Source: Chloroflexota bacterium (GTDB lineage Bacteria; Chloroflexota; Anaerolineae; Anaerolineales; Villigracilaceae). Taken from it: 64,000 nt of DNA. Each line of letters starts with the position of its first letter. Position 1 is the first letter of the stretch. The stretch covers positions 310,001 to 374,000 of the forward strand of contig JACRBN010000026.1 in the NCBI GenBank assembly GCA_016213105.1, given 5' to 3'. Under the pieces are notes generated by a model. The model was given only the letters and a program-made list of their open reading frames with translations. It searched no databases and was not told the DNA's origin. The translations under genes were made by a program, and so were the position numbers. This document shows positions 1 through 64,000 of this stretch, in pieces.

Positions 1-468
1 GCGGGCCTGCGTCACGTCCTGCCGCGCCAGATCGGCTGTGACCGCGAGTGCGCCGACGACGCCATGACGAACGTGCTCGGCGATATGCGCGCGGAGGTGG
101 TCGCTTCCTCCATTCGCGGCGCAGAGTCCGCCATCTACACCCCCGCGTATCTCGATTTCAACGCGCAGGTGGATGCGTCCTATCTGCCCGAGATCATCCG
201 CCTGGCGCAGAAGCGCGGCATTCAGTTGATCTTCGTGCGCGCGCCCACCTATATTTTTCCCGACCCAGCCGACGAACCGCCCGCCCTGAAGCAATACCTG
301 GCGGATATGGAAGCTTATCTGGCGGCGCGGGATATTCCTCTGATCGACCTCTCGCAGGTGCAGGGTATCGGCCTCGCGCAGTTCATCGACCCGCATCACA
401 TGTCCCCTGAAGGCAAGGCGATCTTCACGCCCGTCTTCGCCGAGGCGGTGAAGACGGTTCTCAAGTAG
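1..468 (+). CDS. SGNH/DltD-like surface acylation protein, C-terminal part
   Basis: The frame is open from the first base of the window to a TAG at 466-468, so the 5' part lies outside. The protein aligns by eye with the C-terminal halves of the SGNH genes at 2680 and 5144: it shares the YLPEIIRL stretch, the IQLIFVRA strand and the DPHHMSPEG segment, which supplies the Asp-x-x-His of the SGNH hydrolase triad. The GDS nucleophile block would lie upstream. By analogy with AlgJ/AlgX or DltD-type partners of MBOAT acyltransferases, it probably completes O-acylation of a surface polymer outside the membrane; that role is inferred. A third MBOAT gene probably precedes it outside the window. Confidence 0.8.
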   Translation, partial: AGLRHVLPRQIGCDRECADDAMTNVLGDMRAEVVASSIRGAESAIYTPAYLDFNAQVDASYLPEIIRLAQKRGIQLIFVRAPTYIFPDPADEPPALKQYLADMEAYLAARDIPLIDLSQVQGIGLAQFIDPHHMSPEGKAIFTPVFAEAVKTVLK

Positions 469-488
469 GGCAAATTGGCAATTTGCCC
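468..488. repeat. Short intergenic palindrome GGGCAAATTG...CAATTTGCCC
   Basis: A 21-nt near-perfect palindrome begins at the stop codon of the first gene. A closely related copy lies at 6188-6206 after the last gene of the same cluster. It has no clear U-tract, so it is better seen as a dispersed palindromic repeat than as a terminator. Confidence 0.6.
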
Positions 489-538
489 CACGTCAAGTCT
501 ATCAAAAGTCAGGAGACTTTTGAGTCCAAAGAGGCAGC

Positions 539-1273
539 ATGGAAAATGAATTTCTTCCCAAGATTGCAATGAGCATCCACGCCCATCCTGACGACCAGGA
601 ATTTACCGTGGCCGGGACGCTGGCCAAGTGGGCGCGCCTGGGCTGCGAGGTGATCTCGGTCATCATCACCAGCGGCGACTCGGGCTCGAACGATCTCCAG
701 CATGGCAGGGAGTACAAGTCCACGCTGGCGGTTTTGCGCGAGGAGGAACAGCGGGCCGCGAACGCGGTGCTGGGCGCCAGGGAGACGCTGTTCCTGCGCT
801 ACCCCGATGGCGAACTCGAAGCGACCGTCGCGCTGCGCAGGGACTTGACGCGTCTCATCCGTCAGTACAAACCCGAGGCGGTGGTAACGGGCAACCTGGA
901 GGCCGCCTTCTACGGCAACGAGTACATCAACCATCCCGATCATCGCGCTGCGGCCGAGGCGGCCACGTACGCGGTCTTCCCGTCAGCGGGGACGCGGCTC
1001 ATTTTCACCGACCTGCTCGAGGCGGGGTATGAACCTCACAACGTCAAACGGTTATACATCCACGGCGCGGAGAAATCCGATACGTGGATCGACATCAGCC
1101 AGGACATCCAAACCAAGATCGAGGCCCTGCGCAAACATTCCAGCCAGTTGGGCGATTGGGACCCCGAGAAGATGATGCGCGAGTGGGCCGCCGAGGAAGG
1201 CAAGGAAAAGGAAATGGCCTTTGCCGAGGCATACAAGGTCATGCTGTTGGTCAAGGACGAGGAGCAGGTTTGA
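539..1273 (+). CDS. LmbE/PIG-L family N-deacetylase
   Basis: This 244-aa protein carries the family zinc motif AHPDD near residue 15 and a second histidine block, NHPDHRAAAEAA, near residue 125. Members of the family hydrolyse N-acetyl groups from GlcNAc-type sugars using Zn2+. The length is normal for the family and no signal peptide is seen. The gene sits between a surface-acylation SGNH gene and an MBOAT gene whose TTG start overlaps this stop, so it is probably translated with them and may trim acetyl groups in the same glycan pathway. The exact substrate is unknown. An AGAGG box lies a few bases before the ATG. Confidence 0.88.
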   Translation: MENEFLPKIAMSIHAHPDDQEFTVAGTLAKWARLGCEVISVIITSGDSGSNDLQHGREYKSTLAVLREEEQRAANAVLGARETLFLRYPDGELEATVALRRDLTRLIRQYKPEAVVTGNLEAAFYGNEYINHPDHRAAAEAATYAVFPSAGTRLIFTDLLEAGYEPHNVKRLYIHGAEKSDTWIDISQDIQTKIEALRKHSSQLGDWDPEKMMREWAAEEGKEKEMAFAEAYKVMLLVKDEEQV

Positions 1274-2676
1274 GTTTCACCAGTTTCGACTTTTTGATCT
1301 TCTTTCTGGTCGTCTTCGCGCTCTATTGGTTGGCGCGCGAACGTCGCTGGCAGAACGCGCTGCTGCTGGCCGCGAGCTATGTTTTCTATGGCTGGGTGCA
1401 TCCGTGGTATGCGCTGATGCTGGGCGCCTCGACCCTGGCCGATTACTTCGTCGCGCGCGGCATGGCCGCCCGCCCCGAGCGCAAGCGCGGATTGTTGTGG
1501 TTGTCCTTATTGATCAATCTCGGTGTGCTGGGATTCTTCAAGTATTACAACTTCTTCAGTCCCGCCCTGGTGAGTTCTCTCAACAGCCTCGGCCTGGAGG
1601 CGGATCCCCTGCTGGTGCGGATTCTCCTGCCTGCGGGGCTTTCCTTCTATACGTTAAAGAAACTCGGTTACATCCTGGATGTTTCGAACGGGACGCTCAA
1701 GCCGACTCACACCCTGCTCGACTTTGCTCTCTACGTTTCGTTCTTCCCGCAGATCGTGGCGGGCCCGATCGACCGCCCCCGCAGCCTGCTTCCGCAACTG
1801 GAAGCGCTCCGCGTCTGGAAGGCGGAGTATTTCTATCAAGCCTGGCCGCTGCTGGTCATGGGTCTCTTTAAAAAAGTCGTTATCGCCGATACCGTGCGCG
1901 GCGTGATCGACCCCATCTTCGGGCTGCGTGAGCCAACCCTGTTGATGCTCCTGGTTGGCGCGTTGGGTTTCACCCTGCAGATCCTGGCGGACTTCTCGGC
2001 CTATACCGACATCGCGCGCGGACTGGCCCTGCTGCTCGGCTTCCAGACTCCCGAGAACTTCCGCCAGCCCTACCTCGCGCTGACCCCCACCGAGTTCTGG
2101 AATCGCTGGCACATTACGCTCTCGACCTGGCTGCGCGATTACGTCTTCTTCCCCCTGCGCCGCGCGTTGATGCGCAGCAAACGCGCATTACCCGATTGGG
2201 TCATCCAATCCGCGCCGCCGCTGGTGACGATGCTGGTCAGCGGTATCTGGCATGGCGCGGGCTGGACCTTCATCGCCTGGGGCGGGATGTACGGCCTGTT
2301 GATCGTCATCTATCAACTGCTCGGCATCCGCGGCGACTGGCGGCCTTCCGCCTGGTGGCAGCGGACGCTGGCCTGGGCGGTCATGTTTAGCTTCATTGTC
2401 CTCGGCTGGTTGATCTTCCGCGCGCCCTCGCTGGGCTGGGTCGCGAACGTCCTGTTCTCGGGTTCGCAGTTCGGCGCGCAGGGGGAGCGGGCCGTGGCGG
2501 TCTTCAGCCTGGCGGCCATCCTGCTGTACACATTGCCGCTGCTGCTCAAGTCCCTGCTTGACCGTTACGTGAAGGAGACCTCGCTTTTGCACAGCCTGTA
2601 TTATTCCATCGCCACGATTGCCACCGTGATCTACCTCAACGCCTCGGCCTTCGATTTCATCTACACGCGGTTTTGA
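1270..2676 (+). CDS. MBOAT O-acyltransferase, AlgI-like (copy 1)
   Basis: The 468-aa polytopic membrane protein has the MBOAT signature FWNRWHITLSTWLRDY with the conserved His near residue 281, and a second His in SGIWHGAGW near residue 328. Such proteins pass acetyl groups across the membrane to extracellular polysaccharide. I chose TTG at 1270 because it overlaps the LmbE stop by four bases, follows a GAGGAG box at 1258-1263, and gives exactly the length and N-terminus of the paralogue at 3723; the same frame is open upstream to 1084 but without homology. Copy 2 is nearly identical over long stretches and differs mainly around residues 215-260 and at the C-terminus. Confidence 0.93.
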   Translation: MSFTSFDFLIFFLVVFALYWLARERRWQNALLLAASYVFYGWVHPWYALMLGASTLADYFVARGMAARPERKRGLLWLSLLINLGVLGFFKYYNFFSPALVSSLNSLGLEADPLLVRILLPAGLSFYTLKKLGYILDVSNGTLKPTHTLLDFALYVSFFPQIVAGPIDRPRSLLPQLEALRVWKAEYFYQAWPLLVMGLFKKVVIADTVRGVIDPIFGLREPTLLMLLVGALGFTLQILADFSAYTDIARGLALLLGFQTPENFRQPYLALTPTEFWNRWHITLSTWLRDYVFFPLRRALMRSKRALPDWVIQSAPPLVTMLVSGIWHGAGWTFIAWGGMYGLLIVIYQLLGIRGDWRPSAWWQRTLAWAVMFSFIVLGWLIFRAPSLGWVANVLFSGSQFGAQGERAVAVFSLAAILLYTLPLLLKSLLDRYVKETSLLHSLYYSIATIATVIYLNASAFDFIYTRF

Positions 2677-2679
2677 TCC

Positions 2680-3711
2680 ATGCAGGCATTCAGGAATTAT
2701 CTGCTCACCCTGCTGGTCACGTCGGTTCTGGTTTCGGTATGCGTCCTCCAGCGCTATCATGCGGCCTACCCTGGCACGGTCGGCCCCGAACTGGACGACT
2801 CCATTTCCACGCAGTATCGCGATGCGATTTCCAGCCAGCAGCCTGAAATGGTTGTTCTTGGCGACTCGATGGTCCAGGAGAATGTGGACGCGGAGGCGCT
2901 CGCCAGCCGTCTGGGCCGCAGCGTCTACTCGATTGGTTACCCGGGTTCGAGTTCCGCGGTGTGGTATCTCATCGTCAGGCACGAGATCGCAGGCGCACCC
3001 GTCCAGCCGCGGACGCTGGTCATCCTGTTCCGCGATACCATGTTGACCCAGCCTTCGCATCGCATCAGCCCCTTTGGCGACCAGGCCGTGGACGTTTTCG
3101 CCTCGATGGATGACAGCGTGGTGCTGGAACGCGCCTTCCTGAACCAGATCAACCCGCTGGGCCGGCTGATGGAAGCCTACGTCCCGTTTTATTCCTCCCA
3201 GGGCGCAATCCAGGCGGAGGTCAGCCAGGCGCTGCGGTATGGAAGCGCCAGCTGGATCATGGACTGCAGTCGCAAATGCGTGGATGACGGGGTGCTGACC
3301 GTGTTGGGCCGCAGCCGCATGACCTCGGAGACGGTCCACCAGGAGGTCGTCAGCGTGGAGGGACCGCTCTACAGCGCCCGCGCGCTGGACTTCAACGCCC
3401 GCCTCGAGGAGTCCTTCCTGCCCGAGATCGTGCGCCTGTGCCGCGAAAACAACATCGAGCTGATCTTCGTGCGTTCGCGCAAGCAGTATTATGCGGGCAT
3501 GCCTGGCGAGCCGCGCGGACTGCAAGCCTACCTGGGCGCCCTCCAGGAGTATTTGAACGCCAACGGCGCGGCCTACCTCGACATGAACGGCGACCCGCGC
3601 CTGGTGCCCGCGATCTACACCGATCCCATCCACGTATCTGCGCAGGGGCGGCAGGTCTTTACGCAGGTGTTGACTGACCTGCTCGCGCCGCTGCTCTCCG
3701 CATCGCAGTAA
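2680..3711 (+). CDS. SGNH/DltD-like acylation partner (copy 1)
   Basis: The 343-aa protein has an N-terminal hydrophobic segment (residues 5-25, probable signal anchor) followed by an extracytoplasmic SGNH fold. The nucleophile block VVLGDSMVQENVD lies near residue 60 and the Asp/His block DPIHVSAQG near residue 312. It starts three bases after the MBOAT stop, so the two are translationally coupled. The arrangement parallels AlgI/AlgJ- or DltB/DltD-type pairs, where the SGNH partner finishes acyl transfer to the polymer; the polymer here is unknown. Paralogues are the partial gene at 1 and the gene at 5144. Confidence 0.85.
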   Translation: MQAFRNYLLTLLVTSVLVSVCVLQRYHAAYPGTVGPELDDSISTQYRDAISSQQPEMVVLGDSMVQENVDAEALASRLGRSVYSIGYPGSSSAVWYLIVRHEIAGAPVQPRTLVILFRDTMLTQPSHRISPFGDQAVDVFASMDDSVVLERAFLNQINPLGRLMEAYVPFYSSQGAIQAEVSQALRYGSASWIMDCSRKCVDDGVLTVLGRSRMTSETVHQEVVSVEGPLYSARALDFNARLEESFLPEIVRLCRENNIELIFVRSRKQYYAGMPGEPRGLQAYLGALQEYLNANGAAYLDMNGDPRLVPAIYTDPIHVSAQGRQVFTQVLTDLLAPLLSASQ

Positions 3712-3722
3712 AAGGAGCTCGG

Positions 3723-5129
3723 GTGAATTTTACAAGCCTCGACTTTTTGATTTTCTTTTTGGTCGTTTTCGCGCTGTATTGGCTGGCGCGCGAACGCCGC
3801 TGGCAGAACGCGCTGCTGCTGGCCGCGAGCTACCTCTTCTATGGCTGGGTGCATCCCTGGTATGCGCTGATGCTCGGCGCCTCGACCCTGGCCGATTACT
3901 TCATCGCGCGTGGCATGACTGCCCGCCCCGAGCGCAAGCGTGGATTGTTGTGGTTGTCCTTATTGATCAATCTCGGTGTGCTGGGCTTCTTCAAGTATTA
4001 CAACTTCTTCGGCCCCGCCCTGGTGAGCTCACTCAACAGCCTCGGCCTGGAGGCGGATCCCCTGCTGGTGCGGATTCTCCTGCCTGCGGGTTTGTCGTTC
4101 TATACCTTAAAGAAACTCGGTTACATTTTGGATGTCTCGAACGGGACGCTCAAGCCGACTCACACCCTCTTGGACTTCGCCCTCTACGTTTCCTTCTTCC
4201 CGCAGATCGTGGCGGGGCCGATCGACCGCCCCCGCAGCCTGCTCCCGCAACTGGAAGCGACTCGCGTCTGGAAGGCGGAGTATTTCCACCGCGCCTGGCC
4301 CCTGCTGGTGATGGGTCTCTTCAAGAAGATCGTCATCGCCGACACGATCAGTTCCATCGTGAGTCGTGTCTTTGGCCTGAATCATCCGAACTTGGTGCTG
4401 ATCCTGCCAGCCACGTTGGGCTTCACCCTGCAAATCCTGGCGGACTTCTCCGCCTACACGGATCTCTCGCGCGGCATCGCCCTGTTGCTGGGATTCGAAA
4501 CTACCGAGAACTTCAAGAATCCATATCTCTCCCTGTCGCCCACCGAGTTCTGGAATCGCTGGCACATCACGCTCTCGACCTGGCTGCGCGATTACGTCTT
4601 CTTCCCCCTGCGCCGCGCGTTGATGCGCAGCAAGCGCGCGCTGCCCGATTGGGTCATCCAATCCGCGCCGCCGCTGGTGACGATGCTGGTCAGTGGCATC
4701 TGGCATGGCGCGGGCTGGACCTTCATCGCCTGGGGCGGGATGTATGGCGTGCTGATCGTGCTGTATCAACTGGCCGGTCTGCGCGGCGAGTGGAAGCCGC
4801 AGGGACGGATTAAGGTTTTCTTCGCCTGGCTGGTCATGTGTACGTTCATCGCCTTTGGCTGGCTGTTGTTCCGCTCGCACTCGCTCGCCTGGGCCTTCCA
4901 GGCGTTGTTCTCCAATCCGTTCCTGTCCACGCTGGAGGAGCAGGCGGTCGGCCTGACGACGCTTTCGCTGACGATCTTCTATTCCGCGCCGCTGGTGATC
5001 AAGCTGCTCATGGATCGCCACCTGCGCCCCGACTCGTATTTCCACGCCTTTTATTACGCCGCGGCCACGCTGGCGGTCATCATCTTCCTGAACGCCTCCA
5101 CCAGCGATTTCATCTACTTTCAGTTCTAA
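3723..5129 (+). CDS. MBOAT O-acyltransferase, AlgI-like (copy 2)
   Basis: A second 468-aa MBOAT protein starts at GTG 3723, with the AAGGAG ribosome site at 3713-3718. It repeats the FWNRWHIT and SGIWHGAGW motifs of copy 1, and the nucleotide sequence matches copy 1 over long blocks, which marks a recent tandem duplication or gene conversion. Divergence is concentrated around residues 215-260 and after residue 350. It is paired with its own SGNH gene downstream. The two pairs may modify different positions or different polymers; this is inference. Confidence 0.93.
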   Translation: MNFTSLDFLIFFLVVFALYWLARERRWQNALLLAASYLFYGWVHPWYALMLGASTLADYFIARGMTARPERKRGLLWLSLLINLGVLGFFKYYNFFGPALVSSLNSLGLEADPLLVRILLPAGLSFYTLKKLGYILDVSNGTLKPTHTLLDFALYVSFFPQIVAGPIDRPRSLLPQLEATRVWKAEYFHRAWPLLVMGLFKKIVIADTISSIVSRVFGLNHPNLVLILPATLGFTLQILADFSAYTDLSRGIALLLGFETTENFKNPYLSLSPTEFWNRWHITLSTWLRDYVFFPLRRALMRSKRALPDWVIQSAPPLVTMLVSGIWHGAGWTFIAWGGMYGVLIVLYQLAGLRGEWKPQGRIKVFFAWLVMCTFIAFGWLLFRSHSLAWAFQALFSNPFLSTLEEQAVGLTTLSLTIFYSAPLVIKLLMDRHLRPDSYFHAFYYAAATLAVIIFLNASTSDFIYFQF

Positions 5130-5143
5130 CCTGACTCTGCCTC

Positions 5144-6166
5144 GTGAAGCTCTTCTGGAGAACCCTGATGTTCCTCATCCTGTTGGGCCTGGCGGGTTCC
5201 GCCTGGGTCACGTTCAGGTTCGAGGTGCCCTATCCCAAGCCGCCAGGCCCGCAGTTCGATGCGAAGGTCAAACTGACTTACCAGCGCGCCATCGAGGAGA
5301 AACGCCCGCAGCTGGTGCTGTTGGGCGATTCCACGCTGGAACTGGGCGTGGATGTTCCCAACCTCGCAGAAACCCTGAACAGGAATGTCTACAGGATCGG
5401 CATCCCGGGGTCCGCTTCGGCGGTTTGGTATCTTGCGCTGGAGAACAACATTGCCTCCGCCTCCTACAAGCCCCCGTACCTGGTGCTTTTCTTCCGCGAC
5501 ACGCTGTTGACCCGCCCCGATGACCGCGTGACGGGTCGTTACTTCGCGCTCGTCGATGAACTCGCCGACCGCTATGAACCGCTTGTCACGCAATTATCCT
5601 ACGTTCAGCAGATGAATCCCGCCGAAAGATTCCTCGATCAGTACCTGCCGCTTTACGGGAACAAGGCTCAGGTCAAGGATGACCTCGAATGGCAGGCGCG
5701 TTATCGGCCCGCGTCCTTGCTGCTGGACTGCAACCAGGGCTGCGCCGACATCGCCTTCTCCGCGGTGTTCGCGACCGAAAACCTGCTGCCCGAGGTGGCC
5801 AGGCAGTCGCTGATCGATGTGGAACTCGGGCTGTACGGCCCCGCCTCGGAGGATTTTGCCTATCAGGTGGAACGTTCGTACCTGCCGGAGATCATCCGCC
5901 TATGCCGTGAGAACGGGATACAGTTGATCCTGGTGCGCACCCGCACGCTGGTTTATCCCACCGGCCAGTCGGAGCCTGCGTACCTGCAAAAATATATCCA
6001 GGACCTCTCGGCCTACCTTGCCAGCCAGGGCGTGACCTTCCTCGATTTTGCCCACGATCCGCGCCTGCGCCCGGAATTGTTCTTCGATGCTGTACACATG
6101 AACGACGAGGGACGGGTGGTCTTCACGCAATTGCTGGGCGAGGCGCTCCAGCCAATCCTGAAGTAG
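5144..6166 (+). CDS. SGNH/DltD-like acylation partner (copy 2)
   Basis: The 340-aa protein starts at GTG 5144, which aligns with the other copies at the N-terminal membrane anchor. It has the nucleophile block LVLLGDSTLELGVD near residue 60 and the DAVHMNDEG block near residue 310. It is more diverged from the 2680 gene than the two MBOAT genes are from each other, so the SGNH partner seems to be the fast-changing half of each pair. It is the last gene of the acylation cluster; two palindromic repeats follow. Confidence 0.85.
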   Translation: MKLFWRTLMFLILLGLAGSAWVTFRFEVPYPKPPGPQFDAKVKLTYQRAIEEKRPQLVLLGDSTLELGVDVPNLAETLNRNVYRIGIPGSASAVWYLALENNIASASYKPPYLVLFFRDTLLTRPDDRVTGRYFALVDELADRYEPLVTQLSYVQQMNPAERFLDQYLPLYGNKAQVKDDLEWQARYRPASLLLDCNQGCADIAFSAVFATENLLPEVARQSLIDVELGLYGPASEDFAYQVERSYLPEIIRLCRENGIQLILVRTRTLVYPTGQSEPAYLQKYIQDLSAYLASQGVTFLDFAHDPRLRPELFFDAVHMNDEGRVVFTQLLGEALQPILK

Positions 6167-6187
6167 TTAGACAAGTTAAATCTGTAG

Positions 6188-6229
6188 GGCAAATTGCCAA
6201 TTTGCCGGGCGCAATTTAGCAAATTGCGC
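6188..6229. repeat. Double palindrome downstream of the acylation cluster
   Basis: Two adjacent palindromes lie between convergent genes. 6188-6206 (GGCAAATTGCCAATTTGCC) matches the repeat at 468-488, and 6209-6229 (arms GCGCAATTT and AAATTGCGC) is a second element. The paired layout resembles BIME/REP arrangements and may end transcription from both sides. Confidence 0.55.
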
Positions 6230-6252
6230 TACAACTTCATCTGGTAGCGGCA

Positions 6253-6954
6253 CTAAAAGACGAACAAGCCCACGATCACCGCGGACAAGGTCAGGGTGAT
6301 GTTGTCCACATCCTTCTGCGGCAGGGATTCGATCACGGTCCCCACCAGGGCCACCAGCGTAATGGGCAGCAGGAAGCGGCTGAACGGTCCGCTGAAAATT
6401 CCCAATGAAACATAGATGAACAGGATCAACGCGGTCAATCCCCATCCGCCGAAGAACACGCTCAATGATCCCGCCACGGATTTTTCGCGGCTCCACGGCA
6501 GCTTGGGGGAGGGGATGCGCCGCCCGACCACGTCGGCCAGGCCGTCGCCGCCGCACATCATCATCAGGGCGGCAATGCCGATGGGCGAATCCTTCCAGAA
6601 GACCAGGGTTAGCAGAACGAAGGCGATGCCGTAATACAACGGTCCACGCAGGATCTCGCGCGGGTCGCCCGTGCGGGACATGGCATCCACGGCGGACTTG
6701 TCCTTCATGATGCCCAATCCCACCAGCGCGAACTGCACCACGATCATCAATGGCACCAGCGCCGCCAGCCAGCGCGCCTCGGGTGTATCCTTGAACAGCA
6801 GCCAGCACAGCACGTAGATCGGCCCCGTGCCGATGTGGATCAACTTGCGGCTCAGGCGGGATTCGATCCAGCCGCGGTGGGCGAAGAAATCCATCAGGCG
6901 CAGGAAGCCGATGGCGATGGCCAGGGTGATGACGGTGGCGAGCAGGCTGTTCAT
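6253..6954 (-). CDS. Phytol/dolichol kinase-like integral membrane protein
   Basis: The 233-aa protein is almost entirely hydrophobic with about seven predicted membrane segments. It carries RKLIHIGTGP near residue 40 and the MCGGDGLADVVGRR block near residue 135, which is the nucleotide-binding stretch of the VTE5/dolichol-kinase/CTP-dependent lipid kinase family. It probably phosphorylates an isoprenoid or lipid alcohol; the substrate cannot be told. The ATG at 6954 was chosen because the homology begins there and a GGAG box precedes it; the frame stays open further upstream without homology. It is convergent with the acylation cluster. Confidence 0.78.
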   Translation of the reverse strand: MNSLLATVITLAIAIGFLRLMDFFAHRGWIESRLSRKLIHIGTGPIYVLCWLLFKDTPEARWLAALVPLMIVVQFALVGLGIMKDKSAVDAMSRTGDPREILRGPLYYGIAFVLLTLVFWKDSPIGIAALMMMCGGDGLADVVGRRIPSPKLPWSREKSVAGSLSVFFGGWGLTALILFIYVSLGIFSGPFSRFLLPITLVALVGTVIESLPQKDVDNITLTLSAVIVGLFVF

Positions 6955-7067
6955 GGGGAATACTCCAGGGAGGGATTTTCGTATGGAAACCCCATCATAC
7001 CGAAAAGAGGGCGGCCCTGGGGAAATTTGATAGCAATCGGAGGGGCGGCGCGTCGGCGGATTTGCTG

Positions 7068-7073
7068 TATACT
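7068..7073 (+). promoter_or_regulatory. Extended -10 box for the small gene at 7097
   Basis: TGCTGTATACT contains a TATACT -10 box with an upstream TG, 24 bases before the ATG and ahead of an AAGGAGA ribosome site. No good -35 box is visible. Confidence 0.4.
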
Positions 7074-7096
7074 TCATCCCAAAAAGGAGAGTTGCC

Positions 7097-7285
7097 ATGA
7101 TCACAGTCGAAATCAAGTCCGACAACCAGTCTGTCTCCATCATGACCGCCGCCGAAAAGGTCTTCAAGACCGGCTCGCGGGGGTACTTTACGATGGGCAA
7201 AGTCCAGATCGGCGAAAAGCGCTACCAGGTGCAGATCCAGATGGTGGAAATCGGCTCGAAGCCCAAAGAGGAAGAAGCGAAGTAA
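7097..7285 (+). CDS. Small 62-aa protein, unknown function
   Basis: The gene has a strong ribosome site (AAAAAGGAGA) at good spacing, an own -10 box and a perfect terminator just after its stop, so a real short transcript is likely. The protein is soluble, lysine-rich and has alternating hydrophobic residues suggesting a small beta-sheet fold (ITVEIKS, YQVQIQMVEI). No family is recognised. Confidence 0.72.
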   Translation: MITVEIKSDNQSVSIMTAAEKVFKTGSRGYFTMGKVQIGEKRYQVQIQMVEIGSKPKEEEAK

Positions 7286-7289
7286 AACG

Positions 7290-7316
7290 AAAGCCCGGTG
7301 ATCACCGGGCTTTTTT
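7290..7316 (+). terminator. Rho-independent terminator
   Basis: The perfect stem AGCCCGGTGATCACCGGGCT is followed by six T. It closes the 62-aa gene. Confidence 0.9.
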
Positions 7317-7334
7317 CAAAAGAGTGCTGCATAA

Positions 7335-7498
7335 AATTGGTGGCCCGGCTGGATTCGAATACCATCCCCTCAACGGGGGCCTGCGAGCAATTGGTGGGCC
7401 CGGCTGGATTCGAATACCATCCCCTCAACGGGGGCCTGCAAACAATTGGTGGGCCCGGCTGGACTCGAATACCATCCCCTCAACGGGGGCCAGCGAGC
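7335..7498 (-). repeat. Three 55-bp tandem copies of the tRNA-Met 3' tail plus hairpin
   Basis: Units lie at 7335-7388, 7389-7443 and 7444-7498, directly downstream of tRNA-Met on its strand. Read on the minus strand, each unit is a spacer, a hairpin CCCCGTTGAGGGG, the linker ATGGTA, then the tRNA T-loop and 3' tail through CCA. The T-stem cannot form in these copies because the bases before the T-loop are changed. The same hairpin and linker precede the tRNA-Lys tail copy at 47997-48023. Confidence 0.9.
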
Positions 7499-7501
7499 AA
7501 T

Positions 7502-7577
7502 TGGTGGGCCCGGCTGGATTCGAACCAGCGACCAAGGAATTATGAGTTCCCTGCGCTAACCACTGCGCCACGGGCCC
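7502..7577 (-). tRNA. tRNA-Met(CAT)
   Basis: A complete cloverleaf can be drawn on the minus strand: acceptor GGGCCCG/CGGGCCC, anticodon loop CTCATAA, T-arm GCTGG-TTCGAAT-CCAGC, discriminator A and an encoded CCA. The acceptor does not show the 1-72 mismatch of initiators, so this is elongator tRNA-Met or a tRNA-Ile2 precursor. Confidence 0.95.
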
Positions 7578-7588
7578 TTAAGGATTGC

Positions 7589-7637
7589 GTGTCAAGTGCT
7601 TCGTCAGGAGATGCCTGAACTCCAAAACACTTGACAC
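7589..7637. other. Nested inverted repeat between tRNA-Met and tRNA-Gly
   Basis: Perfect 10-bp arms GTGTCAAGTG (7589-7598) and CACTTGACAC (7628-7637) enclose a second stem, TCAGG/CCTGA (7602-7616). It would fold between the two co-directional tRNAs and may guide processing of a joint transcript. Confidence 0.6.
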
Positions 7638-7648
7638 TGCACACCGAG

Positions 7649-7720
7649 AGCGGGAGACGGGATTCGGACCCGCGAATATCAGCTTGGAAGGCTGATGCCT
7701 TACCACTTGGCGACTCCCGC
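7649..7720 (-). tRNA. tRNA-Gly(TCC)
   Basis: Minus-strand cloverleaf with acceptor GCGGGAG/CTCCCGC, anticodon loop CTTCCAA and T-arm closing CCCGT. CCA is not encoded. It lies 71 bp upstream of tRNA-Met on the same strand. Confidence 0.94.
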
Positions 7721-7764
7721 AAGTTCCCTGATTTTACATGCAGGTGCGAAGTCAGTCAAGCACC

Positions 7765-7793
7765 TTGACCCTGGTTTGATTCTCGTGTAGAAT
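7765..7793 (+). promoter_or_regulatory. Promoter of tRNA-Arg
   Basis: TTGACC (7765-7770) and TAGAAT (7788-7793) are separated by 17 bases, directly before the tRNA-Arg gene. The tRNA-Lys promoter at 9143 has the same form. Confidence 0.75.
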
Positions 7794-7811
7794 ACCACCC
7801 GCTGTAAAAAT

Positions 7812-7888
7812 GCCCTCGTAGCTCAGTGGATTAGAGCGCTTGCTTGCGGAGCAATAGGTCGCGTGTTCGAGTCGCGCCGAGGGCGCCA
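7812..7888 (+). tRNA. tRNA-Arg(GCG)
   Basis: Acceptor GCCCTCG/CGAGGGC, anticodon loop TTGCGGA (anticodon GCG), encoded CCA at 7886-7888. Most bacteria read CGN with inosine-modified ACG; a GCG anticodon is less common and points to a different decoding set. Confidence 0.93.
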
Positions 7889-7891
7889 GGG

Positions 7892-7920
7892 AAGAGCGGA
7901 TTGCGATCCGCTCTTTTTTT
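7892..7920 (+). terminator. Terminator after tRNA-Arg
   Basis: The perfect stem AGAGCGGAT/ATCCGCTCT is followed by a T7 run, between tRNA-Arg and surE. Confidence 0.9.
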
Positions 7921-7938
7921 ATTATAAGGATGAGCCTG

Positions 7939-8745
7939 ATGAATCGACGCCCCAACATTTTATTGACCAATGACGATGGGATCCGTTCCCCGGGCCTGTG
8001 GGCCGCCGCCGCCGCCCTTTCCAGCTTGGGATTTGTCACCGTGGCCGCGCCGCGCGACCAGTCCTCGGGCATGGGCCGCAGCCTGCCCAGCACCTCAGAC
8101 GGGATCATCCGCGAGGAGCGGGTACAGGTCAACGGGCGCGAGTGGACGGCGTACGCCGTGGGTGGAAGTCCCGCCCAGGCGGTGCTGCATGCCATTCTGG
8201 AGATCATGCCCGAGCCGCCAGACCTGGTCGTTTCGGGCATCAACTACGGGGAAAACGTTGGGTTGGGTGTGACCATTTCAGGGACGGTGGGGGCGGCGCT
8301 CGAAGGGGCGGGACTTGGGTATCCCGCCATGGCCGTTTCCCTGGAGGTGCATCAGCAGTATCACCTGAGCTATTCGGAAGATATCGATTTTGCGCCCGCT
8401 GCGCATTTCACGGAGACCTTCGCCCGTATCCTGCTGGATAGAAGAAATTTTGCCGAAGTGGATGTGCTCAAGGTGGAGATTCCCGCGGGTGCCGGGCTCG
8501 ATACTCCCTGGGAAGTGACCCGCCTGGCGCGTCAGCGTTATTATGAGCCCATCAAGCCCGTGCGCGCTTCGTGGGATCAGCCTGCCACGGTGGGATACCG
8601 TGAAGCCAGCGAACTCGAAAACGAAGGCCGCGACACGGACGTGTACGTGCTGCGCGGCAAGCGGCTGGTCAGCGTCACGCCCCTCAGCCTGGACCTGACG
8701 GCGCGTGTGGATCTGTCGCATTTCGAAAGGGACTTGCGCAAATAA
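7939..8745 (+). CDS. surE: 5'/3'-nucleotidase SurE
   Basis: The protein opens with the SurE signature ILLTNDDGIRSPGL, whose Asp pair binds the divalent metal, and has the SGINYGENVGLGVTISGTVG block near residue 95-115. SurE is a cytosolic phosphatase acting on nucleoside monophosphates and is often linked to stationary-phase survival. The length (268 aa) is normal. I prefer ATG 7939 because AAGGATGAG lies at good spacing before it; an ATG at 7930 would add three residues and sit inside that box. A terminator separates it from the tRNA upstream and another faces the convergent thioredoxin gene. Confidence 0.93.
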   Translation: MNRRPNILLTNDDGIRSPGLWAAAAALSSLGFVTVAAPRDQSSGMGRSLPSTSDGIIREERVQVNGREWTAYAVGGSPAQAVLHAILEIMPEPPDLVVSGINYGENVGLGVTISGTVGAALEGAGLGYPAMAVSLEVHQQYHLSYSEDIDFAPAAHFTETFARILLDRRNFAEVDVLKVEIPAGAGLDTPWEVTRLARQRYYEPIKPVRASWDQPATVGYREASELENEGRDTDVYVLRGKRLVSVTPLSLDLTARVDLSHFERDLRK

Positions 8746-8773
8746 AAAACGGGCCGCGAGGCCCGTTCTGTTT
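8745..8773. terminator. Bidirectional terminator between surE and trx
   Basis: The stem ACGGGCC/GGCCCGT is flanked by A6 on the left and a T-rich stretch on the right, between convergent genes. It touches both stop codons. Confidence 0.8.
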
Positions 8774-9095
8774 AGATGTGCGGGGTGAGTTTCCCCACCA
8801 GTTTGTCCCTGGTTTGAAAGCCTGAGATGCGTTCTTTGATCTCCCCATGCTTGAAGAGCATCAGGGTTGGGATGCCCAGCACGCCATACTGCACCATCAG
8901 GTTCGGGTTCTGGTCGGCATCCAGTTTGACCACCTTGACCCGGCCCTGCCAGTCCTGCGCGAGTTGCTTCACAATGGGATCGAGCATTTTGCAGGGTTGG
9001 CACCAGGTGGCCGTGAAATCCACCAGCACGGGTTCGCTGGCGTTCAGCACCTCGTTTTGAAAATCCAATTCATTTACGTATTGCATGTCAGCCAT
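8772..9095 (-). CDS. trxA: Thioredoxin
   Basis: The 107-aa protein has the usual thioredoxin length with an active-site WCQPC (Cys32, Cys35) after the FTAT strand and the cis-Pro block GIPTLMLF near residue 75. It reduces protein disulfides in the cytoplasm. The active site has Gln in place of the common Gly (WCGPC), a variant that shifts redox potential in some thioredoxins. It is followed by a terminator shared with surE. Confidence 0.92.
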   Translation of the reverse strand: MADMQYVNELDFQNEVLNASEPVLVDFTATWCQPCKMLDPIVKQLAQDWQGRVKVVKLDADQNPNLMVQYGVLGIPTLMLFKHGEIKERISGFQTRDKLVGKLTPHI

Positions 9096-9142
9096 GGGTT
9101 CCTCCGTGTGTTGTAGATGCTCCCGCCCTCGAAAATATTACG

Positions 9143-9171
9143 TTGACGTTCATTTGCGGGCGTGTTAGAAT
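9143..9171 (+). promoter_or_regulatory. Promoter of tRNA-Lys
   Basis: TTGACG (9143-9148) and TAGAAT (9166-9171) have 17-base spacing; the -10 box ends 18 bases before the mature tRNA start. Confidence 0.75.
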
Positions 9172-9189
9172 GCAATCCGCTTTGGCTAC

Positions 9190-9261
9190 GGGCGCGTAGC
9201 TCAATGGCAGAGCAGTGGCCTTTTAAGCCATTGGTTGAGAGTTCGAATCTCTCCGCGCTCA
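9190..9261 (+). tRNA. tRNA-Lys(TTT), integration target
   Basis: Acceptor GGGCGCG/CGCGCTC, anticodon loop CTTTTAA, T-arm GAGAG-TTCGAAT-CTCTC, discriminator A, no encoded CCA. The 3' part from position 9216 is also attL, so the functional gene is rebuilt using element-carried sequence. Confidence 0.95.
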
Positions 9262-9263
9262 CT
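9216..9263. other. attL (48-bp direct repeat)
   Basis: The 48 bases from the tRNA-Lys anticodon stem through two bases past the discriminator are repeated exactly at 47908-47955. Identity stops abruptly on both sides, as expected for site-specific integration. Confidence 0.93.
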
Positions 9264-9391
9264 AAGACTTTTTAAATTGTTAAGGTGCCAGTACCACCTT
9301 GACGATGAAAGTCTCATCGCCTCGGGCTTCATGCGCTAACATGGAGCCCGTGTGTTTTAACAGCCTCCCATCCCCCAACAAACACAACCGA

Positions 9392-9598
9392 TTACTTAAC
9401 CGCCTGGCTCAACTTCTTGATGCGCTCGATTTCCGACGCAGGAATGAGAAACGCAGAAGTGCGGCCACCAAGTGGATTCTTTCGACGCGCCGAGATCTTG
9501 CCGCTCTTGATCATCCGAATGATCGTATCGTGCGAGAGCTTGAGCGCCTCCGCCACTTGTTTCGTTGTCAGTTCTTCGTGTGGTGTTTGCTTAGCCAT
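9392..9598 (-). CDS. Small HTH protein, excisionase-like
   Basis: The 68-aa protein has a MerR/excisionase-type helix-turn-helix (TTKQVAEALKLSHDTIIRMI, residues 11-30) followed by KSGKISARRK, the wing that follows such helices. Proteins of this kind bend att DNA and control excision, or act as repressors. Its position next to attL, opposite the integrase end, supports an excisionase role. ATG 9598 is chosen because an ideal promoter ends just before it. The ORF continues upstream as a much longer open frame with no plausible protein sequence. Confidence 0.82.
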   Translation of the reverse strand: MAKQTPHEELTTKQVAEALKLSHDTIIRMIKSGKISARRKNPLGGRTSAFLIPASEIERIKKLSQAVK

Positions 9599-9605
9599 TT
9601 TTCGC

Positions 9606-9633
9606 ATTATACGCAACTTACGCAGGATGTCAA
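9606..9633 (-). promoter_or_regulatory. Consensus promoter giving a leaderless xis transcript
   Basis: On the minus strand TTGACA (9628-9633), a 16-base spacer and TATAAT (9606-9611) match the consensus perfectly. The start codon lies only seven bases after the -10 box, so transcription would begin at or beside the ATG and the mRNA would lack a leader. Confidence 0.85.
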
Positions 9634-9689
9634 GCGCCAATTTTTTGGATGATGTCCTGGCGATGGGCGGATACCAACAAAAAAGCCGA

Positions 9690-9940
9690 TTCTCTCCCCA
9701 GCCGATTCCACATCCCAAGCAGACTCTTTCCCCGCCCTTGCCTGGTCCCGACATGGACACAGACTCTCGTTCCGCACCGGGTCCCGCCAAGGCGGACGCG
9801 GTAGGCCGCAGGCTGAGCGCGTCCGTGTGGGTTTGCCTACGTTCGCCGCTCCAGATCAGGGTCGTTCCTCCCTTCGCTCCTGCACAGCCCAAGATTACGG
9901 CCAAAAGCCCACCGCTCCAATGCGCGGTGGGCTTTTTTTC
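9690..9940 (+). ncRNA. Possible structured RNA ending in a strong terminator
   Basis: No convincing ORF covers this stretch. It contains a stem CGGACGCG/CGCGTCCG at about 9792-9823 and ends with a textbook terminator at 9904-9939 (stem GCCCACCGC/GCGGTGGGC, then T7). A strong terminator without an upstream gene on that strand suggests a non-coding transcript. No promoter was identified and no known family is recognised. Confidence 0.35.
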
Positions 9941-10387
9941 GCCGTCGCTCCATGGTCGGGCAAACGCGGACGGCTGCGCGGATCCTGCTCGCCCAGCCGC
10001 CGCCCCGCCCATTCCGCTAATCTTTGGGCTGGCCATCGCTCCACTCGTCACTTGCGGACGCGGCTCCGCTGCGCTTCGCAACGCGTCCGCACCCTGACTC
10101 TTCCGCTTTTGCTCACTTCGGCACGCTGACGCTAAACCCACACGGCAAGGCTTCGCCCGCGCACAGCCTGAACAGCGGCCCTCTCCCGCCATTGCCTGCT
10201 TGCGGGCGTGCAGGCAACAAGAAGCCTAATTCGCGGATTGGTTGCGGGCTGCGCCCCAACCAATCCGCGAGTCCTCGGTACCTTTTGTTGCCTTTCGCCT
10301 GCACCGTGGACGCCTTCGGCACTAGCAGGCAAAGGCTCGAAGACACGAACAACGGGACGGCGCTCGAAGAACACTCGCCCGCCCTAT

Positions 10388-10740
10388 GGTAAGCCGCAGG
10401 CAAAGCCTTTTGCTTTATGGTCGTGCTCACTACCGCTGACGCTACGCTCCGCGCGCCCCTAAAGCCGCCCGACTTGCACGGGCTAAAAGGCATTGCCTGG
10501 ACGCGGCAGGCCGCGCAAGTGCGCACTCCGTTCAGTCGCTCCAGTCGCTCCCGTTCGCTTTCCTCGCATCCGTTCACTCCGCGCTCCGCTTCCGCTATCG
10601 CCCGCTCCGCCGCTACGTTCACTACGCTCGTCACGGCTACGCCGCCGCTCTCTCCCGCTCCTTCCGCTCCATCACTACGGCGCACATGCTCGAAGCTACA
10701 ACCAAGATCAAGAGCATTCGCGCGGGACTGGACGTGCCCC
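10388..10740. repeat. Duplicated structured unit, copy A
   Basis: Copy A shares with copy B (10922-11215), in the same order: TGGTAAGCCGCAGGCAAAGC, CCCGACTTGCACGGGCTAAA, the GGCATTGCCTGGAC block, CGCAAGTGC, and a GCACATGCT...GAAGCTAC...CAAGATCAA block. Within a unit, CAGGCAAAGCCTTTT can pair with AAAAGGCATTGCCTG (one mismatch) and ACTTGC with GCAAGT. The stretches between these blocks have diverged. Confidence 0.7.
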
Positions 10741-10910
10741 AGTCCGCGCTCACAGATCAAGAGCATTCACGCGGGACTGGACGTGCCCCAGTCCGCGCTC
10801 ACAGATCAAGAGCATTCACGCGGGACTGGACGTGCCCCAGTCCGCGTTCATAGATCAAGAGCATTCGCGCGGGACTGGACGTGCCCCAGCCCGCGCTCAT
10901 AGGTCAAGAG
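10705..10910. repeat. 49-bp minisatellite, four copies plus a partial fifth
   Basis: Units start at 10705, 10754, 10803 and 10852, each beginning AGATCAAGAGCATTC and containing CGGGACTGGACGTGCCCCAG; a partial fifth starts at 10901. The period is not divisible by three, so it does not encode a regular protein repeat. Confidence 0.92.
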
Positions 10911-10921
10911 CAAAAACACCT

Positions 10922-11215
10922 GGTGGTAAGCCGCAGGCAAAGCCTTTTACGCTGGACGTGGGCTGAAGCTGGGACGAACACCCAGCAACGCCCACGCCAT
11001 CGCCGCCCGACTTGCACGGGCTAAAAAGGCATTGCCTGGACACGGCCAGCCCCGCAAGTGCCTACGCAATTCATTCCGTCACGCAGCCGCGCTCATTCCT
11101 TGTGGCAGGCTGGACAAGAGCGATAGAGCGGCCAGCCGCCGCAATTCCCTTCGCTTGCTGCCCTCCTCCCTTCTTGCTTCGGCACATGCTAGAAGCTACG
11201 AACAAGATCAAAAGC
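10922..11215. repeat. Duplicated structured unit, copy B
   Basis: This is the second, diverged copy of the unit at 10388-10740. The pairing blocks are kept while the intervening DNA differs, which suggests selection on structure or binding sites rather than on the whole sequence. Confidence 0.7.
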
Positions 11216-11947
11216 TGCTGGTTGCGCGACGAGCACCGCGCAAGGCTCGCATACAGCTCGCCAGGTCTCCAATACGAACAGGCGGGACGGCGCTATCGCC
11301 CGCCCGCCACGAACGCCATCGGCGCACGGACACAGGCACAGCCGCCCCGCCCCCCGCCGCGAGGCATCCCCCCACGGGGACGTCCGCTCCGCACTCGCCA
11401 CCCTGTCGGGATGGCGGCGCTCCGCGTCCAGCGCGGTGTGTTTAATCGCTCTTGGGTGGCAGGGCTTTTCCGCCTACGCCGCCGAGGAGCATCGGCGGCT
11501 AACGCTCGTTCCACTCGCTGGCTAACTCTGCCTGTGCCGTGTTAAGACGCCGAGCGGTAGGCGCTACGCGCAAGAGCATTGAAGAACGAACCAGACCACT
11601 CCGTGCAGCTTGAATAGAGGGCTAACGCTGGCATGAATGCCTGGCTTGCAAAGACGGTCAAGGGGTCGCCGCCGCAAAGACAGCGCAGCCTAAGCCCTAC
11701 GGTCAGTCGCTTCAAGGTCGTCGCTGACGCTCCTCCCTCGGCTCTGCTTCGCAGGCCGCCCTTCGGGTTCCGCTCCTTCCCTTCGGGCTTTTAACGGTTG
11801 CGCTTTGCGGCGGTTCGCGCCCCCTTTCCCCGCAAGCCAGTCATGCCAGCAGTTCAGTTAGCCACTCTTTCAGTCTTGCACTTCGTTCAAGTTAGTTCGC
11901 CCCTTTCGGGCAGTCATCCTTCGCCAGCAGTTCAAAGGCAGGTTTCC

Positions 11948-12484
11948 ATGTCAGTTTATTTCGGCGGCTCTCGTTCTCTTGCTCCTTCGCCCTTGCTCGC
12001 TCAAGTTGTCGCGGCCGTCCTCGCCTCTGGCGAGTCCGTCCATGTGGGCTGCTCGGCTGGCGCCGATGCCCAGGTTATAGCGTGCGCGCTTCGTTCCTCG
12101 TCGTTTCGGCAGGTCCGCGCCTTTGCCGCCTTCGCGCCGTCGGGCGCTGGTGCTTGCTCCCTGTCTGCCGTGCCCGTTGTGCAGGCCGCCGCGCGTGTTG
12201 GTCTGTCTGTGTCCTGGCTGGCTGGCGGTCCGCTTGCGGTCCCGCTTGCCGCTCGCCTCATCCGCCGCAGCTTGGCCGCCGCTGCTGGCTGTTCCGTCGC
12301 TGTTTTCTTCATGCCTGGCGCTGGCTCGCTGTCCGTTGCATCTCGTTTGCCTGCATCCTTGCCCGTGTTCGCGTTCGGCCCCGTGCCCGCCGCCATCCCT
12401 GGCAAGGCTGGCGGCTGGGTTGTTTCCTCGTTTCATGCTCTGCCCTGCTGGCAATTCCAGCCCGCACAGCAGGCGCTTTTCTAG
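11948..12484 (+). CDS. SLOG/DprA-like Rossmann protein
   Basis: The 178-aa protein begins SVYFGGSRSL and has HVGCSAGADAQVI near residue 35, the GS and GCxxGAD-type nucleotide-binding turns seen in SLOG/LOG/DprA-A domains. SLOG proteins bind nucleotides or nucleotide signals and occur in phage conflict systems. The rest is alternating hydrophobic strands and Ala/Ser-rich helices. I start at ATG 11948 after AAGGCAGG; the frame is open further upstream but without homology. It is the first gene of the forward early block, and a strong hairpin follows. Family call by eye only. Confidence 0.55.
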   Translation: MSVYFGGSRSLAPSPLLAQVVAAVLASGESVHVGCSAGADAQVIACALRSSSFRQVRAFAAFAPSGAGACSLSAVPVVQAAARVGLSVSWLAGGPLAVPLAARLIRRSLAAAAGCSVAVFFMPGAGSLSVASRLPASLPVFAFGPVPAAIPGKAGGWVVSSFHALPCWQFQPAQQALF

Positions 12485-12485
12485 C

Positions 12486-12542
12486 GGCGCATGGACGGCG
12501 GGCGGGCGGGTGCCCCAGCCCACCCGCCCGCCGCCATGCCTG
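12486..12542. other. Long GC-rich inverted repeat after the SLOG-like gene
   Basis: An arm rich in GGCGGGCGGG pairs with CCCGCCCGCC about seven bases away. There is no T-run, so it is a structural or attenuating hairpin rather than a classical terminator. Confidence 0.6.
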
Positions 12543-12591
12543 CCCCATAAGTTGGTTGTCACCCGCGCGGCTTTCGCGCGGTACCTAAACA

Positions 12592-12607
12592 AAGGAGTTT
12601 CGCGAAA
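12592..12607 (+). promoter_or_regulatory. Ribosome site with leader motif AAAGGAGTTTCGC
   Basis: AAAGGAGTTTCGCGAAA lies directly before ATG 12608. The same AAAGGAGTTTCGC-AAA leader precedes two reverse genes at the other end of the element (ATG 46562 and 46744). Confidence 0.75.
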
Positions 12608-13192
12608 ATGTCCACCCCCAACCCCATGCAAGGCACGTACCAAGTCAAAGACCGCCGCGGCGCGCACCTGGCGCGCGCCCTCCGCGACCTTGACGGCGTG
12701 GTGACCGTCGAAGTGCTGTTAATCGGCTCGACAGAGTCTCACCAATACGGCTATGACATCGTCAGCCACTGGGAGCGCGTTTTATCTGCCGATGTTCAGC
12801 CCTACACCCCCGCCGCCGCCTATCAATCCACAGGCCCCGCGGACCTGGTCGCCCTGGCCCAGGAGGCCGTCACAATCTACGCACTCGACCCCGCCCGGGT
12901 CCAGCGCGCCGCCCAAATCGTCCACAGGCGCTACGCCATCATTAACGCCCACAAAGACGAGCACGGAATCACCATCCCGCGGCCCTCGCTTAACGTGCTG
13001 GCCGTCGAGTCCGACACCCGCCGCGGGTGGTATGTTGTCCGCCCTGGCTCATGCACCTGCAAAGACAACGAAAACGGGCACACCTGCAAACATAGAATCG
13101 CCGCATGGATGCACCGCGAATCCATCATCCGCCGGCTGGCCACCGCCCGCCGCGTATCAAAAGCGCAAATTCTCGCCGAACTGACCGCCTAA
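12608..13192 (+). CDS. SWIM zinc-finger protein
   Basis: The 194-aa protein has a SWIM-type CxC...CxH zinc motif near residues 155-170 (SCTCKDNENGHTCKHRIAAW). SWIM fingers bind DNA or proteins and are found in phage and transposon proteins. The first 130 residues show no recognised domain. The next gene starts within 12 bases, so they are co-transcribed. A DNA-binding role in element replication or regulation is inferred. Confidence 0.72.
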   Translation: MSTPNPMQGTYQVKDRRGAHLARALRDLDGVVTVEVLLIGSTESHQYGYDIVSHWERVLSADVQPYTPAAAYQSTGPADLVALAQEAVTIYALDPARVQRAAQIVHRRYAIINAHKDEHGITIPRPSLNVLAVESDTRRGWYVVRPGSCTCKDNENGHTCKHRIAAWMHRESIIRRLATARRVSKAQILAELTA

Positions 13193-13202
13193 GGTGGACG
13201 CC

Positions 13203-13742
13203 ATGCATACCTACTTTGCCAACTGTACAACGCTCGAAGAAGCAAAAAGCCTATACCGCCAGCTTGCCCTGAAACACCACCCCGACCGCGGCGGAGACTT
13301 GGCCACCATGCAGGCCATTAACGCCGAGTATGCCGACTTTCTCGCCAACTTCGCCAAGAGAGACGCGCGCGAGCGCCAGCAGAAGGCCCACACCGAAAAC
13401 CGCAAGAGCGCCGCAGACTTTCACGACATGGACGCAGTAAGCGCCGAACTCAAAGCGAAAATCGAATTTGCCTTGAACCTGGACGGCGTTGAAGTGGAAC
13501 TGATGGGCTTATGGGTTTGGCTCACTGGCAACACCAAAGCCCACAAAGACGCCATCAAGGCGCAGGGTTTCAAGTGGTCACCCGAAAAAACCGCTTGGTA
13601 TTTTGCGGGCGTGCCGTCCTTCAATCGCCAGCGCCGCACCCTGGACGAAATCCGCAACATGCACGGCAGCACCCGCTTCACCCGTGACGCCCACCGCGAC
13701 GAGCAACGCGAAGAACACCGCGCCGAAGCATTACACGCCTAA
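13203..13742 (+). CDS. J-domain-like protein
   Basis: Residues 1-60 resemble a J domain, with EEAKSLYRQLALKHHPDRGG including the HPD triad needed to stimulate DnaK ATPase. The C-terminal part (FKWSPEKTAWYFAG and following) resembles the fold that often follows in phage J-like proteins. ATG 13203 is preferred because AAGGTGG lies six bases before it; the GTG at 13194 would overlap that box. The protein (179 aa) may recruit host DnaK to a replication or assembly step; this is inference. Confidence 0.75.
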   Translation: MHTYFANCTTLEEAKSLYRQLALKHHPDRGGDLATMQAINAEYADFLANFAKRDARERQQKAHTENRKSAADFHDMDAVSAELKAKIEFALNLDGVEVELMGLWVWLTGNTKAHKDAIKAQGFKWSPEKTAWYFAGVPSFNRQRRTLDEIRNMHGSTRFTRDAHRDEQREEHRAEALHA

Positions 13743-13758
13743 CGAAAGGAAAACCGCA

Positions 13759-14004
13759 ATGACTCAAACCTTTGAACACTGGTATGCCGAAGTTGACCAA
13801 GCCGTCCAGGACGTGATTACGCTGGGCGTGGATGACCTGCCCGACATGGACTATATGAGCATGTACGAGGATGGAGAGACGCCCGCGCAGGCCGCACAAA
13901 TAGCCCTTTTCAATGCTGGCTACACTCCCGACGACGACCCCGACCCCGACTCCACCTATACCCAGGAATTCGACGAATTCACCGACGCCGACCCAGGACT
14001 CTAA
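13759..14004 (+). CDS. Small acidic protein, unknown
   Basis: An 81-aa very acidic protein with a C-terminal run of Asp/Glu/Pro follows the J-like gene by 16 bases, with a GAAAGGAAAA ribosome site. Acidic small proteins of this kind are common in phage early operons and may mimic DNA or bind basic host proteins. No family recognised. Confidence 0.65.
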   Translation: MTQTFEHWYAEVDQAVQDVITLGVDDLPDMDYMSMYEDGETPAQAAQIALFNAGYTPDDDPDPDSTYTQEFDEFTDADPGL

Positions 14005-14011
14005 CCCCACT

Positions 14012-14045
14012 GCGGGCGCGCCCGATCGAAAACGGGCGCGCCCGC
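14012..14045. other. Perfect 12-bp inverted repeat
   Basis: GCGGGCGCGCCC and GGGCGCGCCCGC flank a 10-base loop between two co-directional genes. It lacks a T-run and may stabilise or attenuate the operon mRNA. Confidence 0.7.
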
Positions 14046-14060
14046 CAGGACAAACACACC

Positions 14061-14630
14061 ATGAGCGAAACCGAATTACTCCAACTTGCAAAAGACCTGG
14101 CCCTGGAATTGACCTTGCTCACTGGTCAGACCTTCCAAACCATCACCGATGAACGCTTTGTTTATATCAAAGGCGGCGGCGCATGGCTTGCGCTTAATAC
14201 TTCATGGCGACCCAAAGACAGAATCACAGTCTACGCCAGCACCCCCCGCGCCATGAAAGGCCGCGCGAGCAATCACCCCGAAATCACCGTCAGCGCGGAC
14301 CGCACCCCCGAACAAATCGCCCGCGACATTGCCCGCCGCATCCTGACCGAAGCCCGCGAATACTTCGAAGACTGTCGCACCATCCACCGAAAGGAAAAAG
14401 CCAACGCAAACGCCTTGCGCGTCATGCAGCACAGACTCAGCCCCTACCTAAAGAGGTCCCACCGCTCACACTACGACACCACCCGAACCACCATGCACGG
14501 CCCCCGCATAAGCGCGGACCTGATTCCGACCGAGATTTTGGAACTCAAAATATCTCACGTCACGCTTGGCGAGGCCGTTAAAATTTTCGAAATCCTGCAA
14601 TGCAGAAATGAACCCACACCCGAGGAGTAA
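14061..14630 (+). CDS. Phage-type early protein, unknown
   Basis: A 189-aa soluble protein with an N-terminal helix (ELLQLAKDLALEL), a mixed middle and a Lys/Arg/His-rich region (residues 110-150). It lies in the early forward operon, seven bases before the next gene. No family recognised. The preceding hairpin separates it from the acidic gene. Confidence 0.65.
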   Translation: MSETELLQLAKDLALELTLLTGQTFQTITDERFVYIKGGGAWLALNTSWRPKDRITVYASTPRAMKGRASNHPEITVSADRTPEQIARDIARRILTEAREYFEDCRTIHRKEKANANALRVMQHRLSPYLKRSHRSHYDTTRTTMHGPRISADLIPTEILELKISHVTLGEAVKIFEILQCRNEPTPEE

Positions 14631-14637
14631 ATAACCC

Positions 14638-15132
14638 ATGGCCACCCCCACCCCCCAACCCGCCCAGCCCGAACGCATGAGCGCCGCCGAAATCCGCAAA
14701 GCCTTCGACGACATTAACGCCCGCCTGCAAGACCTCTACAACCTCCAGGCCGAGGAGCGCGAGCGCGTCGAGCAAATCGCCGAATCCGTCGAGTCCATCA
14801 TTGAAGGCCTGCACAAAGCCGCCGCCACTCTGCCCCCCGCCGCCCCCAGCGGACAGACCCTCACCGAAACCGCCACCAGCATCGAGCGCGAGACCCGCAA
14901 AGGCAAGACCTATTACCGCGTCATGTGCGGACGTTTCACCAAGCACGGCGTCCGCATCTGGGAAGAAGGCCTGAAAGCCGCGGGCATCGACCCCGCCGCC
15001 CTCGACTGGGTGAACGACACCGCCAAAATTGACCCGCCGCTCCGCGTCGTGATCGAGATGGAAAACTACACCACCGAGGAAGGCGAGACCAAGACAGGCC
15101 CCAGGCGCATTATCGGAAAGGCGCAGCCATGA
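14638..15132 (+). CDS. Phage-type early protein with coiled coil, unknown
   Basis: A 164-aa protein: a Pro-rich start, a coiled-coil-like segment (residues 18-60), an Ala/Pro linker and a C-terminal beta-rich domain (KGKTYYRVMCGRF, residues 90-150). Its last four bases overlap the start of the next gene. It may be a single-strand-binding-type or adaptor protein, but nothing proves this. Confidence 0.65.
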   Translation: MATPTPQPAQPERMSAAEIRKAFDDINARLQDLYNLQAEERERVEQIAESVESIIEGLHKAAATLPPAAPSGQTLTETATSIERETRKGKTYYRVMCGRFTKHGVRIWEEGLKAAGIDPAALDWVNDTAKIDPPLRVVIEMENYTTEEGETKTGPRRIIGKAQP

Positions 15133-15335
15133 CCATCGTCACCCGCCTCCGCGCCTGCGACAACTGCGGCGCCCCCCTCGAAGATCCTGACGAGATCCTC
15201 TGCCCTGAATGTCGGCTCCGCGCCATCTGGAACGCCAAAGGCATCCCGAAGGAGCAGCAAGACGCCATCCTTGCCGACATCGAAGCCAAAGCCAGGCCAG
15301 GCGCGAAAATTGGCCCCTTCACCATCCCAGGCTAA
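15129..15335 (+). CDS. Small zinc-ribbon protein
   Basis: A 68-aa protein with CDNCGAPL and CPECRLR, a C2C2 zinc ribbon in residues 10-30, followed by a helical tail. It overlaps the previous stop (ATGA) and is followed by a terminator, so it ends the early operon. Confidence 0.75.
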   Translation: MTIVTRLRACDNCGAPLEDPDEILCPECRLRAIWNAKGIPKEQQDAILADIEAKARPGAKIGPFTIPG

Positions 15336-15342
15336 AAGCCCG

Positions 15343-15369
15343 CCGCCCGCAGCAATGCGGGCGGTTTTC
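15343..15369 (+). terminator. Terminator of the early operon
   Basis: The stem CCGCCCGC/GCGGGCGG with a six-base loop is followed by TTTTC. Confidence 0.85.
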
Positions 15370-15661
15370 TTACCAAATCAGTCCAATTTCTGCCCAAAAA
15401 TTTCGGTCCGCCTGTCGGCGGCGCATTCGCGTCAAAGCGGACGCCGACCCCTGCTCCCGTCGGCCGCCTGCTGCTCGCCAGCCCGCCCGCGGCCCAAACC
15501 AGCATCACCAGACAGCTGCCCCCGTCATCGACGCCTGCCAGCGTTTAGCGACAGCTGACCCCGTCAAGCGCCCCCCTTCGCCCTTCTTCGTGCCCTTCGT
15601 GGATTCCCCCCGCCCCCCGACCGAGGCTCCCGAGCCTCGGTTATAATGCCCATCTCCGCCT

Positions 15662-15856
15662 ATGAACCTGACTCAATTCACTACCATCTACTTCGTTTGC
15701 ACCCTCTTGGCAGCGAGTGTCTTTGCGGTATGGGCAGCCAAAAAGGACATCCCTTCCAGGCATTTCTTTCGCCTGCTGCTTCGCTTTTCCCTGATAAACG
15801 CTGTCATCTACCTGCTGATACGGTTTACCTTGCAAGCCCTGGGCCTGGTCGAATAA
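15662..15856 (+). CDS. Small membrane protein, 64 aa
   Basis: Two hydrophobic segments (residues 8-25 and 38-58) are joined by a basic loop. A TATAAT box at 15642-15647 stands 15 bases upstream and a terminator follows at 15875, so it is a separate short transcript. No Shine-Dalgarno box is seen. The size suits a holin-like or toxin-like membrane peptide, but no family is recognised. Confidence 0.55.
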   Translation: MNLTQFTTIYFVCTLLAASVFAVWAAKKDIPSRHFFRLLLRFSLINAVIYLLIRFTLQALGLVE

Positions 15857-15874
15857 TTTCCCCCTCGGATGCGT

Positions 15875-15902
15875 AGACCCTCCCCAGGAGGGTCTTTTTT
15901 TC
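15875..15902 (+). terminator. Terminator after the small membrane gene
   Basis: The stem AGACCCTCC/GGAGGGTCT is followed by T7. Confidence 0.88.
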
Positions 15903-15940
15903 TTTCCCATCTTCCTATTCAACCCAATACACACTTCACC

Positions 15941-15970
15941 CCTCTCCAAATGGCGCTCTTCCATTTGGGG
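15941..15970. repeat. Dispersed palindrome family, copy 1
   Basis: CCTCTCCAAATGG, a short loop CGCTCTT and CCATTTGGGG. It is one of six related palindromes inside the element (also 17569, 27269, 31879, 38536, 42434). Confidence 0.75.
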
Positions 15971-16246
15971 ATCGCGCAGCATCTCGTAGCGAAGCGGAGA
16001 GAGGGGCTGGGGGTGGGGCCAACCCCCTCAAGCGCCCCCCTTCGCCCTTCTTCGTGCCCTTCGTGGATTCCCCCAGCCCCATACCCACAAACCAGCATCA
16101 CCAGGCAGCCCCCCCGCCATGGACGCCTGCCAGCGTTTAGCGACAGCTGGGCCTGTTGCCCACCCACCCCAAAAATCTTGCCTCTCCCCTTCTTTTACTG
16201 TATGCTTAACCTACTTCAAAATTCCAGGGAATAGAGGATTTTCATC

Positions 16247-17347
16247 ATGGCCAACCAGGAACAACTTGAGATATTGATGCAAGGATCAGACGTATGGAAT
16301 CGTTATAGGGCTGACAATAAGGCGATAGAAATTAATCTTGGTAAAGCCGATCTTAGTGGATTTGATCTCAGTAGAGCCGATCTTAGTGGATTTGATCTCA
16401 GTAGAGCTAATCTTAGTGGAGTTGATCTCAGTAGAGCTGATCTCAGTAGAGTCTCACTCAGTAGAGCTGATCTTACCACCGCCGATCTCAGTGAAGCCAA
16501 TCTCAGTCAAACCAACCTCACGGATGCCAATCTCACAGGAACCAGTCTAAACGAAGCATATCTTGGGAATACCACTCTCTTTAGAGCCAATTTCAGAGGG
16601 AACCTTCTCAGTCGGGCCAATTTTAGTAAAGCCAATATAGGATTTACAATATTTTCAGCTAATCCAGGACTCTACAAAGTTATTGGCCTCGAAACAATAA
16701 AACACGGTGGGCCTTCTTTCATCGACACTTACACTCTCCAATCCGCCAGCGGACAACTTCCCGAAGCCTTCCTCCGCGGCTGCGGCCTCCCTGATTGGGA
16801 AATTGAAGCTGAAAAACTTCATAACCCCGCGCTCACCAACGAGCAGATCCTCAACATTCAATACCGCATCTACGATCTCCGCGCCACGCGAGCCATCCAG
16901 GTCTCCCCGCTCTTTATCTCCTACTCTCACGCGGATACATCCTTTGTCGACCATCTCGACAAAACCCTTGTCGACAAAGGCATCCGCTTCTGGCGTGACA
17001 TCCACGACATGACTTCAGGCCGCATGGAAACCCAGATCGACCGCGCCATTCGTCAAAACCCTACAGTCCTCCTTATCCTCTCCAAAAACTCCCTCAACAG
17101 CGACTGGGTCCAGCACGAAGTCCGCGCCGCCCGCAGCCTCGAAAAGGAACTCGGCCGCGATGCCCTCTGTCCCGTCGCCCTCGATGACTCTTGGAAATCC
17201 GCACCCTGGCCCGCCCGCATCATGGAACAGATCATGGAGTACAACATCCTCGACTTCTCAGGCTGGGACTCTGCGCCTATCTTCGAAGCCAAATTCTCCA
17301 AGCTCCTCAGCGGGCTTGACCTCTTCTACAAAAAGCCCGAAAAATAA
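16247..17347 (+). CDS. Pentapeptide-repeat/TIR-domain protein
   Basis: Residues 25-145 are pentapeptide repeats (A[DN]LS-type, for example LSGFDLSRADLSG), predicted to form a right-handed beta-helix. Residues 221-350 form a TIR domain starting PLFISYSHADTSF, with the helix SDWVQHEVRAA carrying Glu291 at the position of the NADase glutamate of prokaryotic TIRs. It probably degrades NAD+ when triggered, as in abortive-infection systems, with the beta-helix as sensor or scaffold; this is inference. The gene stands alone, between repeat-rich spacers, as the first cargo gene. The repeat region is AT-richer than the TIR part, consistent with fusion of unlike DNA. Confidence 0.88.
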   Translation: MANQEQLEILMQGSDVWNRYRADNKAIEINLGKADLSGFDLSRADLSGFDLSRANLSGVDLSRADLSRVSLSRADLTTADLSEANLSQTNLTDANLTGTSLNEAYLGNTTLFRANFRGNLLSRANFSKANIGFTIFSANPGLYKVIGLETIKHGGPSFIDTYTLQSASGQLPEAFLRGCGLPDWEIEAEKLHNPALTNEQILNIQYRIYDLRATRAIQVSPLFISYSHADTSFVDHLDKTLVDKGIRFWRDIHDMTSGRMETQIDRAIRQNPTVLLILSKNSLNSDWVQHEVRAARSLEKELGRDALCPVALDDSWKSAPWPARIMEQIMEYNILDFSGWDSAPIFEAKFSKLLSGLDLFYKKPEK

Positions 17348-17351
17348 CCCC

Positions 17352-17557
17352 ATGCGCCTCCTCCGCCTCCTCCTCACCCTCCTCCTGGTCATCCCCCTGG
17401 GACTCTTGACCTACATCATCTTCATCCACCCCTGGGCGCGGACCGCAGCTCCCTGCGCGAACTCGCCCTCCTCGTCATCGGCATCCCCATCATCCTCCTC
17501 AACCTGGCCGCGTGGATCTTCCCCAACGAACTCAAAGCCCTCCTCCTCGGCAAATGA
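17352..17557 (+). pseudogene. Small two-TM membrane protein with frameshift
   Basis: From ATG 17352 the frame encodes a hydrophobic segment (LLLTLLLVIPLGLLTYIIF). After about residue 35 this frame turns into Ser/Pro-rich nonsense, while the frame shifted by -1 continues as SSLRELALLVIGIPIILLNL, an Ala-Trp pair and then FPNELKALLLGK before TGA at 17557. The join would lie near 17440. The two halves read as one roughly 68-aa protein with two membrane segments. It follows the TIR gene by four bases. The shift may be real decay or a sequence error. Confidence 0.6.
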
Positions 17558-17568
17558 CAGACTCTGCT

Positions 17569-17605
17569 CCCCTCTCCAAATGGCGCTCCTCCATTTGGAG
17601 AGGGG
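17569..17605. repeat. Dispersed palindrome family, copy 2
   Basis: CCCCTCTCCAAATGG and CCATTTGGAGAGGGG around a seven-base loop; the most perfect of the six copies. Confidence 0.85.
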
Positions 17606-17656
17606 AAGCGGCCCCCAAAATCCCTAAAGCATCCCCCCTTGGGGGTGAGGCTCGGG

Positions 17657-17790
17657 TATAATTAAACAAACAAGCCCCGCAGGCTGCCACCCGCGAGACT
17701 TGGACTCCAGTTCTACGCGAGCTCGCGCGTAGCGGATAGGGAAATTCTACCGCATTCCCACCGCCCCCGCAATTCGCGCGGGCGGTTTTT
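17657..17790 (+). ncRNA. Candidate small RNA with own -10 box and terminator
   Basis: TATAAT at 17657-17662 is followed by about 100 bases with no ORF, containing a stem CTACGCG/CGCGTAG near 17721-17740, and ends in a terminator at 17761-17790 (stem CCGCCC.../GGGCGG, then T5). This layout is typical of a short untranslated transcript. No known RNA family is recognised and no -35 box is clear. Confidence 0.45.
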
Positions 17791-17823
17791 CTATATTCAA
17801 GGCTAACATTTTGTGGAGGCCAT

Positions 17824-18747
17824 ATGCCTGCTTATGCAATCGAAAAAAGACTAGTAGTTGCAGTATCGTCAAACGCTTTATTTGATCTTACAAAAGAAGA
17901 TCATATTTTTAAGGCAAAAGGACTTAAAGAGTACCGCGAATACCAAAAAGAGAATAAGAACAAGAAGCTCGAAAAGGGTTCGGCATTTCACTTTGTTGAG
18001 CGATTCTTGGGAATCAACAAAGTTTATTCTGAACAACAGCCAGTGGAAGTGATCATTCTTTCTAAAAACAGTCCCGAAACTGGCGTTCGAATTATGAATT
18101 CGATAAAGGAATATGGCCTTGCCATCTCTCGCGGTGCATTTACTTCGGGAGACTCTCCTTACAAATACATATCTGCCTACAATGTTTCACTGTACTTATC
18201 CACCAATAAAGAGGATGTAGAAAAGGCCATCCAGGCAGGTCATCCAGCGGGCAGATTTATTAATACTTCTGCCAGCTTTACGAGCAACACCGAGGAACTT
18301 CGAGTGGCTTTTGACTTCGACGGAGTCGTTGCAGACGATGAAGCCGAAAAGATTTATCAAAAAGAAGGTATCGAAAAATATTTTGAATATGAGACAAAGC
18401 ACGCAAATAAACCTCTGAAGCCAGGGCCACTGGCTGATTTCTTCAAAAAGCTGGCTTTGTTTCAAAAACTGGAAACTCGTAAACAGGATGAGAATTCAAC
18501 TTATAAAAAAATTATCCGCACGGCTATCATTACAGCCAGGAATGCCCCAGCACACCTGCGCGCTATAAATACGCTCAAAGCATGGGATGTGACCGTGGAT
18601 GACTTGTTCCTGCTTGGTGGAATTGAAAAAAGAAGGATCCTAGAAATTTGGGAACCCCATCTATTCATGGACGATCAAATTTCACACCTCGACCCAGAAC
18701 TTAAGATACCTCTGGTGCATGTTCCATTTCACACTGATAACACTTAA
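17824..18747 (+). CDS. Cytosolic 5'-nucleotidase-like (cN-I type) protein
   Basis: The 307-aa protein matches the PF06189-type nucleotidase layout: an N-terminal VAVSSNALFDL strand, then LRVAFDFDGVVADDEAE near residue 160 (HAD-type DxD), AIITARNAPAH near 235 and HLFMDDQISHL near 285. Such enzymes dephosphorylate nucleoside monophosphates. A GTGGAGG site precedes ATG 17824. Base composition is AT-richer than the flanking element genes, suggesting separate acquisition. It stops eight bases before the R-M mod gene, so it may be co-expressed; a nucleotide-depletion role in defence is speculative. Confidence 0.8.
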   Translation: MPAYAIEKRLVVAVSSNALFDLTKEDHIFKAKGLKEYREYQKENKNKKLEKGSAFHFVERFLGINKVYSEQQPVEVIILSKNSPETGVRIMNSIKEYGLAISRGAFTSGDSPYKYISAYNVSLYLSTNKEDVEKAIQAGHPAGRFINTSASFTSNTEELRVAFDFDGVVADDEAEKIYQKEGIEKYFEYETKHANKPLKPGPLADFFKKLALFQKLETRKQDENSTYKKIIRTAIITARNAPAHLRAINTLKAWDVTVDDLFLLGGIEKRRILEIWEPHLFMDDQISHLDPELKIPLVHVPFHTDNT

Positions 18748-18755
18748 GGATTTTC

Positions 18756-20525
18756 ATGCCCACCCTCAACTGGATTGGCAAAGACGCCGTTATTAACCAC
18801 CATAATCAGGTACCCTTCCGCCTCCTCAAGTGCCGCGCGGACCTCTCCGTCGGCGACCCCGAGAGCGGCAATCTTCTCGTGCAGGGCGATAACCTCGAAG
18901 CCCTCAAGGCCCTCCTGCCTTATTACGCAGGCCAGGTCAAGTGTATCTATATCGATCCGCCTTACAACACGGGCAATGAAGGCTGGGTTTATAACGATAA
19001 TGTCAATAGTCCTGAAATGCGCGAGTGGCTGGGAAAAGTAGTGGGTGGCGAGGCGGAAGACCTTTCACGTCATGACAAATGGCTTTCAATGATGTATCCC
19101 CGTTTGACCCTATTGCAAAAGTTTTTACGAAGAGATGGGGTCATCCTTGTCAGCATTGATGACTTTGAAGCTGCTTATCTCAAAGCAGTCATGGACGAAA
19201 TATTTGGACGTCAAAATTTTATTGCTCAACTAGTATGGGAGAAAGGCAGAAAGAATGATGCCCGCCTCTTTTCCGTTGGGCATGAATACATGTTGGTGTA
19301 TGCTAATTCCCTTGAATATCTGAGAGGGCAGGGAACGCTCTGGCGAGAACCTAAACCAGGGGCAAAAGAAATTTGGGATGAATATTTGAGATTAAGAAAG
19401 AAACATGGTGACGATAACGAGAGTATCGAAAAAGCGCTCAGGGATTGGTATAAGTCGCTTCCAGATAAGCATCCCTCGAAAGCACTAAGTCGATATAAGC
19501 ACATTGACCAAAACGGCCCTTGGCGTGACCGCGATATTTCATGGCCAGGCGGGAACGGTCCTAGATATGATGTTATTCACCCAGATACTAAACAGCCATG
19601 CAAGGTGCCAGAAAGAGGATGGGGTTTTGCATCTCCTGAAGAAATGCAAAGGCAGATTCGCTTCGGACTTGTGGTTTTTAGAGAAGATCACACCAAGCCT
19701 CCTTTTCGAAAGACCCATTTAAGACCTGTTTCTGAAGAAATTGATGAAGCAGACATCGATGACAATGAAGATACTGATGACGTTGTTGGCTTGCAAGTTA
19801 TGCCGAGCGTTATCTATAAACAATCTCAAGTATCTGTGAAATTGCTTAGAAAGATCATGGGAGAAAAGGTTTTTGAAAACCCCAAAGATCATGAAGTTCT
19901 AATAAGGTTGTTTAGATACATTACTGGCCCTGAAGATATCATCCTTGATTCATTTGGCGGCAGCGGCACAACCGCTCATTCGGCCTTGCAATTAAACGCT
20001 GAAGACAAGAGTAACAGGCGTTTTGTACTGATTGAGATGGATAAGAATATTGCCAAGACAATTACAGCTGAGCGTCTGAAACGAGTTTCAGAAGGCTATT
20101 CTTTTAAGGACTCTAAAGGGCAGCAAAAAGAATAAGAAGGCTTAGGTGGCGGTTTCCGCTACTGTGAACTCGGCGCAACTCTCTTCGATCCCAACCGCCA
20201 GATTCGGGAAGAAGTCAAATACGATGACTTGGCCCAGCATGTTTACTTTGTCGAAACAGGCCAGCCTTTGCCCCCCAGAGCCCCAAAGCACTTACCTCTC
20301 TTGGGCGTCTCGAACGACACGGCAGTCTATTTGCTCTATAACGGCATCTTGAAGGATAAGTCCGTCAAGGGTGGTAATGTCCTTACCTATGAGGTTCTCG
20401 CAGGCTTGCCAGAGCACGCGGGTCCAAAAATTATTTATGGCAACGGCTCCCGCATCAGCGCCGCCCGCCTGCGCGAGCTGGGCATTATCTTCAAGCAGAT
20501 TCCCTACGAAATCAGGGAAATGTAA
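18756..20525 (+). pseudogene. Type III-like adenine DNA methyltransferase (Mod), interrupted by in-frame TAA
   Basis: The protein has the beta-class N6-adenine methyltransferase order: DPPYNTGN (residues 67-74) before the SAM motif DSFGGSGTTAHSA (near 398-410). A TAA at 20133-20135 stops it after 459 codons, but the same frame continues without further stop from 20136 to 20525 as EGLGGGFRYCELGATLFD...VYLLYNGILKDKSV, the expected C-terminal domain of such Mods. The full reading is about 590 codons. One base change would create the stop. Either the methyltransferase is broken, the stop is read through, or it is a sequence error. Res starts three bases after the true C-terminal end. Confidence 0.88.
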
Positions 20526-20528
20526 ACC

Positions 20529-23156
20529 ATGCAGCTAAAAAATTACCAACAACGCTCCCTCGATGTCCTTGGCAAGTATTTCCAAAACTGCAAAAAGTTT
20601 GGCGATGCCGCCGACGCGTTTTATTTCACCACCAAAGAAGTCGAAGGCGGCAGCGGTCGCACCTACATCCAAGTCGAAGAACTGCCAGGCCTGCCTTATG
20701 TCTGTCTGCGTGTCCCCACGGGCGGCGGCAAAACCCTCATGGCCGCCCATTCGGTCAGTCTGGCGGCTCGTGATTTCCTCGGGCTCGATCACTCCTTCGT
20801 CCTCTGGCTCACGCCATCTACCACCATCCGTGAGCAGACTCTGAATGCCCTCAAAGACCGCAGACATCCCTATCGCTCTGCCTTGGAGAGCACCCTCGGC
20901 AATATCACGATCCTCGAACTTGGCGAGGCCTTATATGTTCAGCCCGCTACCCTTGCATCCGATACCGTGATTTTGGTCAGCACTACCCAGGCCTTCCGCG
21001 TCGGCGATCCCGAGCTCCGCAAGGTCTACGAGGCCTCGGGCTCTCTCATGAGCCACTTCGATAATGTCCCTGCCTCAGCCGAAGTGGATCGCTACGAGAA
21101 CGACAAACCCATCCCTTCGCTCGCCAATCTTCTGCGCCTGCACCGCCCAGTGATCATCGTGGACGAGGCTCAGAATGTCCGTTCCCCACTCTCGTTTGAA
21201 ACGCTCGCGCGCTTCAATCCATCATGCATCCTCGAATTCACCGCCACTCCCCACCGCGAAGATCATCCCAGCAATGTGCTATACAGCATCTCGGCCCGAG
21301 AACTCAAAGCCGAGTCCATGATCAAGCTGCCTCTCCGCCTTGAAACTCGCTCAGGCTGGAAGGAGCTGATGGGCGATGCCATCCTGAAGCTCAAGGAACT
21401 CGAAGGTCTGGCCGAGGCCGAGCGCGCTCAAACAGGTGAGTACCTGCGTCCCATCATGCTCCTGCAGGCCCAGCCATTGCGGGCGGGCAGGCAAACCGTT
21501 TCCGTCGAGGTGGTCGAGGCTTGCCTGCGTGAAGATTACAACATCCCAGCCGAGCAGATTGCCCGCGCTACTGGCAAGGATGACGACATCGCTGATGTCA
21601 ACCTGACCGCCCCCGATTGCAAGATCCGCTACATCATCACGGTCCAGAAACTCCGTGAAGGCTGGGATTGCTCCTTTGCCTACGTGCTTTGCTCCGTCGC
21701 CGAGCAGAGCAGCGCCACCGCCGTCGAGCAGATCGTCGGGCGCATCTTGCGCATGCCCAAGGCTACCCGCAAACTCACCCCCGATCTAAACATGGCCTAT
21801 GCCTATGTCGCCTCCTCGAACTTCATCGAGACTCTCAACACCCTAACCGATGCTCTCGTGGAAAATGGCTTCCAAAAGCAGGAGGCCAAGGACCTGGTGG
21901 TTGAACCCCAGCAAAAAGGCTTTGGCCCGCTCTTTGATTATCAGGCCACTAGTAGCCAGGTGCTCGCCTTCAAAATCTCCGAACCTTCCGTCCTCGAAAA
22001 ACTTCCCGAGGATCTCGCAGGCAGGCTCAGGTACGACACCAGCTCTCAGACACTGGAAGTTCCCACCGACATCACGGTCGAAGAGATCCAAGCCATCAAA
22101 CCTGCCTTCAAGGGCAAACAGGCTCAGAATGAATTCGCGCAACGCGTGGCAGAAGCGCAAGCCCGCGTCATCGCGCTCGGGCTCACTCCCTCCGAGCGTG
22201 GGGAGCCTTTTTCCATTCCAGTACTGGCCTGCCGTCAAAATGGATTCCTCGCACAGCTCGAAGAAACTCACTTCCTCGGTTTCGATTGGGAACTCCCCAA
22301 ACAAAACGCCATCCTCACCGAACTGGAATTTACCGCCGACCGTCCCGCACCCCAGCAGGGCGAGATCGACGTCACAGATAAAGGCAAGGTAGAGAGTCAA
22401 TTTATCAAGAACCTCAAAGACCAGTTGGCCCTCCTCAAAGTAGATTTGGGCTGGGACACTTCCAACCTGGTCCACTGGCTCGATCGCAATTTCTCTCATC
22501 CAGATCTCACCGCCACAGAAACAGGCATCTATCTAACTGTCCTGGTCAATAACCTGATTGAAAAGCGCGGCATTCCCTTGCAGACCCTCGTGCGTGAAAA
22601 GTACCGCTTGCGCGACGCTATCGCCCGCAAGGTGGAAGAATATCGCCAGTCCGCCCACGGCCAGGCCTTCAAATCCTTCTTCGATGCAACCAGCAAGATC
22701 GAAGTCACCCCCGACAAGGTCTTCTCTTTTGGAGCGCCCGAAGATTATCCCGCCCCTGTCGGCTCCCTTTATCGTGGCGAACACACCTTCAAAAAACACT
22801 ACTACCCCGAGGTTGGCAAATTCGACAGCAACGAAGAAAAGCTATGCGCCGAATACATCGAGACTCTCGATGAGGTTGAGGTATGGGTCAGGAATATCAG
22901 CAACCAACCCACTCGCTCCTTCTGGTTTCAGACCTCCTCAGACCGCTTCTACCCCGACTTCGTCTGCAAACTGAAAGACGGCCGCTACCTGGTGGTCGAA
23001 TACAAAGGCAAAGACCGCTACGACAACCCTGAGGAAAAAGAAAAGCGCGAGATCGGTGCCCTCTGGGAAAAGCGCAGCAACAGCCAATGCCTGTTCATCA
23101 TGCCCACTGACCGCAAATACGATGTTATTCGGGCGAAAGTGAAACAACAGTCATGA
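20529..23156 (+). CDS. Type III-like restriction subunit (Res), DEAD helicase-nuclease
   Basis: The 875-aa protein has Walker A VPTGGGKT (62-69), a DEAQN box near 211 and TATPHRED near 237 in the first RecA domain, the LREGWDCSFAYVLCSVAE and EQIVGRILRMPKA motifs of the second, and a C-terminal PD-(D/E)xK block PDFVCKLKDGRYLVVEYKGK near 808-827. It would translocate on DNA and cut unmodified sites together with Mod. All motifs look intact. It overlaps the next gene by four bases. An intact Res beside an interrupted Mod is a puzzle, because cleavage without protection would be harmful. Confidence 0.92.
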   Translation: MQLKNYQQRSLDVLGKYFQNCKKFGDAADAFYFTTKEVEGGSGRTYIQVEELPGLPYVCLRVPTGGGKTLMAAHSVSLAARDFLGLDHSFVLWLTPSTTIREQTLNALKDRRHPYRSALESTLGNITILELGEALYVQPATLASDTVILVSTTQAFRVGDPELRKVYEASGSLMSHFDNVPASAEVDRYENDKPIPSLANLLRLHRPVIIVDEAQNVRSPLSFETLARFNPSCILEFTATPHREDHPSNVLYSISARELKAESMIKLPLRLETRSGWKELMGDAILKLKELEGLAEAERAQTGEYLRPIMLLQAQPLRAGRQTVSVEVVEACLREDYNIPAEQIARATGKDDDIADVNLTAPDCKIRYIITVQKLREGWDCSFAYVLCSVAEQSSATAVEQIVGRILRMPKATRKLTPDLNMAYAYVASSNFIETLNTLTDALVENGFQKQEAKDLVVEPQQKGFGPLFDYQATSSQVLAFKISEPSVLEKLPEDLAGRLRYDTSSQTLEVPTDITVEEIQAIKPAFKGKQAQNEFAQRVAEAQARVIALGLTPSERGEPFSIPVLACRQNGFLAQLEETHFLGFDWELPKQNAILTELEFTADRPAPQQGEIDVTDKGKVESQFIKNLKDQLALLKVDLGWDTSNLVHWLDRNFSHPDLTATETGIYLTVLVNNLIEKRGIPLQTLVREKYRLRDAIARKVEEYRQSAHGQAFKSFFDATSKIEVTPDKVFSFGAPEDYPAPVGSLYRGEHTFKKHYYPEVGKFDSNEEKLCAEYIETLDEVEVWVRNISNQPTRSFWFQTSSDRFYPDFVCKLKDGRYLVVEYKGKDRYDNPEEKEKREIGALWEKRSNSQCLFIMPTDRKYDVIRAKVKQQS

Positions 23157-23710
23157 CCACCCGCAGAACCAAAATTTCAACGGGCAATGTTGACAGCGGC
23201 GTGATCGTGGATGGAGATGGGAATTCTGTCCACAATGTTAACGTCCACGAGACAGGTGTTAGCAAAGGCCTCGACCTAATCAACGACACACTTTACGAAA
23301 TCGTAGACAGAGGTCGAGCGGTCGGCTACGTTACTGACAGAGAACAGGGGCCAAGCGAAACCTTGCAGTCGGTATTTGTTTCAGCCGTGGCAGGCGGAAT
23401 CCTCTCATGGATTTGGCCCTCAATCATGCCTTGGGCTTCGCAGGCCACATTTCTTATTTTCTTTTTCACGGCAATTACGTTCTCAGCGTTTCGCGTTACC
23501 AACTTCAGTACAAGATATTCCTTTTTCTTCAGCGTTTTAGCAGGTCTTGCATTCGGAGCCTGGGTAAATTATGCACCTCAGTTTTCACACATCGAAGATC
23601 TGGTGATAAACACGCCGATCATGGGAGCATTGGTAAACGCGCTGATTGCTTCATTTTTCGGCCTTATTGCCAGCGTCATTCTTATGTTCTGGCGACCATT
23701 GGACATATAA
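23153..23710 (+). CDS. Membrane protein linked to the R-M operon
   Basis: The 185-aa protein starts with a soluble, glycine/valine-patterned segment (SGVIVDGDGNSVHNVNVHET), then has about four hydrophobic helices between residues 75 and 180. The first segment resembles short beta-solenoid tags found at the start of some defence-associated membrane proteins. The start overlaps the Res stop (ATGA), so it is part of the operon. Possibly a membrane effector; no family is recognised. Confidence 0.7.
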   Translation: MTTRRTKISTGNVDSGVIVDGDGNSVHNVNVHETGVSKGLDLINDTLYEIVDRGRAVGYVTDREQGPSETLQSVFVSAVAGGILSWIWPSIMPWASQATFLIFFFTAITFSAFRVTNFSTRYSFFFSVLAGLAFGAWVNYAPQFSHIEDLVINTPIMGALVNALIASFFGLIASVILMFWRPLDI

Positions 23711-23754
23711 ACAAAATTTCGATGAAGTTCTACCCAATGGATAAGGATAACCAA

Positions 23755-24852
23755 ATGGCCTACTACATTGACCTGTTCTCCCCCGAAACCTACGAGACCT
23801 TCTCCAAATCCGACCGCTCCGTTTCTGGCTTCCGCCCGCGCCAGGTGAACGCCGCCAGCCGCATCCAGGTCGGGGACAAGCTGATTTGCTACATGGTCAA
23901 ACTCAGCCGCTGGGTGGGCGTCCTGGAAGTAACCAGTGTTTATTATCAAGACGCCTCCCCGCTATTCTATAGCAGCAACGACCCCTATACCATCCGCTTT
24001 AAAGTAAAACCCCTTGTCTGGCTTCCCAAGGAAAAGAGCATTCCAATTCACGAGGATAAGGTCTGGAACGCTTTGTCATTTACGAAGGGCGCTGACAAAA
24101 AATCACCCGCCTGGACGGGGAAAATCCGCAGCAGTCTGAATGCGCTCGACGAACACGACGGCCATTTTCTCGAAGAACTGATCACTTCGCAGGCCAGAGG
24201 AACCGAGGTCTTCGAAGTCGACGAACATGAATACGCCAAACTTCTGAGGCACAAGGTTCGCAGGCCCGAGGGCGAGGTCACGGTCTCGATCCCCCAGGAC
24301 ACGGAAAAAGAGGCGGGCGCCATCCCGCGCTCGGAGGCCAGGGAATCGATCAAGGTGCAGGCGCTGATTGCAAAGATTGGCGCTCAAATGGGCCTGCACA
24401 TCTGGCTGCCGCGCAACGACCGCAGCGGCGTGCTCACCGAATGGAAATCCGACGGCGCAGCTCTCTTGGAAAACCTCCCGCTCAACTACGACGAGACCAC
24501 CATCAAAACGATTGAACAGATTGACGTGCTTTGGCTTCGAGGCCGCGCCATCGTCAGAGCCTTCGAAGTTGAACACACAACCTCGATCTACTCGGGCATC
24601 CTGCGCATGGCCGACCTGCTCGCCCTGCAGCCCAACATGAACATCAAACTGCACATCGTCGCCCCCTACGCCCGCAGGGACAAGGTGTTTCAAGAGATCC
24701 AAAGGCCCGTGTTCTCCCTGCTCGACGAAGCCCCGCTATCCGAAAGATGTACCTTCCTGTCCTACGACAGCATCCAGGAAATCGCGGGCCTGAAACACAT
24801 CGAATACCTATCCGACAGCGTCCTCGACGAATACGCCGAAGAAGCAGAATAA
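23755..24852 (+). CDS. EVE/PUA-like reader fused to a PD-(D/E)xK-like domain
   Basis: Residues 1-100 (MAYYIDLFSPETYETF..., SRWVGVLEVTSVYY) resemble an EVE/PUA-like domain, which reads modified bases. Residues 210-350 hold IDVLWLRGRAIVRAFEVEHT followed by SIYSGILRMADLLALQP, typical of nuclease-like proteins with a D...ExE core. Together they suggest a modification-dependent endonuclease or a companion of the R-M genes. ATG 23755 is preferred because AAGGA lies eight bases before it; in-frame ATGs also exist at 23722 and 23737. Fold assignment is by eye. Confidence 0.6.
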   Translation: MAYYIDLFSPETYETFSKSDRSVSGFRPRQVNAASRIQVGDKLICYMVKLSRWVGVLEVTSVYYQDASPLFYSSNDPYTIRFKVKPLVWLPKEKSIPIHEDKVWNALSFTKGADKKSPAWTGKIRSSLNALDEHDGHFLEELITSQARGTEVFEVDEHEYAKLLRHKVRRPEGEVTVSIPQDTEKEAGAIPRSEARESIKVQALIAKIGAQMGLHIWLPRNDRSGVLTEWKSDGAALLENLPLNYDETTIKTIEQIDVLWLRGRAIVRAFEVEHTTSIYSGILRMADLLALQPNMNIKLHIVAPYARRDKVFQEIQRPVFSLLDEAPLSERCTFLSYDSIQEIAGLKHIEYLSDSVLDEYAEEAE

Positions 24853-24962
24853 CTTCCCAATGACCCTGGACTGGGCGGCTGGCATCCTTATTGCCATCTT
24901 CAATCTATTCAATATCAATCAAGATACATATGACCGATCTTTTCAGATAAAAGGAGCAGGAA

Positions 24963-25805
24963 ATGAAACAGGAACTGATCGAGGAACTTTTTCAAAAATT
25001 TGAACAGGCTTGCTATCTCTACAACGAGATTGAATGTTGGTCAGCTCGTGACCTGCAAACAGTCCTCGGCTATTCCGAATGGCGGAATTTTTTGAACGTC
25101 ATTGATAAGGCAAAAGCCGCGTGCGAAAATTCGGGTATTCCTCTGCTAGACCATTTTGTTGACGTCAACAAAATGGTCTCCCTGGGCAGCGGCGCAGCCA
25201 GAGAGATCGACGACATTGCGCTTACGCGCTACGCCTGTTACCTGATCGCTCAGAACGGCGATTCCACCAAAAACGAGATAGCCTTTGCCCAAACCTATTT
25301 TGCTGTCCAGACCCGCAAACAGGAGATTATCGAGCGCCGCCTCCTCGATGTCGATCGCGTCTCCGCCCGTGAAAGGCTATCCAGGACAGAAAAGAAACTC
25401 TCGGGCATCATCTACGAACGCGGCGTGGATGATAAAGGCTTTGCTATCATCCGCTCCAAAGGTGATCAGGCCCTTTTTGGCGGCTATAGCACCCACGAAA
25501 TGAAAAAGAAACTGGCTATTCCCGAGGGACGCCCTCTAGCCGACTTTCTCCCTACTCTTACCATCAAAGCCAAAGACTTTGCTACCGAGCTCACTAGCCA
25601 CAATGTCCTGGAAAAGAACCTCTTGGGCGAGAACCAGATCTCGGAGGAACATACCGAGAACAATCGCGCCGTTCGCAAGATCCTTCTCGAACGCGGCGTT
25701 AAACCAGAGGCTCTTCCCCCCGCGGAAGATGTTAAAAAAATCCAGCGTCAACTCGATGGAGACGAAAGGAAACTTCTCAAGGATGTCAAAAAGAAAAAAA
25801 ACTGA
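24963..25805 (+). CDS. dinD: DNA damage-inducible protein D-like (DinD)
   Basis: The 280-aa protein follows DinD along its length: CWSARDLQTVLGYSEWRNF (residues 25-43), DDIALTRYACYLIAQNGD (85-102), FAQTYFAVQTRKQE (108-121) and the C-terminal ENNRAVRKILLERG block. DinD is an SOS-induced protein that counters RecA filaments in E. coli. A strong AAAGGAGCAGG site precedes the ATG. No LexA box was recognised upstream. It closes the forward R-M block. Confidence 0.88.
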   Translation: MKQELIEELFQKFEQACYLYNEIECWSARDLQTVLGYSEWRNFLNVIDKAKAACENSGIPLLDHFVDVNKMVSLGSGAAREIDDIALTRYACYLIAQNGDSTKNEIAFAQTYFAVQTRKQEIIERRLLDVDRVSARERLSRTEKKLSGIIYERGVDDKGFAIIRSKGDQALFGGYSTHEMKKKLAIPEGRPLADFLPTLTIKAKDFATELTSHNVLEKNLLGENQISEEHTENNRAVRKILLERGVKPEALPPAEDVKKIQRQLDGDERKLLKDVKKKKN

Positions 25806-25811
25806 TTTTCT

Positions 25812-25839
25812 CCAGGCCACCGGTATACCGGTGGCCTGG
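25812..25839. other. Perfect 28-bp palindrome
   Basis: CCAGGCCACCGGTA followed directly by its reverse complement, seven bases after the dinD-like stop. There is no T-run. It could be a cruciform, a protein-binding site or a weak terminator. Confidence 0.85.
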
Positions 25840-25935
25840 TTCATGCTCAACCATTATTCACGCTCCTAGAAAAAAGCCGATCCGAGTGGTTATGACGCAC
25901 TTAAGAAATATGAAAGTTTTATCTGAATTGCCCTA

Positions 25936-25981
25936 TTGACTTTTTCTGTAGAGATGCTATAATGCTGCATATATGATGCAG
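25936..25981 (+). promoter_or_regulatory. Promoter with downstream operator for the RHH gene
   Basis: TTGACT (25936-25941), 16-base spacer, TATAAT (25958-25963). Right after it lies the inverted repeat CTGCAT-ATATG-ATGCAG (25965-25981), placed for repression, perhaps by the RHH protein it drives. Confidence 0.75.
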
Positions 25982-26030
25982 TATCAACACAGTTTTGTAG
26001 CACTAATAGGAGAAAGAAAAAGGAGATAAA

Positions 26031-26315
26031 ATGAACTCATCAAGAAAAAGGATAGAGCGGTCTATGGGGGGGGAAACCACTAGACTCTCAGTTACAGTAC
26101 CTATTGAAACAAAGGAGGCTATAGATCAATTTGCGGAAGAAATGGGTGTAACTACTGCCCATGCAACACAGCATTTTATTAAAATTGGCATGACCGCCGA
26201 AGCCATTGCCCTTGAGGGCGGCGAGGTGATCGCTCGCTACGCTAATGGAGACCAGGTTCCGGTAGCGAATAGCCGTGGTAATTTTTTCTATCGTCGTGCT
26301 CTTGTCGCTAGTTGA
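26031..26315 (+). CDS. Ribbon-helix-helix-like small protein
   Basis: The 94-aa protein contains TTRLSVTVPIETKEAIDQFA (residues 16-35), the beta-strand plus helix of RHH/CopG-type regulators, followed by EEMGVTTAHATQHFIKIGM. A strong AAAAAGGAGATAAA site precedes ATG. The promoter upstream carries an inverted repeat, so autoregulation is likely. It may be an antitoxin-like regulator for the next gene. Confidence 0.7.
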   Translation: MNSSRKRIERSMGGETTRLSVTVPIETKEAIDQFAEEMGVTTAHATQHFIKIGMTAEAIALEGGEVIARYANGDQVPVANSRGNFFYRRALVAS

Positions 26316-26414
26316 AGCTAACCGCAAGAAAAGTATGAGAGGAGTCTGAAATGAATTTGCAAATGGACTGTATTTTGCCCTCCAAGACGAGAGGGCCAAC
26401 TCCCTGGAGGAAAA

Positions 26415-26900
26415 ATGAGTAGGTCATCCATACCCAGAGCATCGCACCCGGTTGCGCATCAACGACCCCCGTTACCTGAAGCCCTTAAAAAAGGCGCTAT
26501 GGCACTTCACCACTTCGATCAGGATGGTGAAAGCCAAGAAGGTACTCGGGGGTCTTCGTTTGCCTTGACAACCAAGATTGATACGGTGAAAGCCGCCGGC
26601 GGAAAAAAGGTGGAGAGAATATACATTTATGCATCCTATGCCCGAACGCCGAAAGGCAGGGAGCACGTGGATGATGTTTTGAAAAGTGCTACGAAAGAAG
26701 ACATACCTTTGAACATAGGGAATCGTGATGGAGCGTTTTGGTTCCTGGTTTCCTTATCCAAAAAAGCTTTGAAAAAGTGGCAGAAGGCCTTAGGTCTGGG
26801 AGCCCTAACTGTCTTAGTTATGTATATGCTGAAACTTGCTATTCAACATCCTGAAATCAATGATTTGCTCAAAATAATATTTGAGCATATCCTATCGTAG
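26415..26900 (+). CDS. Unknown protein with C-terminal membrane helix
   Basis: A 161-aa protein: a basic, Ser/Pro-rich start, a soluble middle (residues 50-120, KKVERIYIYASYART) and one hydrophobic helix near 128-145 (LGLGALTVLVMYMLKLA). GGAGG stands before ATG. It follows the RHH gene in the same AT-richer segment, and the pair could be a regulator plus membrane effector. No family is recognised. Confidence 0.6.
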   Translation: MSRSSIPRASHPVAHQRPPLPEALKKGAMALHHFDQDGESQEGTRGSSFALTTKIDTVKAAGGKKVERIYIYASYARTPKGREHVDDVLKSATKEDIPLNIGNRDGAFWFLVSLSKKALKKWQKALGLGALTVLVMYMLKLAIQHPEINDLLKIIFEHILS

Positions 26901-27222
26901 TTCGTTTGAGCTTGAAACTTAACAGAAAAATATACTGTCAAGGACATGCTGGAGATCGCTCTTCTCTGGCATGTCCAAAGATGGTTTTCTTGTAACGAGG
27001 CGTATGTGGGCGCTTTGTTCAATGCATCCATTTCCAGGCAATGACTTGTCTCGACAACTTTGCCAGATTGGATCTGAAGTGGTTTTTATAATTTGAATAA
27101 TTCGCGGATGTTTGCTCATACCCATTTTGTTCTATTGTTCTAGATAAACCTGGTTTCGCCCCTTGATCAAGAGTTCTCTCGTTCGCCGCTGATCTTCTCA
27201 TCCGCAGCCACCCATCCCCCAG

Positions 27223-27249
27223 GCCCTCGCCCACCCCGAGGGCTTTTTT
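27223..27249 (+). terminator. Terminator of the forward cargo block
   Basis: The stem GCCCTCG/CGAGGGC is followed by T6. Confidence 0.85.
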
Positions 27250-27268
27250 AATCCCAACTCCCCATTCT

Positions 27269-27307
27269 CCCCTCCCCAAATACCGCCCTTTGGTATTTGG
27301 GGAGGGG
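27269..27307. repeat. Dispersed palindrome family, copy 3
   Basis: CCCCTCCCCAAATACC and GGTATTTGGGGAGGGG around a seven-base loop, just after the stop of the reverse fibre-like gene; it may end that transcript. Confidence 0.8.
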
Positions 27308-27321
27308 TAGGGGGTGGGGCT

Positions 27322-30300
27322 TCACCCCACCCGATTCACCGTCAACTTAGGGTAGGCACTCACATTCAACGCCCCCCCGCTCGACTGATACGCCTGGCAG
27401 TACAAATACTTCCCCGTCCCCACCACCACGCGCTGCACCACCAAATTACAGGGAGTCGCCATTCCGCTCAGGGCTGGGACATCATTCTCACCCCACTGAT
27501 TTGCGTCACTATCCCAAACCTTAACCCCGCGGATACCCGTAGCGTTCGAGGCAAATGTCAAGTTTTGCAAAATCACCTGATACTCCCCCTCAGGCACATA
27601 CACCCGTGAATTATTCGTTACGGGATCGTGCCAACCCTCGGGATCAGAAACATCCACATTAAACGCGACATTAGTCCATGTCCCGTTCCCGATGCTCTGC
27701 GCCGCGTTGTTAGAAATCGTTGCAGACTGAGTCGCCGCAATCGGCGCGTACAAACCGTCAAAGTACGCCTTGAGCCACGCCTTGATGTTCGCCCCAGTGA
27801 TGCGCCGCAGCGCAGACGAGGCCGCCAGCCAGAACGGAAACTCATCCGAATCCGCGATAGTCGTTCCAGCCGTCGCGCCATGGATAGCGCCAGGCAGCGC
27901 CGAGGCCGTCACGTCCGCCGAGGCCGCCACGCCATCCAGCTTGCTTTTATCCGCCGCAGACATCGACCCCGCCGCGCCAGTCGTCGCCGCCGAAATCGCC
28001 AGCGTGCGGTTTGCGCTCAAGTCCCCGCCGCCCGTCAGCGGCGCAGTCGTGGAGATCGTGCGCGAGCTCGCAATATACGACCCAGCCGCCTGATACACCG
28101 CATCCAGCGCCGACCGCAGGATCGTCACAAACTCCGCCAGCGTTTTCTTGATCCACGCCCCTGCGCCGTCCCCTACCTGCACGTCATTGGCCGCAGTCGT
28201 CGCAGGCGGAGTATATCCACCGCCGCTGATCGGCATATCATCCAACCACTCCGCCAGGGCCTGCAAATTGGTCACGGTCTGATCGAGATTGCCATCAAAC
28301 CCGCTCGAAATCAGCGGGATATAAGCGCCCGACCGTTCCACGCTCGCAGGCAGGCCGCCGCCCTCCACACCATCGAATAGCGCGATGCTCGTCAATTCCT
28401 GCCACCACGACGGGGACCTGCTCGCGTCAAAATGCTCCGAGACCGTGACAAACGGCTCGAACGGATAAGCCGGGTCCAATTCCCAACGCGCATTGAAATG
28501 GATGCGATCCCCATCCGTCACATCCAGGCGCACGGGCACAAGCTGCAACCACAATTTATAAAACGGGTCGACCAACAGGGCAGGCGGCTCATCCATGCTT
28601 TCCAGATAGCCCAGCCCCCAGGCAGGGTCATCCGTGTTTCCCTCGGTATGGATGACATCCGACTCATCCCGCCAAACGAAATGTACCGCCGCCGTGCCGT
28701 GAATGATGCTCGAATTGGGGCCGTCCGCATAATCGAACTCATGATCGATCCAGGAGGAAACGACGCGCCACGTCACGCCATCCGTGGACTCGATCATCCC
28801 CGTGGACGAGAGCGCCACCAGCCGCGTTCCAGACCAGGCCACCGCCCGCCAATCGCCAGCCGTCGGCGACGTGCGCGCCGTCCAGGTCGTGCCATCGGGA
28901 CTAGTCGCAATCTTGCCGCCATCCCCAACCGCGATCCACAGACTCAAAGCAGAGGCCCAGGTCACAGCCCGCCACGTCCCCGCGGAGATGGTTCGAGATG
29001 TCCAGCTTGTGCCGTTCGTGGACGTAGCGCACACATTCGCGCCCACCGCCACATACAGAGAAGATTTATAACCGACCGCGTAGTATGTCCCTGCTGGGAT
29101 GGTTCGCGCCGTCCAGGTTGTCGCATTGGCCGAGGTGTAGCAGACCGACGCGCCCACCGAGGCAAACAGGCCGCCACCCGAAGAAGCAACGGCATAATCA
29201 AGCGCCGTCCAATGCATAACGCGATTGGTTCCACTCGACGACACCGCAACAAACCGATTCAGATCATCACAAGCGCAAATTCCCCTCCAGCCATTGGCCT
29301 CCGCCGCCGTCCCCTGGATCCAATTCACCCCATCAAAAGAATACATAAGAGCGCCCGTAGTTGACAGGGCGACAAAAACACCCAGCCGCGCAAACCAGGC
29401 GACACTATTCCAATATCCGCTAATGCCAGGGGAGCGCAATGTCCAGGTAATCCCGTCTGGACTGGTCATTATTCCATTTGTGCTATCTGAACATCCCGCA
29501 ACAAACAGCCCCAGCGCCGATGACCAGCAAACCGAATACCACTCCTTCGCGGGAGCCGAACGGGCAGTCCAGGAAATGCCGTTGGGACTGGTCATCACGC
29601 GATTGGTTCCATCGCTGGACACAGCAACAAACAATTCCAACTCAGGAGACCAACACACCGAACGCCAGGAATTAGCCTCCGCCGCGGTTCGAGTGGTCCA
29701 GCTTACCCCGCCCTCACTGGTCATCACTCGATAGGTTCCATCACTGGACACAGCGACAAAACTATAATAAGGCAAGCCTGTATCCCCGTCTCGCCCCATA
29801 ATGCCAGCACACACTGACCGCCACGAATTGGCAACACCCGTTACAGTTGTCCAGGTAATCCCGTCCGACGAATATACCGCCCGTGACGATCCCGAAGATG
29901 CAACAGCAACAAATCGTTCATAATGTTCATCCCAAACCACTGACGACCAATTGAGATACGCGCCCGAAGTCCTCGCCGTCCAGGTAATCCCGTCTGGACT
30001 GGTCATAATCGCTGCATCGCCCACCGCCGCAAACAATTCCAACGCTGGCGACCAGCACACAGACCACCAATTTACCGCGGACGTTGCGGAAGCAGAAACC
30101 CACGATCCAAACATAACCCGCGTCCAACTTACACCATCCGATGAATACGCCGAAAGGCCATATCCCACCGCCACGAATTTGGCGATGGTCGCATCCCACG
30201 CCACCGACTGCCAATCTCCCGCGGGCATGGTACGCGCCGTCCAGGTCACACCATCGGAAGAGGTTGCGCAGACTCCATCCCCCACCGCGACCCAGCGATC

Positions 30301-31047
30301 CAGCGCGGACGAATACGCCAGCGCCTTGGCCCAAATGGGCGAGCTGCGCCCCGTCCAGGCCAGCCCGTCTGTGGAGGTTGCCGCGCGATAGCCTCCGCCG
30401 TCGGCCACGGCCACAAAACGCGAATCGGCGAACGCCGCGCCCTTCCAGTCGGATAGTCCCTCCACGGGCGAATAAAACACCATCTCCAGCGGAGAGCGCT
30501 CATAACACAGGATCAAATATTTTTGTCTGATAATCTGCTCGAACCGTTCCGCCCTGTTCATGACCAGGCTTTCCCCCGTCGCCATGAACTGATACCCCAA
30601 CCAGGCCGCCGCAGGATCATCGAACACGGCAGTTTTTCCAATTGCCGTGCAAAATGCCTCGATGACTTGTAAATAAGTCCCGTCGGCTGTCAGGCTGATT
30701 TTCTCATCGGGATAGCTCGACCCCTCCAACTCGATCCGCGCATCCCGCTCGACAAACTTGCGGACGAAATAGACTCCCGACTCTATCGTATATTCCACAC
30801 CGCCCAGAACCAGGCCGCGGACGATGCTGAATACTGTAAAGTCGCTCACCGTGTAATCATTCGACGAGACCAACACGCACTTGGCCGATGTGCTGAAAAT
30901 GTCGAACTTCACCACATCCCAACTGGCCTCGGGCGCAGTCGGCCCCGCCTTGTAGGCCGCCAGGTCGGCCCAGGTATGGACCCGCTTGATCGCTACGCCC
31001 TGCCCCGCGGCCAGGCCATCCAGCAGAGTCTCGTCAACCTCTCTCAT
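27322..31047 (-). CDS. Giant tail-fibre-like protein with beta-propeller repeats
   Basis: The 1241-aa protein has three parts. Residues 1-205 form a mixed domain, perhaps the virion attachment part. Residues 205-770 hold about a dozen 45-aa repeats of the form W-x-SV-x-W...F-x-AV...TS-x-DG-x-TWT-x-R, typical of BNR/YCF48-like propeller blades. Residues 930-1100 contain fibre hallmarks such as APLTGGGDLSANRTLAIS and GSMSAADKSKLDGVA, followed by a beta-rich C-terminal knob. It is probably a receptor-binding fibre. ATG 31047 follows GGGAGG and overlaps the upstream stop by four bases. Confidence 0.85.
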   Translation of the reverse strand: MREVDETLLDGLAAGQGVAIKRVHTWADLAAYKAGPTAPEASWDVVKFDIFSTSAKCVLVSSNDYTVSDFTVFSIVRGLVLGGVEYTIESGVYFVRKFVERDARIELEGSSYPDEKISLTADGTYLQVIEAFCTAIGKTAVFDDPAAAWLGYQFMATGESLVMNRAERFEQIIRQKYLILCYERSPLEMVFYSPVEGLSDWKGAAFADSRFVAVADGGGYRAATSTDGLAWTGRSSPIWAKALAYSSALDRWVAVGDGVCATSSDGVTWTARTMPAGDWQSVAWDATIAKFVAVGYGLSAYSSDGVSWTRVMFGSWVSASATSAVNWWSVCWSPALELFAAVGDAAIMTSPDGITWTARTSGAYLNWSSVVWDEHYERFVAVASSGSSRAVYSSDGITWTTVTGVANSWRSVCAGIMGRDGDTGLPYYSFVAVSSDGTYRVMTSEGGVSWTTRTAAEANSWRSVCWSPELELFVAVSSDGTNRVMTSPNGISWTARSAPAKEWYSVCWSSALGLFVAGCSDSTNGIMTSPDGITWTLRSPGISGYWNSVAWFARLGVFVALSTTGALMYSFDGVNWIQGTAAEANGWRGICACDDLNRFVAVSSSGTNRVMHWTALDYAVASSGGGLFASVGASVCYTSANATTWTARTIPAGTYYAVGYKSSLYVAVGANVCATSTNGTSWTSRTISAGTWRAVTWASALSLWIAVGDGGKIATSPDGTTWTARTSPTAGDWRAVAWSGTRLVALSSTGMIESTDGVTWRVVSSWIDHEFDYADGPNSSIIHGTAAVHFVWRDESDVIHTEGNTDDPAWGLGYLESMDEPPALLVDPFYKLWLQLVPVRLDVTDGDRIHFNARWELDPAYPFEPFVTVSEHFDASRSPSWWQELTSIALFDGVEGGGLPASVERSGAYIPLISSGFDGNLDQTVTNLQALAEWLDDMPISGGGYTPPATTAANDVQVGDGAGAWIKKTLAEFVTILRSALDAVYQAAGSYIASSRTISTTAPLTGGGDLSANRTLAISAATTGAAGSMSAADKSKLDGVAASADVTASALPGAIHGATAGTTIADSDEFPFWLAASSALRRITGANIKAWLKAYFDGLYAPIAATQSATISNNAAQSIGNGTWTNVAFNVDVSDPEGWHDPVTNNSRVYVPEGEYQVILQNLTFASNATGIRGVKVWDSDANQWGENDVPALSGMATPCNLVVQRVVVGTGKYLYCQAYQSSGGALNVSAYPKLTVNRVG

Positions 31048-31685
31048 ACATCCCTCCCGTGATACGCATCATTCCACGCCGCCGTGCTGGGCTTCCCAGT
31101 GAAAGGCTTCTCGCTGGCCATCACATCCAGGCCTGCCCGAAAGGCCGCCTCGAAATGCGCGGCAGACCTTCGCAGCTCGCTCACCACATCCTTGTTGACG
31201 TTGACCGTCTCAGCCAGGGCCGTGGCGCGGATGTTGCACGCCTGAGCGCAGGCGCCATCCACCAACACCTGGTCGCGCCAGGCGGGCAGTGTCGACACGC
31301 TCTCCCCGTCCAGGCCGCTCACCGTATGCGGCACCCCATGTACCACGATCAACGTCTCCCCCACCGCCCGCGCCGACCGCAGCCGAAAATAATGACTGCC
31401 CTCATTCACGTACGGATCGAACGCCAGCGACTCATGCTCCTCCCCGCCCGTCGCATCCTTCAGCAGCACATCCTGAAGCATCAGCGTCAGCGGCTCGTAA
31501 TCCGCGCTGAAGTTATAAACCAACGCCGTGGGATCATCGACCTCCATCGTCAACATCCTCGGCGCATTCAGATTCACCTGCGCCAGCGCCTGGCGCACCG
31601 CCGTCGTGCAGGCCGCATCGGGATACCGCGTCGCATCCAGGATCTCCTGCACCGCATCGATCAATTGAGCAAGGGTCTTGGTCAT
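31044..31685 (-). CDS. Head-tail adaptor-like protein
   Basis: A 213-aa protein whose N-terminal helix set (TKTLAQLIDAVQEILDATRY) and beta-rich middle resemble phage connector or adaptor proteins that follow the capsid gene. It lies between the capsid block and the fibre gene, and couples to the fibre start. ATG 31685 follows GAAAGG; the frame is open further upstream without homology. The assignment rests mainly on position. Confidence 0.55.
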   Translation of the reverse strand: MTKTLAQLIDAVQEILDATRYPDAACTTAVRQALAQVNLNAPRMLTMEVDDPTALVYNFSADYEPLTLMLQDVLLKDATGGEEHESLAFDPYVNEGSHYFRLRSARAVGETLIVVHGVPHTVSGLDGESVSTLPAWRDQVLVDGACAQACNIRATALAETVNVNKDVVSELRRSAAHFEAAFRAGLDVMASEKPFTGKPSTAAWNDAYHGRDV

Positions 31686-31878
31686 GGAAATTTGCCTTTC
31701 ATTGAAAAAACGCCATCGCCAACCAAACGCCCGCAAAGGGCCCATCTTCGAGGCGGACGATAAATCTATCCTTCCCGCAAACATCGCCAAAAATCGGGTC
31801 TGTTATTTTCCATAACAACCCCGTCAAACCGTAGGGGCAGGCCCCGTGCCTGCCCCCCGTGCCTGCCCCTATGCTCTT

Positions 31879-31919
31879 CCTCCCCCAAATTCGGCGCTCT
31901 TTGCCGCATTTGGGGGAGG
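31879..31919. repeat. Dispersed palindrome family, copy 4
   Basis: CCTCCCCCAAAT...ATTTGGGGGAGG, followed by GTGCCGCCAGGCGGAGGGGG, a tail shared with copies 5 and 6. It lies in the 280-base spacer between the adaptor-like and membrane genes, which also has two copies of GGGGCAGGC-type sequence. Confidence 0.8.
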
Positions 31920-31965
31920 TGCCGCCAGGCGGAGGGGGTCGCAGAGGGGGTCGCAGAGGGGCCTT

Positions 31966-32337
31966 CTACACCCTGCTGTGCGAAGCCCCAAAGATCGGCA
32001 CCCCGCGCAGGCCGTTATGGAAATACGCGCCGAACCGCGCCAGGACAGGGAACAACACCGCCAGCGCCGTCGGCAGCACATACCCGCCCAGCTGGGCCAG
32101 CAGCCCCGCGACCTGATCCAGCTTCAACACATCGAACTGCGGGAAGAAGGTTTGCTGCACCACCAGCGCCACGAACGCCAGGAAGTACAGACTCTTGAAC
32201 CACACGTCCGCGGTCGAGTCCTTCACCCAGCCGACCGACTTGCCCGCGTTTACGAGCATCACGATCAAAGCCGCCACCCCGCCCAGCGTGGCCAGCAGCG
32301 CCGCCACAGCCTTCAGAAACTCAACAAAACTCAACAT
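31966..32337 (-). CDS. Small membrane protein, holin-like
   Basis: The 123-aa protein has three hydrophobic segments (residues 10-32, 50-65 and 83-105) joined by short loops. Size, topology and place in the structural operon fit a phage holin, but no lysin was found nearby and other roles are possible. An AGAAAGGAGAAG site precedes ATG 32337. Confidence 0.55.
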   Translation of the reverse strand: MLSFVEFLKAVAALLATLGGVAALIVMLVNAGKSVGWVKDSTADVWFKSLYFLAFVALVVQQTFFPQFDVLKLDQVAGLLAQLGGYVLPTALAVLFPVLARFGAYFHNGLRGVPIFGASHSRV

Positions 32338-32360
32338 GCTTCACTTCTCCTTTCTCAATG

Positions 32361-32400
32361 TCATTGCGAGGCCGAGCAGAGCGAGCGCCGAAGCAATCTC
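32361..32400. repeat. Intergenic repeat of the TCATTGCGAGG...GAAGCAATCTC type
   Basis: TCATTGCGAG at one end and GAAGCAATCTC at the other enclose GAGCAGAGCGAGCGC. The form is a widespread short intergenic repeat in many bacterial genomes. Confidence 0.65.
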
Positions 32401-32447
32401 GCTCTTGTCGGCCAGTCGATACGAACAGTGAGCCCCCTTCTCACTTC

Positions 32448-32738
32448 TCACTTCTTCTTCTCTCGCGCCGCCCCCTCCGCCTTCTGCCTACCGCCTTCTG
32501 CCTTCTGCCCCCCGCCTTCCGCCTCCTGCCCTCCCCCCTCCGCCTTCTGCCTTCCGCCTTCTGTCCCCTGCCCTCCCCCCTCCGCCCCCTGCTCAAACCG
32601 CAGCTTGCGTCCATCCTCGAACACGATCACGACCACGTCGTCGGACACACGCCAGTCGAGGGGCACGACGGGCATCTTTCCCAGCGGCTCGACGGTCTTC
32701 GCCAGGCGCTGGACAACCTCAGGGATGGGAGTCTTCAT
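32448..32738 (-). CDS. Small protein with low-complexity GGGQKAE tail
   Basis: Residues 1-50 look like a real small phage protein (WRVSDDVVVIVFEDGRKLRF). Residues 52-92 are about six near-copies of a seven-residue unit (EGGGQKA and variants) that translate a 21-bp DNA repeat of the CCGCCTTCTGCC kind, so a simple-sequence repeat seems to have extended the C-terminus. ATG 32738 is three codons inside a GTG start that overlaps the capsid stop. Confidence 0.6.
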   Translation of the reverse strand: MKTPIPEVVQRLAKTVEPLGKMPVVPLDWRVSDDVVVIVFEDGRKLRFEQGAEGGGQGTEGGRQKAEGGGQEAEGGGQKAEGGRQKAEGAAREKKK

Positions 32739-32740
32739 TC

Positions 32741-34891
32741 TCACCCCGCCACATTGTTCTTGTGCAGCGCCCGCCAGTTGGACACACCGTAGGTCAGGAA
32801 CTGGCGGATTTTGATGCGGCTCTCGTCGTTCGTGAATATCGCCGCATCGCGCTCGCCGCCCGCAACGAAAATCTCGGGCATGATGCCGAAGATCTCGCCC
32901 AGCATCGCGCCAGGCAGCAGGTCTTTGTCAGCCGCCGCCCCCCAATCCGTCGCATCGGTCCACTCGGGCACCACCAAGGGCTCGGCCCGCTGGTAGGCCA
33001 TGTTGGTGCCGCCTGTGTTCCACTCTTTGAGGAACAGGTCTTCGGCCGCTCCCGCCAGGTCCTGCGGCACCAGGCAGAATTTCGGGCGGATGCCCTGGGC
33101 CTTGCCCGTGCCGTAGGAACCCGCGGCCTGCTTCACCAGCATCGGCTGCTTGAACATCGCAGTCTCCACGGCCCGCCAGGCGACCAGGTCGGTGCCCAGC
33201 GCCGTGGTCAACAGGTTCTTGTGCCCGCCCAGCGTGGTCGTGACGGTCGCGTTGAACAGCGCGCCGCCGTCCGACATCGTTGGCCCTGCGCCACTGTTGA
33301 CCGTGAAGATGGAGGCGATCTTCTCGGAAATATTACGGATGCCGCCCATGGCAGCCTCCGTGGGCAGTCGCCTGAAAGCGCCCACGTTATCGTTGATGAC
33401 ATCTTCCAGGTACAACCCGATGTATCCGCCGTATTTCGACCAGTCGGTTGTCTCGCCCACGTCGCCCAACGGCAGTTCGGTGTAGGCATTGCCCTTGGTG
33501 ATCGACGGCAGGGTGCCGATGGTGCCCGTGATGATCCAGTCCACCTGCTCCAGGTTGTCGAAATGCTCGATGGTGGTGATCTTCTCCCACCAACCGTACA
33601 CCTTGCGCAGCTTCTCCCACGCCTGCACCAGGCGCTTGTTCATGGCGTTCTTGGTCACCACCGTGAACGAGACCGCCGCGCCCAGGGCATACTCCTCATA
33701 GAAGCCGCCATGGAAGAACTTGTCGCCCGTGCCCGAGAGGTAGGCCTCACGGATGCCAGACAGGCGATGCACCTTGATGCCCGCTTCTTTCGGGTCGCGC
33801 TCGACCTCGAGCAGATCTTCGAGCGCCAGGCGGAACTGGTCGGCGTCCGAGAACATATTCGTGACGCGGGCAGGTCCCGCCACGGTCTGCCCCGCGGTCA
33901 GCGTCGACACTTCCTCACGGGCCTCCTGAATGGCCGCCTCCAATTCGGGCGCTTGGAACGCGCGCCCGCTGAACTGCTTGCGCAGGCGCGCCTGCGTCAC
34001 CGCAGGCAGCCGCGACGCGGCCAGGCTCGACTCGAGCAGGTTGCCGCACAGGGCGATCAGTTGCCCTTCGCCGTTGTCGCCAGGCGCAGGGCTGGCCGCC
34101 AGTGTCGGGGCCGTGCCTTCGGGCACGACCTCATCGGTCGGGAGAACTTCGTCCTCTCCGACTTCGAGGACAACCCCATCACGACGAACTTTCTTTTTCA
34201 TGGTCTCTCCTTTGGGAAAATATTGGGACGCGCTTCGCGCGCCAGTCACGGCGGGCAAAGCCTCGCCGACGATCTCTAACTTTGCATTCACCAGGGTCGA
34301 AAGCAGCCCCGTGTCGTCCACCGCGGGCGTGTTTACCGCGCTGGTCTCTTTGCCCTTCGGGTTCGAGAACACCAGCTCGCACAGTGCCTTCCCGCGTTCT
34401 GTCTGATATTCCCGTCCTGGGTAATGCACGCACTCCACCCAGCGCGCGCCGCACACCGAACAGAAGATATCGTCATAGAACCAACCGATCGAAAATCGGT
34501 CGATGCGCCCCTCCACGTAATCCGTCATCCCCTGGCGCGTTGTCAGGCGGACAACCTGCACGATGTGCTCGCCGTCCAGGCTCGACTCCAGGATCGTCCC
34601 ATCCCGCGCGCCGATATCCCAGGTCGCATGGTTGCGCAGGAACGGCTGCCCCACATACGAAGCCGCCAGCGCGGCCAGGTCTTCATCGCGGAACGTCAGG
34701 AAATTCCGATTCCGTCCCCGCTTGAACACTTGGGCGGGAAAATCCAAATGCTCCATCACGCCGCTCTCGATCTCCGCCAGCAACTCGGCGCGGCTCTTCG
34801 GCAGCGTGGGCGCGCCGTTGGCCAGCACCGCCTCGCCGTATGCCTCGATGACGGGCAGCCCCTTGAATGTTTTCTTGTCTCTCTTGGTCAT
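32741..34891 (-). CDS. Fused prohead protease-major capsid protein
   Basis: The 716-aa protein starts with a region like head-maturation proteases (residues 35-165, with YVEGRIDRFSIGWFYDD), continues through a Lys/Glu/Ala-rich delta-type linker (235-340) and ends in a domain like HK97-type major capsid proteins (345-716; GGYIGLYLEDVINDNVGAF, YGTGKAQGIRPKFCLVPQDL). The protease region also holds CSVCGARWVECVHY, a Cys/His pattern that could bind zinc. ATG 34891 is preferred because AGGAG stands eight bases upstream; a GTG at 34900 overlaps the portal stop. Confidence 0.82.
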   Translation of the reverse strand: MTKRDKKTFKGLPVIEAYGEAVLANGAPTLPKSRAELLAEIESGVMEHLDFPAQVFKRGRNRNFLTFRDEDLAALAASYVGQPFLRNHATWDIGARDGTILESSLDGEHIVQVVRLTTRQGMTDYVEGRIDRFSIGWFYDDIFCSVCGARWVECVHYPGREYQTERGKALCELVFSNPKGKETSAVNTPAVDDTGLLSTLVNAKLEIVGEALPAVTGARSASQYFPKGETMKKKVRRDGVVLEVGEDEVLPTDEVVPEGTAPTLAASPAPGDNGEGQLIALCGNLLESSLAASRLPAVTQARLRKQFSGRAFQAPELEAAIQEAREEVSTLTAGQTVAGPARVTNMFSDADQFRLALEDLLEVERDPKEAGIKVHRLSGIREAYLSGTGDKFFHGGFYEEYALGAAVSFTVVTKNAMNKRLVQAWEKLRKVYGWWEKITTIEHFDNLEQVDWIITGTIGTLPSITKGNAYTELPLGDVGETTDWSKYGGYIGLYLEDVINDNVGAFRRLPTEAAMGGIRNISEKIASIFTVNSGAGPTMSDGGALFNATVTTTLGGHKNLLTTALGTDLVAWRAVETAMFKQPMLVKQAAGSYGTGKAQGIRPKFCLVPQDLAGAAEDLFLKEWNTGGTNMAYQRAEPLVVPEWTDATDWGAAADKDLLPGAMLGEIFGIMPEIFVAGGERDAAIFTNDESRIKIRQFLTYGVSNWRALHKNNVAG

Positions 34892-34896
34892 GCTCC

Positions 34897-36288
34897 TCAC
34901 TCCTCTTTGGGGTCTTCGGGCCTGGGATTCGACTCAGGCTCCGAGGGGTCGGCGGGCGTGGCGTCGCCCTTCTTGTAGCGCGGGTCGATCCGTATCGCCT
35001 CGAGCAGGTTCATCACAGGCTCGAACGGCTCCGCGATCATGCGGTAGATCAACTTGAGCGCTTCCTCCGCGTTCACCATCTTTCGGTCGAATAGGTCCAT
35101 CACCACGGGCCAAACTCGGTTGGCGGCCAGCGCCAGCGAACCGTTATCCCGTTCGGTGATATCGGGCTTTTGCGCCACGATCTCCGCCGTCGGCTTGACC
35201 TTCTTGTCGAATCGGGACCGCACTTCGCTGGCCACCCGCGCCAGGTCGATCAGCATCGACACGAAAGCCAGTTGCACCTGCTCCATGGTTCGAAACGTGG
35301 GCGTGCCCGCCGCCTCCGCCGTCGTGCGCGTGCTGCTCTCGGGTTCCGCCAGCCAGTGCAGCGGAAATACCACCCCCGCCGCCACGAACTTCTTGATCGC
35401 CAAAATGTCCTGCTGCGCATCGTAACTGTCCAGCTTCGGCGAAAGCACCTCCCAGGTCTCCGCCTCATCCTTCACCAGCACCGACCCAGGCGCGGGCGGG
35501 TTCGCCAGCAATTCCTTCTGCCGCGCCTTCTTCTCCGCCTCCGACTTCCATATCTTCGAAACCACGAACAGGAACGCATTGCGAAAACGATTCAGCCGCG
35601 CGCGGTCTTCCAACAACGACGAGAGTCGCCCAATCCAGGGCAGCATCGGGGCCAGGTCGGGCTCGCCCCACTTCGCACCCACGGGACGGTTGACCGAGTA
35701 ATGCAGCATGAAATGCGTTTGTTCTTCCTGCGGGTTGTACGCGGGCCACGGCGGGATTTGATGATCCTTGGGGATGAAATACGCCTCTTGCATCACGTCC
35801 CCCTCCGCCGTCTGAATGTCTCTGATGGCGTCCGCAGCCACCGCCCGCACGTAGGTCATTCCCGTGTATGGATCCACGCTGCACAGGAAAAACATATTCC
35901 CCGCGCGTGTCATCTCATCCATCCAGTCCCGCAATTGCCCCCCGATGTTATTGAGACGGTGATTCCACCAGTCTTGGAGGAACTTGTGGGTTGCCTTGTG
36001 CTTGGAGCTGAGCGTGATCCCCTTCCCCACCACGAACGCCGTGATGATGCGCACGATATTTCGCGCGATCGGGTTCACCCTCCACGCGCGCAGGCACTCG
36101 CTCAAGACCGTGTCGCGGTCATAATCGTAGCGGTCGGGATAGAACGGCGAGGCATTGCCGCCGAAGAACACATCATCGTCGGCAGGCCCAGCCAGTTCAG
36201 CCGCCACCTCGCGCCCCACGGGCGTATTCAGGACCCACTTCACAGCGCGGGCCACAAAACCAGGACGTTGACGAACTTTGATAGCCAT
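34897..36288 (-). CDS. Portal protein
   Basis: The 463-aa protein follows the portal layout: an N-terminal segment with LSECLRAWRVNPIARNIVRI (near 65-85), a central wing-like part and the helical stem near 255-330 (LDSYDAQQDILAIKKFVAAG). The C-terminus is Pro/Glu/Asp-rich. It forms the dodecameric DNA channel of the capsid. The order TerL-portal-protease/capsid is canonical. ATG 36288 follows GAGGAG at five bases; the GTG at 36294 would overlap that site. Confidence 0.85.
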   Translation of the reverse strand: MAIKVRQRPGFVARAVKWVLNTPVGREVAAELAGPADDDVFFGGNASPFYPDRYDYDRDTVLSECLRAWRVNPIARNIVRIITAFVVGKGITLSSKHKATHKFLQDWWNHRLNNIGGQLRDWMDEMTRAGNMFFLCSVDPYTGMTYVRAVAADAIRDIQTAEGDVMQEAYFIPKDHQIPPWPAYNPQEEQTHFMLHYSVNRPVGAKWGEPDLAPMLPWIGRLSSLLEDRARLNRFRNAFLFVVSKIWKSEAEKKARQKELLANPPAPGSVLVKDEAETWEVLSPKLDSYDAQQDILAIKKFVAAGVVFPLHWLAEPESSTRTTAEAAGTPTFRTMEQVQLAFVSMLIDLARVASEVRSRFDKKVKPTAEIVAQKPDITERDNGSLALAANRVWPVVMDLFDRKMVNAEEALKLIYRMIAEPFEPVMNLLEAIRIDPRYKKGDATPADPSEPESNPRPEDPKEE

Positions 36289-36297
36289 GCACACTCC

Positions 36298-37866
36298 TCA
36301 AAAATTTCGATCCATCGAGCGCAGCGGATCGACTCCAGGCACCACCAGCGTCTCAGACTGGATTGACCACTCTTGTTTGTCCAGCACCGCCATCAGCGAG
36401 TCCGCCACGGGAATATCGTCATGCACCAACTCGCCCTCGAACCGTGTCCCATCCTTCACCCCCCACCGCATCGTCTTCGCAGGCCCTGGCAGGATCTCGC
36501 TCTTGCAATGCTGATACTGGATGCGGCTCTCGTCCGTGGGACAGCAATCGCGCGCGCGCCCCGTCTCGATCACTGCGATGTACCCATACCCAAGCTCGCT
36601 CTTCACCTGCGCCGTGAACTTGATCGGGAGGACTCTCGTCGGGTGCGCCTTGTCCATCATCGCCCACAGCCCTTCCCCTACGCCCGTCGCATCCATCACG
36701 ATGTACAGCGGCCCCCACGCATCCGCCAGCGCCGACAACTGCCCGAACACCTTCAGGTGACTCACGCCCTGCCAGCCCAGCCGCTTCACGATCCGATACG
36801 TCGGCGCTTGCAGGAGCTCCAGCGATGAGAGATCCACGTCCACAATGGACAGTCGCGTGTAATCGCGCCCAGGGTTGCCCATCCCCTCCAGGTCGGTCAG
36901 CGCTTCATCCTGCCCCCCCACGTCCACCAGGAACCCATACACGTGCCCCGCCGTCGGCTCCGCCTGCTCGGGCTGGTCGCCCAGCATCAGCGCCAGCCTC
37001 GCCGCATGGAACATCCCTGTCACCGCATCGATCTGCTCGCAGAAATACTGCGTCTTCACCAGCGGGTGCTGCCTGCCCAGCTTCTTCACCACGTTGTCCA
37101 CGTGCGTCCCGTACCACGGCACCACCTTGCGCACGTCGTCCGCCGTGAAGAGAAAGACTCTCCGCATCCCGTCCCGCCGCTCCGCTTCGCGCGCGGCGTG
37201 GATCTCGCGCGCCAGCAGCGTCGAGGAGGTCCACACCGTCCCCGCAAACAGTCGGGTCGCGTTCGTGCTCGCCGTCATCGGCTCGCTCTTCTTGTCGTAC
37301 ACCGCCGCCTCGATGTCCTGCGCCTCGTTGATGATCAGCAGCAGCGACGCGGTCGCGCCGACCACGTTCGCCGCGCCATCCCCCGAGAGGAACGATATCC
37401 AGGCCTTGCCCATTCGCCGCATGAAGTCGCCGCGCTTGCGCCAGCGCTTGCGCGTCAGTTGATGCGAGTCCAGCGCCGCCTCGAAGCGCGCCATTGCCGT
37501 CACGGTCTGTGGTTTATGGGTCGGGTTGAATTCCACGATCCCCACAGGCAGGAAGGAGAACAGGCCCAGCAGCCACGCCTTCAGCCACACCAGGAACTCG
37601 TCTTTTCCCGACTGGCGCGGGAACACGATCACGAACGTCAGCCCCAGGTGCTGGCGAATGGAATGTAGCAGCGCAGGCACCACGGCCAGCTGATAGAAAC
37701 GCAGCTGCACACCCCCCTGTGCCGCGTAGCTTTCAAGGCTCCGCGCCACTTCCCGAATCCGCCGCACCAGCGACGGTCTCAGGGATGGCGAGGTAGTCGA
37801 GGATACCGAGGTCAGATCTGGCAAGGAATAAGCCTTCCTCAATCTCTTTTTCGAGCTGGCCCGCAT
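36298..37866 (-). CDS. Terminase large subunit
   Basis: The 522-aa protein has Walker A PRQSGKDE (83-90), Walker B LLLIINEAQD (175-184) and the RNase H-like nuclease acidic positions in GFLVDVGGQDE (near 310), YIVMDATGVGEG (near 390) and HDDIPVADSLMA (near 490). It packages DNA into the capsid. The open frame overlaps the small subunit gene by 134 bases, so the true start may lie downstream, for example GTG at 37767; no ribosome site decides this. Confidence 0.92.
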   Translation of the reverse strand: MRASSKKRLRKAYSLPDLTSVSSTTSPSLRPSLVRRIREVARSLESYAAQGGVQLRFYQLAVVPALLHSIRQHLGLTFVIVFPRQSGKDEFLVWLKAWLLGLFSFLPVGIVEFNPTHKPQTVTAMARFEAALDSHQLTRKRWRKRGDFMRRMGKAWISFLSGDGAANVVGATASLLLIINEAQDIEAAVYDKKSEPMTASTNATRLFAGTVWTSSTLLAREIHAAREAERRDGMRRVFLFTADDVRKVVPWYGTHVDNVVKKLGRQHPLVKTQYFCEQIDAVTGMFHAARLALMLGDQPEQAEPTAGHVYGFLVDVGGQDEALTDLEGMGNPGRDYTRLSIVDVDLSSLELLQAPTYRIVKRLGWQGVSHLKVFGQLSALADAWGPLYIVMDATGVGEGLWAMMDKAHPTRVLPIKFTAQVKSELGYGYIAVIETGRARDCCPTDESRIQYQHCKSEILPGPAKTMRWGVKDGTRFEGELVHDDIPVADSLMAVLDKQEWSIQSETLVVPGVDPLRSMDRNF

Positions 37867-38215
37867 CGCCGATCAAGATGGCGTGGACCTGCAAAAGGTG
37901 ACCGATGTCTCGTACCGCTTCCAATTGCACGCGGATCGTCTTGAGCGCCTCATCCGAATAAAGCGCCGAGGTGCCGAGTTCAGTGTCCAGCTTCCCAGCC
38001 GTCTGCTCCACGAACACCCGCAGCCAGGCGATTTCCCTCGCCAGCGTCGACTCCACCTTCTTGGCATCCGCCACGTGAGACGCCCAAAAGCCGTGCTTGA
38101 TCGCGTTCTTATTGCCAGGCTGCCCGCCAGGCTTCGCGCCTGGCGTCTTCGCCCTCGAAGCCCGCGCCCTTCTTGGCTTCGTGCTTTTCGTGTCCTTCGT
38201 GGACGCCTTGGCCAC
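37733..38215 (-). CDS. Terminase small subunit-like protein
   Basis: A 160-aa protein with a basic N-terminus and GGQPGNKNAIKHGFWASH (residues 30-47), a motif common at the start of small terminase-type DNA-binding proteins, followed by long helices. It lies directly before the large subunit. GTG 38215 is chosen: AAGGGG precedes it and the upstream stop is two bases away. Confidence 0.75.
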   Translation of the reverse strand: MAKASTKDTKSTKPRRARASRAKTPGAKPGGQPGNKNAIKHGFWASHVADAKKVESTLAREIAWLRVFVEQTAGKLDTELGTSALYSDEALKTIRVQLEAVRDIGHLLQVHAILIGDAGQLEKEIEEGLFLARSDLGILDYLAIPETVAGAADSGSGAEP

Positions 38216-38216
38216 A

Positions 38217-38459
38217 TCATGGCCCCTTCAACGCGCTGAGAAGATTGATCAGGCTCATGATCCCCCCGCCAAACGCCAGCCACGCAAGAGTTTCGAAGCG
38301 TGTGCGCGAAGTCTCCACCGCCCGCAGGCGCGTCTCCTTATCGCCGTCCTTCTCCTCCAGCTTGGCGATGCGCTCATCCATCAGCGCCAGCGTCAGAGTC
38401 AGCACCTGCTGCTCCTTCGCCGCAAGCTGCGCTTGCAGCTCCTCGATCGTGAGCGTCAC
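38217..38459 (-). CDS. Coiled-coil protein with C-terminal membrane helix
   Basis: An 80-aa protein: a heptad-patterned helix (IEELQAQLAAKEQQVLTLTL and following, residues 4-58), then LAWLAFGGGIMSLINLLSAL. The design resembles XhlA-type proteins that act with holins. GTG 38459 overlaps the upstream stop by four bases. Confidence 0.68.
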   Translation of the reverse strand: MTLTIEELQAQLAAKEQQVLTLTLALMDERIAKLEEKDGDKETRLRAVETSRTRFETLAWLAFGGGIMSLINLLSALKGP

Positions 38460-38842
38460 AACAGCGGCCCTTCGAAGCCCATGAACCTTGCCCAGGCATC
38501 GACAGCCCGCGCCCAATCCATCAACCTGCGAAATCCCTCCTCCAAATGCGGCGCACTTCCCGCATTTGGGGGAGGTGCCCCGATAGGGGCGGAGGGGGCA
38601 GGCGCTTCCGCCCGCGCATACTCACGATTCCCGATGCTCAGACACACGAACTCTTGCTGTAAACCGCCAGGGTTATCACTCACCCTCCCCCACTTCTGAT
38701 TCCCGTTTTGGGTGTACACCTCAAAAACGGTAAAACCCTCCCCGTTGCTCATCTTCCGCTTGATATTGAGCACGTTGAGGGTCGACATCTGCGAGCGCAC
38801 ATTCAGCCCGTCAGGATTAACCACGATATATTTTTGCGGCAT
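38456..38842 (-). CDS. SH3-like domain protein, first gene of the structural operon
   Basis: Residues 1-75 resemble a bacterial SH3 domain (YIVVNPDGLNVRS, VFEVYTQNGNQKWGRVS). Residues 78-105 are Pro/Ala-rich and are encoded by a copy of the dispersed palindrome (38536-38575), which has inserted in frame. The remainder is a short helix. SH3-like domains often bind cell wall, so a lysis role is possible. Confidence 0.68.
   Translation of the reverse strand: MPQKYIVVNPDGLNVRSQMSTLNVLNIKRKMSNGEGFTVFEVYTQNGNQKWGRVSDNPGGLQQEFVCLSIGNREYARAEAPAPSAPIGAPPPNAGSAPHLEEGFRRLMDWARAVDAWARFMGFEGPLL
38536..38575. repeat. Dispersed palindrome family, copy 5, inside a coding region
   Basis: CCTCCTCCAAATGCG...CGCATTTGGGGGAGG followed by GTGCCCCGATAGGGGCGGAG. 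Unlike the other copies it lies within an ORF and is translated as a Pro/Ala-rich linker. Confidence 0.8.
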
Positions 38843-38940
38843 GAGACCTCCATCTCCAGGTCAGCCGCCCACCCGTTTTTAAAACAAGCAGACACAGCCC
38901 GTCGGGGGGCGGCTGTGTCTGTCTCGGAATTTAAACGATT

Positions 38941-38959
38941 ATCTTGACGCTGTCAAGAT
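38941..38959. promoter_or_regulatory. Dyad upstream of the structural operon
   Basis: ATCTTGAC-GCT-GTCAAGAT is a perfect inverted repeat with 8-bp arms, 99 bases before the SH3-like gene start. It includes a TTGACA on the minus strand, so it probably overlaps the late promoter and could be an operator. Confidence 0.6.
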
Positions 38960-38993
38960 GTTTTAGTCAATGACAATTAAATCTGAACAATTT

Positions 38994-39398
38994 TTATTCT
39001 TTAGTCTTTTCCATAAAATGTTGATCAATGAGAGCATCGAGATCCATCCAGGCGCCAAACAATTTGCCGATAATTTTTGCTCCAGTACGATTCTTAATTC
39101 TACCTAAGGTACTGTCAAAAATTGTCTCTGGTGAATTAGACGGGCGCATTGCATATTCTCGTGGATCATGGAATTTAGTTAAAGCAACGTATGCCCATTC
39201 AACCCTTTCTCGAATCTCGCTCGCTGATGGAAGCATGCCAGGAACTACCCGCAGAATCTTAGGAGTAGCCTCACGGAGACGAGAACAAGCATCTCCTTCA
39301 CCAGTTACCAAAATCATAATTACGTCTGATAATTTTCCAAGCATATAGACAGCGTGATTCCAGTTGATTGATTCATCCTCTATATCGCTGTTTTTCAT
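38994..39398 (-). CDS. Unknown 134-aa protein of the AT-rich cassette
   Basis: A mostly helical soluble protein (EWAYVALTKFHDPREYAM; AKIIGKLFGAWMDLDALIDQ). Base composition is clearly AT-richer than the structural genes to its left. It is the last gene of the reverse cassette from 42102. No family is recognised; no strong ribosome site is visible. Confidence 0.6.
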   Translation of the reverse strand: MKNSDIEDESINWNHAVYMLGKLSDVIMILVTGEGDACSRLREATPKILRVVPGMLPSASEIRERVEWAYVALTKFHDPREYAMRPSNSPETIFDSTLGRIKNRTGAKIIGKLFGAWMDLDALIDQHFMEKTKE

Positions 39399-39495
39399 CT
39401 GCTTTTAAAAGCTCCGCTGTTCGCCCTTGCAAAGCATCCTGAAGGAGTTTCGAGTGCAATGAGAATGGGGCGTACGCTTTGTTAGGGGCGTGTTT

Positions 39496-40407
39496 CTAGA
39501 GCAACTCCATTTGTGGACTTGGAGTATCAGGCTCAAATAAATACTCGCTATAAGGATTGTGTGATTTATATCTTTTTAGTGCAAGCTCGCGATTTTGGAC
39601 AGCATAACAATAAACACATCCATGCGGGCAAGTATCATAATCTCCAATATCTTTGGAAAAAAAACAACCGCATTGTGGTCTATTGCCTTTTAATTTGGCA
39701 GAAATATCTTTTCCACTAATTATAGATAGCCTGTTGACATCTACACATCGAGATTCTGTACTTTTGCCAACTACAAACTCTGGTTGAGAACAAATTGTTA
39801 ACCGAATTCCATGTTGTACAGAAATTTCCGCCAGTTCTTGTACCAACGTCTTTTTTATTTCAGCATTTGCTTCATGCCATGAAAATTTGTTGTTTTTCGC
39901 TGCCAAATCCATGTTCCGCAAGGTTTTTTTATACAGTTGAACAAAAGAAATAACAACTTCGTCTGTCGAACCCTCCAAAGCTTGCGCCAACGTGAGGAAA
40001 TTTCTTTTGTGAAAATCTATGTCTGTCAAAGTAGAAAAAATAATGGTGTCATAACGCCATACAGCAACTTTCTCTCCATACGTTTTCGACAATAAATGCA
40101 TATTTTTTATAGATAGTTTTGCATCCACAACTTTATTTTCTAATTCGCGTGGATAGTTGTTAATCGTGTATTGAACAATGAAGGGATAATTTCTTTCTCG
40201 AATAGTTTCGAGTACAGGCAAAAAGGGCGTTACATTTTTTGTCCAGAAAACAAATCCATCAATATCTGATTGAACGAGGGAGACTTTGTAGTGTTGATTT
40301 TTGTTGAATGGGTTTACCATTCGACAGAATCCTGCATTGAGACGATTTAGAAACCAATCGCCGTAAAATGCAGGGATGTCGGTTTTATAACTTGCAGAAA
40401 TTATCAT
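39496..40407 (-). CDS. DUF1848-type protein with cysteine cluster
   Basis: The protein begins MIISASYKTDIPAFYGDWF, the usual start of DUF1848 proteins, and ends with a cysteine cluster near residues 250-275 (CGCFFSKDIGDYDTC, CPHGCVYCYA) suited to an iron-sulfur centre as in radical-SAM-like enzymes. Function of the family is not established. I set the start at ATG 40407, where homology begins; a TTG at 40425 would overlap the upstream gene. It is paired with a methyltransferase-like gene. Confidence 0.8.
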   Translation of the reverse strand: MIISASYKTDIPAFYGDWFLNRLNAGFCRMVNPFNKNQHYKVSLVQSDIDGFVFWTKNVTPFLPVLETIRERNYPFIVQYTINNYPRELENKVVDAKLSIKNMHLLSKTYGEKVAVWRYDTIIFSTLTDIDFHKRNFLTLAQALEGSTDEVVISFVQLYKKTLRNMDLAAKNNKFSWHEANAEIKKTLVQELAEISVQHGIRLTICSQPEFVVGKSTESRCVDVNRLSIISGKDISAKLKGNRPQCGCFFSKDIGDYDTCPHGCVYCYAVQNRELALKRYKSHNPYSEYLFEPDTPSPQMELL

Positions 40408-40409
40408 CG

Positions 40410-41246
40410 CTACTGTTTCTGACAAATTCTATACGCGATATTTGCTGTCAATTTTGGGAATCCAAATTTGTCATAATATATTCCCAAGTCTGTTTTTTCT
40501 TCATCGTAATTCACGTTGAAATTTTTTGAGGTAGATTCTATTGTTATGAGCGAATTCCTGTGTGCCAATTCATCAAACCAATTATAAAAATCAGGTGTGT
40601 TGTTGTCTGCATATAAAAATAAAGCGCCTTTCTTTGCATTGGCAAAAAGGTTATTAAAAAAAGGCTCGGCGGTTGTTTTGTTTCCAAACACTTCTGACAT
40701 AAAGTAAACCATTGTGAATAGGTCTGAAGACAAGTATTTTACATGACGAACCCAAGTGCTAGGTTCACCTACATCGAATTGCTGAAAATATATTGATATT
40801 TTAAAGGGATTTTCTAGCTTATTATCAACATCACTCCAAGATTCTCCCCATGCCGATTCGCGATCGTAAAGGTTACAACGGAGAGTTGGAGATTTTGAAG
40901 CATTGGTTAGGTATTTTATGACTCCTAATAAATCACTACCAGGTCCACCACCTATTGAGGTCATACTTACTTTTTTTGAATCCATCAATGCGCATAACAT
41001 ATCAGACGACTCAATGATGTTATAAACAATATTTGCATGTGATGTTACATAACTGTAAATATATGAAAACCGAGTTATTGGATTCTCATAATCAATTACT
41101 CTGCTTGATGACAATAATTTAGCATATTTCGACCGCAGTGATAAGATTTCATCTTTTATTGCTTTATCCTTTTGGGCCTCATCCTGTAAAGGTATTTCTG
41201 AATAGATTTCATCCAGCACAGATCTGACAAGTTGAAAGCATTTCAT
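40410..41246 (-). CDS. SAM-methyltransferase-like protein
   Basis: The 278-aa protein has a possible SAM-binding loop MTSIGGGPGSDLLGVIKYL near residue 95 and a later FTMVYFMSEVFGN strand, followed by FLYADNNT. This resembles the methyltransferase fold but lacks a clear catalytic motif, so substrate and even activity are open. ATG 41246 is preferred because GGAG stands five bases upstream. Its stop is two bases before the DUF1848 start, so the two are co-translated. AT-rich. Confidence 0.62.
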   Translation of the reverse strand: MKCFQLVRSVLDEIYSEIPLQDEAQKDKAIKDEILSLRSKYAKLLSSSRVIDYENPITRFSYIYSYVTSHANIVYNIIESSDMLCALMDSKKVSMTSIGGGPGSDLLGVIKYLTNASKSPTLRCNLYDRESAWGESWSDVDNKLENPFKISIYFQQFDVGEPSTWVRHVKYLSSDLFTMVYFMSEVFGNKTTAEPFFNNLFANAKKGALFLYADNNTPDFYNWFDELAHRNSLITIESTSKNFNVNYDEEKTDLGIYYDKFGFPKLTANIAYRICQKQ

Positions 41247-41352
41247 ATGCACTCCATGATTAACGAGAAAATTGATGAGAAGGAAGTAATCGTCCAAATA
41301 TGTGCTAGCCTAATTACCTTTGAAAAACTAACCTACGAGATGTTATTCAGAC

Positions 41353-42102
41353 TCACTCAGAAGCGCCTGTCTCTTTCGGTTCCAGACGTAATTTATCTTT
41401 CAACATATTTAGTTCATTTACCGCTTTTTGCGTGCGGGACTTATCTACGTAAAGACGATTGAGAACGTAATCCACCAAACCTATTAATATTTCAACTTCG
41501 TCTTGTGAAATTTTTTCTGGTAAATACGCTTGCGAGTCGTGAGCAAAAATATTTCCTATTTCCCTTATGCCGTGCATTATTTCTCGTAAATCTTTTGAAA
41601 GTTTCTCTTTCTCCAGAAGTAGATTTAACCGCTTTTTCAAATCGAGATGTTCAACTTCGCCTTTGACATTTGTTTTTGTTTCAGGAATCGCCTGCTCTTT
41701 GCAGAGTTGTTCTAAAGCAGCTCGGCATAAAATGAAGCCTGCTCGTGATGAGGTAGGAACAACCTTCTCTGCTTGAGCAACAATGTCGGCTATAGTGTGG
41801 GGAATTGAGTAGTGGCGCTGTTTTGTAGGAGCGTACAAAACCTCCCTTGTGTATTCTACAAAGTGCGATGATATTTCAGAATCATCTATGAAGTCTAAGT
41901 CAGCCGTGTAACGCAAGATAAGTATTTGTTCACATGCTCGACATCTCAAAACTTTATAATGGCTATTAAACCATTCGCCTTCGGGGTCGTGTTCTCGCGA
42001 ATCGTAAACACCTTCGCAGATGCAAAGCATTTCAGAAAGATTTCCACAAGGGCATCTTTCCCAGTTTGAGAATTTCACGCCACGTTCGAGAAGGTATTTC
42101 AT
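41353..42102 (-). CDS. DUF4145/HEPN-like protein
   Basis: The 249-aa protein starts with zinc-binding cysteines (RCPCGN, LCICEG, CRACEQ) and has a helical C-terminal part with GFILCRAALEQLCKEQAI and IREIGNIFAHD near 180-190, where R-x-x-x-N-x-x-x-H matches the HEPN-type RNase motif of DUF4145 proteins. Such proteins accompany restriction and other defence genes. TATATA 20 bases before the ATG could be its -10 box. It is the first gene of the AT-rich reverse cassette. Confidence 0.72.
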   Translation of the reverse strand: MKYLLERGVKFSNWERCPCGNLSEMLCICEGVYDSREHDPEGEWFNSHYKVLRCRACEQILILRYTADLDFIDDSEISSHFVEYTREVLYAPTKQRHYSIPHTIADIVAQAEKVVPTSSRAGFILCRAALEQLCKEQAIPETKTNVKGEVEHLDLKKRLNLLLEKEKLSKDLREIMHGIREIGNIFAHDSQAYLPEKISQDEVEILIGLVDYVLNRLYVDKSRTQKAVNELNMLKDKLRLEPKETGASE

Positions 42103-42334
42103 AAGGTTGATCTATATAAAGATTTTCATTTTGCAAGGGGCGCCAACAACTAGCGTTATGCTCCTTCAAGGCACAAATTGGCGGGCACAGCCCCGCCGCT
42201 CTTTTCCAAAAACTCAGCTCAGACGGGCAGACGAACCATTACAAATTCCCGTCCTGAGTTCAGTAAAACTATAGCAAATTCCCCGCCTTTTTTCATGTGT
42301 CATTTGTCATTCTCTCACTATAACAACTAAAACA

Positions 42335-42352
42335 GCCCGCCTTTCGGCGGGC
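42335..42352 (-). terminator. Terminator-like hairpin
   Basis: The 18-base stem-loop GCCCGCCTTTCGGCGGGC is followed by TGTTTTAG on the minus strand. Confidence 0.65.
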
Positions 42353-42433
42353 CGTTCACTCCTTAAATTGTCAGCGACAGCCTGAGGGGGGCAGGCTGCC
42401 GCTGACTTCGGCAGTATATCACAATTTCCACCG

Positions 42434-42473
42434 CCCTCCCCCAAATACGGCGCTCCCCAGCCGCATTTGGGGG
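42434..42473. repeat. Dispersed palindrome family, copy 6
   Basis: CCCTCCCCCAAATACGG...CCGCATTTGGGGGA, with the shared downstream tail near 42509-42530. Confidence 0.8.
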
Positions 42474-42672
42474 ACATCGTACCCGAAGCGCAGCGGAGCG
42501 GTAGGTGCCGCAGGCGGAGGGGGCTCACCCTTAAAAGCAAACCGCCCTGGCGTGAGGGGGGCACGTCAAGGCAGTTGCAATCGGGATTTTATGCAGGTGG
42601 GTTTCTCTTGTCAAGGGTCGAGGCAATGATTCGATCATCGGCCGCGGCCCCACCCTCCACAGACTCTACTCG

Positions 42673-42870
42673 TCAATCGCCGTGTCGCCGTGAACGATTG
42701 CGCGCATCGATGTACAACATCCACGCAGCGACAAAGGGCGCAAAGGGAACAGCCACCACCAGGAACACCAACGGAATACGCCATCGCTTGAAGATGCCAA
42801 CGAACAGGATCCCAAAAGCGGCGCACGCGAGCGCATACAACAGGGCCATAGGAAGAATTTGCTCAGACAT
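42673..42870 (-). CDS. Small membrane protein, 65 aa
   Basis: Two hydrophobic helices (residues 5-24 and 32-52) end in a basic tail (RNRSRRHGD). Last gene of the reverse small-gene operon. Size would allow a holin or membrane anchor; no family recognised. Confidence 0.6.
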   Translation of the reverse strand: MSEQILPMALLYALACAAFGILFVGIFKRWRIPLVFLVVAVPFAPFVAAWMLYIDARNRSRRHGD

Positions 42871-42881
42871 CCTCCCCTCCC

Positions 42882-43190
42882 CTACACCATCGGCCGCGGC
42901 CCCACCCTCCCGTACAGGAACGGCGGCCGCGCGATCTGCGACTCAATCGCCTGCACCGACGTCGCCCATGGCCAGGCCTTGCGCACCACATCCCACTCCG
43001 TAAAACTCGGCATCGTATCCGCCCGCTTCAAAACCAGTTGATACATCGGCGCTTCCCACGTGATCGTGATGATCAGGCCGTGCTTCAAACGCCGCTGGAT
43101 TGGCTGGCGCGGTCGGTGGTCGGCCTCCTCCACCATCTCCCGCAGCAGGTCAGACAAACGGAAAGTACGAACAGGCGAACTGTGTTTCAT
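42882..43190 (-). CDS. Unknown phage-type protein
   Basis: A 102-aa basic protein with a possible short helix-turn region (FRLSDLLREMVEEAD) and a beta-rich C-terminus (GLIITITWEAPMYQLVLKRA). GAGGAACCC stands before ATG 43190; the open frame extends upstream without homology. Follows the HTH gene by seven bases. Confidence 0.6.
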   Translation of the reverse strand: MKHSSPVRTFRLSDLLREMVEEADHRPRQPIQRRLKHGLIITITWEAPMYQLVLKRADTMPSFTEWDVVRKAWPWATSVQAIESQIARPPFLYGRVGPRPMV

Positions 43191-43197
43191 GGGTTCC

Positions 43198-43458
43198 TCA
43201 CTTCCTGAAATGGATATGACAATCGCGCAGGTCTTCATGGAAGACCACGCGCGGACGGGCCTGCCGCGCCGCCTTCGGCTTGCGCGGCAGGAACAACTTC
43301 ACGCGGGTTTCAGGGTTCGACGGCTCGATCCCCTTCACCAGCAACTCATGCACATAGCGCACATTCAGACCCAGCGCGTCAGCCAGCTTGTGAAAGCTGC
43401 CATGCTCGCGATACGCGCGGACCAGCTTATTCGGCACATTCGACGGATAGCCCTTCAT
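43198..43458 (-). CDS. Small HTH-type DNA-binding protein
   Basis: An 86-aa protein; residues 12-40 (RAYREHGSFHKLADALGLNV) fit a helix-turn-helix, followed by a basic tail. It probably regulates the operon or takes part in replication; no closer family is evident. Confidence 0.65.
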   Translation of the reverse strand: MKGYPSNVPNKLVRAYREHGSFHKLADALGLNVRYVHELLVKGIEPSNPETRVKLFLPRKPKAARQARPRVVFHEDLRDCHIHFRK

Positions 43459-43462
43459 CCCG

Positions 43463-43990
43463 TCACCCCTTCAACGCCTTCAAGGGCAGCGCCGTCTTTT
43501 TCATCCCCTGCAGGAGCAACGCAATTCGTCGGACCTGTTCGCGCTCAGCGGCCGTTAACTCCCGCCCACCCTCCGCGTCGGCATCGGGGAAGATCTGATT
43601 CTTGTGCAGAAACGCCTGGTAGTAATCCTCAATGCCCTTCTTCAAGGCCTTGCGATAGGCTCCATACAACCGCTCGATCTCAACCATCTGCGCGGGCGTA
43701 GCGCGCACAAGCACCTTTTTTCTGCTTCGGTTGATCTTGTACACCGTCACCCGAGCGATATTCTTGACCACCCCGACCACGTGGATCAACAAATCGCGCT
43801 CCATCTCGTTCTCCACGCCGAATAACTTTTCATCCTCGCGCTCGACCAGCACGTCATCCAGCGTCAAACCGTGCCTTTTCAACAGCAGGTCGAGTTTCCA
43901 CTGGGCCGCCTCACGCTCGCCGCCCAGGCCATGCTCTGCCAAAGCCTGAATCTTTCGCAGAGTATCCAAAACGTCAGAATTCACGGGCAT
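43463..43990 (-). CDS. DUF2786-like phage protein
   Basis: A 175-aa protein whose start (LDTLRKIQALAEHGLGGEREAA) resembles DUF2786 proteins, which open with a helix plus GxxxEREAA motif and are common in phages. Function unknown. It overlaps the upstream gene stop by ten bases. Confidence 0.65.
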   Translation of the reverse strand: MPVNSDVLDTLRKIQALAEHGLGGEREAAQWKLDLLLKRHGLTLDDVLVEREDEKLFGVENEMERDLLIHVVGVVKNIARVTVYKINRSRKKVLVRATPAQMVEIERLYGAYRKALKKGIEDYYQAFLHKNQIFPDADAEGGRELTAAEREQVRRIALLLQGMKKTALPLKALKG

Positions 43991-44610
43991 GCCACCACCT
44001 CCACCCAGGCCGCATTACTCCACCCCTGACGGGTCAACACCCAGCCATTGGCCCGATCCAGCACGCGAACAACTTCCCCGCCGTGGAGATAGGCCACGAC
44101 CGCGCCCGTCTCATAATCGGGAGCGTCCCGAATGTAGAGACTGTCCCCCAGCACGCGGACGCACTCAGGAGCAGTCCCCCGCTCCGCCGTCGGCTCCGCC
44201 TCCGCCGTGCGCGTCGGCGCGCGGGACGGCTCAGGGCTGGCCGGGACCATCGCCGCCGTCGGCGTCAAACAAGCCAGGCTGATCAGCAGGATCAGCACCA
44301 CCACAGGGGCCGCCCACTTCTGCCAGGGCGAGTCGGGAGCCTTCTTCCAGCCAGACTCACACGCAGGGCACAACGGCAGCCCAGCAGGCTTGGTCTCTGC
44401 CGCCTCGACGCTCATCCCCGACGGAAAAACATGCCCGCAAAAAGCGCTCTCCGCCTGGGTGCGCCCATACACACGGAAGAGATGGGCCACGCCGACAGGC
44501 TGATTCTGAAAGGTCTCTTTGCCGTCAGGCACCAGCGCAGGCACCGCCTGGCGCTCCACACGATACACAAAATGGACTTTCGGTTGTTGGAACGTTCTTT
44601 TTGTAGACAT
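43981..44610 (-). CDS. Zinc-site, membrane-anchored SH3-like protein
   Basis: A 209-aa protein: an N-terminal part with His/Cys residues (SAFCGHVFPSG, LPLCPACESG), a hydrophobic helix near 100-118 (APVVVLILLISLACL), a Ser/Pro/Thr-rich linker and a C-terminal SH3-like domain (VLGDSLYIRDAPDYETGAVV). The SH3 domain would be outside the membrane. It abuts the upstream gene. Confidence 0.68.
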   Translation of the reverse strand: MSTKRTFQQPKVHFVYRVERQAVPALVPDGKETFQNQPVGVAHLFRVYGRTQAESAFCGHVFPSGMSVEAAETKPAGLPLCPACESGWKKAPDSPWQKWAAPVVVLILLISLACLTPTAAMVPASPEPSRAPTRTAEAEPTAERGTAPECVRVLGDSLYIRDAPDYETGAVVAYLHGGEVVRVLDRANGWVLTRQGWSNAAWVEVVACP

Positions 44611-45216
44611 TCACGCCTCCTCATCTTGAAAAAATACCGAACTCGAATAGCGGGAAGATGCAGGCTTTTCCTCCACTACCTCGGGCGCAGGCCAATCTTT
44701 CTCGATCCTGTGAATCGCCGTGCCCAGGTGGCCATGCTCACGGTACACCTGCCTGACATGCGCATGGATGAACCCCTCGGTCACATGTGGGAGGGCTGAA
44801 AGCCTCGAAAGTGCAGGTTCGCGAATGCCATACCCCTTCAAAGTGCGGTAATTCACGCGGAAAGAATCGGAATTTTTCCGAGTTTCTTCTTCATCATCAC
44901 TTATATTTAAACTGCTTCCTTGATTTAAAGAAGAAGAAGTAGATCGGAAATTTTCCGAATCGCTCGAACCGATGGCCATCAGGGGCAGTTGCGCTCCGCC
45001 CGAGAGTTGCCATCCCCCCTGGACTTTGGTGATCAAGCTATACGTCGTCAGCAGCTTCAAGGCACTCGTTACAGGCTTGTCTGTGTACCCTGTCACCGTC
45101 GCCAGCCACTCCGCCGTCACCCGTTGCCGGGTCCAGTAGATGGCCAGCAGCACCGCCAGCGGCGCCCCCTTGAGTAGTCGAAGTAACTTGATTGGGTCAT
45201 CGAATTGCGTTTGCAT
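44611..45216 (-). CDS. Winged-helix, DnaD-like replication or regulatory protein
   Basis: A 201-aa protein with a winged helix in residues 10-70 (PLAVLLAIYWTRQRVTAEWL, TSALKLLTTYSLITKVQGGW), an acidic/Ser linker and a C-terminal helical part (VTEGFIHAHVRQVYREHGHL). This layout is shared with phage replication initiators of the DnaD/Rep type. AGGAGG precedes ATG 45216. It is the only replication candidate in the element. Confidence 0.62.
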   Translation of the reverse strand: MQTQFDDPIKLLRLLKGAPLAVLLAIYWTRQRVTAEWLATVTGYTDKPVTSALKLLTTYSLITKVQGGWQLSGGAQLPLMAIGSSDSENFRSTSSSLNQGSSLNISDDEEETRKNSDSFRVNYRTLKGYGIREPALSRLSALPHVTEGFIHAHVRQVYREHGHLGTAIHRIEKDWPAPEVVEEKPASSRYSSSVFFQDEEA

Positions 45217-45292
45217 AAACCTCCTGATGTAGGCTGCGATGTTTTATACGAAGGGCAGGCCGTGGCACTGCACAACCTGCCCTCCGATGTCC

Positions 45293-45583
45293 TTACACGT
45301 GGTGTGACATTTGGCGACTCTTGCGCTTGCGATGGGTGCTGTTGATCGTCCTTTTCCCATCGCCGACAGATGCCTTGAACCACTCGCCACAACCACACTC
45401 ACACTCACGCCATTCTTTTAGTCGGCGCTTGCCCGAGAACGGCCTGATAACTTCCCGAACCAGTTGGCTGCCATCGTCCCCGCCATCTGGCGCAAGCTGC
45501 CACGTGGCCAGGGAAAGTGCGGACAGCGGCTCGAGCGTTTCAGTATCCACGGCCTGCCTTCTTGGCGGCACTTGTCGCACCAT
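45293..45583 (-). CDS. Small zinc-finger-like protein, frame uncertain
   Basis: The C-terminal half (ECECGCGEWFKASVGDGKRT, then STHRKRKSRQ) resembles small phage zinc fingers with a C-C-C/H pattern. The N-terminal half is less sure: a second reading frame from GTG 45636 overlaps the upstream stop by four bases, as is usual in this operon, and encodes LALRLSDKLALILWCDKC. A frameshift joining the two frames is possible. Confidence 0.45.
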   Translation of the reverse strand: MVRQVPPRRQAVDTETLEPLSALSLATWQLAPDGGDDGSQLVREVIRPFSGKRRLKEWRECECGCGEWFKASVGDGKRTINSTHRKRKSRQMSHHV

Positions 45584-45632
45584 AGAATCAGTGCCAACTT
45601 GTCGCTCAAGCGCAGCGCCAGCCCCGTCGGGA

Positions 45633-46562
45633 TCACCCTTCGCGAAAAGGGGCCGTGAGCGGCTCGGCTTCCTCCTTTACGTCAAGTTCTGCCAGCCAAT
45701 CCTGACTTGCTTTCAGGCTCTGCATTGCCGCTTTCTTCTCGCACTCAGGCCCACAGTAAAAACTCCCTTCCTGTGACGGTTTTTCCTTGCACTGCCAGCA
45801 AACCACAGCGGCAGGTGCTTCGGCCTGAAAACTCCGCGGTTTCATATCCACAGGCACAGCCTTGGTCATGTCATTCGGGTCGCTCGCCTGCGCCTTCGCC
45901 CGCTGCCATGGCAGGCGCAAGTTCTGCCACGGCCAGCGCAAGCCTCCGCCTTCCTCAGCAATGGGCATTTCAACGGGCAGGGCATTGGCGTCGATGACCG
46001 TCGACGGATCCAGGTTCAACTCTCGCAAAGTCTCGCCCACCAGCCGACCGCGGATGACGCTGCCCATCTGCGCGCCGCTTTGCTGTAACTGCAATTCGGC
46101 TTGCCGCATCCCTTCGGCCTGTATTTTTGCCTTCTCGATGCCCAGCGAGATCGATGCCGAGATCTCGGGAGCGGACCCATGATGCAGATAGATCAGCGTC
46201 AGGTGACCGAGTAGCACCGCAATGAACACGTAAGACAGCGGCTTTGTAACCTCCTCTGCGATCAGCCAGCCGCTCGAAATGCCAACCTCCATCCCTGCCA
46301 GGCCGAGAACACCCAACAACCCGACCACAAAACCGAGCGCCGACCAAACAAACTGCATCGTGCTTTTGCAGCCGCTCACGAACACCAGGAACCAGGTCAG
46401 CGCCGCAAAGTCGAACAGCACCAGACCAATCGCCTGATTGAAGATGCTATCGGGAAAGATGTGGCCCAGGCCAGAAAACGAGATGCTGACAACGGCCACA
46501 AATACCCCGAGGACAAACAGGCCGAAAATCGCGCCTGTCAAATAGGGCAGTAACTTTTTCAT
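45633..46562 (-). CDS. Polytopic membrane protein with C-terminal zinc site
   Basis: The 309-aa protein has four hydrophobic helices in residues 5-140, a long cytoplasmic part with a helical stretch (KAKIQAEGMRQAELQLQQSG) and a C-terminal CWQCKEKPSQEGSFYCGPEC zinc ribbon. The AAAGGAGTTTCGCAAA leader precedes ATG 46562; the frame is open further upstream without homology. No family is recognised; position suggests an early membrane protein of the element. Confidence 0.7.
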   Translation of the reverse strand: MKKLLPYLTGAIFGLFVLGVFVAVVSISFSGLGHIFPDSIFNQAIGLVLFDFAALTWFLVFVSGCKSTMQFVWSALGFVVGLLGVLGLAGMEVGISSGWLIAEEVTKPLSYVFIAVLLGHLTLIYLHHGSAPEISASISLGIEKAKIQAEGMRQAELQLQQSGAQMGSVIRGRLVGETLRELNLDPSTVIDANALPVEMPIAEEGGGLRWPWQNLRLPWQRAKAQASDPNDMTKAVPVDMKPRSFQAEAPAAVVCWQCKEKPSQEGSFYCGPECEKKAAMQSLKASQDWLAELDVKEEAEPLTAPFREG

Positions 46563-46588
46563 TTTGCGAAACTCCTTTGAAGATCGAA

Positions 46589-46744
46589 TTACGGGACGAT
46601 CTGCACGCAGGTCACCCCAGGCAGACATCCATTGACGTACATTGACCAGGCCATCGCCAGAAAGACCAACGTTATTCCCAGGATGGCCAGCCCCACATAC
46701 CTGAGGGCGCTCAAAACCTTGCCAAACTTGCCATTTTTATTCAT
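46589..46744 (-). CDS. 51-aa membrane peptide
   Basis: ATG 46744 follows the leader AAAGGAGTTTCGCAAAA. The peptide has a basic start (MNKNGKFGK) and one hydrophobic helix (YVGLAILGITLVFLAMAW), then a short Cys-containing tail. It is the first gene of the reverse operon. Confidence 0.65.
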   Translation of the reverse strand: MNKNGKFGKVLSALRYVGLAILGITLVFLAMAWSMYVNGCLPGVTCVQIVP

Positions 46745-46783
46745 TTTTGCGAAACTCCTTTTACAGATTGTGATAGAATTTTT

Positions 46784-46832
46784 GTGACCGCTTGCGGTGG
46801 CAGTCGCGAAACTCCCCGCCGCAAGCGGTCAC
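46784..46832. other. Perfect 14-bp inverted repeat near the integrase
   Basis: GTGACCGCTTGCGG (46784-46797) and CCGCAAGCGGTCAC (46819-46832) flank 21 bases that contain TCGCGAAACTCC, the complement of the GGAGTTTCGC leader motif. It lies between the divergent reverse operon and the integrase gene. Confidence 0.8.
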
Positions 46833-46889
46833 CTTGGGCTTGTCAGGCTCTTTATGACGCTCGAAATCCTTTCTATTTTGTAATTCCGA

Positions 46890-46921
46890 TATACTTTATC
46901 CAATCCGTGAAATTGGATAAA
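46890..46921 (+). promoter_or_regulatory. Integrase -10 box and dyad operator
   Basis: TATACT (46890-46895) overlaps a perfect dyad TTTATCCAAT-CCGTGAA-ATTGGATAAA (46895-46921). A repressor on this site would block integrase transcription. No convincing -35 box is seen. Confidence 0.65.
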
Positions 46922-46988
46922 ATTAGAAGCACGGGGGCTTTCACCCACCGAACAACCCAGCCTCATCACTACTGTGGGAGCACGTTCA

Positions 46989-47897
46989 ATGCAAACCGAT
47001 AAAAATATCCTGACGGATGTCCAACAGACAACCGTCATGCATGCGATTTCCTCATTCCTTAGAATCGCATTGCAGGGAAAATCCCAGGAAACAAAAACCT
47101 GGTATCAAGCACGCCTGCGCCTGGTTGCACAGGTGCTTGGAGAAACGCGGCCACTGGCCGACGTGCTTGAAATTGACCTAATAAAATTACGTGAACACTG
47201 GGAAAGTCAAAAACTCTCCCCCCATACCCTGCATGGTTACATTCGTGCCGTTCGGCGGCTCTTCAAATGGCTGTACCGCAGGGGCTTTATCGTCGTGGAT
47301 TTATCGGCGGATATTGAATTGCCTCGGCTGCCAAAAGGCGGCAGAAAAGGCATTACCGATGAACATGCAGTTTTGATACTTGAAGAAGCCAAACGTAACA
47401 GTCCCCGCGACTACGCCATGCTGCTCATCTTTGCATCCGCCAACGCCAGGCGCGGCGGCGTGGCCGACCTGAAACTCACGGACCTATCCCTCGACCAGCC
47501 TGAACCACTCTGCAGACAGATCAGGGTGATTGAGAAAGGTAACAAAGAACGCACCATCATCATAGACGACCAGACCATAGCCGCCTTGCACGCCTGGCTG
47601 GCCGTGCGGCCGGATGGCTCTGAATATGTATTTGTTAAAGCAGATGGAGAAAAATTAAAAGTCAACTCTGTAAGTGAGGTGTTGGATCGTTACAAGCAAC
47701 GACTGGGCATTACAGGCCACTGCTCTCCCCACCAATGGCGGCACCGCTGGTTTCGGCGCATGCTATCCAACGGCATGCCACTGGCTCAAGCCGCCCAGCT
47801 GGGCGGGCATGAAAACGTCAATGTAACCTACCAATACTACGGCCAATTTGCCATAAAAGAGCTACAATCCGCCTACGACAAATACTACAGGCCCTAG
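46989..47897 (+). CDS. int: Tyrosine recombinase (integrase)
   Basis: The 302-aa protein has a SAM-like core-binding domain (residues 15-110) and a catalytic domain with Arg in SANARRGGVADLKL (near 150), Lys in IEKGNKER (near 180), HQWR (near 245), the GGH block (near 275) and Tyr in YQYYGQF, so the catalytic set appears complete. It would recombine the tRNA-Lys att site. ATG 46989 is preferred because GGGAG lies eight bases before it; GTG 46974 is the alternative. The stop is 10 bp from attR. Confidence 0.94.
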   Translation: MQTDKNILTDVQQTTVMHAISSFLRIALQGKSQETKTWYQARLRLVAQVLGETRPLADVLEIDLIKLREHWESQKLSPHTLHGYIRAVRRLFKWLYRRGFIVVDLSADIELPRLPKGGRKGITDEHAVLILEEAKRNSPRDYAMLLIFASANARRGGVADLKLTDLSLDQPEPLCRQIRVIEKGNKERTIIIDDQTIAALHAWLAVRPDGSEYVFVKADGEKLKVNSVSEVLDRYKQRLGITGHCSPHQWRHRWFRRMLSNGMPLAQAAQLGGHENVNVTYQYYGQFAIKELQSAYDKYYRP

Positions 47898-47907
47898 TAC
47901 CGACCAA

Positions 47908-47955
47908 TGGCCTTTTAAGCCATTGGTTGAGAGTTCGAATCTCTCCGCGCTCACT
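47908..47955. other. attR (48-bp direct repeat)
   Basis: Exact copy of 9216-9263. It carries the displaced original 3' part of tRNA-Lys, followed by a terminator at 47959-47982 that probably served the tRNA before integration. Confidence 0.93.
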
Positions 47956-48075
47956 CAAAATCCTCCCTTGTGGAGGATTTTTATTTGGTTGCGAGTCCCC
48001 GTTGAGGGGATGATATTCGAATCTCTCCGCGCTCACTAGAATCCTCCCGTTGTGGAGGATTTTTATTTGGCTGCT
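47934..48075. repeat. Duplicated tRNA-Lys tail with terminators (82-bp period)
   Basis: The tRNA T-loop and 3' tail plus a terminator (stem ATCCTCC/GGAGGAT, then T5) occur at 47934-47982 and again at 48016-48064. The second copy is preceded by the hairpin CCCCGTTGAGGGG and linker ATGATA (47997-48015), as in the tRNA-Met array at 7335-7498. Confidence 0.88.
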
Positions 48076-48180
48076 GGCCCCACGTGCTGGCCTGTGCAGT
48101 TTAAGGAAATTTTCGCCCTGCGAAAAACAAGCTCACAAATGCCGTTTTCCTTCCATGGGTGAGCTTGACTGAGACACGTA
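48076..48180. other. Short spacer without gene
   Basis: About 100 bases between the duplicated tail and the next gene; it contains an imperfect dyad (AGCTCACAAATG...GGTGAGCTTG) but nothing else is evident. Confidence 0.5.
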
Positions 48181-48378
48181 TCATGTTTGCTCATCCTTTA
48201 CGTACTGCGCCAGGACGATCCGCAGGATGTTCGACGGGGTCAGTTTCACGCGAACAGGCATGGATGGTAATAACTCACGCTCAATTTTTCTGCGCGCGAG
48301 TTCGAGTTTGTGTTTGTCATACTCATCCAGACGTATGGAGGTTGGAGTTGTGTTGGGGGAGGTATTGGTCTGTTTCAT
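48181..48378 (-). CDS. Small RHH-like or phage-debris protein
   Basis: The 65-aa protein has a possible RHH strand (PTSIRLDEYDKHKLELARRK) and ends PSNILRIVLAQYVKDEQT, a helix often seen in CopG-like regulators. No strong ribosome site. It may be a remnant of an older insertion at this tRNA. Confidence 0.45.
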   Translation of the reverse strand: MKQTNTSPNTTPTSIRLDEYDKHKLELARRKIERELLPSMPVRVKLTPSNILRIVLAQYVKDEQT

Positions 48379-48408
48379 CTTGTTTTGGATTCCCGCTTAT
48401 GAATGGAA

Positions 48409-49875
48409 TCACCCCTTCAGCATTTTTAGAAAAATTTTAACCACCTTGGGGTCGAAGTGCCTGCCGTCTTCGGCGCGCAGGTATTCGACCGCTTTCTCGT
48501 GCGACCAGGCGTTGCGGTAGGGGCGGTCCGAGGTCAGAGCATCGTACACGTCCACCACGGCGAACAAACGGGCGGCCAGCGGGATGTGCTCGCCTTTCAG
48601 CCCGAAGGGGTAGCCGCTTCCGTCCCATTTTTCATGATGATATTGCGGAATCTCCAGCGCAGGCGCAAGGTATTGGATCGGCCTCAACAGGTCGGCGGCG
48701 ATGCTGGTATGCTGGCGCATGATCGTCCATTCCTGCGGATCGAGCGGTCCCGGTTTGAACAGGATCGAGTCGGGGATGGCCATCTTGCCGATGTCGTGCA
48801 GGATCGCGCCGCGGCGGATATGCACGATTTGCTGTTCGGTCAGTCCCAGCGCTGTCGCCAGCCGCACTGTCATTTCCGTGACGCGCCGGGCGTGTCCCTG
48901 CGTTTCGCGGTCGCGCAGTTCCAGCGCCTTGGACCAGCCTTCGATAGTGGCGTCATAAGCCAGGGTCAGGGCGGCATGAGTGCGTTCGTAATTATCGAAC
49001 ATGAGCGCGCTTTCGATGGCCATGGCCACCTGGGTGGCAAGCATGTTTACGAACTCCAGCCAGTCTGCATTGGGGGAGAGCGGACTGCGGTGGAATATTT
49101 CCAGCACGCCCAGGACGCGTCCCTTGACGATCAGGGGGATGGCAAAATAATCGGTAAAGCCCTCCTGGGAAAAGGTGGGCGAGCGGAGGAAATCGGTCTG
49201 GCGGTTCGAGAGGTTGGCAATGCGGATGGTCTGTCTGGCAAGCGCGGCCCGGCCGGCGTAGCCATCCCCCAACTTCAAGGACATCTGCTCGAAGTTGTTC
49301 GTGTGGAAGCCGCTGCCGGCCGCGTATTTCAATGCCTGGGAGGATGAATCCAAAAGCAGGATGCTGACGGCGTCCACATTGATCTGTGTCCTGACCTGGT
49401 TGACCAGCATGACAAGCGTCAGGTTAAGATCCAGACTGGATGTGGTAGCCATGTCGATCGTGCGCAGGGCCGCCAGACGGTCCGTTTGGCGGCGGAGGGA
49501 CATCTCATTTTCCTTGCGGGTGGTGATGTCACGGATGAAAGTGCCCAACAGGCCGTGGGCCAGACTGACCAGCCTGGCCTCGAACCAATGGGTCTGCTGT
49601 TTGATGGATAGATAAAAATCGAATGAGGTTGTTTTTCCCGTCATGAGCGTGCCGGTGACGGCATCTTCGAACTTGATGGCGACATCGGCTGGCAGAATAT
49701 CCTGGAATTTTCCTCCCACGAATTCTGCGATGGGCAGCGGGAACGAGGTATCCTCCCCTTCCTTGTAATTTACGATCATGCCGTCGCTTTTCAGCACAAG
49801 CAGCAAATCAGGAAAGGCCTGCAATAGAGCCTGCAATGGTTCGTCTGTTTCTGGGAACGGGTAATGGAAGGTCAT
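48409..49875 (-). CDS. PAS-GAF-HD-GYP cyclic-di-GMP phosphodiesterase-like protein
   Basis: The 488-aa protein has a PAS-like domain (residues 8-120), a GAF domain (140-300, with GDGYAGRAALARQTIRI) and a C-terminal HD-GYP domain (310-488) with AILHDIGKMAIPD and HHEKWDGSGYPFGLKG. HD-GYP enzymes hydrolyse c-di-GMP or related cyclic dinucleotides. No membrane segments are seen, so it senses an intracellular signal. It is the first clearly chromosomal gene right of the element. Confidence 0.92.
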   Translation of the reverse strand: MTFHYPFPETDEPLQALLQAFPDLLLVLKSDGMIVNYKEGEDTSFPLPIAEFVGGKFQDILPADVAIKFEDAVTGTLMTGKTTSFDFYLSIKQQTHWFEARLVSLAHGLLGTFIRDITTRKENEMSLRRQTDRLAALRTIDMATTSSLDLNLTLVMLVNQVRTQINVDAVSILLLDSSSQALKYAAGSGFHTNNFEQMSLKLGDGYAGRAALARQTIRIANLSNRQTDFLRSPTFSQEGFTDYFAIPLIVKGRVLGVLEIFHRSPLSPNADWLEFVNMLATQVAMAIESALMFDNYERTHAALTLAYDATIEGWSKALELRDRETQGHARRVTEMTVRLATALGLTEQQIVHIRRGAILHDIGKMAIPDSILFKPGPLDPQEWTIMRQHTSIAADLLRPIQYLAPALEIPQYHHEKWDGSGYPFGLKGEHIPLAARLFAVVDVYDALTSDRPYRNAWSHEKAVEYLRAEDGRHFDPKVVKIFLKMLKG

Positions 49876-49998
49876 ATGATTTGGACACTGGACGCGGGGC
49901 GCGGCAATCCCCTGATTGCCGCGTCCCCATGCCGCCGCGTCATCCGCTGAGCATCAGTGCGTGGAGGCGTTGGATGTTCCTGATGCTGCCATTCAAAT

Positions 49999-50274
49999 TT
50001 AGTGCCCGCCGCGAAGCGCCCGTCGTATCTGCCTGGCCAGATCTGGCAGGGATTGGGCGCGGAGGGTGGTGACCAGCACCTTCTCCTCCTCGGAGAGCGG
50101 GAAGGCCTGTCCCAGGAAGCCGTTCGCCAGGGCCTGCTCGGGTTCGCTCAAGAGCATCTGGCAAAAAGCTGGGCTGACTACCGCCGCCGCAAACAAACGA
50201 TTCAAGCCATCCGTATGCAGTGGAGAAGGGGCGCTGCGTGTTTGGGCTGGGGTAAAAACATCGAGAGTAATCAT
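49999..50274 (-). CDS. Small protein resembling a peptide-precursor leader
   Basis: The 91-aa protein contains AFCQMLLSEPEQALANG (residues 36-52) and LSEEEKVLVTTLRAQSLPDL, a pattern like the leader parts of some Chloroflexota RiPP precursors (F-x-x-x-L-L-x-x-P-x-x-A-L...EE). The C-terminus is short and basic, so a core peptide is not obvious. It lies 13 bases after a 47-aa membrane peptide gene. No modification enzyme is near, so the call is tentative. Confidence 0.5.
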   Translation of the reverse strand: MITLDVFTPAQTRSAPSPLHTDGLNRLFAAAVVSPAFCQMLLSEPEQALANGFLGQAFPLSEEEKVLVTTLRAQSLPDLARQIRRALRGGH

Positions 50275-50287
50275 GAGCTTCTGCTAT

Positions 50288-50431
50288 TTAGCCGCCGCCA
50301 AAGCCGCCGGGGTCATCTGACGGGCCGTTGATGAGGAAGACCACAAAGGCAAAAGCCGTCAGGGCCAACTGGATGTGGCGGGGGTCGATCTTGGCAATTT
50401 GCAGGTTCAGCCAGGAGAGCGGGCTGTTCAT
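50288..50431 (-). CDS. 47-aa membrane peptide ending in GGFGGG
   Basis: ATG 50431 follows AAGAGGTG. One hydrophobic helix (IQLALTAFAFVVFLI) is followed by NGPSDDPGGFGGG. It is co-directional with the leader-like gene, and the pair probably form one short transcript. Confidence 0.6.
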   Translation of the reverse strand: MNSPLSWLNLQIAKIDPRHIQLALTAFAFVVFLINGPSDDPGGFGGG

Positions 50432-50502
50432 GGGGCACCTCTTTCAAGTCCATTGGTTTCGATGCCACATCTTACAAATCGCCAGGGTACAAAACAGGGT
50501 AC

Positions 50503-50530
50503 AAAAAAAGGCCTGTGCAGGCCCTTTTTT
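50503..50530. terminator. Bidirectional terminator
   Basis: The stem GGCCT/AGGCC is flanked by A7 and T6. It ends the big regulator gene on the minus strand upstream of the small genes. Confidence 0.85.
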
Positions 50531-50566
50531 GTCAAAGTTTCATTTAGTTGTGTAAATTGGGGAGGG

Positions 50567-53500
50567 TTATCCCATCAGCTTCTTGTAGAGGTCACGCGTC
50601 TCCGGCGAGGGGGAAAAGCCCAGGTCGGCCAGGGACGCCTGGCAGGCCTGGTATTGGCGTCGGACGGAGTTTTGATCCCCCTGGGCGGCGTAGGCGCGCA
50701 TCAGGATGCAGTGAAGGGCCTCCAGGTACGGGTCGATCTTCAGGGCGCGCTGGGCGGTCTCGACGGCCTGTTGGAACTGGCCGTTCTCCAGGTACAGGCC
50801 CGCCAGGGTTTCCAGCGCAGATAGTCCGGCCTGCTCCAGGCGGTCGCGCTCGCCGATGGCCCAGGGCTGATCCACTTCCGAGAGATATGGACCGCGCGCC
50901 AGGTCGACGGCCTTTTGCAGTTGTTCGATGCGCTCTTCTCTGGTTTTCAACATTCGCGAACGCGCCAAGTAGGTCTCGAAGGCTTCCACATCGTACTCGT
51001 AATCCAGGGAGAAATTGAAGCGGTAATATTCCTCGTCGAAGAGGATCGCATCGCGGCGGGTGGCGCGCCGCAGGCGGAAGATGTAAGCCTTGAAGCGCTG
51101 CTTCAGGGTTTGCGGTTCATCCACCTCGGGCCACAGGGAGGCGGCGATCTGCTCCTTTGTGACCGGGCCGCTTTTGAAGAGCAGGTAGAAGAACAGGTCG
51201 CGGACCGAGACCGTGCTCCAGTCGGAGACAGTGACCGGGCGCCCATCCACCTGCACTTCGGCGCGCCCAAACGCGCGGATCGCCAGGCTGGGCGTCGGCA
51301 TGTGGATGGATTGGGCCAGTCTCCGCAGGGAACGGCGCACGCCCGGCCAACCGGCCTCGATACGGGCGGCCTTCTCCAACAGCCCGTGCAGGCTGCGACC
51401 CACCTGCGCATCCTTCAGCATGGGCTTCAGCCAGGGACGGGTCTGCAGCAGCCCCACCAGCATGGTATGCGTGGGACGGGTGCTTTTATTCAACAGTTCG
51501 CGAATTTCTGCGCGCGCCGCTTCGATTTGTCCATCCGACCCCAGCGCGGCTGCCAGCCAGATACTGGACAGGGCGACGTTCGGCGCGCGTCCATTTTGCA
51601 GGTATAACTCCTTGCTGGCCTGGAAGGACAATACGGCCTGCGCCGCCTGCCCCATCAGCAAATGCAGGCGGCCCTCGGCCAGGGAATACAAGCCCTGGTC
51701 GGGCAGGTTGGAGATCACATATTTTTTCGCCTGCACTTCCTGAAAGAGCACACTGGCTTGCCCGGCATCGCCCTGCAGCAAGGCCAGGGTGATGCGGGCC
51801 AGACTCAGGTAAATATCGATAAAGGTATCCCGCCATTGTCCCGCCGCCGGCCTGGCCCGCTCATAAGCCTGCTCTGCAGATGCAAATTCGCCCACCTCGG
51901 CGTACAGGTCGCCCAGGCCGATCAGGAGCACCGTTTCCGTGCGCGTGTTGCGGGCCCTGCCCGCCAGGGAGAGGCCCTGCTCGTACGTATCGGCGGCCAG
52001 CTCGTACTCCCCGCTCTGGTGATACAGGAACCCCAACTCATTCAGTGTACTCGCCTGAACGCCCAGGTTCTTTTCAGCCTGCCAGATGTCCAATGCTCGT
52101 TGATGAAAATTTCTGGCCGTCTCGATATCCCCCAGGAGGCCATTTACCCCACCAAGCTCCGACAACAGGGAGGTTATGCTGCCGCTCTCGTTCAAGGCGG
52201 TGTAGAGCGCCAGGGAGCGCTCGATATGCGCGGCGGCTTCGCGCAGGTTTCCGAGGCGGAGCAGGTTGCCGCCTTTTTGCCGCAGGGCCTCGGCGAAGAT
52301 GGGCTGCAAATGAGGATGCGGCTCGGTCAATTGCAGTGCTTCCTCTGCATCCGCCAGGGCGGCGGCATGATTACTTGCCAGGCGGTTCATGGAGGCGCGC
52401 CGCACGAGGGCCAGGGTCAACCCGTCGAGATCATCCGCCTGGCGATAGGTTCGGACGGCTTCTTCGATGAGTTCCGTCGCAACGGACAGGTCTCTTTTTT
52501 TGAGGGCGATGGCCCCGCGCAGGGAGACCAGCCCGGGGCGCGAACGCAGCAAGCTGGGCGGCAGGCTATTCACCCAATTCTCCAGGGTGGTCAGCGCGTG
52601 CTGGAGCATGGGCGTCCCGCCGCGCTCCACCACACCGGCCAGCTTTTCTGGGTTGTCGAGCTGGCGGCAGGCATCATAGGCTTTTTCCCACTCACCGCTC
52701 TTTTCGTAGAACTGAGTCAGCCGCTCGAAGGTGGGACTGATTTCAGATGGGTATTCTTCGCGCAGGCGCGCCTGGAGGAATTCGCGGAAGAGGGGATGAT
52801 AGCGCAGCCAGCGCCCGTCGCCGACCGGCAGGACGAACAGGTTCTTGTCCAGCACCTCGCCCATGAGGGACGGCCAGCTTTCATGAGAAGCTGGGCCGAG
52901 GATCGCTTCGCACAGTTCGGCGTTGAACTCTTCGGGCAGGCAGGTGCGCAGCAGGAAATCGCGGGTGGCGGGCTGCTGCTGGTCCAGTACCTGGCGGCCG
53001 AGGTAGGAAAAGGTATCCACGCGCGAGACGTTCGTCCCGCCGGAGAGGTCCGAGAGCAGCAGGCCGGTCACCCATCCGCCGGTTTGTTCGGACAATCGTC
53101 GCGCGTCGGGTTCGCTGATGTCCCTGCGCTGGTTCTGGTGATAGAGGGCCTGGATCTCGACCGGCTGGAAGGCCAGGTCGGTTTGCCCCAGGCCGTTGAT
53201 CTGTTCGCGCGCCACCATGAGGGTGATGTCGGGCAGGCTGGGCAGGGTGCGCGAGGACAGGATGACGTGACAGTTTTCGTCCACCAATTGCAGGAAGCGA
53301 TTGACCAGCGCGGCAATCACGGGCAGGTTGTCGAGCAGGTGGTAATCGTCGAGGATGATCAGGAAATCCTCTTCGACCTGTTCGTAGAGTTCGTTGGTGA
53401 GCGAGACGAGCAGCGCCTCGGCGTCGTCTTCGATGGATTTTAGGTTGTTCAGTTGGGGGATCAACGGGGCGCTCAGGCCCTTGAAGCGTTCGGTCAGCGC

Positions 53501-53755
53501 GGCGATCAGGTAGGCCAGGAAGCGCTGCGGGTCGCGGTCGAGCGGGTCGAGCGAAAGCCAGCAAACGGGCAGGTCGGAGCGATGGGCCAGGTCGACCAGC
53601 AGGGAGGTCTTGCCATAACCGGCCGGGGCCGAGAGCAGAACCAGCTTCCTGTCCAGAAAGGCATTCAGGCCTTCCAGCAAACGGTCGCGGGAAAGCAGTC
53701 CGGGGCGGCGGTGCGGGACGATGATTTTGGTCTTGCTGATCGGGACTGGCGACAT
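50567..53755 (-). CDS. MalT-like STAND ATPase with SARP/BTAD output domain
   Basis: The 1062-aa protein starts with a P-loop (SAPAGYGKTSLL, 42-53) and Walker B FLIILDDYHL (131-140) of MalT-type STAND ATPases, continues with TPR-like repeats (400-800) and ends with an OmpR-like winged helix (815-910, FGRAEVQVDGRPVTVSDW) plus a BTAD helical domain (920-1062). Such proteins sense a ligand and activate transcription. Its target is unknown. The gene is monocistronic between a promoter region near 53756-53811 and the terminator at 50503. Confidence 0.88.
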   Translation of the reverse strand: MSPVPISKTKIIVPHRRPGLLSRDRLLEGLNAFLDRKLVLLSAPAGYGKTSLLVDLAHRSDLPVCWLSLDPLDRDPQRFLAYLIAALTERFKGLSAPLIPQLNNLKSIEDDAEALLVSLTNELYEQVEEDFLIILDDYHLLDNLPVIAALVNRFLQLVDENCHVILSSRTLPSLPDITLMVAREQINGLGQTDLAFQPVEIQALYHQNQRRDISEPDARRLSEQTGGWVTGLLLSDLSGGTNVSRVDTFSYLGRQVLDQQQPATRDFLLRTCLPEEFNAELCEAILGPASHESWPSLMGEVLDKNLFVLPVGDGRWLRYHPLFREFLQARLREEYPSEISPTFERLTQFYEKSGEWEKAYDACRQLDNPEKLAGVVERGGTPMLQHALTTLENWVNSLPPSLLRSRPGLVSLRGAIALKKRDLSVATELIEEAVRTYRQADDLDGLTLALVRRASMNRLASNHAAALADAEEALQLTEPHPHLQPIFAEALRQKGGNLLRLGNLREAAAHIERSLALYTALNESGSITSLLSELGGVNGLLGDIETARNFHQRALDIWQAEKNLGVQASTLNELGFLYHQSGEYELAADTYEQGLSLAGRARNTRTETVLLIGLGDLYAEVGEFASAEQAYERARPAAGQWRDTFIDIYLSLARITLALLQGDAGQASVLFQEVQAKKYVISNLPDQGLYSLAEGRLHLLMGQAAQAVLSFQASKELYLQNGRAPNVALSSIWLAAALGSDGQIEAARAEIRELLNKSTRPTHTMLVGLLQTRPWLKPMLKDAQVGRSLHGLLEKAARIEAGWPGVRRSLRRLAQSIHMPTPSLAIRAFGRAEVQVDGRPVTVSDWSTVSVRDLFFYLLFKSGPVTKEQIAASLWPEVDEPQTLKQRFKAYIFRLRRATRRDAILFDEEYYRFNFSLDYEYDVEAFETYLARSRMLKTREERIEQLQKAVDLARGPYLSEVDQPWAIGERDRLEQAGLSALETLAGLYLENGQFQQAVETAQRALKIDPYLEALHCILMRAYAAQGDQNSVRRQYQACQASLADLGFSPSPETRDLYKKLMG

Positions 53756-53811
53756 GGTGTATTTATACTATTGTAGGCCAGATTGGCCCGGCGTCCCCTT
53801 GCCGCTTCAGG

Positions 53812-54588
53812 TCAGGTTTGGCGCAGGGCGGAGAGCAGGTGCGCGTGAACACCGGGCGCGGCGGCGACGATGGATTGCGGGGTCGAAATGTAATCAGGCA
53901 GGCCGTCGATGTTGGTGACGATGGCGCCCGCTTCCTCGGCGATCAGGCCGGCGGCGGCAACGTCCCAGGGCTTGAGGGCCAGTTCCCAGAAGCCTTCGAA
54001 GCGGCCGGCGGCCACGTAGCAGGCGTCCAGCGCGGCGGAGCCAAGGCGGCGCACGCCCTGGCTGAGTTTGCCCAGGCGGGTGAAGTTGGCAAAGTTATCC
54101 TGGCGGGTATCCCAGGCGTCGTAGGGGAAGCCGGTGACAAGCAGGCTGCGCTGCAGTTCGGTGGCGGTGGAGGGTTGAATGGGTTGTCCATTCAGGAATG
54201 CCCCTTTTCCGCGTTCGGCGGTGAACAACTCATCGCGCATGGGCTCGTAGACGGCGGCCAGGTGGGTTTGGCCATTCAGGGCAAAGGCGATGGAGACACA
54301 GAAGATCGGGATGTTGTGGGCGTAATTGACCGTTCCATCCAGCGGATCGATGTACCAGATGGCGTCGCGGTTTCCCTCGATGATGCCGCTCTCCTCGGCA
54401 AAGATATGACTTTCGGGGAATCGTCCGCGAATTTCCCCCAACAGGTAGGCCTCGGATTGACGGTCGATTTCGGTGACCGGGTCGATGATGCCTTTGTAGG
54501 ATATCTCATGTTCGCGCTGGTAACCGGCGCGCAGGATGCCGCCCGCAGTACGGGCCAGGGTTTCGAGTTCGGTCAGTGTGGGCTGCAT
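53812..54588 (-). CDS. Inositol-monophosphatase family protein
   Basis: The 258-aa protein has the metal-binding motifs EESG (near residue 66), IDPLDGTVNYAH (near 82) and WDVAAAGLIAEEAG (near 210). The family includes inositol, histidinol and fructose-1,6-bisphosphate phosphatases; the substrate cannot be named here. It follows the response regulator gene by three bases, so they share a transcript. Confidence 0.9.
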   Translation of the reverse strand: MQPTLTELETLARTAGGILRAGYQREHEISYKGIIDPVTEIDRQSEAYLLGEIRGRFPESHIFAEESGIIEGNRDAIWYIDPLDGTVNYAHNIPIFCVSIAFALNGQTHLAAVYEPMRDELFTAERGKGAFLNGQPIQPSTATELQRSLLVTGFPYDAWDTRQDNFANFTRLGKLSQGVRRLGSAALDACYVAAGRFEGFWELALKPWDVAAAGLIAEEAGAIVTNIDGLPDYISTPQSIVAAAPGVHAHLLSALRQT

Positions 54589-54591
54589 GAT

Positions 54592-55215
54592 TTATTTTTG
54601 GAGTTCGTCCAGGATGCGATGAAGCTCCTTGAGTTCAGCTTCGATCTCATCGCGGTCGCGGGCGGCCTGGTCGAGCAGGCTGCGGTAGGATTCCTGCTGT
54701 TCGGCCGGCAGGGTCGGGATCAGGCGTTGGGCGCGCGTAATTTGGGAGCGCTTGTGGCGCAGCTTGTTTTCGAGACGGGCGCGGTATCCCAGGTAGAAGT
54801 CATGCTGGGCCAGCGGGCGCGGGGCGGTTTTGAGTCCCTCGACCAGCAGCTCGGCCACGGTGAGCAGGAAGTCCTCGGTGTCGATCGGCTTTTCGATGAA
54901 GCGCGAGGCGCCCAGGCTCATGGCAAAGGCCTTGTCCTCCGGCGTGACGTAGGTGGCCGAGAGGAAGATGACCGGGATTTGCATGGTCTTTGAATCGGTG
55001 CGCAGTTTCTGTACGAAGGAAAAACCGTCCATCTTTGGCATGAGGATGTCGGTAATGACCAGGGCGGGAAGTTGCACGCGGATGCATTCGAGGGCTTCCT
55101 CTCCGTTGCGCGCGGTGATGACTTTGTATCCCTTGAATCGCAGGGTGATGTCGAGCAGTTCGAGGATGTTTGGAACATCCTCGACAACCAGGATGTGGCC
55201 GTAGGCAGTGTTCAT
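54592..55215 (-). CDS. Response regulator with helical C-terminal domain
   Basis: Residues 1-125 are a receiver domain: acidic pair VVEDVPN near residue 10, phospho-Asp in LVITDILMPKMDG near 55 and Lys in FIEKPID near 108. Residues 130-207 are a helical, charged domain without recognised DNA-binding motif, suggesting protein-protein output. ATG 55215 stands six bases after a -10 box, so the mRNA is probably leaderless. Confidence 0.86.
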   Translation of the reverse strand: MNTAYGHILVVEDVPNILELLDITLRFKGYKVITARNGEEALECIRVQLPALVITDILMPKMDGFSFVQKLRTDSKTMQIPVIFLSATYVTPEDKAFAMSLGASRFIEKPIDTEDFLLTVAELLVEGLKTAPRPLAQHDFYLGYRARLENKLRHKRSQITRAQRLIPTLPAEQQESYRSLLDQAARDRDEIEAELKELHRILDELQK

Positions 55216-55221
55216 GCAGTG

Positions 55222-55250
55222 ATTGTACCGCAAAGGGCACGGACGGTCAG
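55222..55250 (-). promoter_or_regulatory. Promoter for a leaderless response-regulator transcript
   Basis: On the minus strand CTGACC (55245-55250), a 17-base spacer and TACAAT (55222-55227) stand six bases before ATG 55215. The -35 box overlaps the arginase stop. Confidence 0.55.
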
Positions 55251-56149
55251 ATGCCGTTCCATATCCGTTTGCCGAGCGCGGTCAGGATCAGGTCCATCGC
55301 GAGGTGGGCGGTCTGGTTTTGGATGTCGAGGATGGGGTTGACTTCGACCATGTCCATCCCGACGAGTTTGCCCGTTTCGGCGACCATTTCGCAGATCAGG
55401 TGCGCCTCACGCTGGGTTAGCCCCGCAGGGACGGGGGTGCCGACGCCGGGCGCGTGGCGCGGGTCGAGCGAGTCCATGTCGAAGGAGAGGTAGATGCCGT
55501 CCACGTCGCGGGTGATGCGGTCGAGGGCCTTTTCCATGACCGGGACCAGGCCGTGGCGGTCGAGTTGTTCCATGCTTTGAACCATGACGCCTGCCTCGGT
55601 CAAGTTGGCCTTTTCGCCCGGGTCGAGGTCCCTGGCCCCGATAACGGCCACTCGCCGCGGGTCCACGACCGGGCTGGGTTCGTCCCAGAGTTGCACCAGG
55701 CGCGGGTCGCCCATCCCGCACAGGGCCGCCAGCGGCATCCCGTGGATGTTGCCCGAGGGTGTGGTCAGATGGGTGTTGAAGTCGGCATGGGCATCCACCC
55801 ATAGGACGCCGATCCTCTTCTGGCGGGCTGCGCCGCGCACCGAGCCGACCGAGAGGCTGTGGTCGCCGCCCAGCACGAGCGGAAAGCGTCCGCCCTGCAG
55901 GCTGGTGGAGACGGCGCCCGAGACGCGGCGGCTCATGGGGAGGATGCAGTCGATGTATTTGAGCTTGGGGTCGTTGATGGAGCACATCTCGGCGATGGGC
56001 ACCTCGATGTTGCCCTCGTCGCGGACGGTGTAGCCGAGGTCGGCGAGGTTGTTTTGCAGGTGGGCGTAGCGGATGGCGCTGGGGCCCATATCCACGCCGC
56101 GGCGGTCCGCGCCGAGGTCGATGGGGACGCCGATTACGTCGATTTGCAT
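55247..56149 (-). CDS. rocF: Arginase
   Basis: The 300-aa protein has the ureohydrolase manganese motifs GGDHSLSVG (near 94), DAHADFNTH (near 118) and SFDMDSLDP (near 224), and the arginase-type start IDVIGVPIDLGADRRGVDMG. It hydrolyses arginine to ornithine and urea. The same family includes formimidoylglutamase; the N-terminal motif favours arginase. It lies next to imidazolonepropionase on the same strand. Confidence 0.92.
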   Translation of the reverse strand: MQIDVIGVPIDLGADRRGVDMGPSAIRYAHLQNNLADLGYTVRDEGNIEVPIAEMCSINDPKLKYIDCILPMSRRVSGAVSTSLQGGRFPLVLGGDHSLSVGSVRGAARQKRIGVLWVDAHADFNTHLTTPSGNIHGMPLAALCGMGDPRLVQLWDEPSPVVDPRRVAVIGARDLDPGEKANLTEAGVMVQSMEQLDRHGLVPVMEKALDRITRDVDGIYLSFDMDSLDPRHAPGVGTPVPAGLTQREAHLICEMVAETGKLVGMDMVEVNPILDIQNQTAHLAMDLILTALGKRIWNGI

Positions 56150-56250
56150 GGGTTTCTCCTTTGGCGGGGTGGTTCTATAAAATCACAAAACGCAGGGACC
56201 CGGGGGATGGCGTCTGCGTTTTGTGTGGGTGGCTTGTGGCGATTCCAGGA

Positions 56251-57525
56251 TCAGGCGGTGCGATAGTAGCCCACGTCCACGGAATAAACGCGCCCGCGCT
56301 TGATGACCTGTTTGACCAGGTTAGTGCCATAGCGGTATCCCAACTGACGGTAATCGGGCACGGACAGGATCAGCAGGTCGGCCTGTTTGCCGACCTCGAT
56401 GGAGCCGATGGTGTCGGCGCGGCGGATGGCGTAGGCCGAGTTGATGGTGGTGGCGGCAATGGCCTGGGCGGGAGTCAGCTTCATGGCGCGGCAGGCCAGC
56501 GCGATGACGAATTGCATGGATTCGTTCCAGGTGGTGCCGGGATTGCAGTCCGTGGCCAGGGCCAGAATGCCGTCCGCTTCGATGATCTCGCGGGCGGGGG
56601 TGTAGTGACATTCGGCCAGCCCGAAGGGCGTGCAGGGTAGGGAGACAGCCACCGTTTCCGCTTTGCCCAGGGCGGCGATGTCGGCCTCCGAGGTCTTGAC
56701 CAAGTGGTCGGCGGAGGCGGCGCCCAGTTCCACGGCCAGGGAGACGCCGCCCAGGTTGTCGAACTCGTCGGCGTGGATCTTGAGCGGGAATCCCAGCGAG
56801 CGGGCTTTGGTCAGCACCCGGCGCGATTGTTCGAGGTTGAAGGCCTTGTTCTCGCAGAATACGTCGACGAAAGGCAGCGACAGGCGCGGAGCGTGCGTCC
56901 CCCACCACTCCTTGACGATGGGCAGCATGGTGTCGCAGACCAGGTCGGTGTAGCCTTGCGGGTCATCCTTGAATTCGGGGGCGATGGCGTGCGCGCCCAG
57001 GAAGGTGATCGCCAGGTCGAGCGGGCCTTCATCATCCAGCGCCAGCAGGGCCTTGAGCAGGCGCAGTTCGGTGGCGGTTTGCAGGCCGTAGCCGCTCTTG
57101 GCTTCGGCGGTGGTGGTGCCGTGCGCGAACATACGCAGCAGGCGCGGACGAGTCTGTGAAATCAGCGTCTCGATGCTGGCCGTGCGCGTGGCGTGGACCG
57201 TGGAGATGATCCCGCCTCCCGCGGCCAGAATGTCGAGATAGTGCATGCCCGCCATCTTCATTCCGAACTCATTGGCGCGGTCACCCGCCCAGATGACGTG
57301 AGTGTGCGGGTCCACGAAGCCGGGCATGAGCACGCAACCTGAGGCGTCCAGGCTCGGCTCGTGAGGGTAGGCGGCGCGCATCTCGTCGGTGGTGCCGACC
57401 GCGACGATCTTCTCTTCGCGGACGACGACTGCGCCGTGCTCGATGATGCCAAGGGTGCCCAGGGCGTGTCCGCGCTGGGGACCGCCTGCAAGGGTGAGAA
57501 GCTGGGAAGCGGAGTGGATGAGCAT
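56251..57525 (-). CDS. hutI: Imidazolonepropionase
   Basis: The 424-aa amidohydrolase has PGFVDPHTHVIWAGDRANEF near residue 70 (metal-binding HxH), TTAEAKSGYGL near 138, KIHADEFDN near 250 and ATDCNPGT near 325, all typical of HutI. It opens 4-imidazolone-5-propanoate in histidine degradation. No other hut gene is in the window. Confidence 0.93.
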   Translation of the reverse strand: MLIHSASQLLTLAGGPQRGHALGTLGIIEHGAVVVREEKIVAVGTTDEMRAAYPHEPSLDASGCVLMPGFVDPHTHVIWAGDRANEFGMKMAGMHYLDILAAGGGIISTVHATRTASIETLISQTRPRLLRMFAHGTTTAEAKSGYGLQTATELRLLKALLALDDEGPLDLAITFLGAHAIAPEFKDDPQGYTDLVCDTMLPIVKEWWGTHAPRLSLPFVDVFCENKAFNLEQSRRVLTKARSLGFPLKIHADEFDNLGGVSLAVELGAASADHLVKTSEADIAALGKAETVAVSLPCTPFGLAECHYTPAREIIEADGILALATDCNPGTTWNESMQFVIALACRAMKLTPAQAIAATTINSAYAIRRADTIGSIEVGKQADLLILSVPDYRQLGYRYGTNLVKQVIKRGRVYSVDVGYYRTA

Positions 57526-57642
57526 GGTTCAATTAAACCACAGATGGACGCGAGCAACGGTAGGATGTTATGGGAAAAGCGACCCAAAATCGAACAGGAT
57601 GGGCTTATACTCGGGCCATGACGCGCAGTCTCAGGAGGTTTT

Positions 57643-58284
57643 ATGGCGTACCAGCTCTTTGATGCAAACGGACGGGAGGTGACAAATGCCGACCTGCAGA
57701 ACCGGGCGGCCTGGTATCGGCATGGCGTCCGCAGGGAGGATGTCTTCGTTGGAAAATACGGCCAATCCCTGGGGGTGCGGATCAATCCCGCCAAGAAAAA
57801 CGACCCGACCGTCCCCGACCTTATCCATCAAAATCACCTGGCTGACTTGAAGTGCCAGAACACGCCGTTCTTCCATGCCTGCAAGCTGGGCATCGATCCC
57901 ACCTACGCGGTCACATTCAATTTAAAGGATGCCTACAATTATGGTCATTGGGGCAGGCACCATGCGGGCATGGTCATCTTCTACTGGGTGGACTGGGCGG
58001 CGGTGCGGATGGTCTCGAATGGGAAGACTTACTCCGCCCAGCCGTTGAGTGGGGTCTGGAAGGTGGATTTTTCAACGTTGGACCAGCTGCGAATGTCCAG
58101 TCCGATTCACTGGTACAACCAGCGGAGCAGGCAGCCCGAATCCCATACTGAGATGAAGAAGAGGCTGGCCGCCTTCGAGCCTAGGCTGGTGGATGGGCCG
58201 AACGTTTGGCCGATCCGTGAGGTGGGGGTCAACGCAGCCTGCAGTTACGTCTTCGACCTGCGCAAGTTCGAACGGTTGGAATAA
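57643..58284 (+). CDS. Unknown 213-aa protein
   Basis: A soluble, Trp/His/Tyr-rich protein (YNYGHWGRHHAGMVIFYWVD; WPIREVGVNAACSYVFDL). TCAGGAGG before ATG supports the start. No family is recognised; the dense aromatic and His residues could form a metal or ligand site. Confidence 0.75.
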   Translation: MAYQLFDANGREVTNADLQNRAAWYRHGVRREDVFVGKYGQSLGVRINPAKKNDPTVPDLIHQNHLADLKCQNTPFFHACKLGIDPTYAVTFNLKDAYNYGHWGRHHAGMVIFYWVDWAAVRMVSNGKTYSAQPLSGVWKVDFSTLDQLRMSSPIHWYNQRSRQPESHTEMKKRLAAFEPRLVDGPNVWPIREVGVNAACSYVFDLRKFERLE

Positions 58285-58375
58285 GGTTGTGAAAGAGCCT
58301 CACCACAAAGGACACTGACGACACAGGGCATGTGCTTTGTCTTGGAAAAGTGTTTCCGTTTAAACAGTGGAACCG

Positions 58376-59062
58376 TCAAATGGAAAAACTTTCGCCAGGT
58401 TTCAGCACAATCACTTTCGTTTGCGTTTCCCGCTCCACGTGCTCCTTCCAGACGTTGGCATCCTGGGCGAGCAGGTCCCAGGTGTTGTAGTGGATGGGGA
58501 TGACGAACTTCGGCTCCAGCAGCTTGATCGCGCGCAGGGCATCGTCGGGGCCCATGGTGTAGTTGTCGCCGATGGGCAGGATCGCCAGGTCCAGTCCCTC
58601 CTCGCCGATCAATTTCATATCGCCGAACAGGCCGGTGTCCTGAGCGAAGTAAAGCTTGTGTCCGTCGTTGGTGGTCAGTAGGAAACCGCAGGGATTGCCG
58701 CCGTTCGATCCGTCAGGCAGCATGGAACCGTGCAGGGCCAGCGTCAATTTCAAATATCCGAAGGGATGCTGGTGCCCGCCGCCCTGGTGCTGGCCGTGGG
58801 TCTTCTCCACGCCCTGGGCCCCAAACCAGGAGGCGATCTCGAAATTACTGATGATGGTCGCACCCGTGCGTTTGGCAATGGCGGCGGCGTCCCCCACGTG
58901 GTCGCCGTGCCCGTGACTGACGAGCAGGAAATCCGCCTGCACCGCATCCGCTGTAATGTCCGCGGCGGGATTCCCCGAGAAGAAGGGATCAATGACGAGT
59001 TGATATCCGCCTGTTTCCAGGCCGAGTGTGGCATGTCCATGCCAGGTCAGTTTGGTTGTCAT
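58376..59062 (-). CDS. Metallo-beta-lactamase-fold hydrolase, UPF0173 type
   Basis: The 228-aa protein has WHGHATLGLET at the start and SHGHGDHVGDA near residue 50, the H-x-H-x-D-H metal motif, plus FAQDTGLFGDM near 130. Members are small cytosolic metal hydrolases (YtkL-like) of unclear substrate. It is divergent from the KAP operon. Confidence 0.88.
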   Translation of the reverse strand: MTTKLTWHGHATLGLETGGYQLVIDPFFSGNPAADITADAVQADFLLVSHGHGDHVGDAAAIAKRTGATIISNFEIASWFGAQGVEKTHGQHQGGGHQHPFGYLKLTLALHGSMLPDGSNGGNPCGFLLTTNDGHKLYFAQDTGLFGDMKLIGEEGLDLAILPIGDNYTMGPDDALRAIKLLEPKFVIPIHYNTWDLLAQDANVWKEHVERETQTKVIVLKPGESFSI

Positions 59063-59180
59063 GTGTAGCCTCCTGTGAGTATGAAATGTATTGTGAATGC
59101 AATCTCAACAGCGTGTCGGCTTTTTCGCTACATTTGCCTTGCTTTTTTAGATATAGTCAATCCGAAACAGGACATTTGCC

Positions 59181-59222
59181 CATGTCATTTTCTTGACATG
59201 GCACACAAAACAAGTATATACT
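59181..59222 (+). promoter_or_regulatory. Promoter and overlapping operator of the KAP operon
   Basis: TTGACA (59193-59198), 18-base spacer, TATACT (59217-59222). The inverted repeat CATGTCA-TTTTCT-TGACATG (59181-59200) covers the -35 box, so a repressor could control the operon. Confidence 0.7.
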
Positions 59223-59260
59223 TCTTTGTGAGCTTGGGCAACCAGTTTGTGGAGGTAAAC

Positions 59261-60518
59261 ATGTCCAGAGATATTCATGCTCCAATCGAACATAAAGAAG
59301 ATGATCTTCTCGGTCGTCATTTGTTGGCCGAAAGGATTTATAGTCGCTTGTGCCGGGATGATTGTCCACAAGCAATTGGGGTTTATGGGGGGTGGGGGAC
59401 AGGAAAAACAAGCCTTTTAAGACTTCTTCAGGAAATTCACAAGAAAATCAACCAATCCGCCCTGCATATCGAATATATCGATGCTTGGCAATACGAGAAT
59501 TCCGGGGATTTGTTTGTGCCAATCATTGTTAAGCTGATGGCAAAAAGGACGGACGCCAACCCGGATTTGGCGACATATTTGAATCGAGTGTCATTCGCTG
59601 TTCTTTACATGGGAACAGATCTTCTGTTGAGGCATCTGACAGGGCTCGACTTGAGCGATGTGAAAGGCTATAAAGAGGATATTGAAGCCAATGAAAGTAA
59701 TCATATAACTCCCTTGATGTGGGAAAATATCACGGACAAGGTGGAGGAGACATCCCAGGCCATGGAGAAATTGACCGAGAAGGTCAACCAGGGTTTGAAA
59801 ACAAAAAAAAAGTGTTTTCCTCATCGACAACCTTGACCGTTGTTCTCCAGAGAATACAGTCCGCCTCCTGGAATCTATCAAGAATTTCTTGAGCGTGCCT
59901 GGCTGTGTATGGGTTTTTGCCATGGACTCGGGCGTGGTGGCGAGTTACATCAACCGCAAATACGAGGGGACCACCATGGATGGGAACAGCTACCTGGATA
60001 AGATCATCCCTGAACAATATCACCTTTCATTCTTTCCCGAGGAAAACGATTCGCGCATCTATGATCTGGTGCGCTCAGCGGCCGGTAGAGAACTTACGCT
60101 GAATGATTGGAAACGCCTGCCGCTCATCCCGTCTATCATGGTCCCCCGCCGTCTGAAGAAAAGCACGGTAAAGTTCGCCGAGTATTTCGACGGCCAACGA
60201 ACGGAAGGGGATCGCGATACCGTTTTTCTGCTGTGCCTGCTGTACCACTCCTGGCCCGATTTTTATGAACGGCTATCTTCATCATCACCCCAACACATCG
60301 GCAGGATCCTGGCGAATTTCTTCCAAAAGAAGAACTTCCAGGATGAAAGTGTACGCTGGGGAGAATATGCGCCGCTTCCATTGGACAAGAAGTTTGCTGA
60401 AAACCAGGATTTGATCTATTTTCTGCAAACCGCGTTTCCCAACAACTCCCCTGAAGCTGAAGTCGTCGGGGAGATTCACCAAGCCATGGCAGGCCTGCGT
60501 CAGATAGGATTGCCATGA
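59261..60518 (+). pseudogene. KAP-type P-loop NTPase, frameshifted at an A9 run
   Basis: From ATG 59261 (after GTGGAGG) the first frame encodes LLGRHLLAERIYSRLCRD and Walker A GVYGGWGTGKTSLLRLL (near residue 40), as in KAP NTPases. At the A9 run 59804-59812 the frame breaks: it stops at 59836, whereas a one-base shift continues with SVFLIDNLDRCSPENTVRLL (Walker B and LDRC), then WVFAMDSGVVASYI, to 60518. The joined protein would be about 419 aa. Homopolymer error, decay or programmed slippage are all possible. Its last bases overlap the next start (ATGA). Confidence 0.85.
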
Positions 60519-62314
60519 TGGATACAGAGCCCTTTTATAAGCGGCCCGCGGTATGGAGAAGGGTTATTGTTTGGGGGCTGTTTGGATGGTTCTTATTCCT
60601 GTTCAGAACTGACATATTTTTGTTTTTATCCATGCTGCGGGGTGCTTTGACAAGCTGGTCCATTCCTCTTATTGAAGATCAAATGCTTTTGTCGACGGCC
60701 AGATTTGCGGCAAACATATTGGTATACACCACGGTCTTTTTCTCTTCGCTATTCATCGTTGCCCAATTCGTTCTGCCGGTGCATGGATGGACCAATCGCC
60801 TTAAAGCTTTCGAGCGGCTTTTGCTTTTCCTGACGCCCTGGCGCGGGCCGGCCGTGTTTGTTCGCGAAGGAAGATTGATCAAGCGAATTGGCGAAGAAGA
60901 TAACGGCAACCCAGGCGTTGCTTTGGTGGATTTACGCAGTGCAATCATCCTGGAGCAGGAATATCCCTGGGGGGAAATCATCCAGGATCAGGATCAAACC
61001 GAGCATAATGGTGCAAAAGAAAAAAGGCGCATACCCTTCTTTGCAAAATCATCGCAGGACCAGGCATTCCCCTATGTCCGGGTGGGAGGGCCGGGCGTTC
61101 ATTTCACGGAATATGGAGAAAAAATTCGCGATGTGGTGGATTTGCGCCGTCAGGTTCGGACAGAATCAGAGGTAAAGGCTTTTACGCGGGATGGCATCGA
61201 ACTTCAGACCAACGTATTTGCCGTTTTCAGCCTGAGCGATCCCCCGGATGTCATTCCCGTGGCGTATGTGGGTGGGCGGAGCTTGGAACACCTGTTTGCG
61301 TTGGAAATGGTCACTGTCGACAAGAATTTCATCAAAATCAAGGCAAAGCATGAACTGGACCCGGAAGACGCCGAGGAAATTCACAAGGCTGTGGAAGCTG
61401 GCTTGATCACGCCAACCACCGCGGGCACTTCCCCGCAAACCCCGTTGCGGGGAAAATCCCCCTATGTTTTCGACGAACAAAGGGTTTTTGCAGCGGTGTA
61501 TGGGCAGGCGCAGCGCTCCCTGCCTGAAAAGAATTTGAAATGGGATGAACTTCCCCAGTTGATTGCTGCTGAATTATTTCGCGACCTGCTGGAACAGTAC
61601 CCTTACGATTATCTTTACAAACTTGACGACCCCAAGACATTGCCATGGTTGAACGAAATCAAGCCAAAACTTTCCAGAAAATTAATGTACCAAGGGTTGC
61701 TTTCCTACAAGATGGTTCGCCCTGCGCAGTCTCGGTTTGCTGCCGGCAGTGCAAGGGTCCCCAATTGGAACGAAGACCCGCTGAACGAAAATCTTTTTGC
61801 GCACCCTTTTCACGCGCAAGACTTGGAAATGTCATTGCCCCGCGACTTGACGACGCCCAAACCACTGCGCGACAGGGGAATCAAATCCGTTGCGGCAGGC
61901 TTCACCGACTTGAAGGTTTCCGAAGATATCAAGATGAAAATGGTGGAACGCTGGAAAGCCCGTTGGGAGCGGGAAATCGCTTTCGCCCGCGCGAAACAGG
62001 AACGCGAAGCCATGCAGGTCATCAATACCGCCCGCACCCAGACTCAAAGGGACAGCACGTATTTTCTATCCAATATGCTCAAACAGGAGAAACATTCCAA
62101 GGAGGCGCTGGCCTTGTTGCTGTTCCAGGCTTTGGAAACCGCCGCAACCGACGAAAAAGGATACAAGGATTTCCCTCCCAAGGAAGTTCTGAACATGCTG
62201 CAAAGTCTGCATCGCTGGCTGCTAACCGAGCACCAGGACTTTGAGCACAAGAAAAAGGCCCATAAGCTTGAGGGACATTCTGTACCCCCGGCAAACAAGG
62301 AACCAAAGGCCTAG
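60515..62314 (+). CDS. Membrane SPFH/band-7-like protein 1
   Basis: The 599-aa protein has two hydrophobic helices (17-42 and 66-89), then a region with VVDLRRQVRTESEVKAFTRD and GIELQTNVFAVFSLSD (near 210-250), the strand pattern of SPFH (stomatin-like) domains. The C-terminal 120 residues are a charged coiled coil. SPFH proteins build membrane microdomain scaffolds or cages. The start overlaps the KAP stop. The N-terminal layout is shared with the next gene. Confidence 0.72.
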   Translation: MMDTEPFYKRPAVWRRVIVWGLFGWFLFLFRTDIFLFLSMLRGALTSWSIPLIEDQMLLSTARFAANILVYTTVFFSSLFIVAQFVLPVHGWTNRLKAFERLLLFLTPWRGPAVFVREGRLIKRIGEEDNGNPGVALVDLRSAIILEQEYPWGEIIQDQDQTEHNGAKEKRRIPFFAKSSQDQAFPYVRVGGPGVHFTEYGEKIRDVVDLRRQVRTESEVKAFTRDGIELQTNVFAVFSLSDPPDVIPVAYVGGRSLEHLFALEMVTVDKNFIKIKAKHELDPEDAEEIHKAVEAGLITPTTAGTSPQTPLRGKSPYVFDEQRVFAAVYGQAQRSLPEKNLKWDELPQLIAAELFRDLLEQYPYDYLYKLDDPKTLPWLNEIKPKLSRKLMYQGLLSYKMVRPAQSRFAAGSARVPNWNEDPLNENLFAHPFHAQDLEMSLPRDLTTPKPLRDRGIKSVAAGFTDLKVSEDIKMKMVERWKARWEREIAFARAKQEREAMQVINTARTQTQRDSTYFLSNMLKQEKHSKEALALLLFQALETAATDEKGYKDFPPKEVLNMLQSLHRWLLTEHQDFEHKKKAHKLEGHSVPPANKEPKA

Positions 62315-62317
62315 GTG

Positions 62318-63649
62318 ATGAATAAAACCGCGAACACCCCAAATTCCAAACCAGGGGTATTGTCCTATTTCTTCGATCATGTTTTTTTCGATGAAACGAT
62401 AGCCATTCGGTTGATACGGTTTATGTTTATGCTCCTGGTCATTCTTGGCTGGGCCTTCCTTGCAACATTGTGGTTCGAGCAGGCAAGCAACTGGCAGGAA
62501 ATTCTACGCGCAATGTCGCGACACCTGCTGGCCCCTTTTTCTGCAATGCTGGCCGCCTTCTTGATCGGCGCGCGGTACTTGCAGGATATTTATGAACTAC
62601 CCGGTTACCTTGCAGCAGTTCATTATCTATATGCAAGTTTGTTCGATGGGCCGCCCTACCTGCCTCCATTCAGTGGCCTCTTTCTGCCCAATATGAACAT
62701 TTCGGATGGAAAAGTCGACTCGGAAAGCACCGCAACCAGTTTGTTGGATCAAGTTGGCGGGCCTGGATGGATATCCGTTGGCAATGGGAACGCGGTATTG
62801 CTCGAATCCCTGGAGGAGACGGGAGTGGTGGTTGGGGCGGGAACACATTACGTGCCTCGCAACCAGAGAGTTCAGGAAATTGTGAGCCTGGAGGATCAGG
62901 TCTGGGTGTCCAAGCCAGTTGTTGCGACCACCAAGGATGGTATCGAGATCGCTGTCCGTGATTTTCAATTTGGATATCGAATTTGCGCCGATCATCGCGC
63001 CGGCAGCCTGATCCATCGCACAGCAGCCGAACCTTATCCGTTTTCGGCCCAGGCGGTGCGTGACATGGCCTATAATCGCAGCGTTCGCGTAGATGGAAAG
63101 CCATTACCCTGGAGTATAGCTGTCCAATTCCGTCTGGATGGAATTCTGACCGATTTCATCAACTCCAACGTGGTGGATGAGGTGATTGCCCCTGTTTCCG
63201 CGGACCCGCGAAAGATCATGCATCAACAATTATCCGACGAGAAACTTCGCGGCGGCATAAAGAATTTTTTGGGAACCGAGGTCATTTGGTTTAATGTGGG
63301 CCAATTTACCGTGCAAGATGAAAAAATCGACGGAGATATTAAACGGTACCGCAAGGATGTCTGGTTTGCCCATTGGGCTGGCAATACGGCAATGCTTTTG
63401 GCGCAGGGAAAGGCTGAGATAATATCGGAAGAAGAAGGCGGGCGTTCCCAAACCACGGTCAGTATGCTCGGAGGGATTGTTCAAGCACTGAAGGATGCCG
63501 GACTCGATAACGAGAAAATTGATGAAAACCTTTGGAACATCGTTTTGGCTCGGACCGCGCAGGTAATCGAGTCAATGACCTCCCTGTACGGTAAATGGGA
63601 TACAACTGAGCGCGATCAAGGAATGGGCAAGGATAAGCATGAGTCATAA
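62318..63649 (+). CDS. Membrane SPFH/band-7-like protein 2
   Basis: A second protein of 443 aa with two hydrophobic helices (33-54 and 70-90) and VPRNQRVQEIVSLEDQVWVS followed by KDGIEIAVRDFQFGYRI (near 180-215), again SPFH-like. It ends with a helical segment without a long coiled coil. ATG 62318 is preferred over GTG 62315; the spacing to the previous stop is three bases. It may form a hetero-oligomer with protein 1. Confidence 0.7.
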   Translation: MNKTANTPNSKPGVLSYFFDHVFFDETIAIRLIRFMFMLLVILGWAFLATLWFEQASNWQEILRAMSRHLLAPFSAMLAAFLIGARYLQDIYELPGYLAAVHYLYASLFDGPPYLPPFSGLFLPNMNISDGKVDSESTATSLLDQVGGPGWISVGNGNAVLLESLEETGVVVGAGTHYVPRNQRVQEIVSLEDQVWVSKPVVATTKDGIEIAVRDFQFGYRICADHRAGSLIHRTAAEPYPFSAQAVRDMAYNRSVRVDGKPLPWSIAVQFRLDGILTDFINSNVVDEVIAPVSADPRKIMHQQLSDEKLRGGIKNFLGTEVIWFNVGQFTVQDEKIDGDIKRYRKDVWFAHWAGNTAMLLAQGKAEIISEEEGGRSQTTVSMLGGIVQALKDAGLDNEKIDENLWNIVLARTAQVIESMTSLYGKWDTTERDQGMGKDKHES

Positions 63650-64000
63650 TAAGAAGAATGTAGACAGTTGGTTTGAGTATGCCCGTTCTGTGTGGCTGAC
63701 AAAAACAGGCAGTAGGCTGCAGTTTCGCTCCTCTGTTGAACAACTTATCAATAAGTTGCAAAAGTTGTCCGCGGACCACAAGAGGTTCGGGGAGGCATGG
63801 CATTATGTGGAAGAAATCGAGCAGTTACAAAGCCGCATCCGCCGTGATGATCGATTGTATCCCCGGGAGTTTCCAAATATGCTTTTGGAATGTGGGGTTG
63901 CAGCCTATAAAATGGGAAACTCGCGCGAAGCTGTGCGATTATTGTCGGGTTCAATAGGGTATTGTACAGATGATCATGACAAGGCGGTGGCCCGCTGGAT
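63639..64000 (+). CDS. TPR-like protein, 5' part only
   Basis: ATG 63639 follows AAGGATAAGC and overlaps the previous stop by 11 bases. The frame is open to the window end (120 codons). The helical pattern with FPNMLLECGVAAYKMGNSRE followed by AVRLLSGSIGY fits tetratricopeptide-type repeats. It is the fourth gene of the KAP-SPFH operon and is cut by the window. Confidence 0.65.
   Translation, partial: MSHNKKNVDSWFEYARSVWLTKTGSRLQFRSSVEQLINKLQKLSADHKRFGEAWHYVEEIEQLQSRIRRDDRLYPREFPNMLLECGVAAYKMGNSREAVRLLSGSIGYCTDDHDKAVARW

Follow-up and report, generated by a model that had tools for sequence, protein, structure and literature searches.

By sequence comparison, a module in which genes for SPFH membrane proteins precede a gene for a TPR-like protein, mostly ending in a putatively self-cleaving S24 peptidase domain of the LexA/UmuD type, is class-wide in the bacterial class of the host. 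Within the host's order SPFH1-SPFH2-TPR(-S24) form the core whose genes stay together; outside this order, but within the class, one or two SPFH genes stand before the TPR-S24 gene, and a KAP NTPase gene is an optional part of the module, an addition seen in one family. Together the SPFH and TPR-S24 proteins (with KAP where present) may form a membrane-bound stress switch. The features of the operon studied here are given in Table 1, in coordinates of the window (the whole stretch of DNA analysed, 64,000 nucleotides).

Table 1. Position of the promoter elements and genes of the operon in the window.
Feature	Position	Strand	Remarks
Inverted repeat CCATGTC-N8-GACATGG	59180..59201	+	Read from the sequence; possible operator
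Sigma-70-like promoter TTGACA-N18-TATACT	59193..59222	+	11 of 12 positions matched
KAP NTPase, N-terminal part	59261..59836	+	Walker A GGWGTGKT; from ATG at 59261 to the stop after the frame change
KAP NTPase, C-terminal part	59799..60518	+	Walker B VFLIDNLDR; other frame
Run of nine A	59803..59811	+	Read from the sequence; site of the KAP frame change, next to Walker B
SPFH1, 599 aa	60515..62314	+	Two predicted N-terminal membrane helices, SPFH domain, long helix
SPFH2, 443 aa	62318..63649	+	Two predicted N-terminal membrane helices, SPFH domain, long helix
TPR-S24 gene (364 aa), first part	63639..64000	+	Extends past the window end, to what would be window position 64733 on the contig

All genes of the operon were located on the + strand behind a sigma-70-like promoter, and since the same gene order recurred in other genomes, the comparison of loci made this an operon beyond chance; the operon is real, and this genomic part of the analysis is well supported. 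The junctions were only partly as foreseen in the original prediction, which had overlaps at each of them: KAP and SPFH1 overlap by 4 nt and SPFH2 and the TPR-S24 gene by 11 nt, while SPFH1 and SPFH2 do not overlap (SPFH2 has an alternative GTG start at 62315). A fifth gene, encoding a PHP phosphoesterase, overlaps the TPR-S24 gene by 4 nt downstream. The proposal of an operator-controlled promoter was upheld as far as the match to the sigma-70 consensus and the inverted repeat are concerned, the 7 bp arms of which (59180-59186 and 59195-59201) cover the -35 element; counted over the 7 kb region, on the other hand, promoter-like sites were as numerous as in shuffled sequences (7 versus 6.6), and the other six matched 9 positions. 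A palindrome, GACAT-N6-ATGTC (59171-59186), overlaps the inverted repeat. It was found at 4 sites in the genome, including this one, where about 5 were expected by simple arithmetic (and 0 were found with the reversed-pattern control), so that no palindrome regulon was visible and the idea of one was rejected.

Both membrane proteins were confirmed as SPFH proteins by their predicted folds, as originally proposed, despite Pfam Band_7 scores (21.8 bits for SPFH1 and 16.8 bits for SPFH2) below the curated cut-off of 23.6. The predicted structure of SPFH1 aligned with the stomatin SPFH domain (4fvg) over 109 of 109 residues (rmsd 1.9, Z 11.1), that of SPFH2 (pLDDT 83.5) matched HflK/C (7vhq; E 3.4e-10), and HflK/C was the best Foldseek match for the two models alike. 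When the SPFH1 and SPFH2 profiles were searched against PDB sequences, one gave three GlmU-type matches at E ~0.6 and the other none. Hydropathy and predicted helices point to an N-terminal membrane anchor and a long C-terminal helix in both proteins. The pair resembles HflK-HflC(-FtsH) and the prohibitin/stomatin/erlin proteins in having two adjacent, unlike SPFH proteins, in combining the SPFH domain with a long helix, and in that these proteins provide its best PDB fold matches. HflK and HflC have one membrane helix each, whereas SPFH1 and SPFH2 have two hydrophobic regions and long N-terminal helices in the models; moreover, the operon lacks an FtsH gene and has instead the TPR-S24 gene, sometimes accompanied by KAP.

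The fourth gene had been described as TPR-like only, a description that was rejected: the TPR-like N-terminus was retrieved (weakly, with Pfam TPR_2 at E 0.009-0.06), but the C-terminal part is an S24 peptidase domain (Pfam E 1.5e-13) of the LexA/UmuD type, with an Ala216-Gly217 site, Ser271 and Lys314. Among 33 TPR-S24 proteins, aligned to a profile built from 22 of them, the catalytic Ser was present in all 33, the Lys in 32 and the Ala-Gly self-cleavage site in 31; the motifs were also visible in the plain sequences, and Ala216, Gly217 and Ser271 were invariant in the 22-row alignment (A7). The exceptions included an Arg in place of the Lys (L115), a protein without the Ala-Gly site (L045) and one with Ala-Ser instead of Ala-Gly, which has no adjoining SPFH gene (L116). 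Against the PDB, the A7 profile matched LexA (3k2z, E 4e-17), UmuD' (1umu, 3.5e-10) and, weakly, cI (2ho0, 0.003); HMMER paired EIRAG of LexA with EIPAG of the TPR-S24 protein, a stretch without significance by itself. With LexA, UmuD and lambda cI the TPR-S24 protein thus shares the S24 domain together with the Ser, the Lys and the Ala-Gly site, whereas its N-terminus is TPR-like rather than a DNA-binding HTH and its gene forms an operon with those of membrane scaffolds. No LexA_DNA_bind match was obtained in the TPR-S24 protein with Pfam at E 1, and the lexA model TIGR00498 gave 48.9 bits relative to a cut-off of 110.95, in the C-terminal part of the model only. A full dyad and cleavage site of this type would also suit a branch of the DNA-damage response, in which the TPR-S24 protein, cleaved in response to RecA filaments, would relay the SOS signal to the membrane. 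The host genome does have LexA, with a GAAC-N4-GTTC box in lexA's own promoter, and boxes with one mismatch were in mild excess at operon starts (6 of 27, compared with 205 of 2,000 background windows); exact boxes, however, occurred at none of the 27 operon starts, and the best match at this operon had two mismatches. Because of the missing exact boxes there was no sign of general SOS control, a LexA regulon for these operons in general was rejected, and we consider the SOS branch the least probable of the readings weighed here.

Out of 40 tabulated TPR-partner genes (TPR E <1e-10), 36 adjoin SPFH2 on the same strand, 31 of these loci coming from a 400-genome sample of the host's order. Genes with weak or no matches to the TPR profile, which look like ordinary TPR genes by inference, were dropped from the table (G351, G291, G277, G296, G399, G148, G067, G270, G247, G227, G344 and G166); those of three genomes with equally weak initial matches (G257, G135 and G183) are nevertheless true TPR partners. 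The S24 domain was present in 22 of the 36 partners and absent from the other 14 (families f1, f8, f13 and f14), so self-cleavage is evidently not needed in every version of the module. At the level of the class, 12 of 396 sampled genomes passed E 1e-25, and in 8 of 9 further loci the TPR-S24 gene is preceded by a co-directional SPFH gene, with one ORF in between at L194; at the ninth (L200) the SPFH gene lies some 0.6 kb off on the opposite strand. Since 4 of the 9 (L194, L195, L197 and L198) have one SPFH gene only, the SPFH pair is not universal.

That the four genes travel together, as originally proposed, was true of KAP in one direction. KAP was looked for in the host's family and in the loci fetched. 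A search of the family (152 genomes) with an intact KAP retrieved 12 close copies in 11 genomes, all 12 directly upstream of SPFH1, and the TPR-S24 gene follows the SPFH genes in 11 of these loci (the twelfth, L175, is truncated by a contig end within SPFH2). Conversely, 25 of the 36 SPFH2-TPR loci have no KAP on the same contig, although in five of these (L089, L103, L104, L106 and L113) the locus breaks off within or ahead of SPFH1, and the L089 genome has a KAP on another contig. Whole KAPs (n=9) were 416-457 aa long, Walker B (DNLDRCSP) was invariant across 10 KAPs, and in G176 a 1,208-aa protein joins a TPR domain of the TPR-S24 type to a KAP domain. As the genes do travel together and the SPFH fold is predicted for each of the two membrane proteins, the proposed docking of an ATPase on an SPFH cage is still a possible arrangement.

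In the genome analysed here, the predicted KAP gene was recovered with KAP_NTPase (PF07693) matches above cut-off at 59324-59650 and 59799-60020, but in two frames; a frame test found no single intact reading frame, the change falling at the nine-A run. The C-terminal part shares 52% identity with the intact G117 KAP. Slippage is known to occur at long A runs, and with a single lesion and all motifs kept on both sides, the frame change could be an assembly error or be bypassed by slippage, leaving KAP whole in the cell. We regard this as possible but doubtful. Among the 11 runs of at least 8 in 464 kb of the contig, the KAP run alone was scored, at the threshold applied, as splitting a gene, so a general problem of frame errors at long runs was not supported; for runs of at least 7 the count was 3 of 77, compared with 43 of 2,000 random positions. 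No homopolymer occurs at the site in those intact relatives that were searched at the DNA level, and hence the run is not a conserved recoding site. Elsewhere KAP is missing (G283) or, in G008 of the same family, appears interrupted by a repeated element. Unless the split is overcome by bypass or reflects an assembly error, it probably leaves the module here to work without a full-length KAP.

The tandem of two unlike SPFH genes, as in hflK-hflC, together with the Foldseek matches, could alternatively reflect membrane protein quality control of the HflK-HflC-FtsH kind, with an SPFH cage, ATP-driven work by KAP and S24 cutting in trans. That KAP was not seen in the 25 loci argues against this, as does the retention of the Ala-Gly site in nearly all TPR-S24 proteins, which is more in keeping with cutting in cis than with a general protease; moreover, KAP is not known to be a threading AAA+ unfoldase. 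Two papers count in favour, one placing FtsH hexamers within an HflKC enclosure (PMC12005517) and one reporting a ClpP-type protease in NfeD1b of other SPFH operons (PMC2636767). The latter paper also provides a likeness, in that an SPFH gene shares an operon with one for a serine-protease-domain protein, but that protease is of the NfeD/ClpP type and not an S24 domain of LexA/UmuD type with a TPR-like domain. On balance, quality control appears unlikely. Among the papers listed in literature searches, none describes an SPFH-S24 or SPFH-KAP system. KAP and SPFH were co-mentioned in one paper, only within its reference list, and both SPFH and LexA occur in PMC10957082; searches for S24 peptidases and TPR in combination with SPFH, as fusions, or with LexA-like autoproteolysis returned no matching work.

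A role in anti-phage defence, with KAP as the infection sensor and the SPFH/TPR-S24 complex acting at the membrane, is suggested by matches of these KAPs to PADLOC models of KAP relatives (PifA, QatA and the candidate PDC-S20), by a weak match of the downstream PHP gene to the anti-phage Ppl (PADLOC E 0.0017, NCBIfam E 0.0012) and by the patchy presence and loss of the genes, and PMC11846954 describes Tmn as a KAP NTPase with defence activity. The KAP P-loop domain is common to PifA, QatA, Tmn and the proteins studied here, which differ in their length, in their position before SPFH genes and in having no hydrophobic stretch >1.6 in the two KAPs tested (the C-terminal half in this genome peaks at 1.58). 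The QatA model gave 68.4 bits relative to a cut-off of 600, with no Qat, Pif or Tmn system match beyond the KAP domain, while SPFH1, SPFH2 and the TPR-S24 protein had no PADLOC match at E 1 and SPFH1 no relatives in phage or plasmid collections at 1e-5. The check for a defence island, suggested with the original prediction, turned out negative: 0 of 10 flanking genes matched PADLOC at 1e-5, and the genes around the operon have mainly metabolic functions (arginase, imidazolonepropionase-like, inositol phosphatase, ETF, MFS, multihaem cytochrome and response regulator). We hold defence to be distinctly unlikely.

Our best reading, to which we give somewhat less than an even chance, is that a membrane SPFH cage holds a self-cleaving TPR-LexA-type switch, gated by KAP in some lineages. 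The SPFH proteins would assemble into an oligomeric cage at the inner membrane, like HflK/HflC and prohibitins, on which the TPR-like domain would dock the TPR-S24 protein, its S24 domain being uncut in the resting state. Membrane or cytosolic stress would be sensed by the cage, with the KAP NTPase as a relay in some lineages, and the signal would cause the Ala-Gly site to enter the active site with its Ser-Lys dyad; the protein would then cut itself between its TPR and S24 parts and switch the complex, releasing or inactivating the TPR adaptor. The cage would thereby do for the TPR-S24 protein what the RecA filament does for LexA, and PMC7101444 provides, in IrvR, a precedent for LexA-like self-cleavage without RecA. 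Many operons have a KAP that is split or interrupted, or none at all, so KAP gating would not be general. The gene order, the SPFH folds, the S24 domain with its retained cleavage site and dyad, and the association and breaks of KAP are computational results, from which the cage, the docking, the self-cleavage, the KAP gating and the stress role are inferred.

More tentatively, the module could represent a LexA-type switch moved from DNA to the membrane, with the SPFH cage replacing the RecA filament and a nucleotide-driven gate provided, optionally, by KAP. Self-cleavage of the LexA type is known mainly from the control of DNA-damage responses and of prophages; a class-wide protein family in which a TPR-like domain replaces the DNA-binding part, with full active and cleavage sites and encoded in the company of SPFH proteins, would be a new use of the LexA switch. 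If true, such a switch would constitute proteolytic signalling of a new kind at the bacterial membrane, and bacterial SPFH cages, the functions of which are largely open, would gain a directly testable protease partner.

In the window (G000:C25:310001-374000, G000 being the source genome) begins an operon of five genes on one strand (table below), encoding a KAP NTPase, two SPFH proteins (SPFH1 and SPFH2), gene 4 and a PHP phosphoesterase.

Features of the operon and its surroundings (window positions unless a locus is named)
Feature	Position	Length	Strand	Remark
BTAD/MalT-like protein	50567-53755	1062 aa		likely large regulator with BTAD and MalT-like TPR regions
ORF	57643-58284	213 aa		no Pfam match, no PADLOC match
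Promoter-like site	59193-59222			11/12 matches
Inverted repeat				covers the -35 of the promoter-like site
KAP NTPase (split)	from 59261		+	first operon gene
SPFH1		599 aa	+	second operon gene
SPFH2		443 aa	+	third operon gene
Gene 4 (TPR-S24)	extends beyond window end	364 aa	+	fourth operon gene
PHP phosphoesterase	L005:10730-11410	226 aa	+	4 nt overlap with the TPR-S24 gene

The C-terminal half of gene 4 is a Peptidase_S24 domain (E 1.5e-13), and in the PDB a profile of 22 relatives matched LexA and UmuD', with a weak match to cI. The N-terminal half, which takes the position of the HTH domain in LexA, is helical-repeat-like, with weak TPR matches that were stronger in some relatives. Among 33 TPR-S24 proteins, the dyad serine (Ser271 here) was kept in 33, the lysine (Lys314) in 32 and the Ala-Gly pair of the cleavage site (Ala216-Gly217) in 31; Arg replaces the catalytic Lys at locus L115, and L116, with no adjoining SPFH gene, has Ala-Ser in place of Ala-Gly. 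The second exception to Ala-Gly, a 498-aa S24 protein directly following another SPFH pair (L045:6145-7641, genome G005), keeps Ser and Lys and is perhaps a non-cleaving version. That cleavage site and dyad are so widely kept is good evidence for the importance of self-cleavage.

Because Pfam scores of both SPFH proteins were under the cut-off and PDB sequence-profile searches with them gave nothing useful, their folds were predicted instead, from alignments of 26 and 30 rows. For SPFH2 (pLDDT 83.5), the first 48 Foldseek matches included HflK/C, erlin, prohibitin, stomatin, flotillin, QmcA and vault, while the top match of SPFH1 (pLDDT 76.1) was HflK/C (7vhq_G, E 7.9e-8). By VIA-align, SPFH1 aligned to the stomatin SPFH domain 4fvg over 109/109 residues (rmsd 1.9, Z 11.1) and to erlin over 248 residues (Z 12.2, rmsd 22.7). 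Whole-chain TM-scores among the SPFH matches were low (0.13-0.35 by query length), probably as a result of long helices being bent differently. SPFH1 matches occurred in 46 of 61 relatives, many of them representing a second, more distant SPFH pair beside other genes. In three loci SPFH1 is fused to approximately 1000 N-terminal residues (L040:4135-8682, L041:1104-5693 and L099:4243-8799); Pfam scans of the first two showed LVIVD beta-propeller repeats there.

An order-level search with the N-terminal half of gene 4 gave matches in 45 of 400 genomes (E below 1e-3), in 31 of which the homologue adjoins SPFH2. SPFH2 directly precedes 36 of the 40 TPR-partner genes tabulated at E below 1e-10, the others being L091, the second copy in L113, L116 and L121; of these 36 loci, 22 have S24, 11 (plus L175) have KAP upstream and 10 have a downstream PHP gene similar to that of G000. 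At class level, where scoring was limited to 5 candidates per genome, 12 of 396 genomes passed E 1e-25 with a 22-row profile. Nine further loci were obtained, with SPFH upstream on the same strand in eight (one intervening ORF in L194) and on the opposite strand in L200; L194, L195, L197 and L198 show a single SPFH gene. In the phylum sample 5 of 400 genomes passed, all from the same order. Owing to the strict thresholds, these counts are lower bounds. L121:142-3768 (G176) encodes a 1208-aa protein combining a TPR-partner-like domain, Peptidase_M23, HEAT repeats and a KAP NTPase domain.

KAP was looked for in the family, with the intact protein of G117 as query, and in the fetched loci. Matches at E 1e-8 or better were found in 45 of 152 family genomes, with a wide gap: 11 genomes have 12 close copies between them (5e-67 or better, the C-terminal halves standing for G000 and G008), and all other KAPs are at 5e-22 or weaker. 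Each of the 12 close copies directly precedes SPFH1 in the same orientation; nine are whole, L173 begins at a contig end and two are broken (G000 and G008). TPR-S24 is downstream in 11; in L175 the contig stops within SPFH2, and a further contig of that genome (L089) has SPFH2-TPR-S24 at its end. Two weaker loci that were fetched (L177 and L178) have a different gene set around KAP. The motif DNLDRCSP was invariant in an alignment of 10 KAPs.

In a 39-row SPFH1 tree, the KAP label required 3 changes (mean of 500 shuffles 10.5; none as low), TPR-only 2 (none as low) and S24-only 6 (55/500 as low). As nine inner branches of the tree are open, it is equally compatible with a single gain followed by losses and with repeated gains.

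In G000, both KAP halves match PF07693 above the cut-off in different frames, the shift falling at a 9-A run (59803-59811) immediately ahead of the Walker B strand, with Walker A and Walker B unbroken on either side. Among 11 runs of at least 8 in 464 kb of the contig, only this one passes the split-gene threshold, which 3/77 runs of at least 7 and 43/2000 random positions also pass. In G008 each half sits at the end of a separate contig, and each end sequence has 13 matches in that genome; we infer that a repeated element interrupts the gene at Walker B, although the two contigs are not joined in the assembly. The SPFH1 tree nests G283 (L102) within KAP operons (support 100/99); this genome lacks KAP and retains SPFH1-SPFH2-TPR-S24. 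KAP was thus apparently lost or disrupted on two or more occasions, three if the G000 split is real, with the other three genes whole.

Promoter-like and terminator-like sites in the operon region showed no clear excess over shuffles; the top terminator-like stem (13 pairs) lies 3' of a small gene, cold-shock-like by its sequence, downstream of PHP. The LexA gene of G000 has a GAAC-N4-GTTC box in its own promoter. Exact copies were absent from all 27 operon starts over about 400 bases (a shorter stretch for L092, close to a contig end); six starts (22%) had a one-mismatch box, versus 205 of 2000 background windows (10%), two of the six being alike (G179 and G199). In L110 and L112, operons of one genus, such a box lies 67-69 bases upstream of SPFH1, at nearly equal distance; SOS control restricted to this lineage is possible.

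Flanking genes are chiefly metabolic, plus a response regulator and a large BTAD-TPR regulator, and none of 10 matched PADLOC defence-system models at 1e-5. The PHP protein is CehA/McbA-like with a score below the cut-off, and weakly matches the anti-phage protein Ppl. No SPFH1 relatives were found in plasmid or phage collections at 1e-5.

The literature covered on KAP with SPFH, S24 with SPFH/TPR, and SPFH with LexA or autocleavage (mostly titles and abstracts, few subscription journals) describes no such system. LexA-type self-cutting occurs once the scaffold RecA stabilises the cleavable state. RecA is not always required, as for IrvR (PMC7101444). Proteases are among the partners that SPFH cages hold, as in HflKC-FtsH (PMC12005517), NfeD1b being a further protease-partner example (PMC2636767). 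Combining these precedents, we propose that the SPFH cage would serve as scaffold, the TPR part of gene 4 as adaptor and its S24 part as self-cutting switch, and that KAP, where present, may act as an ATP-driven gate.
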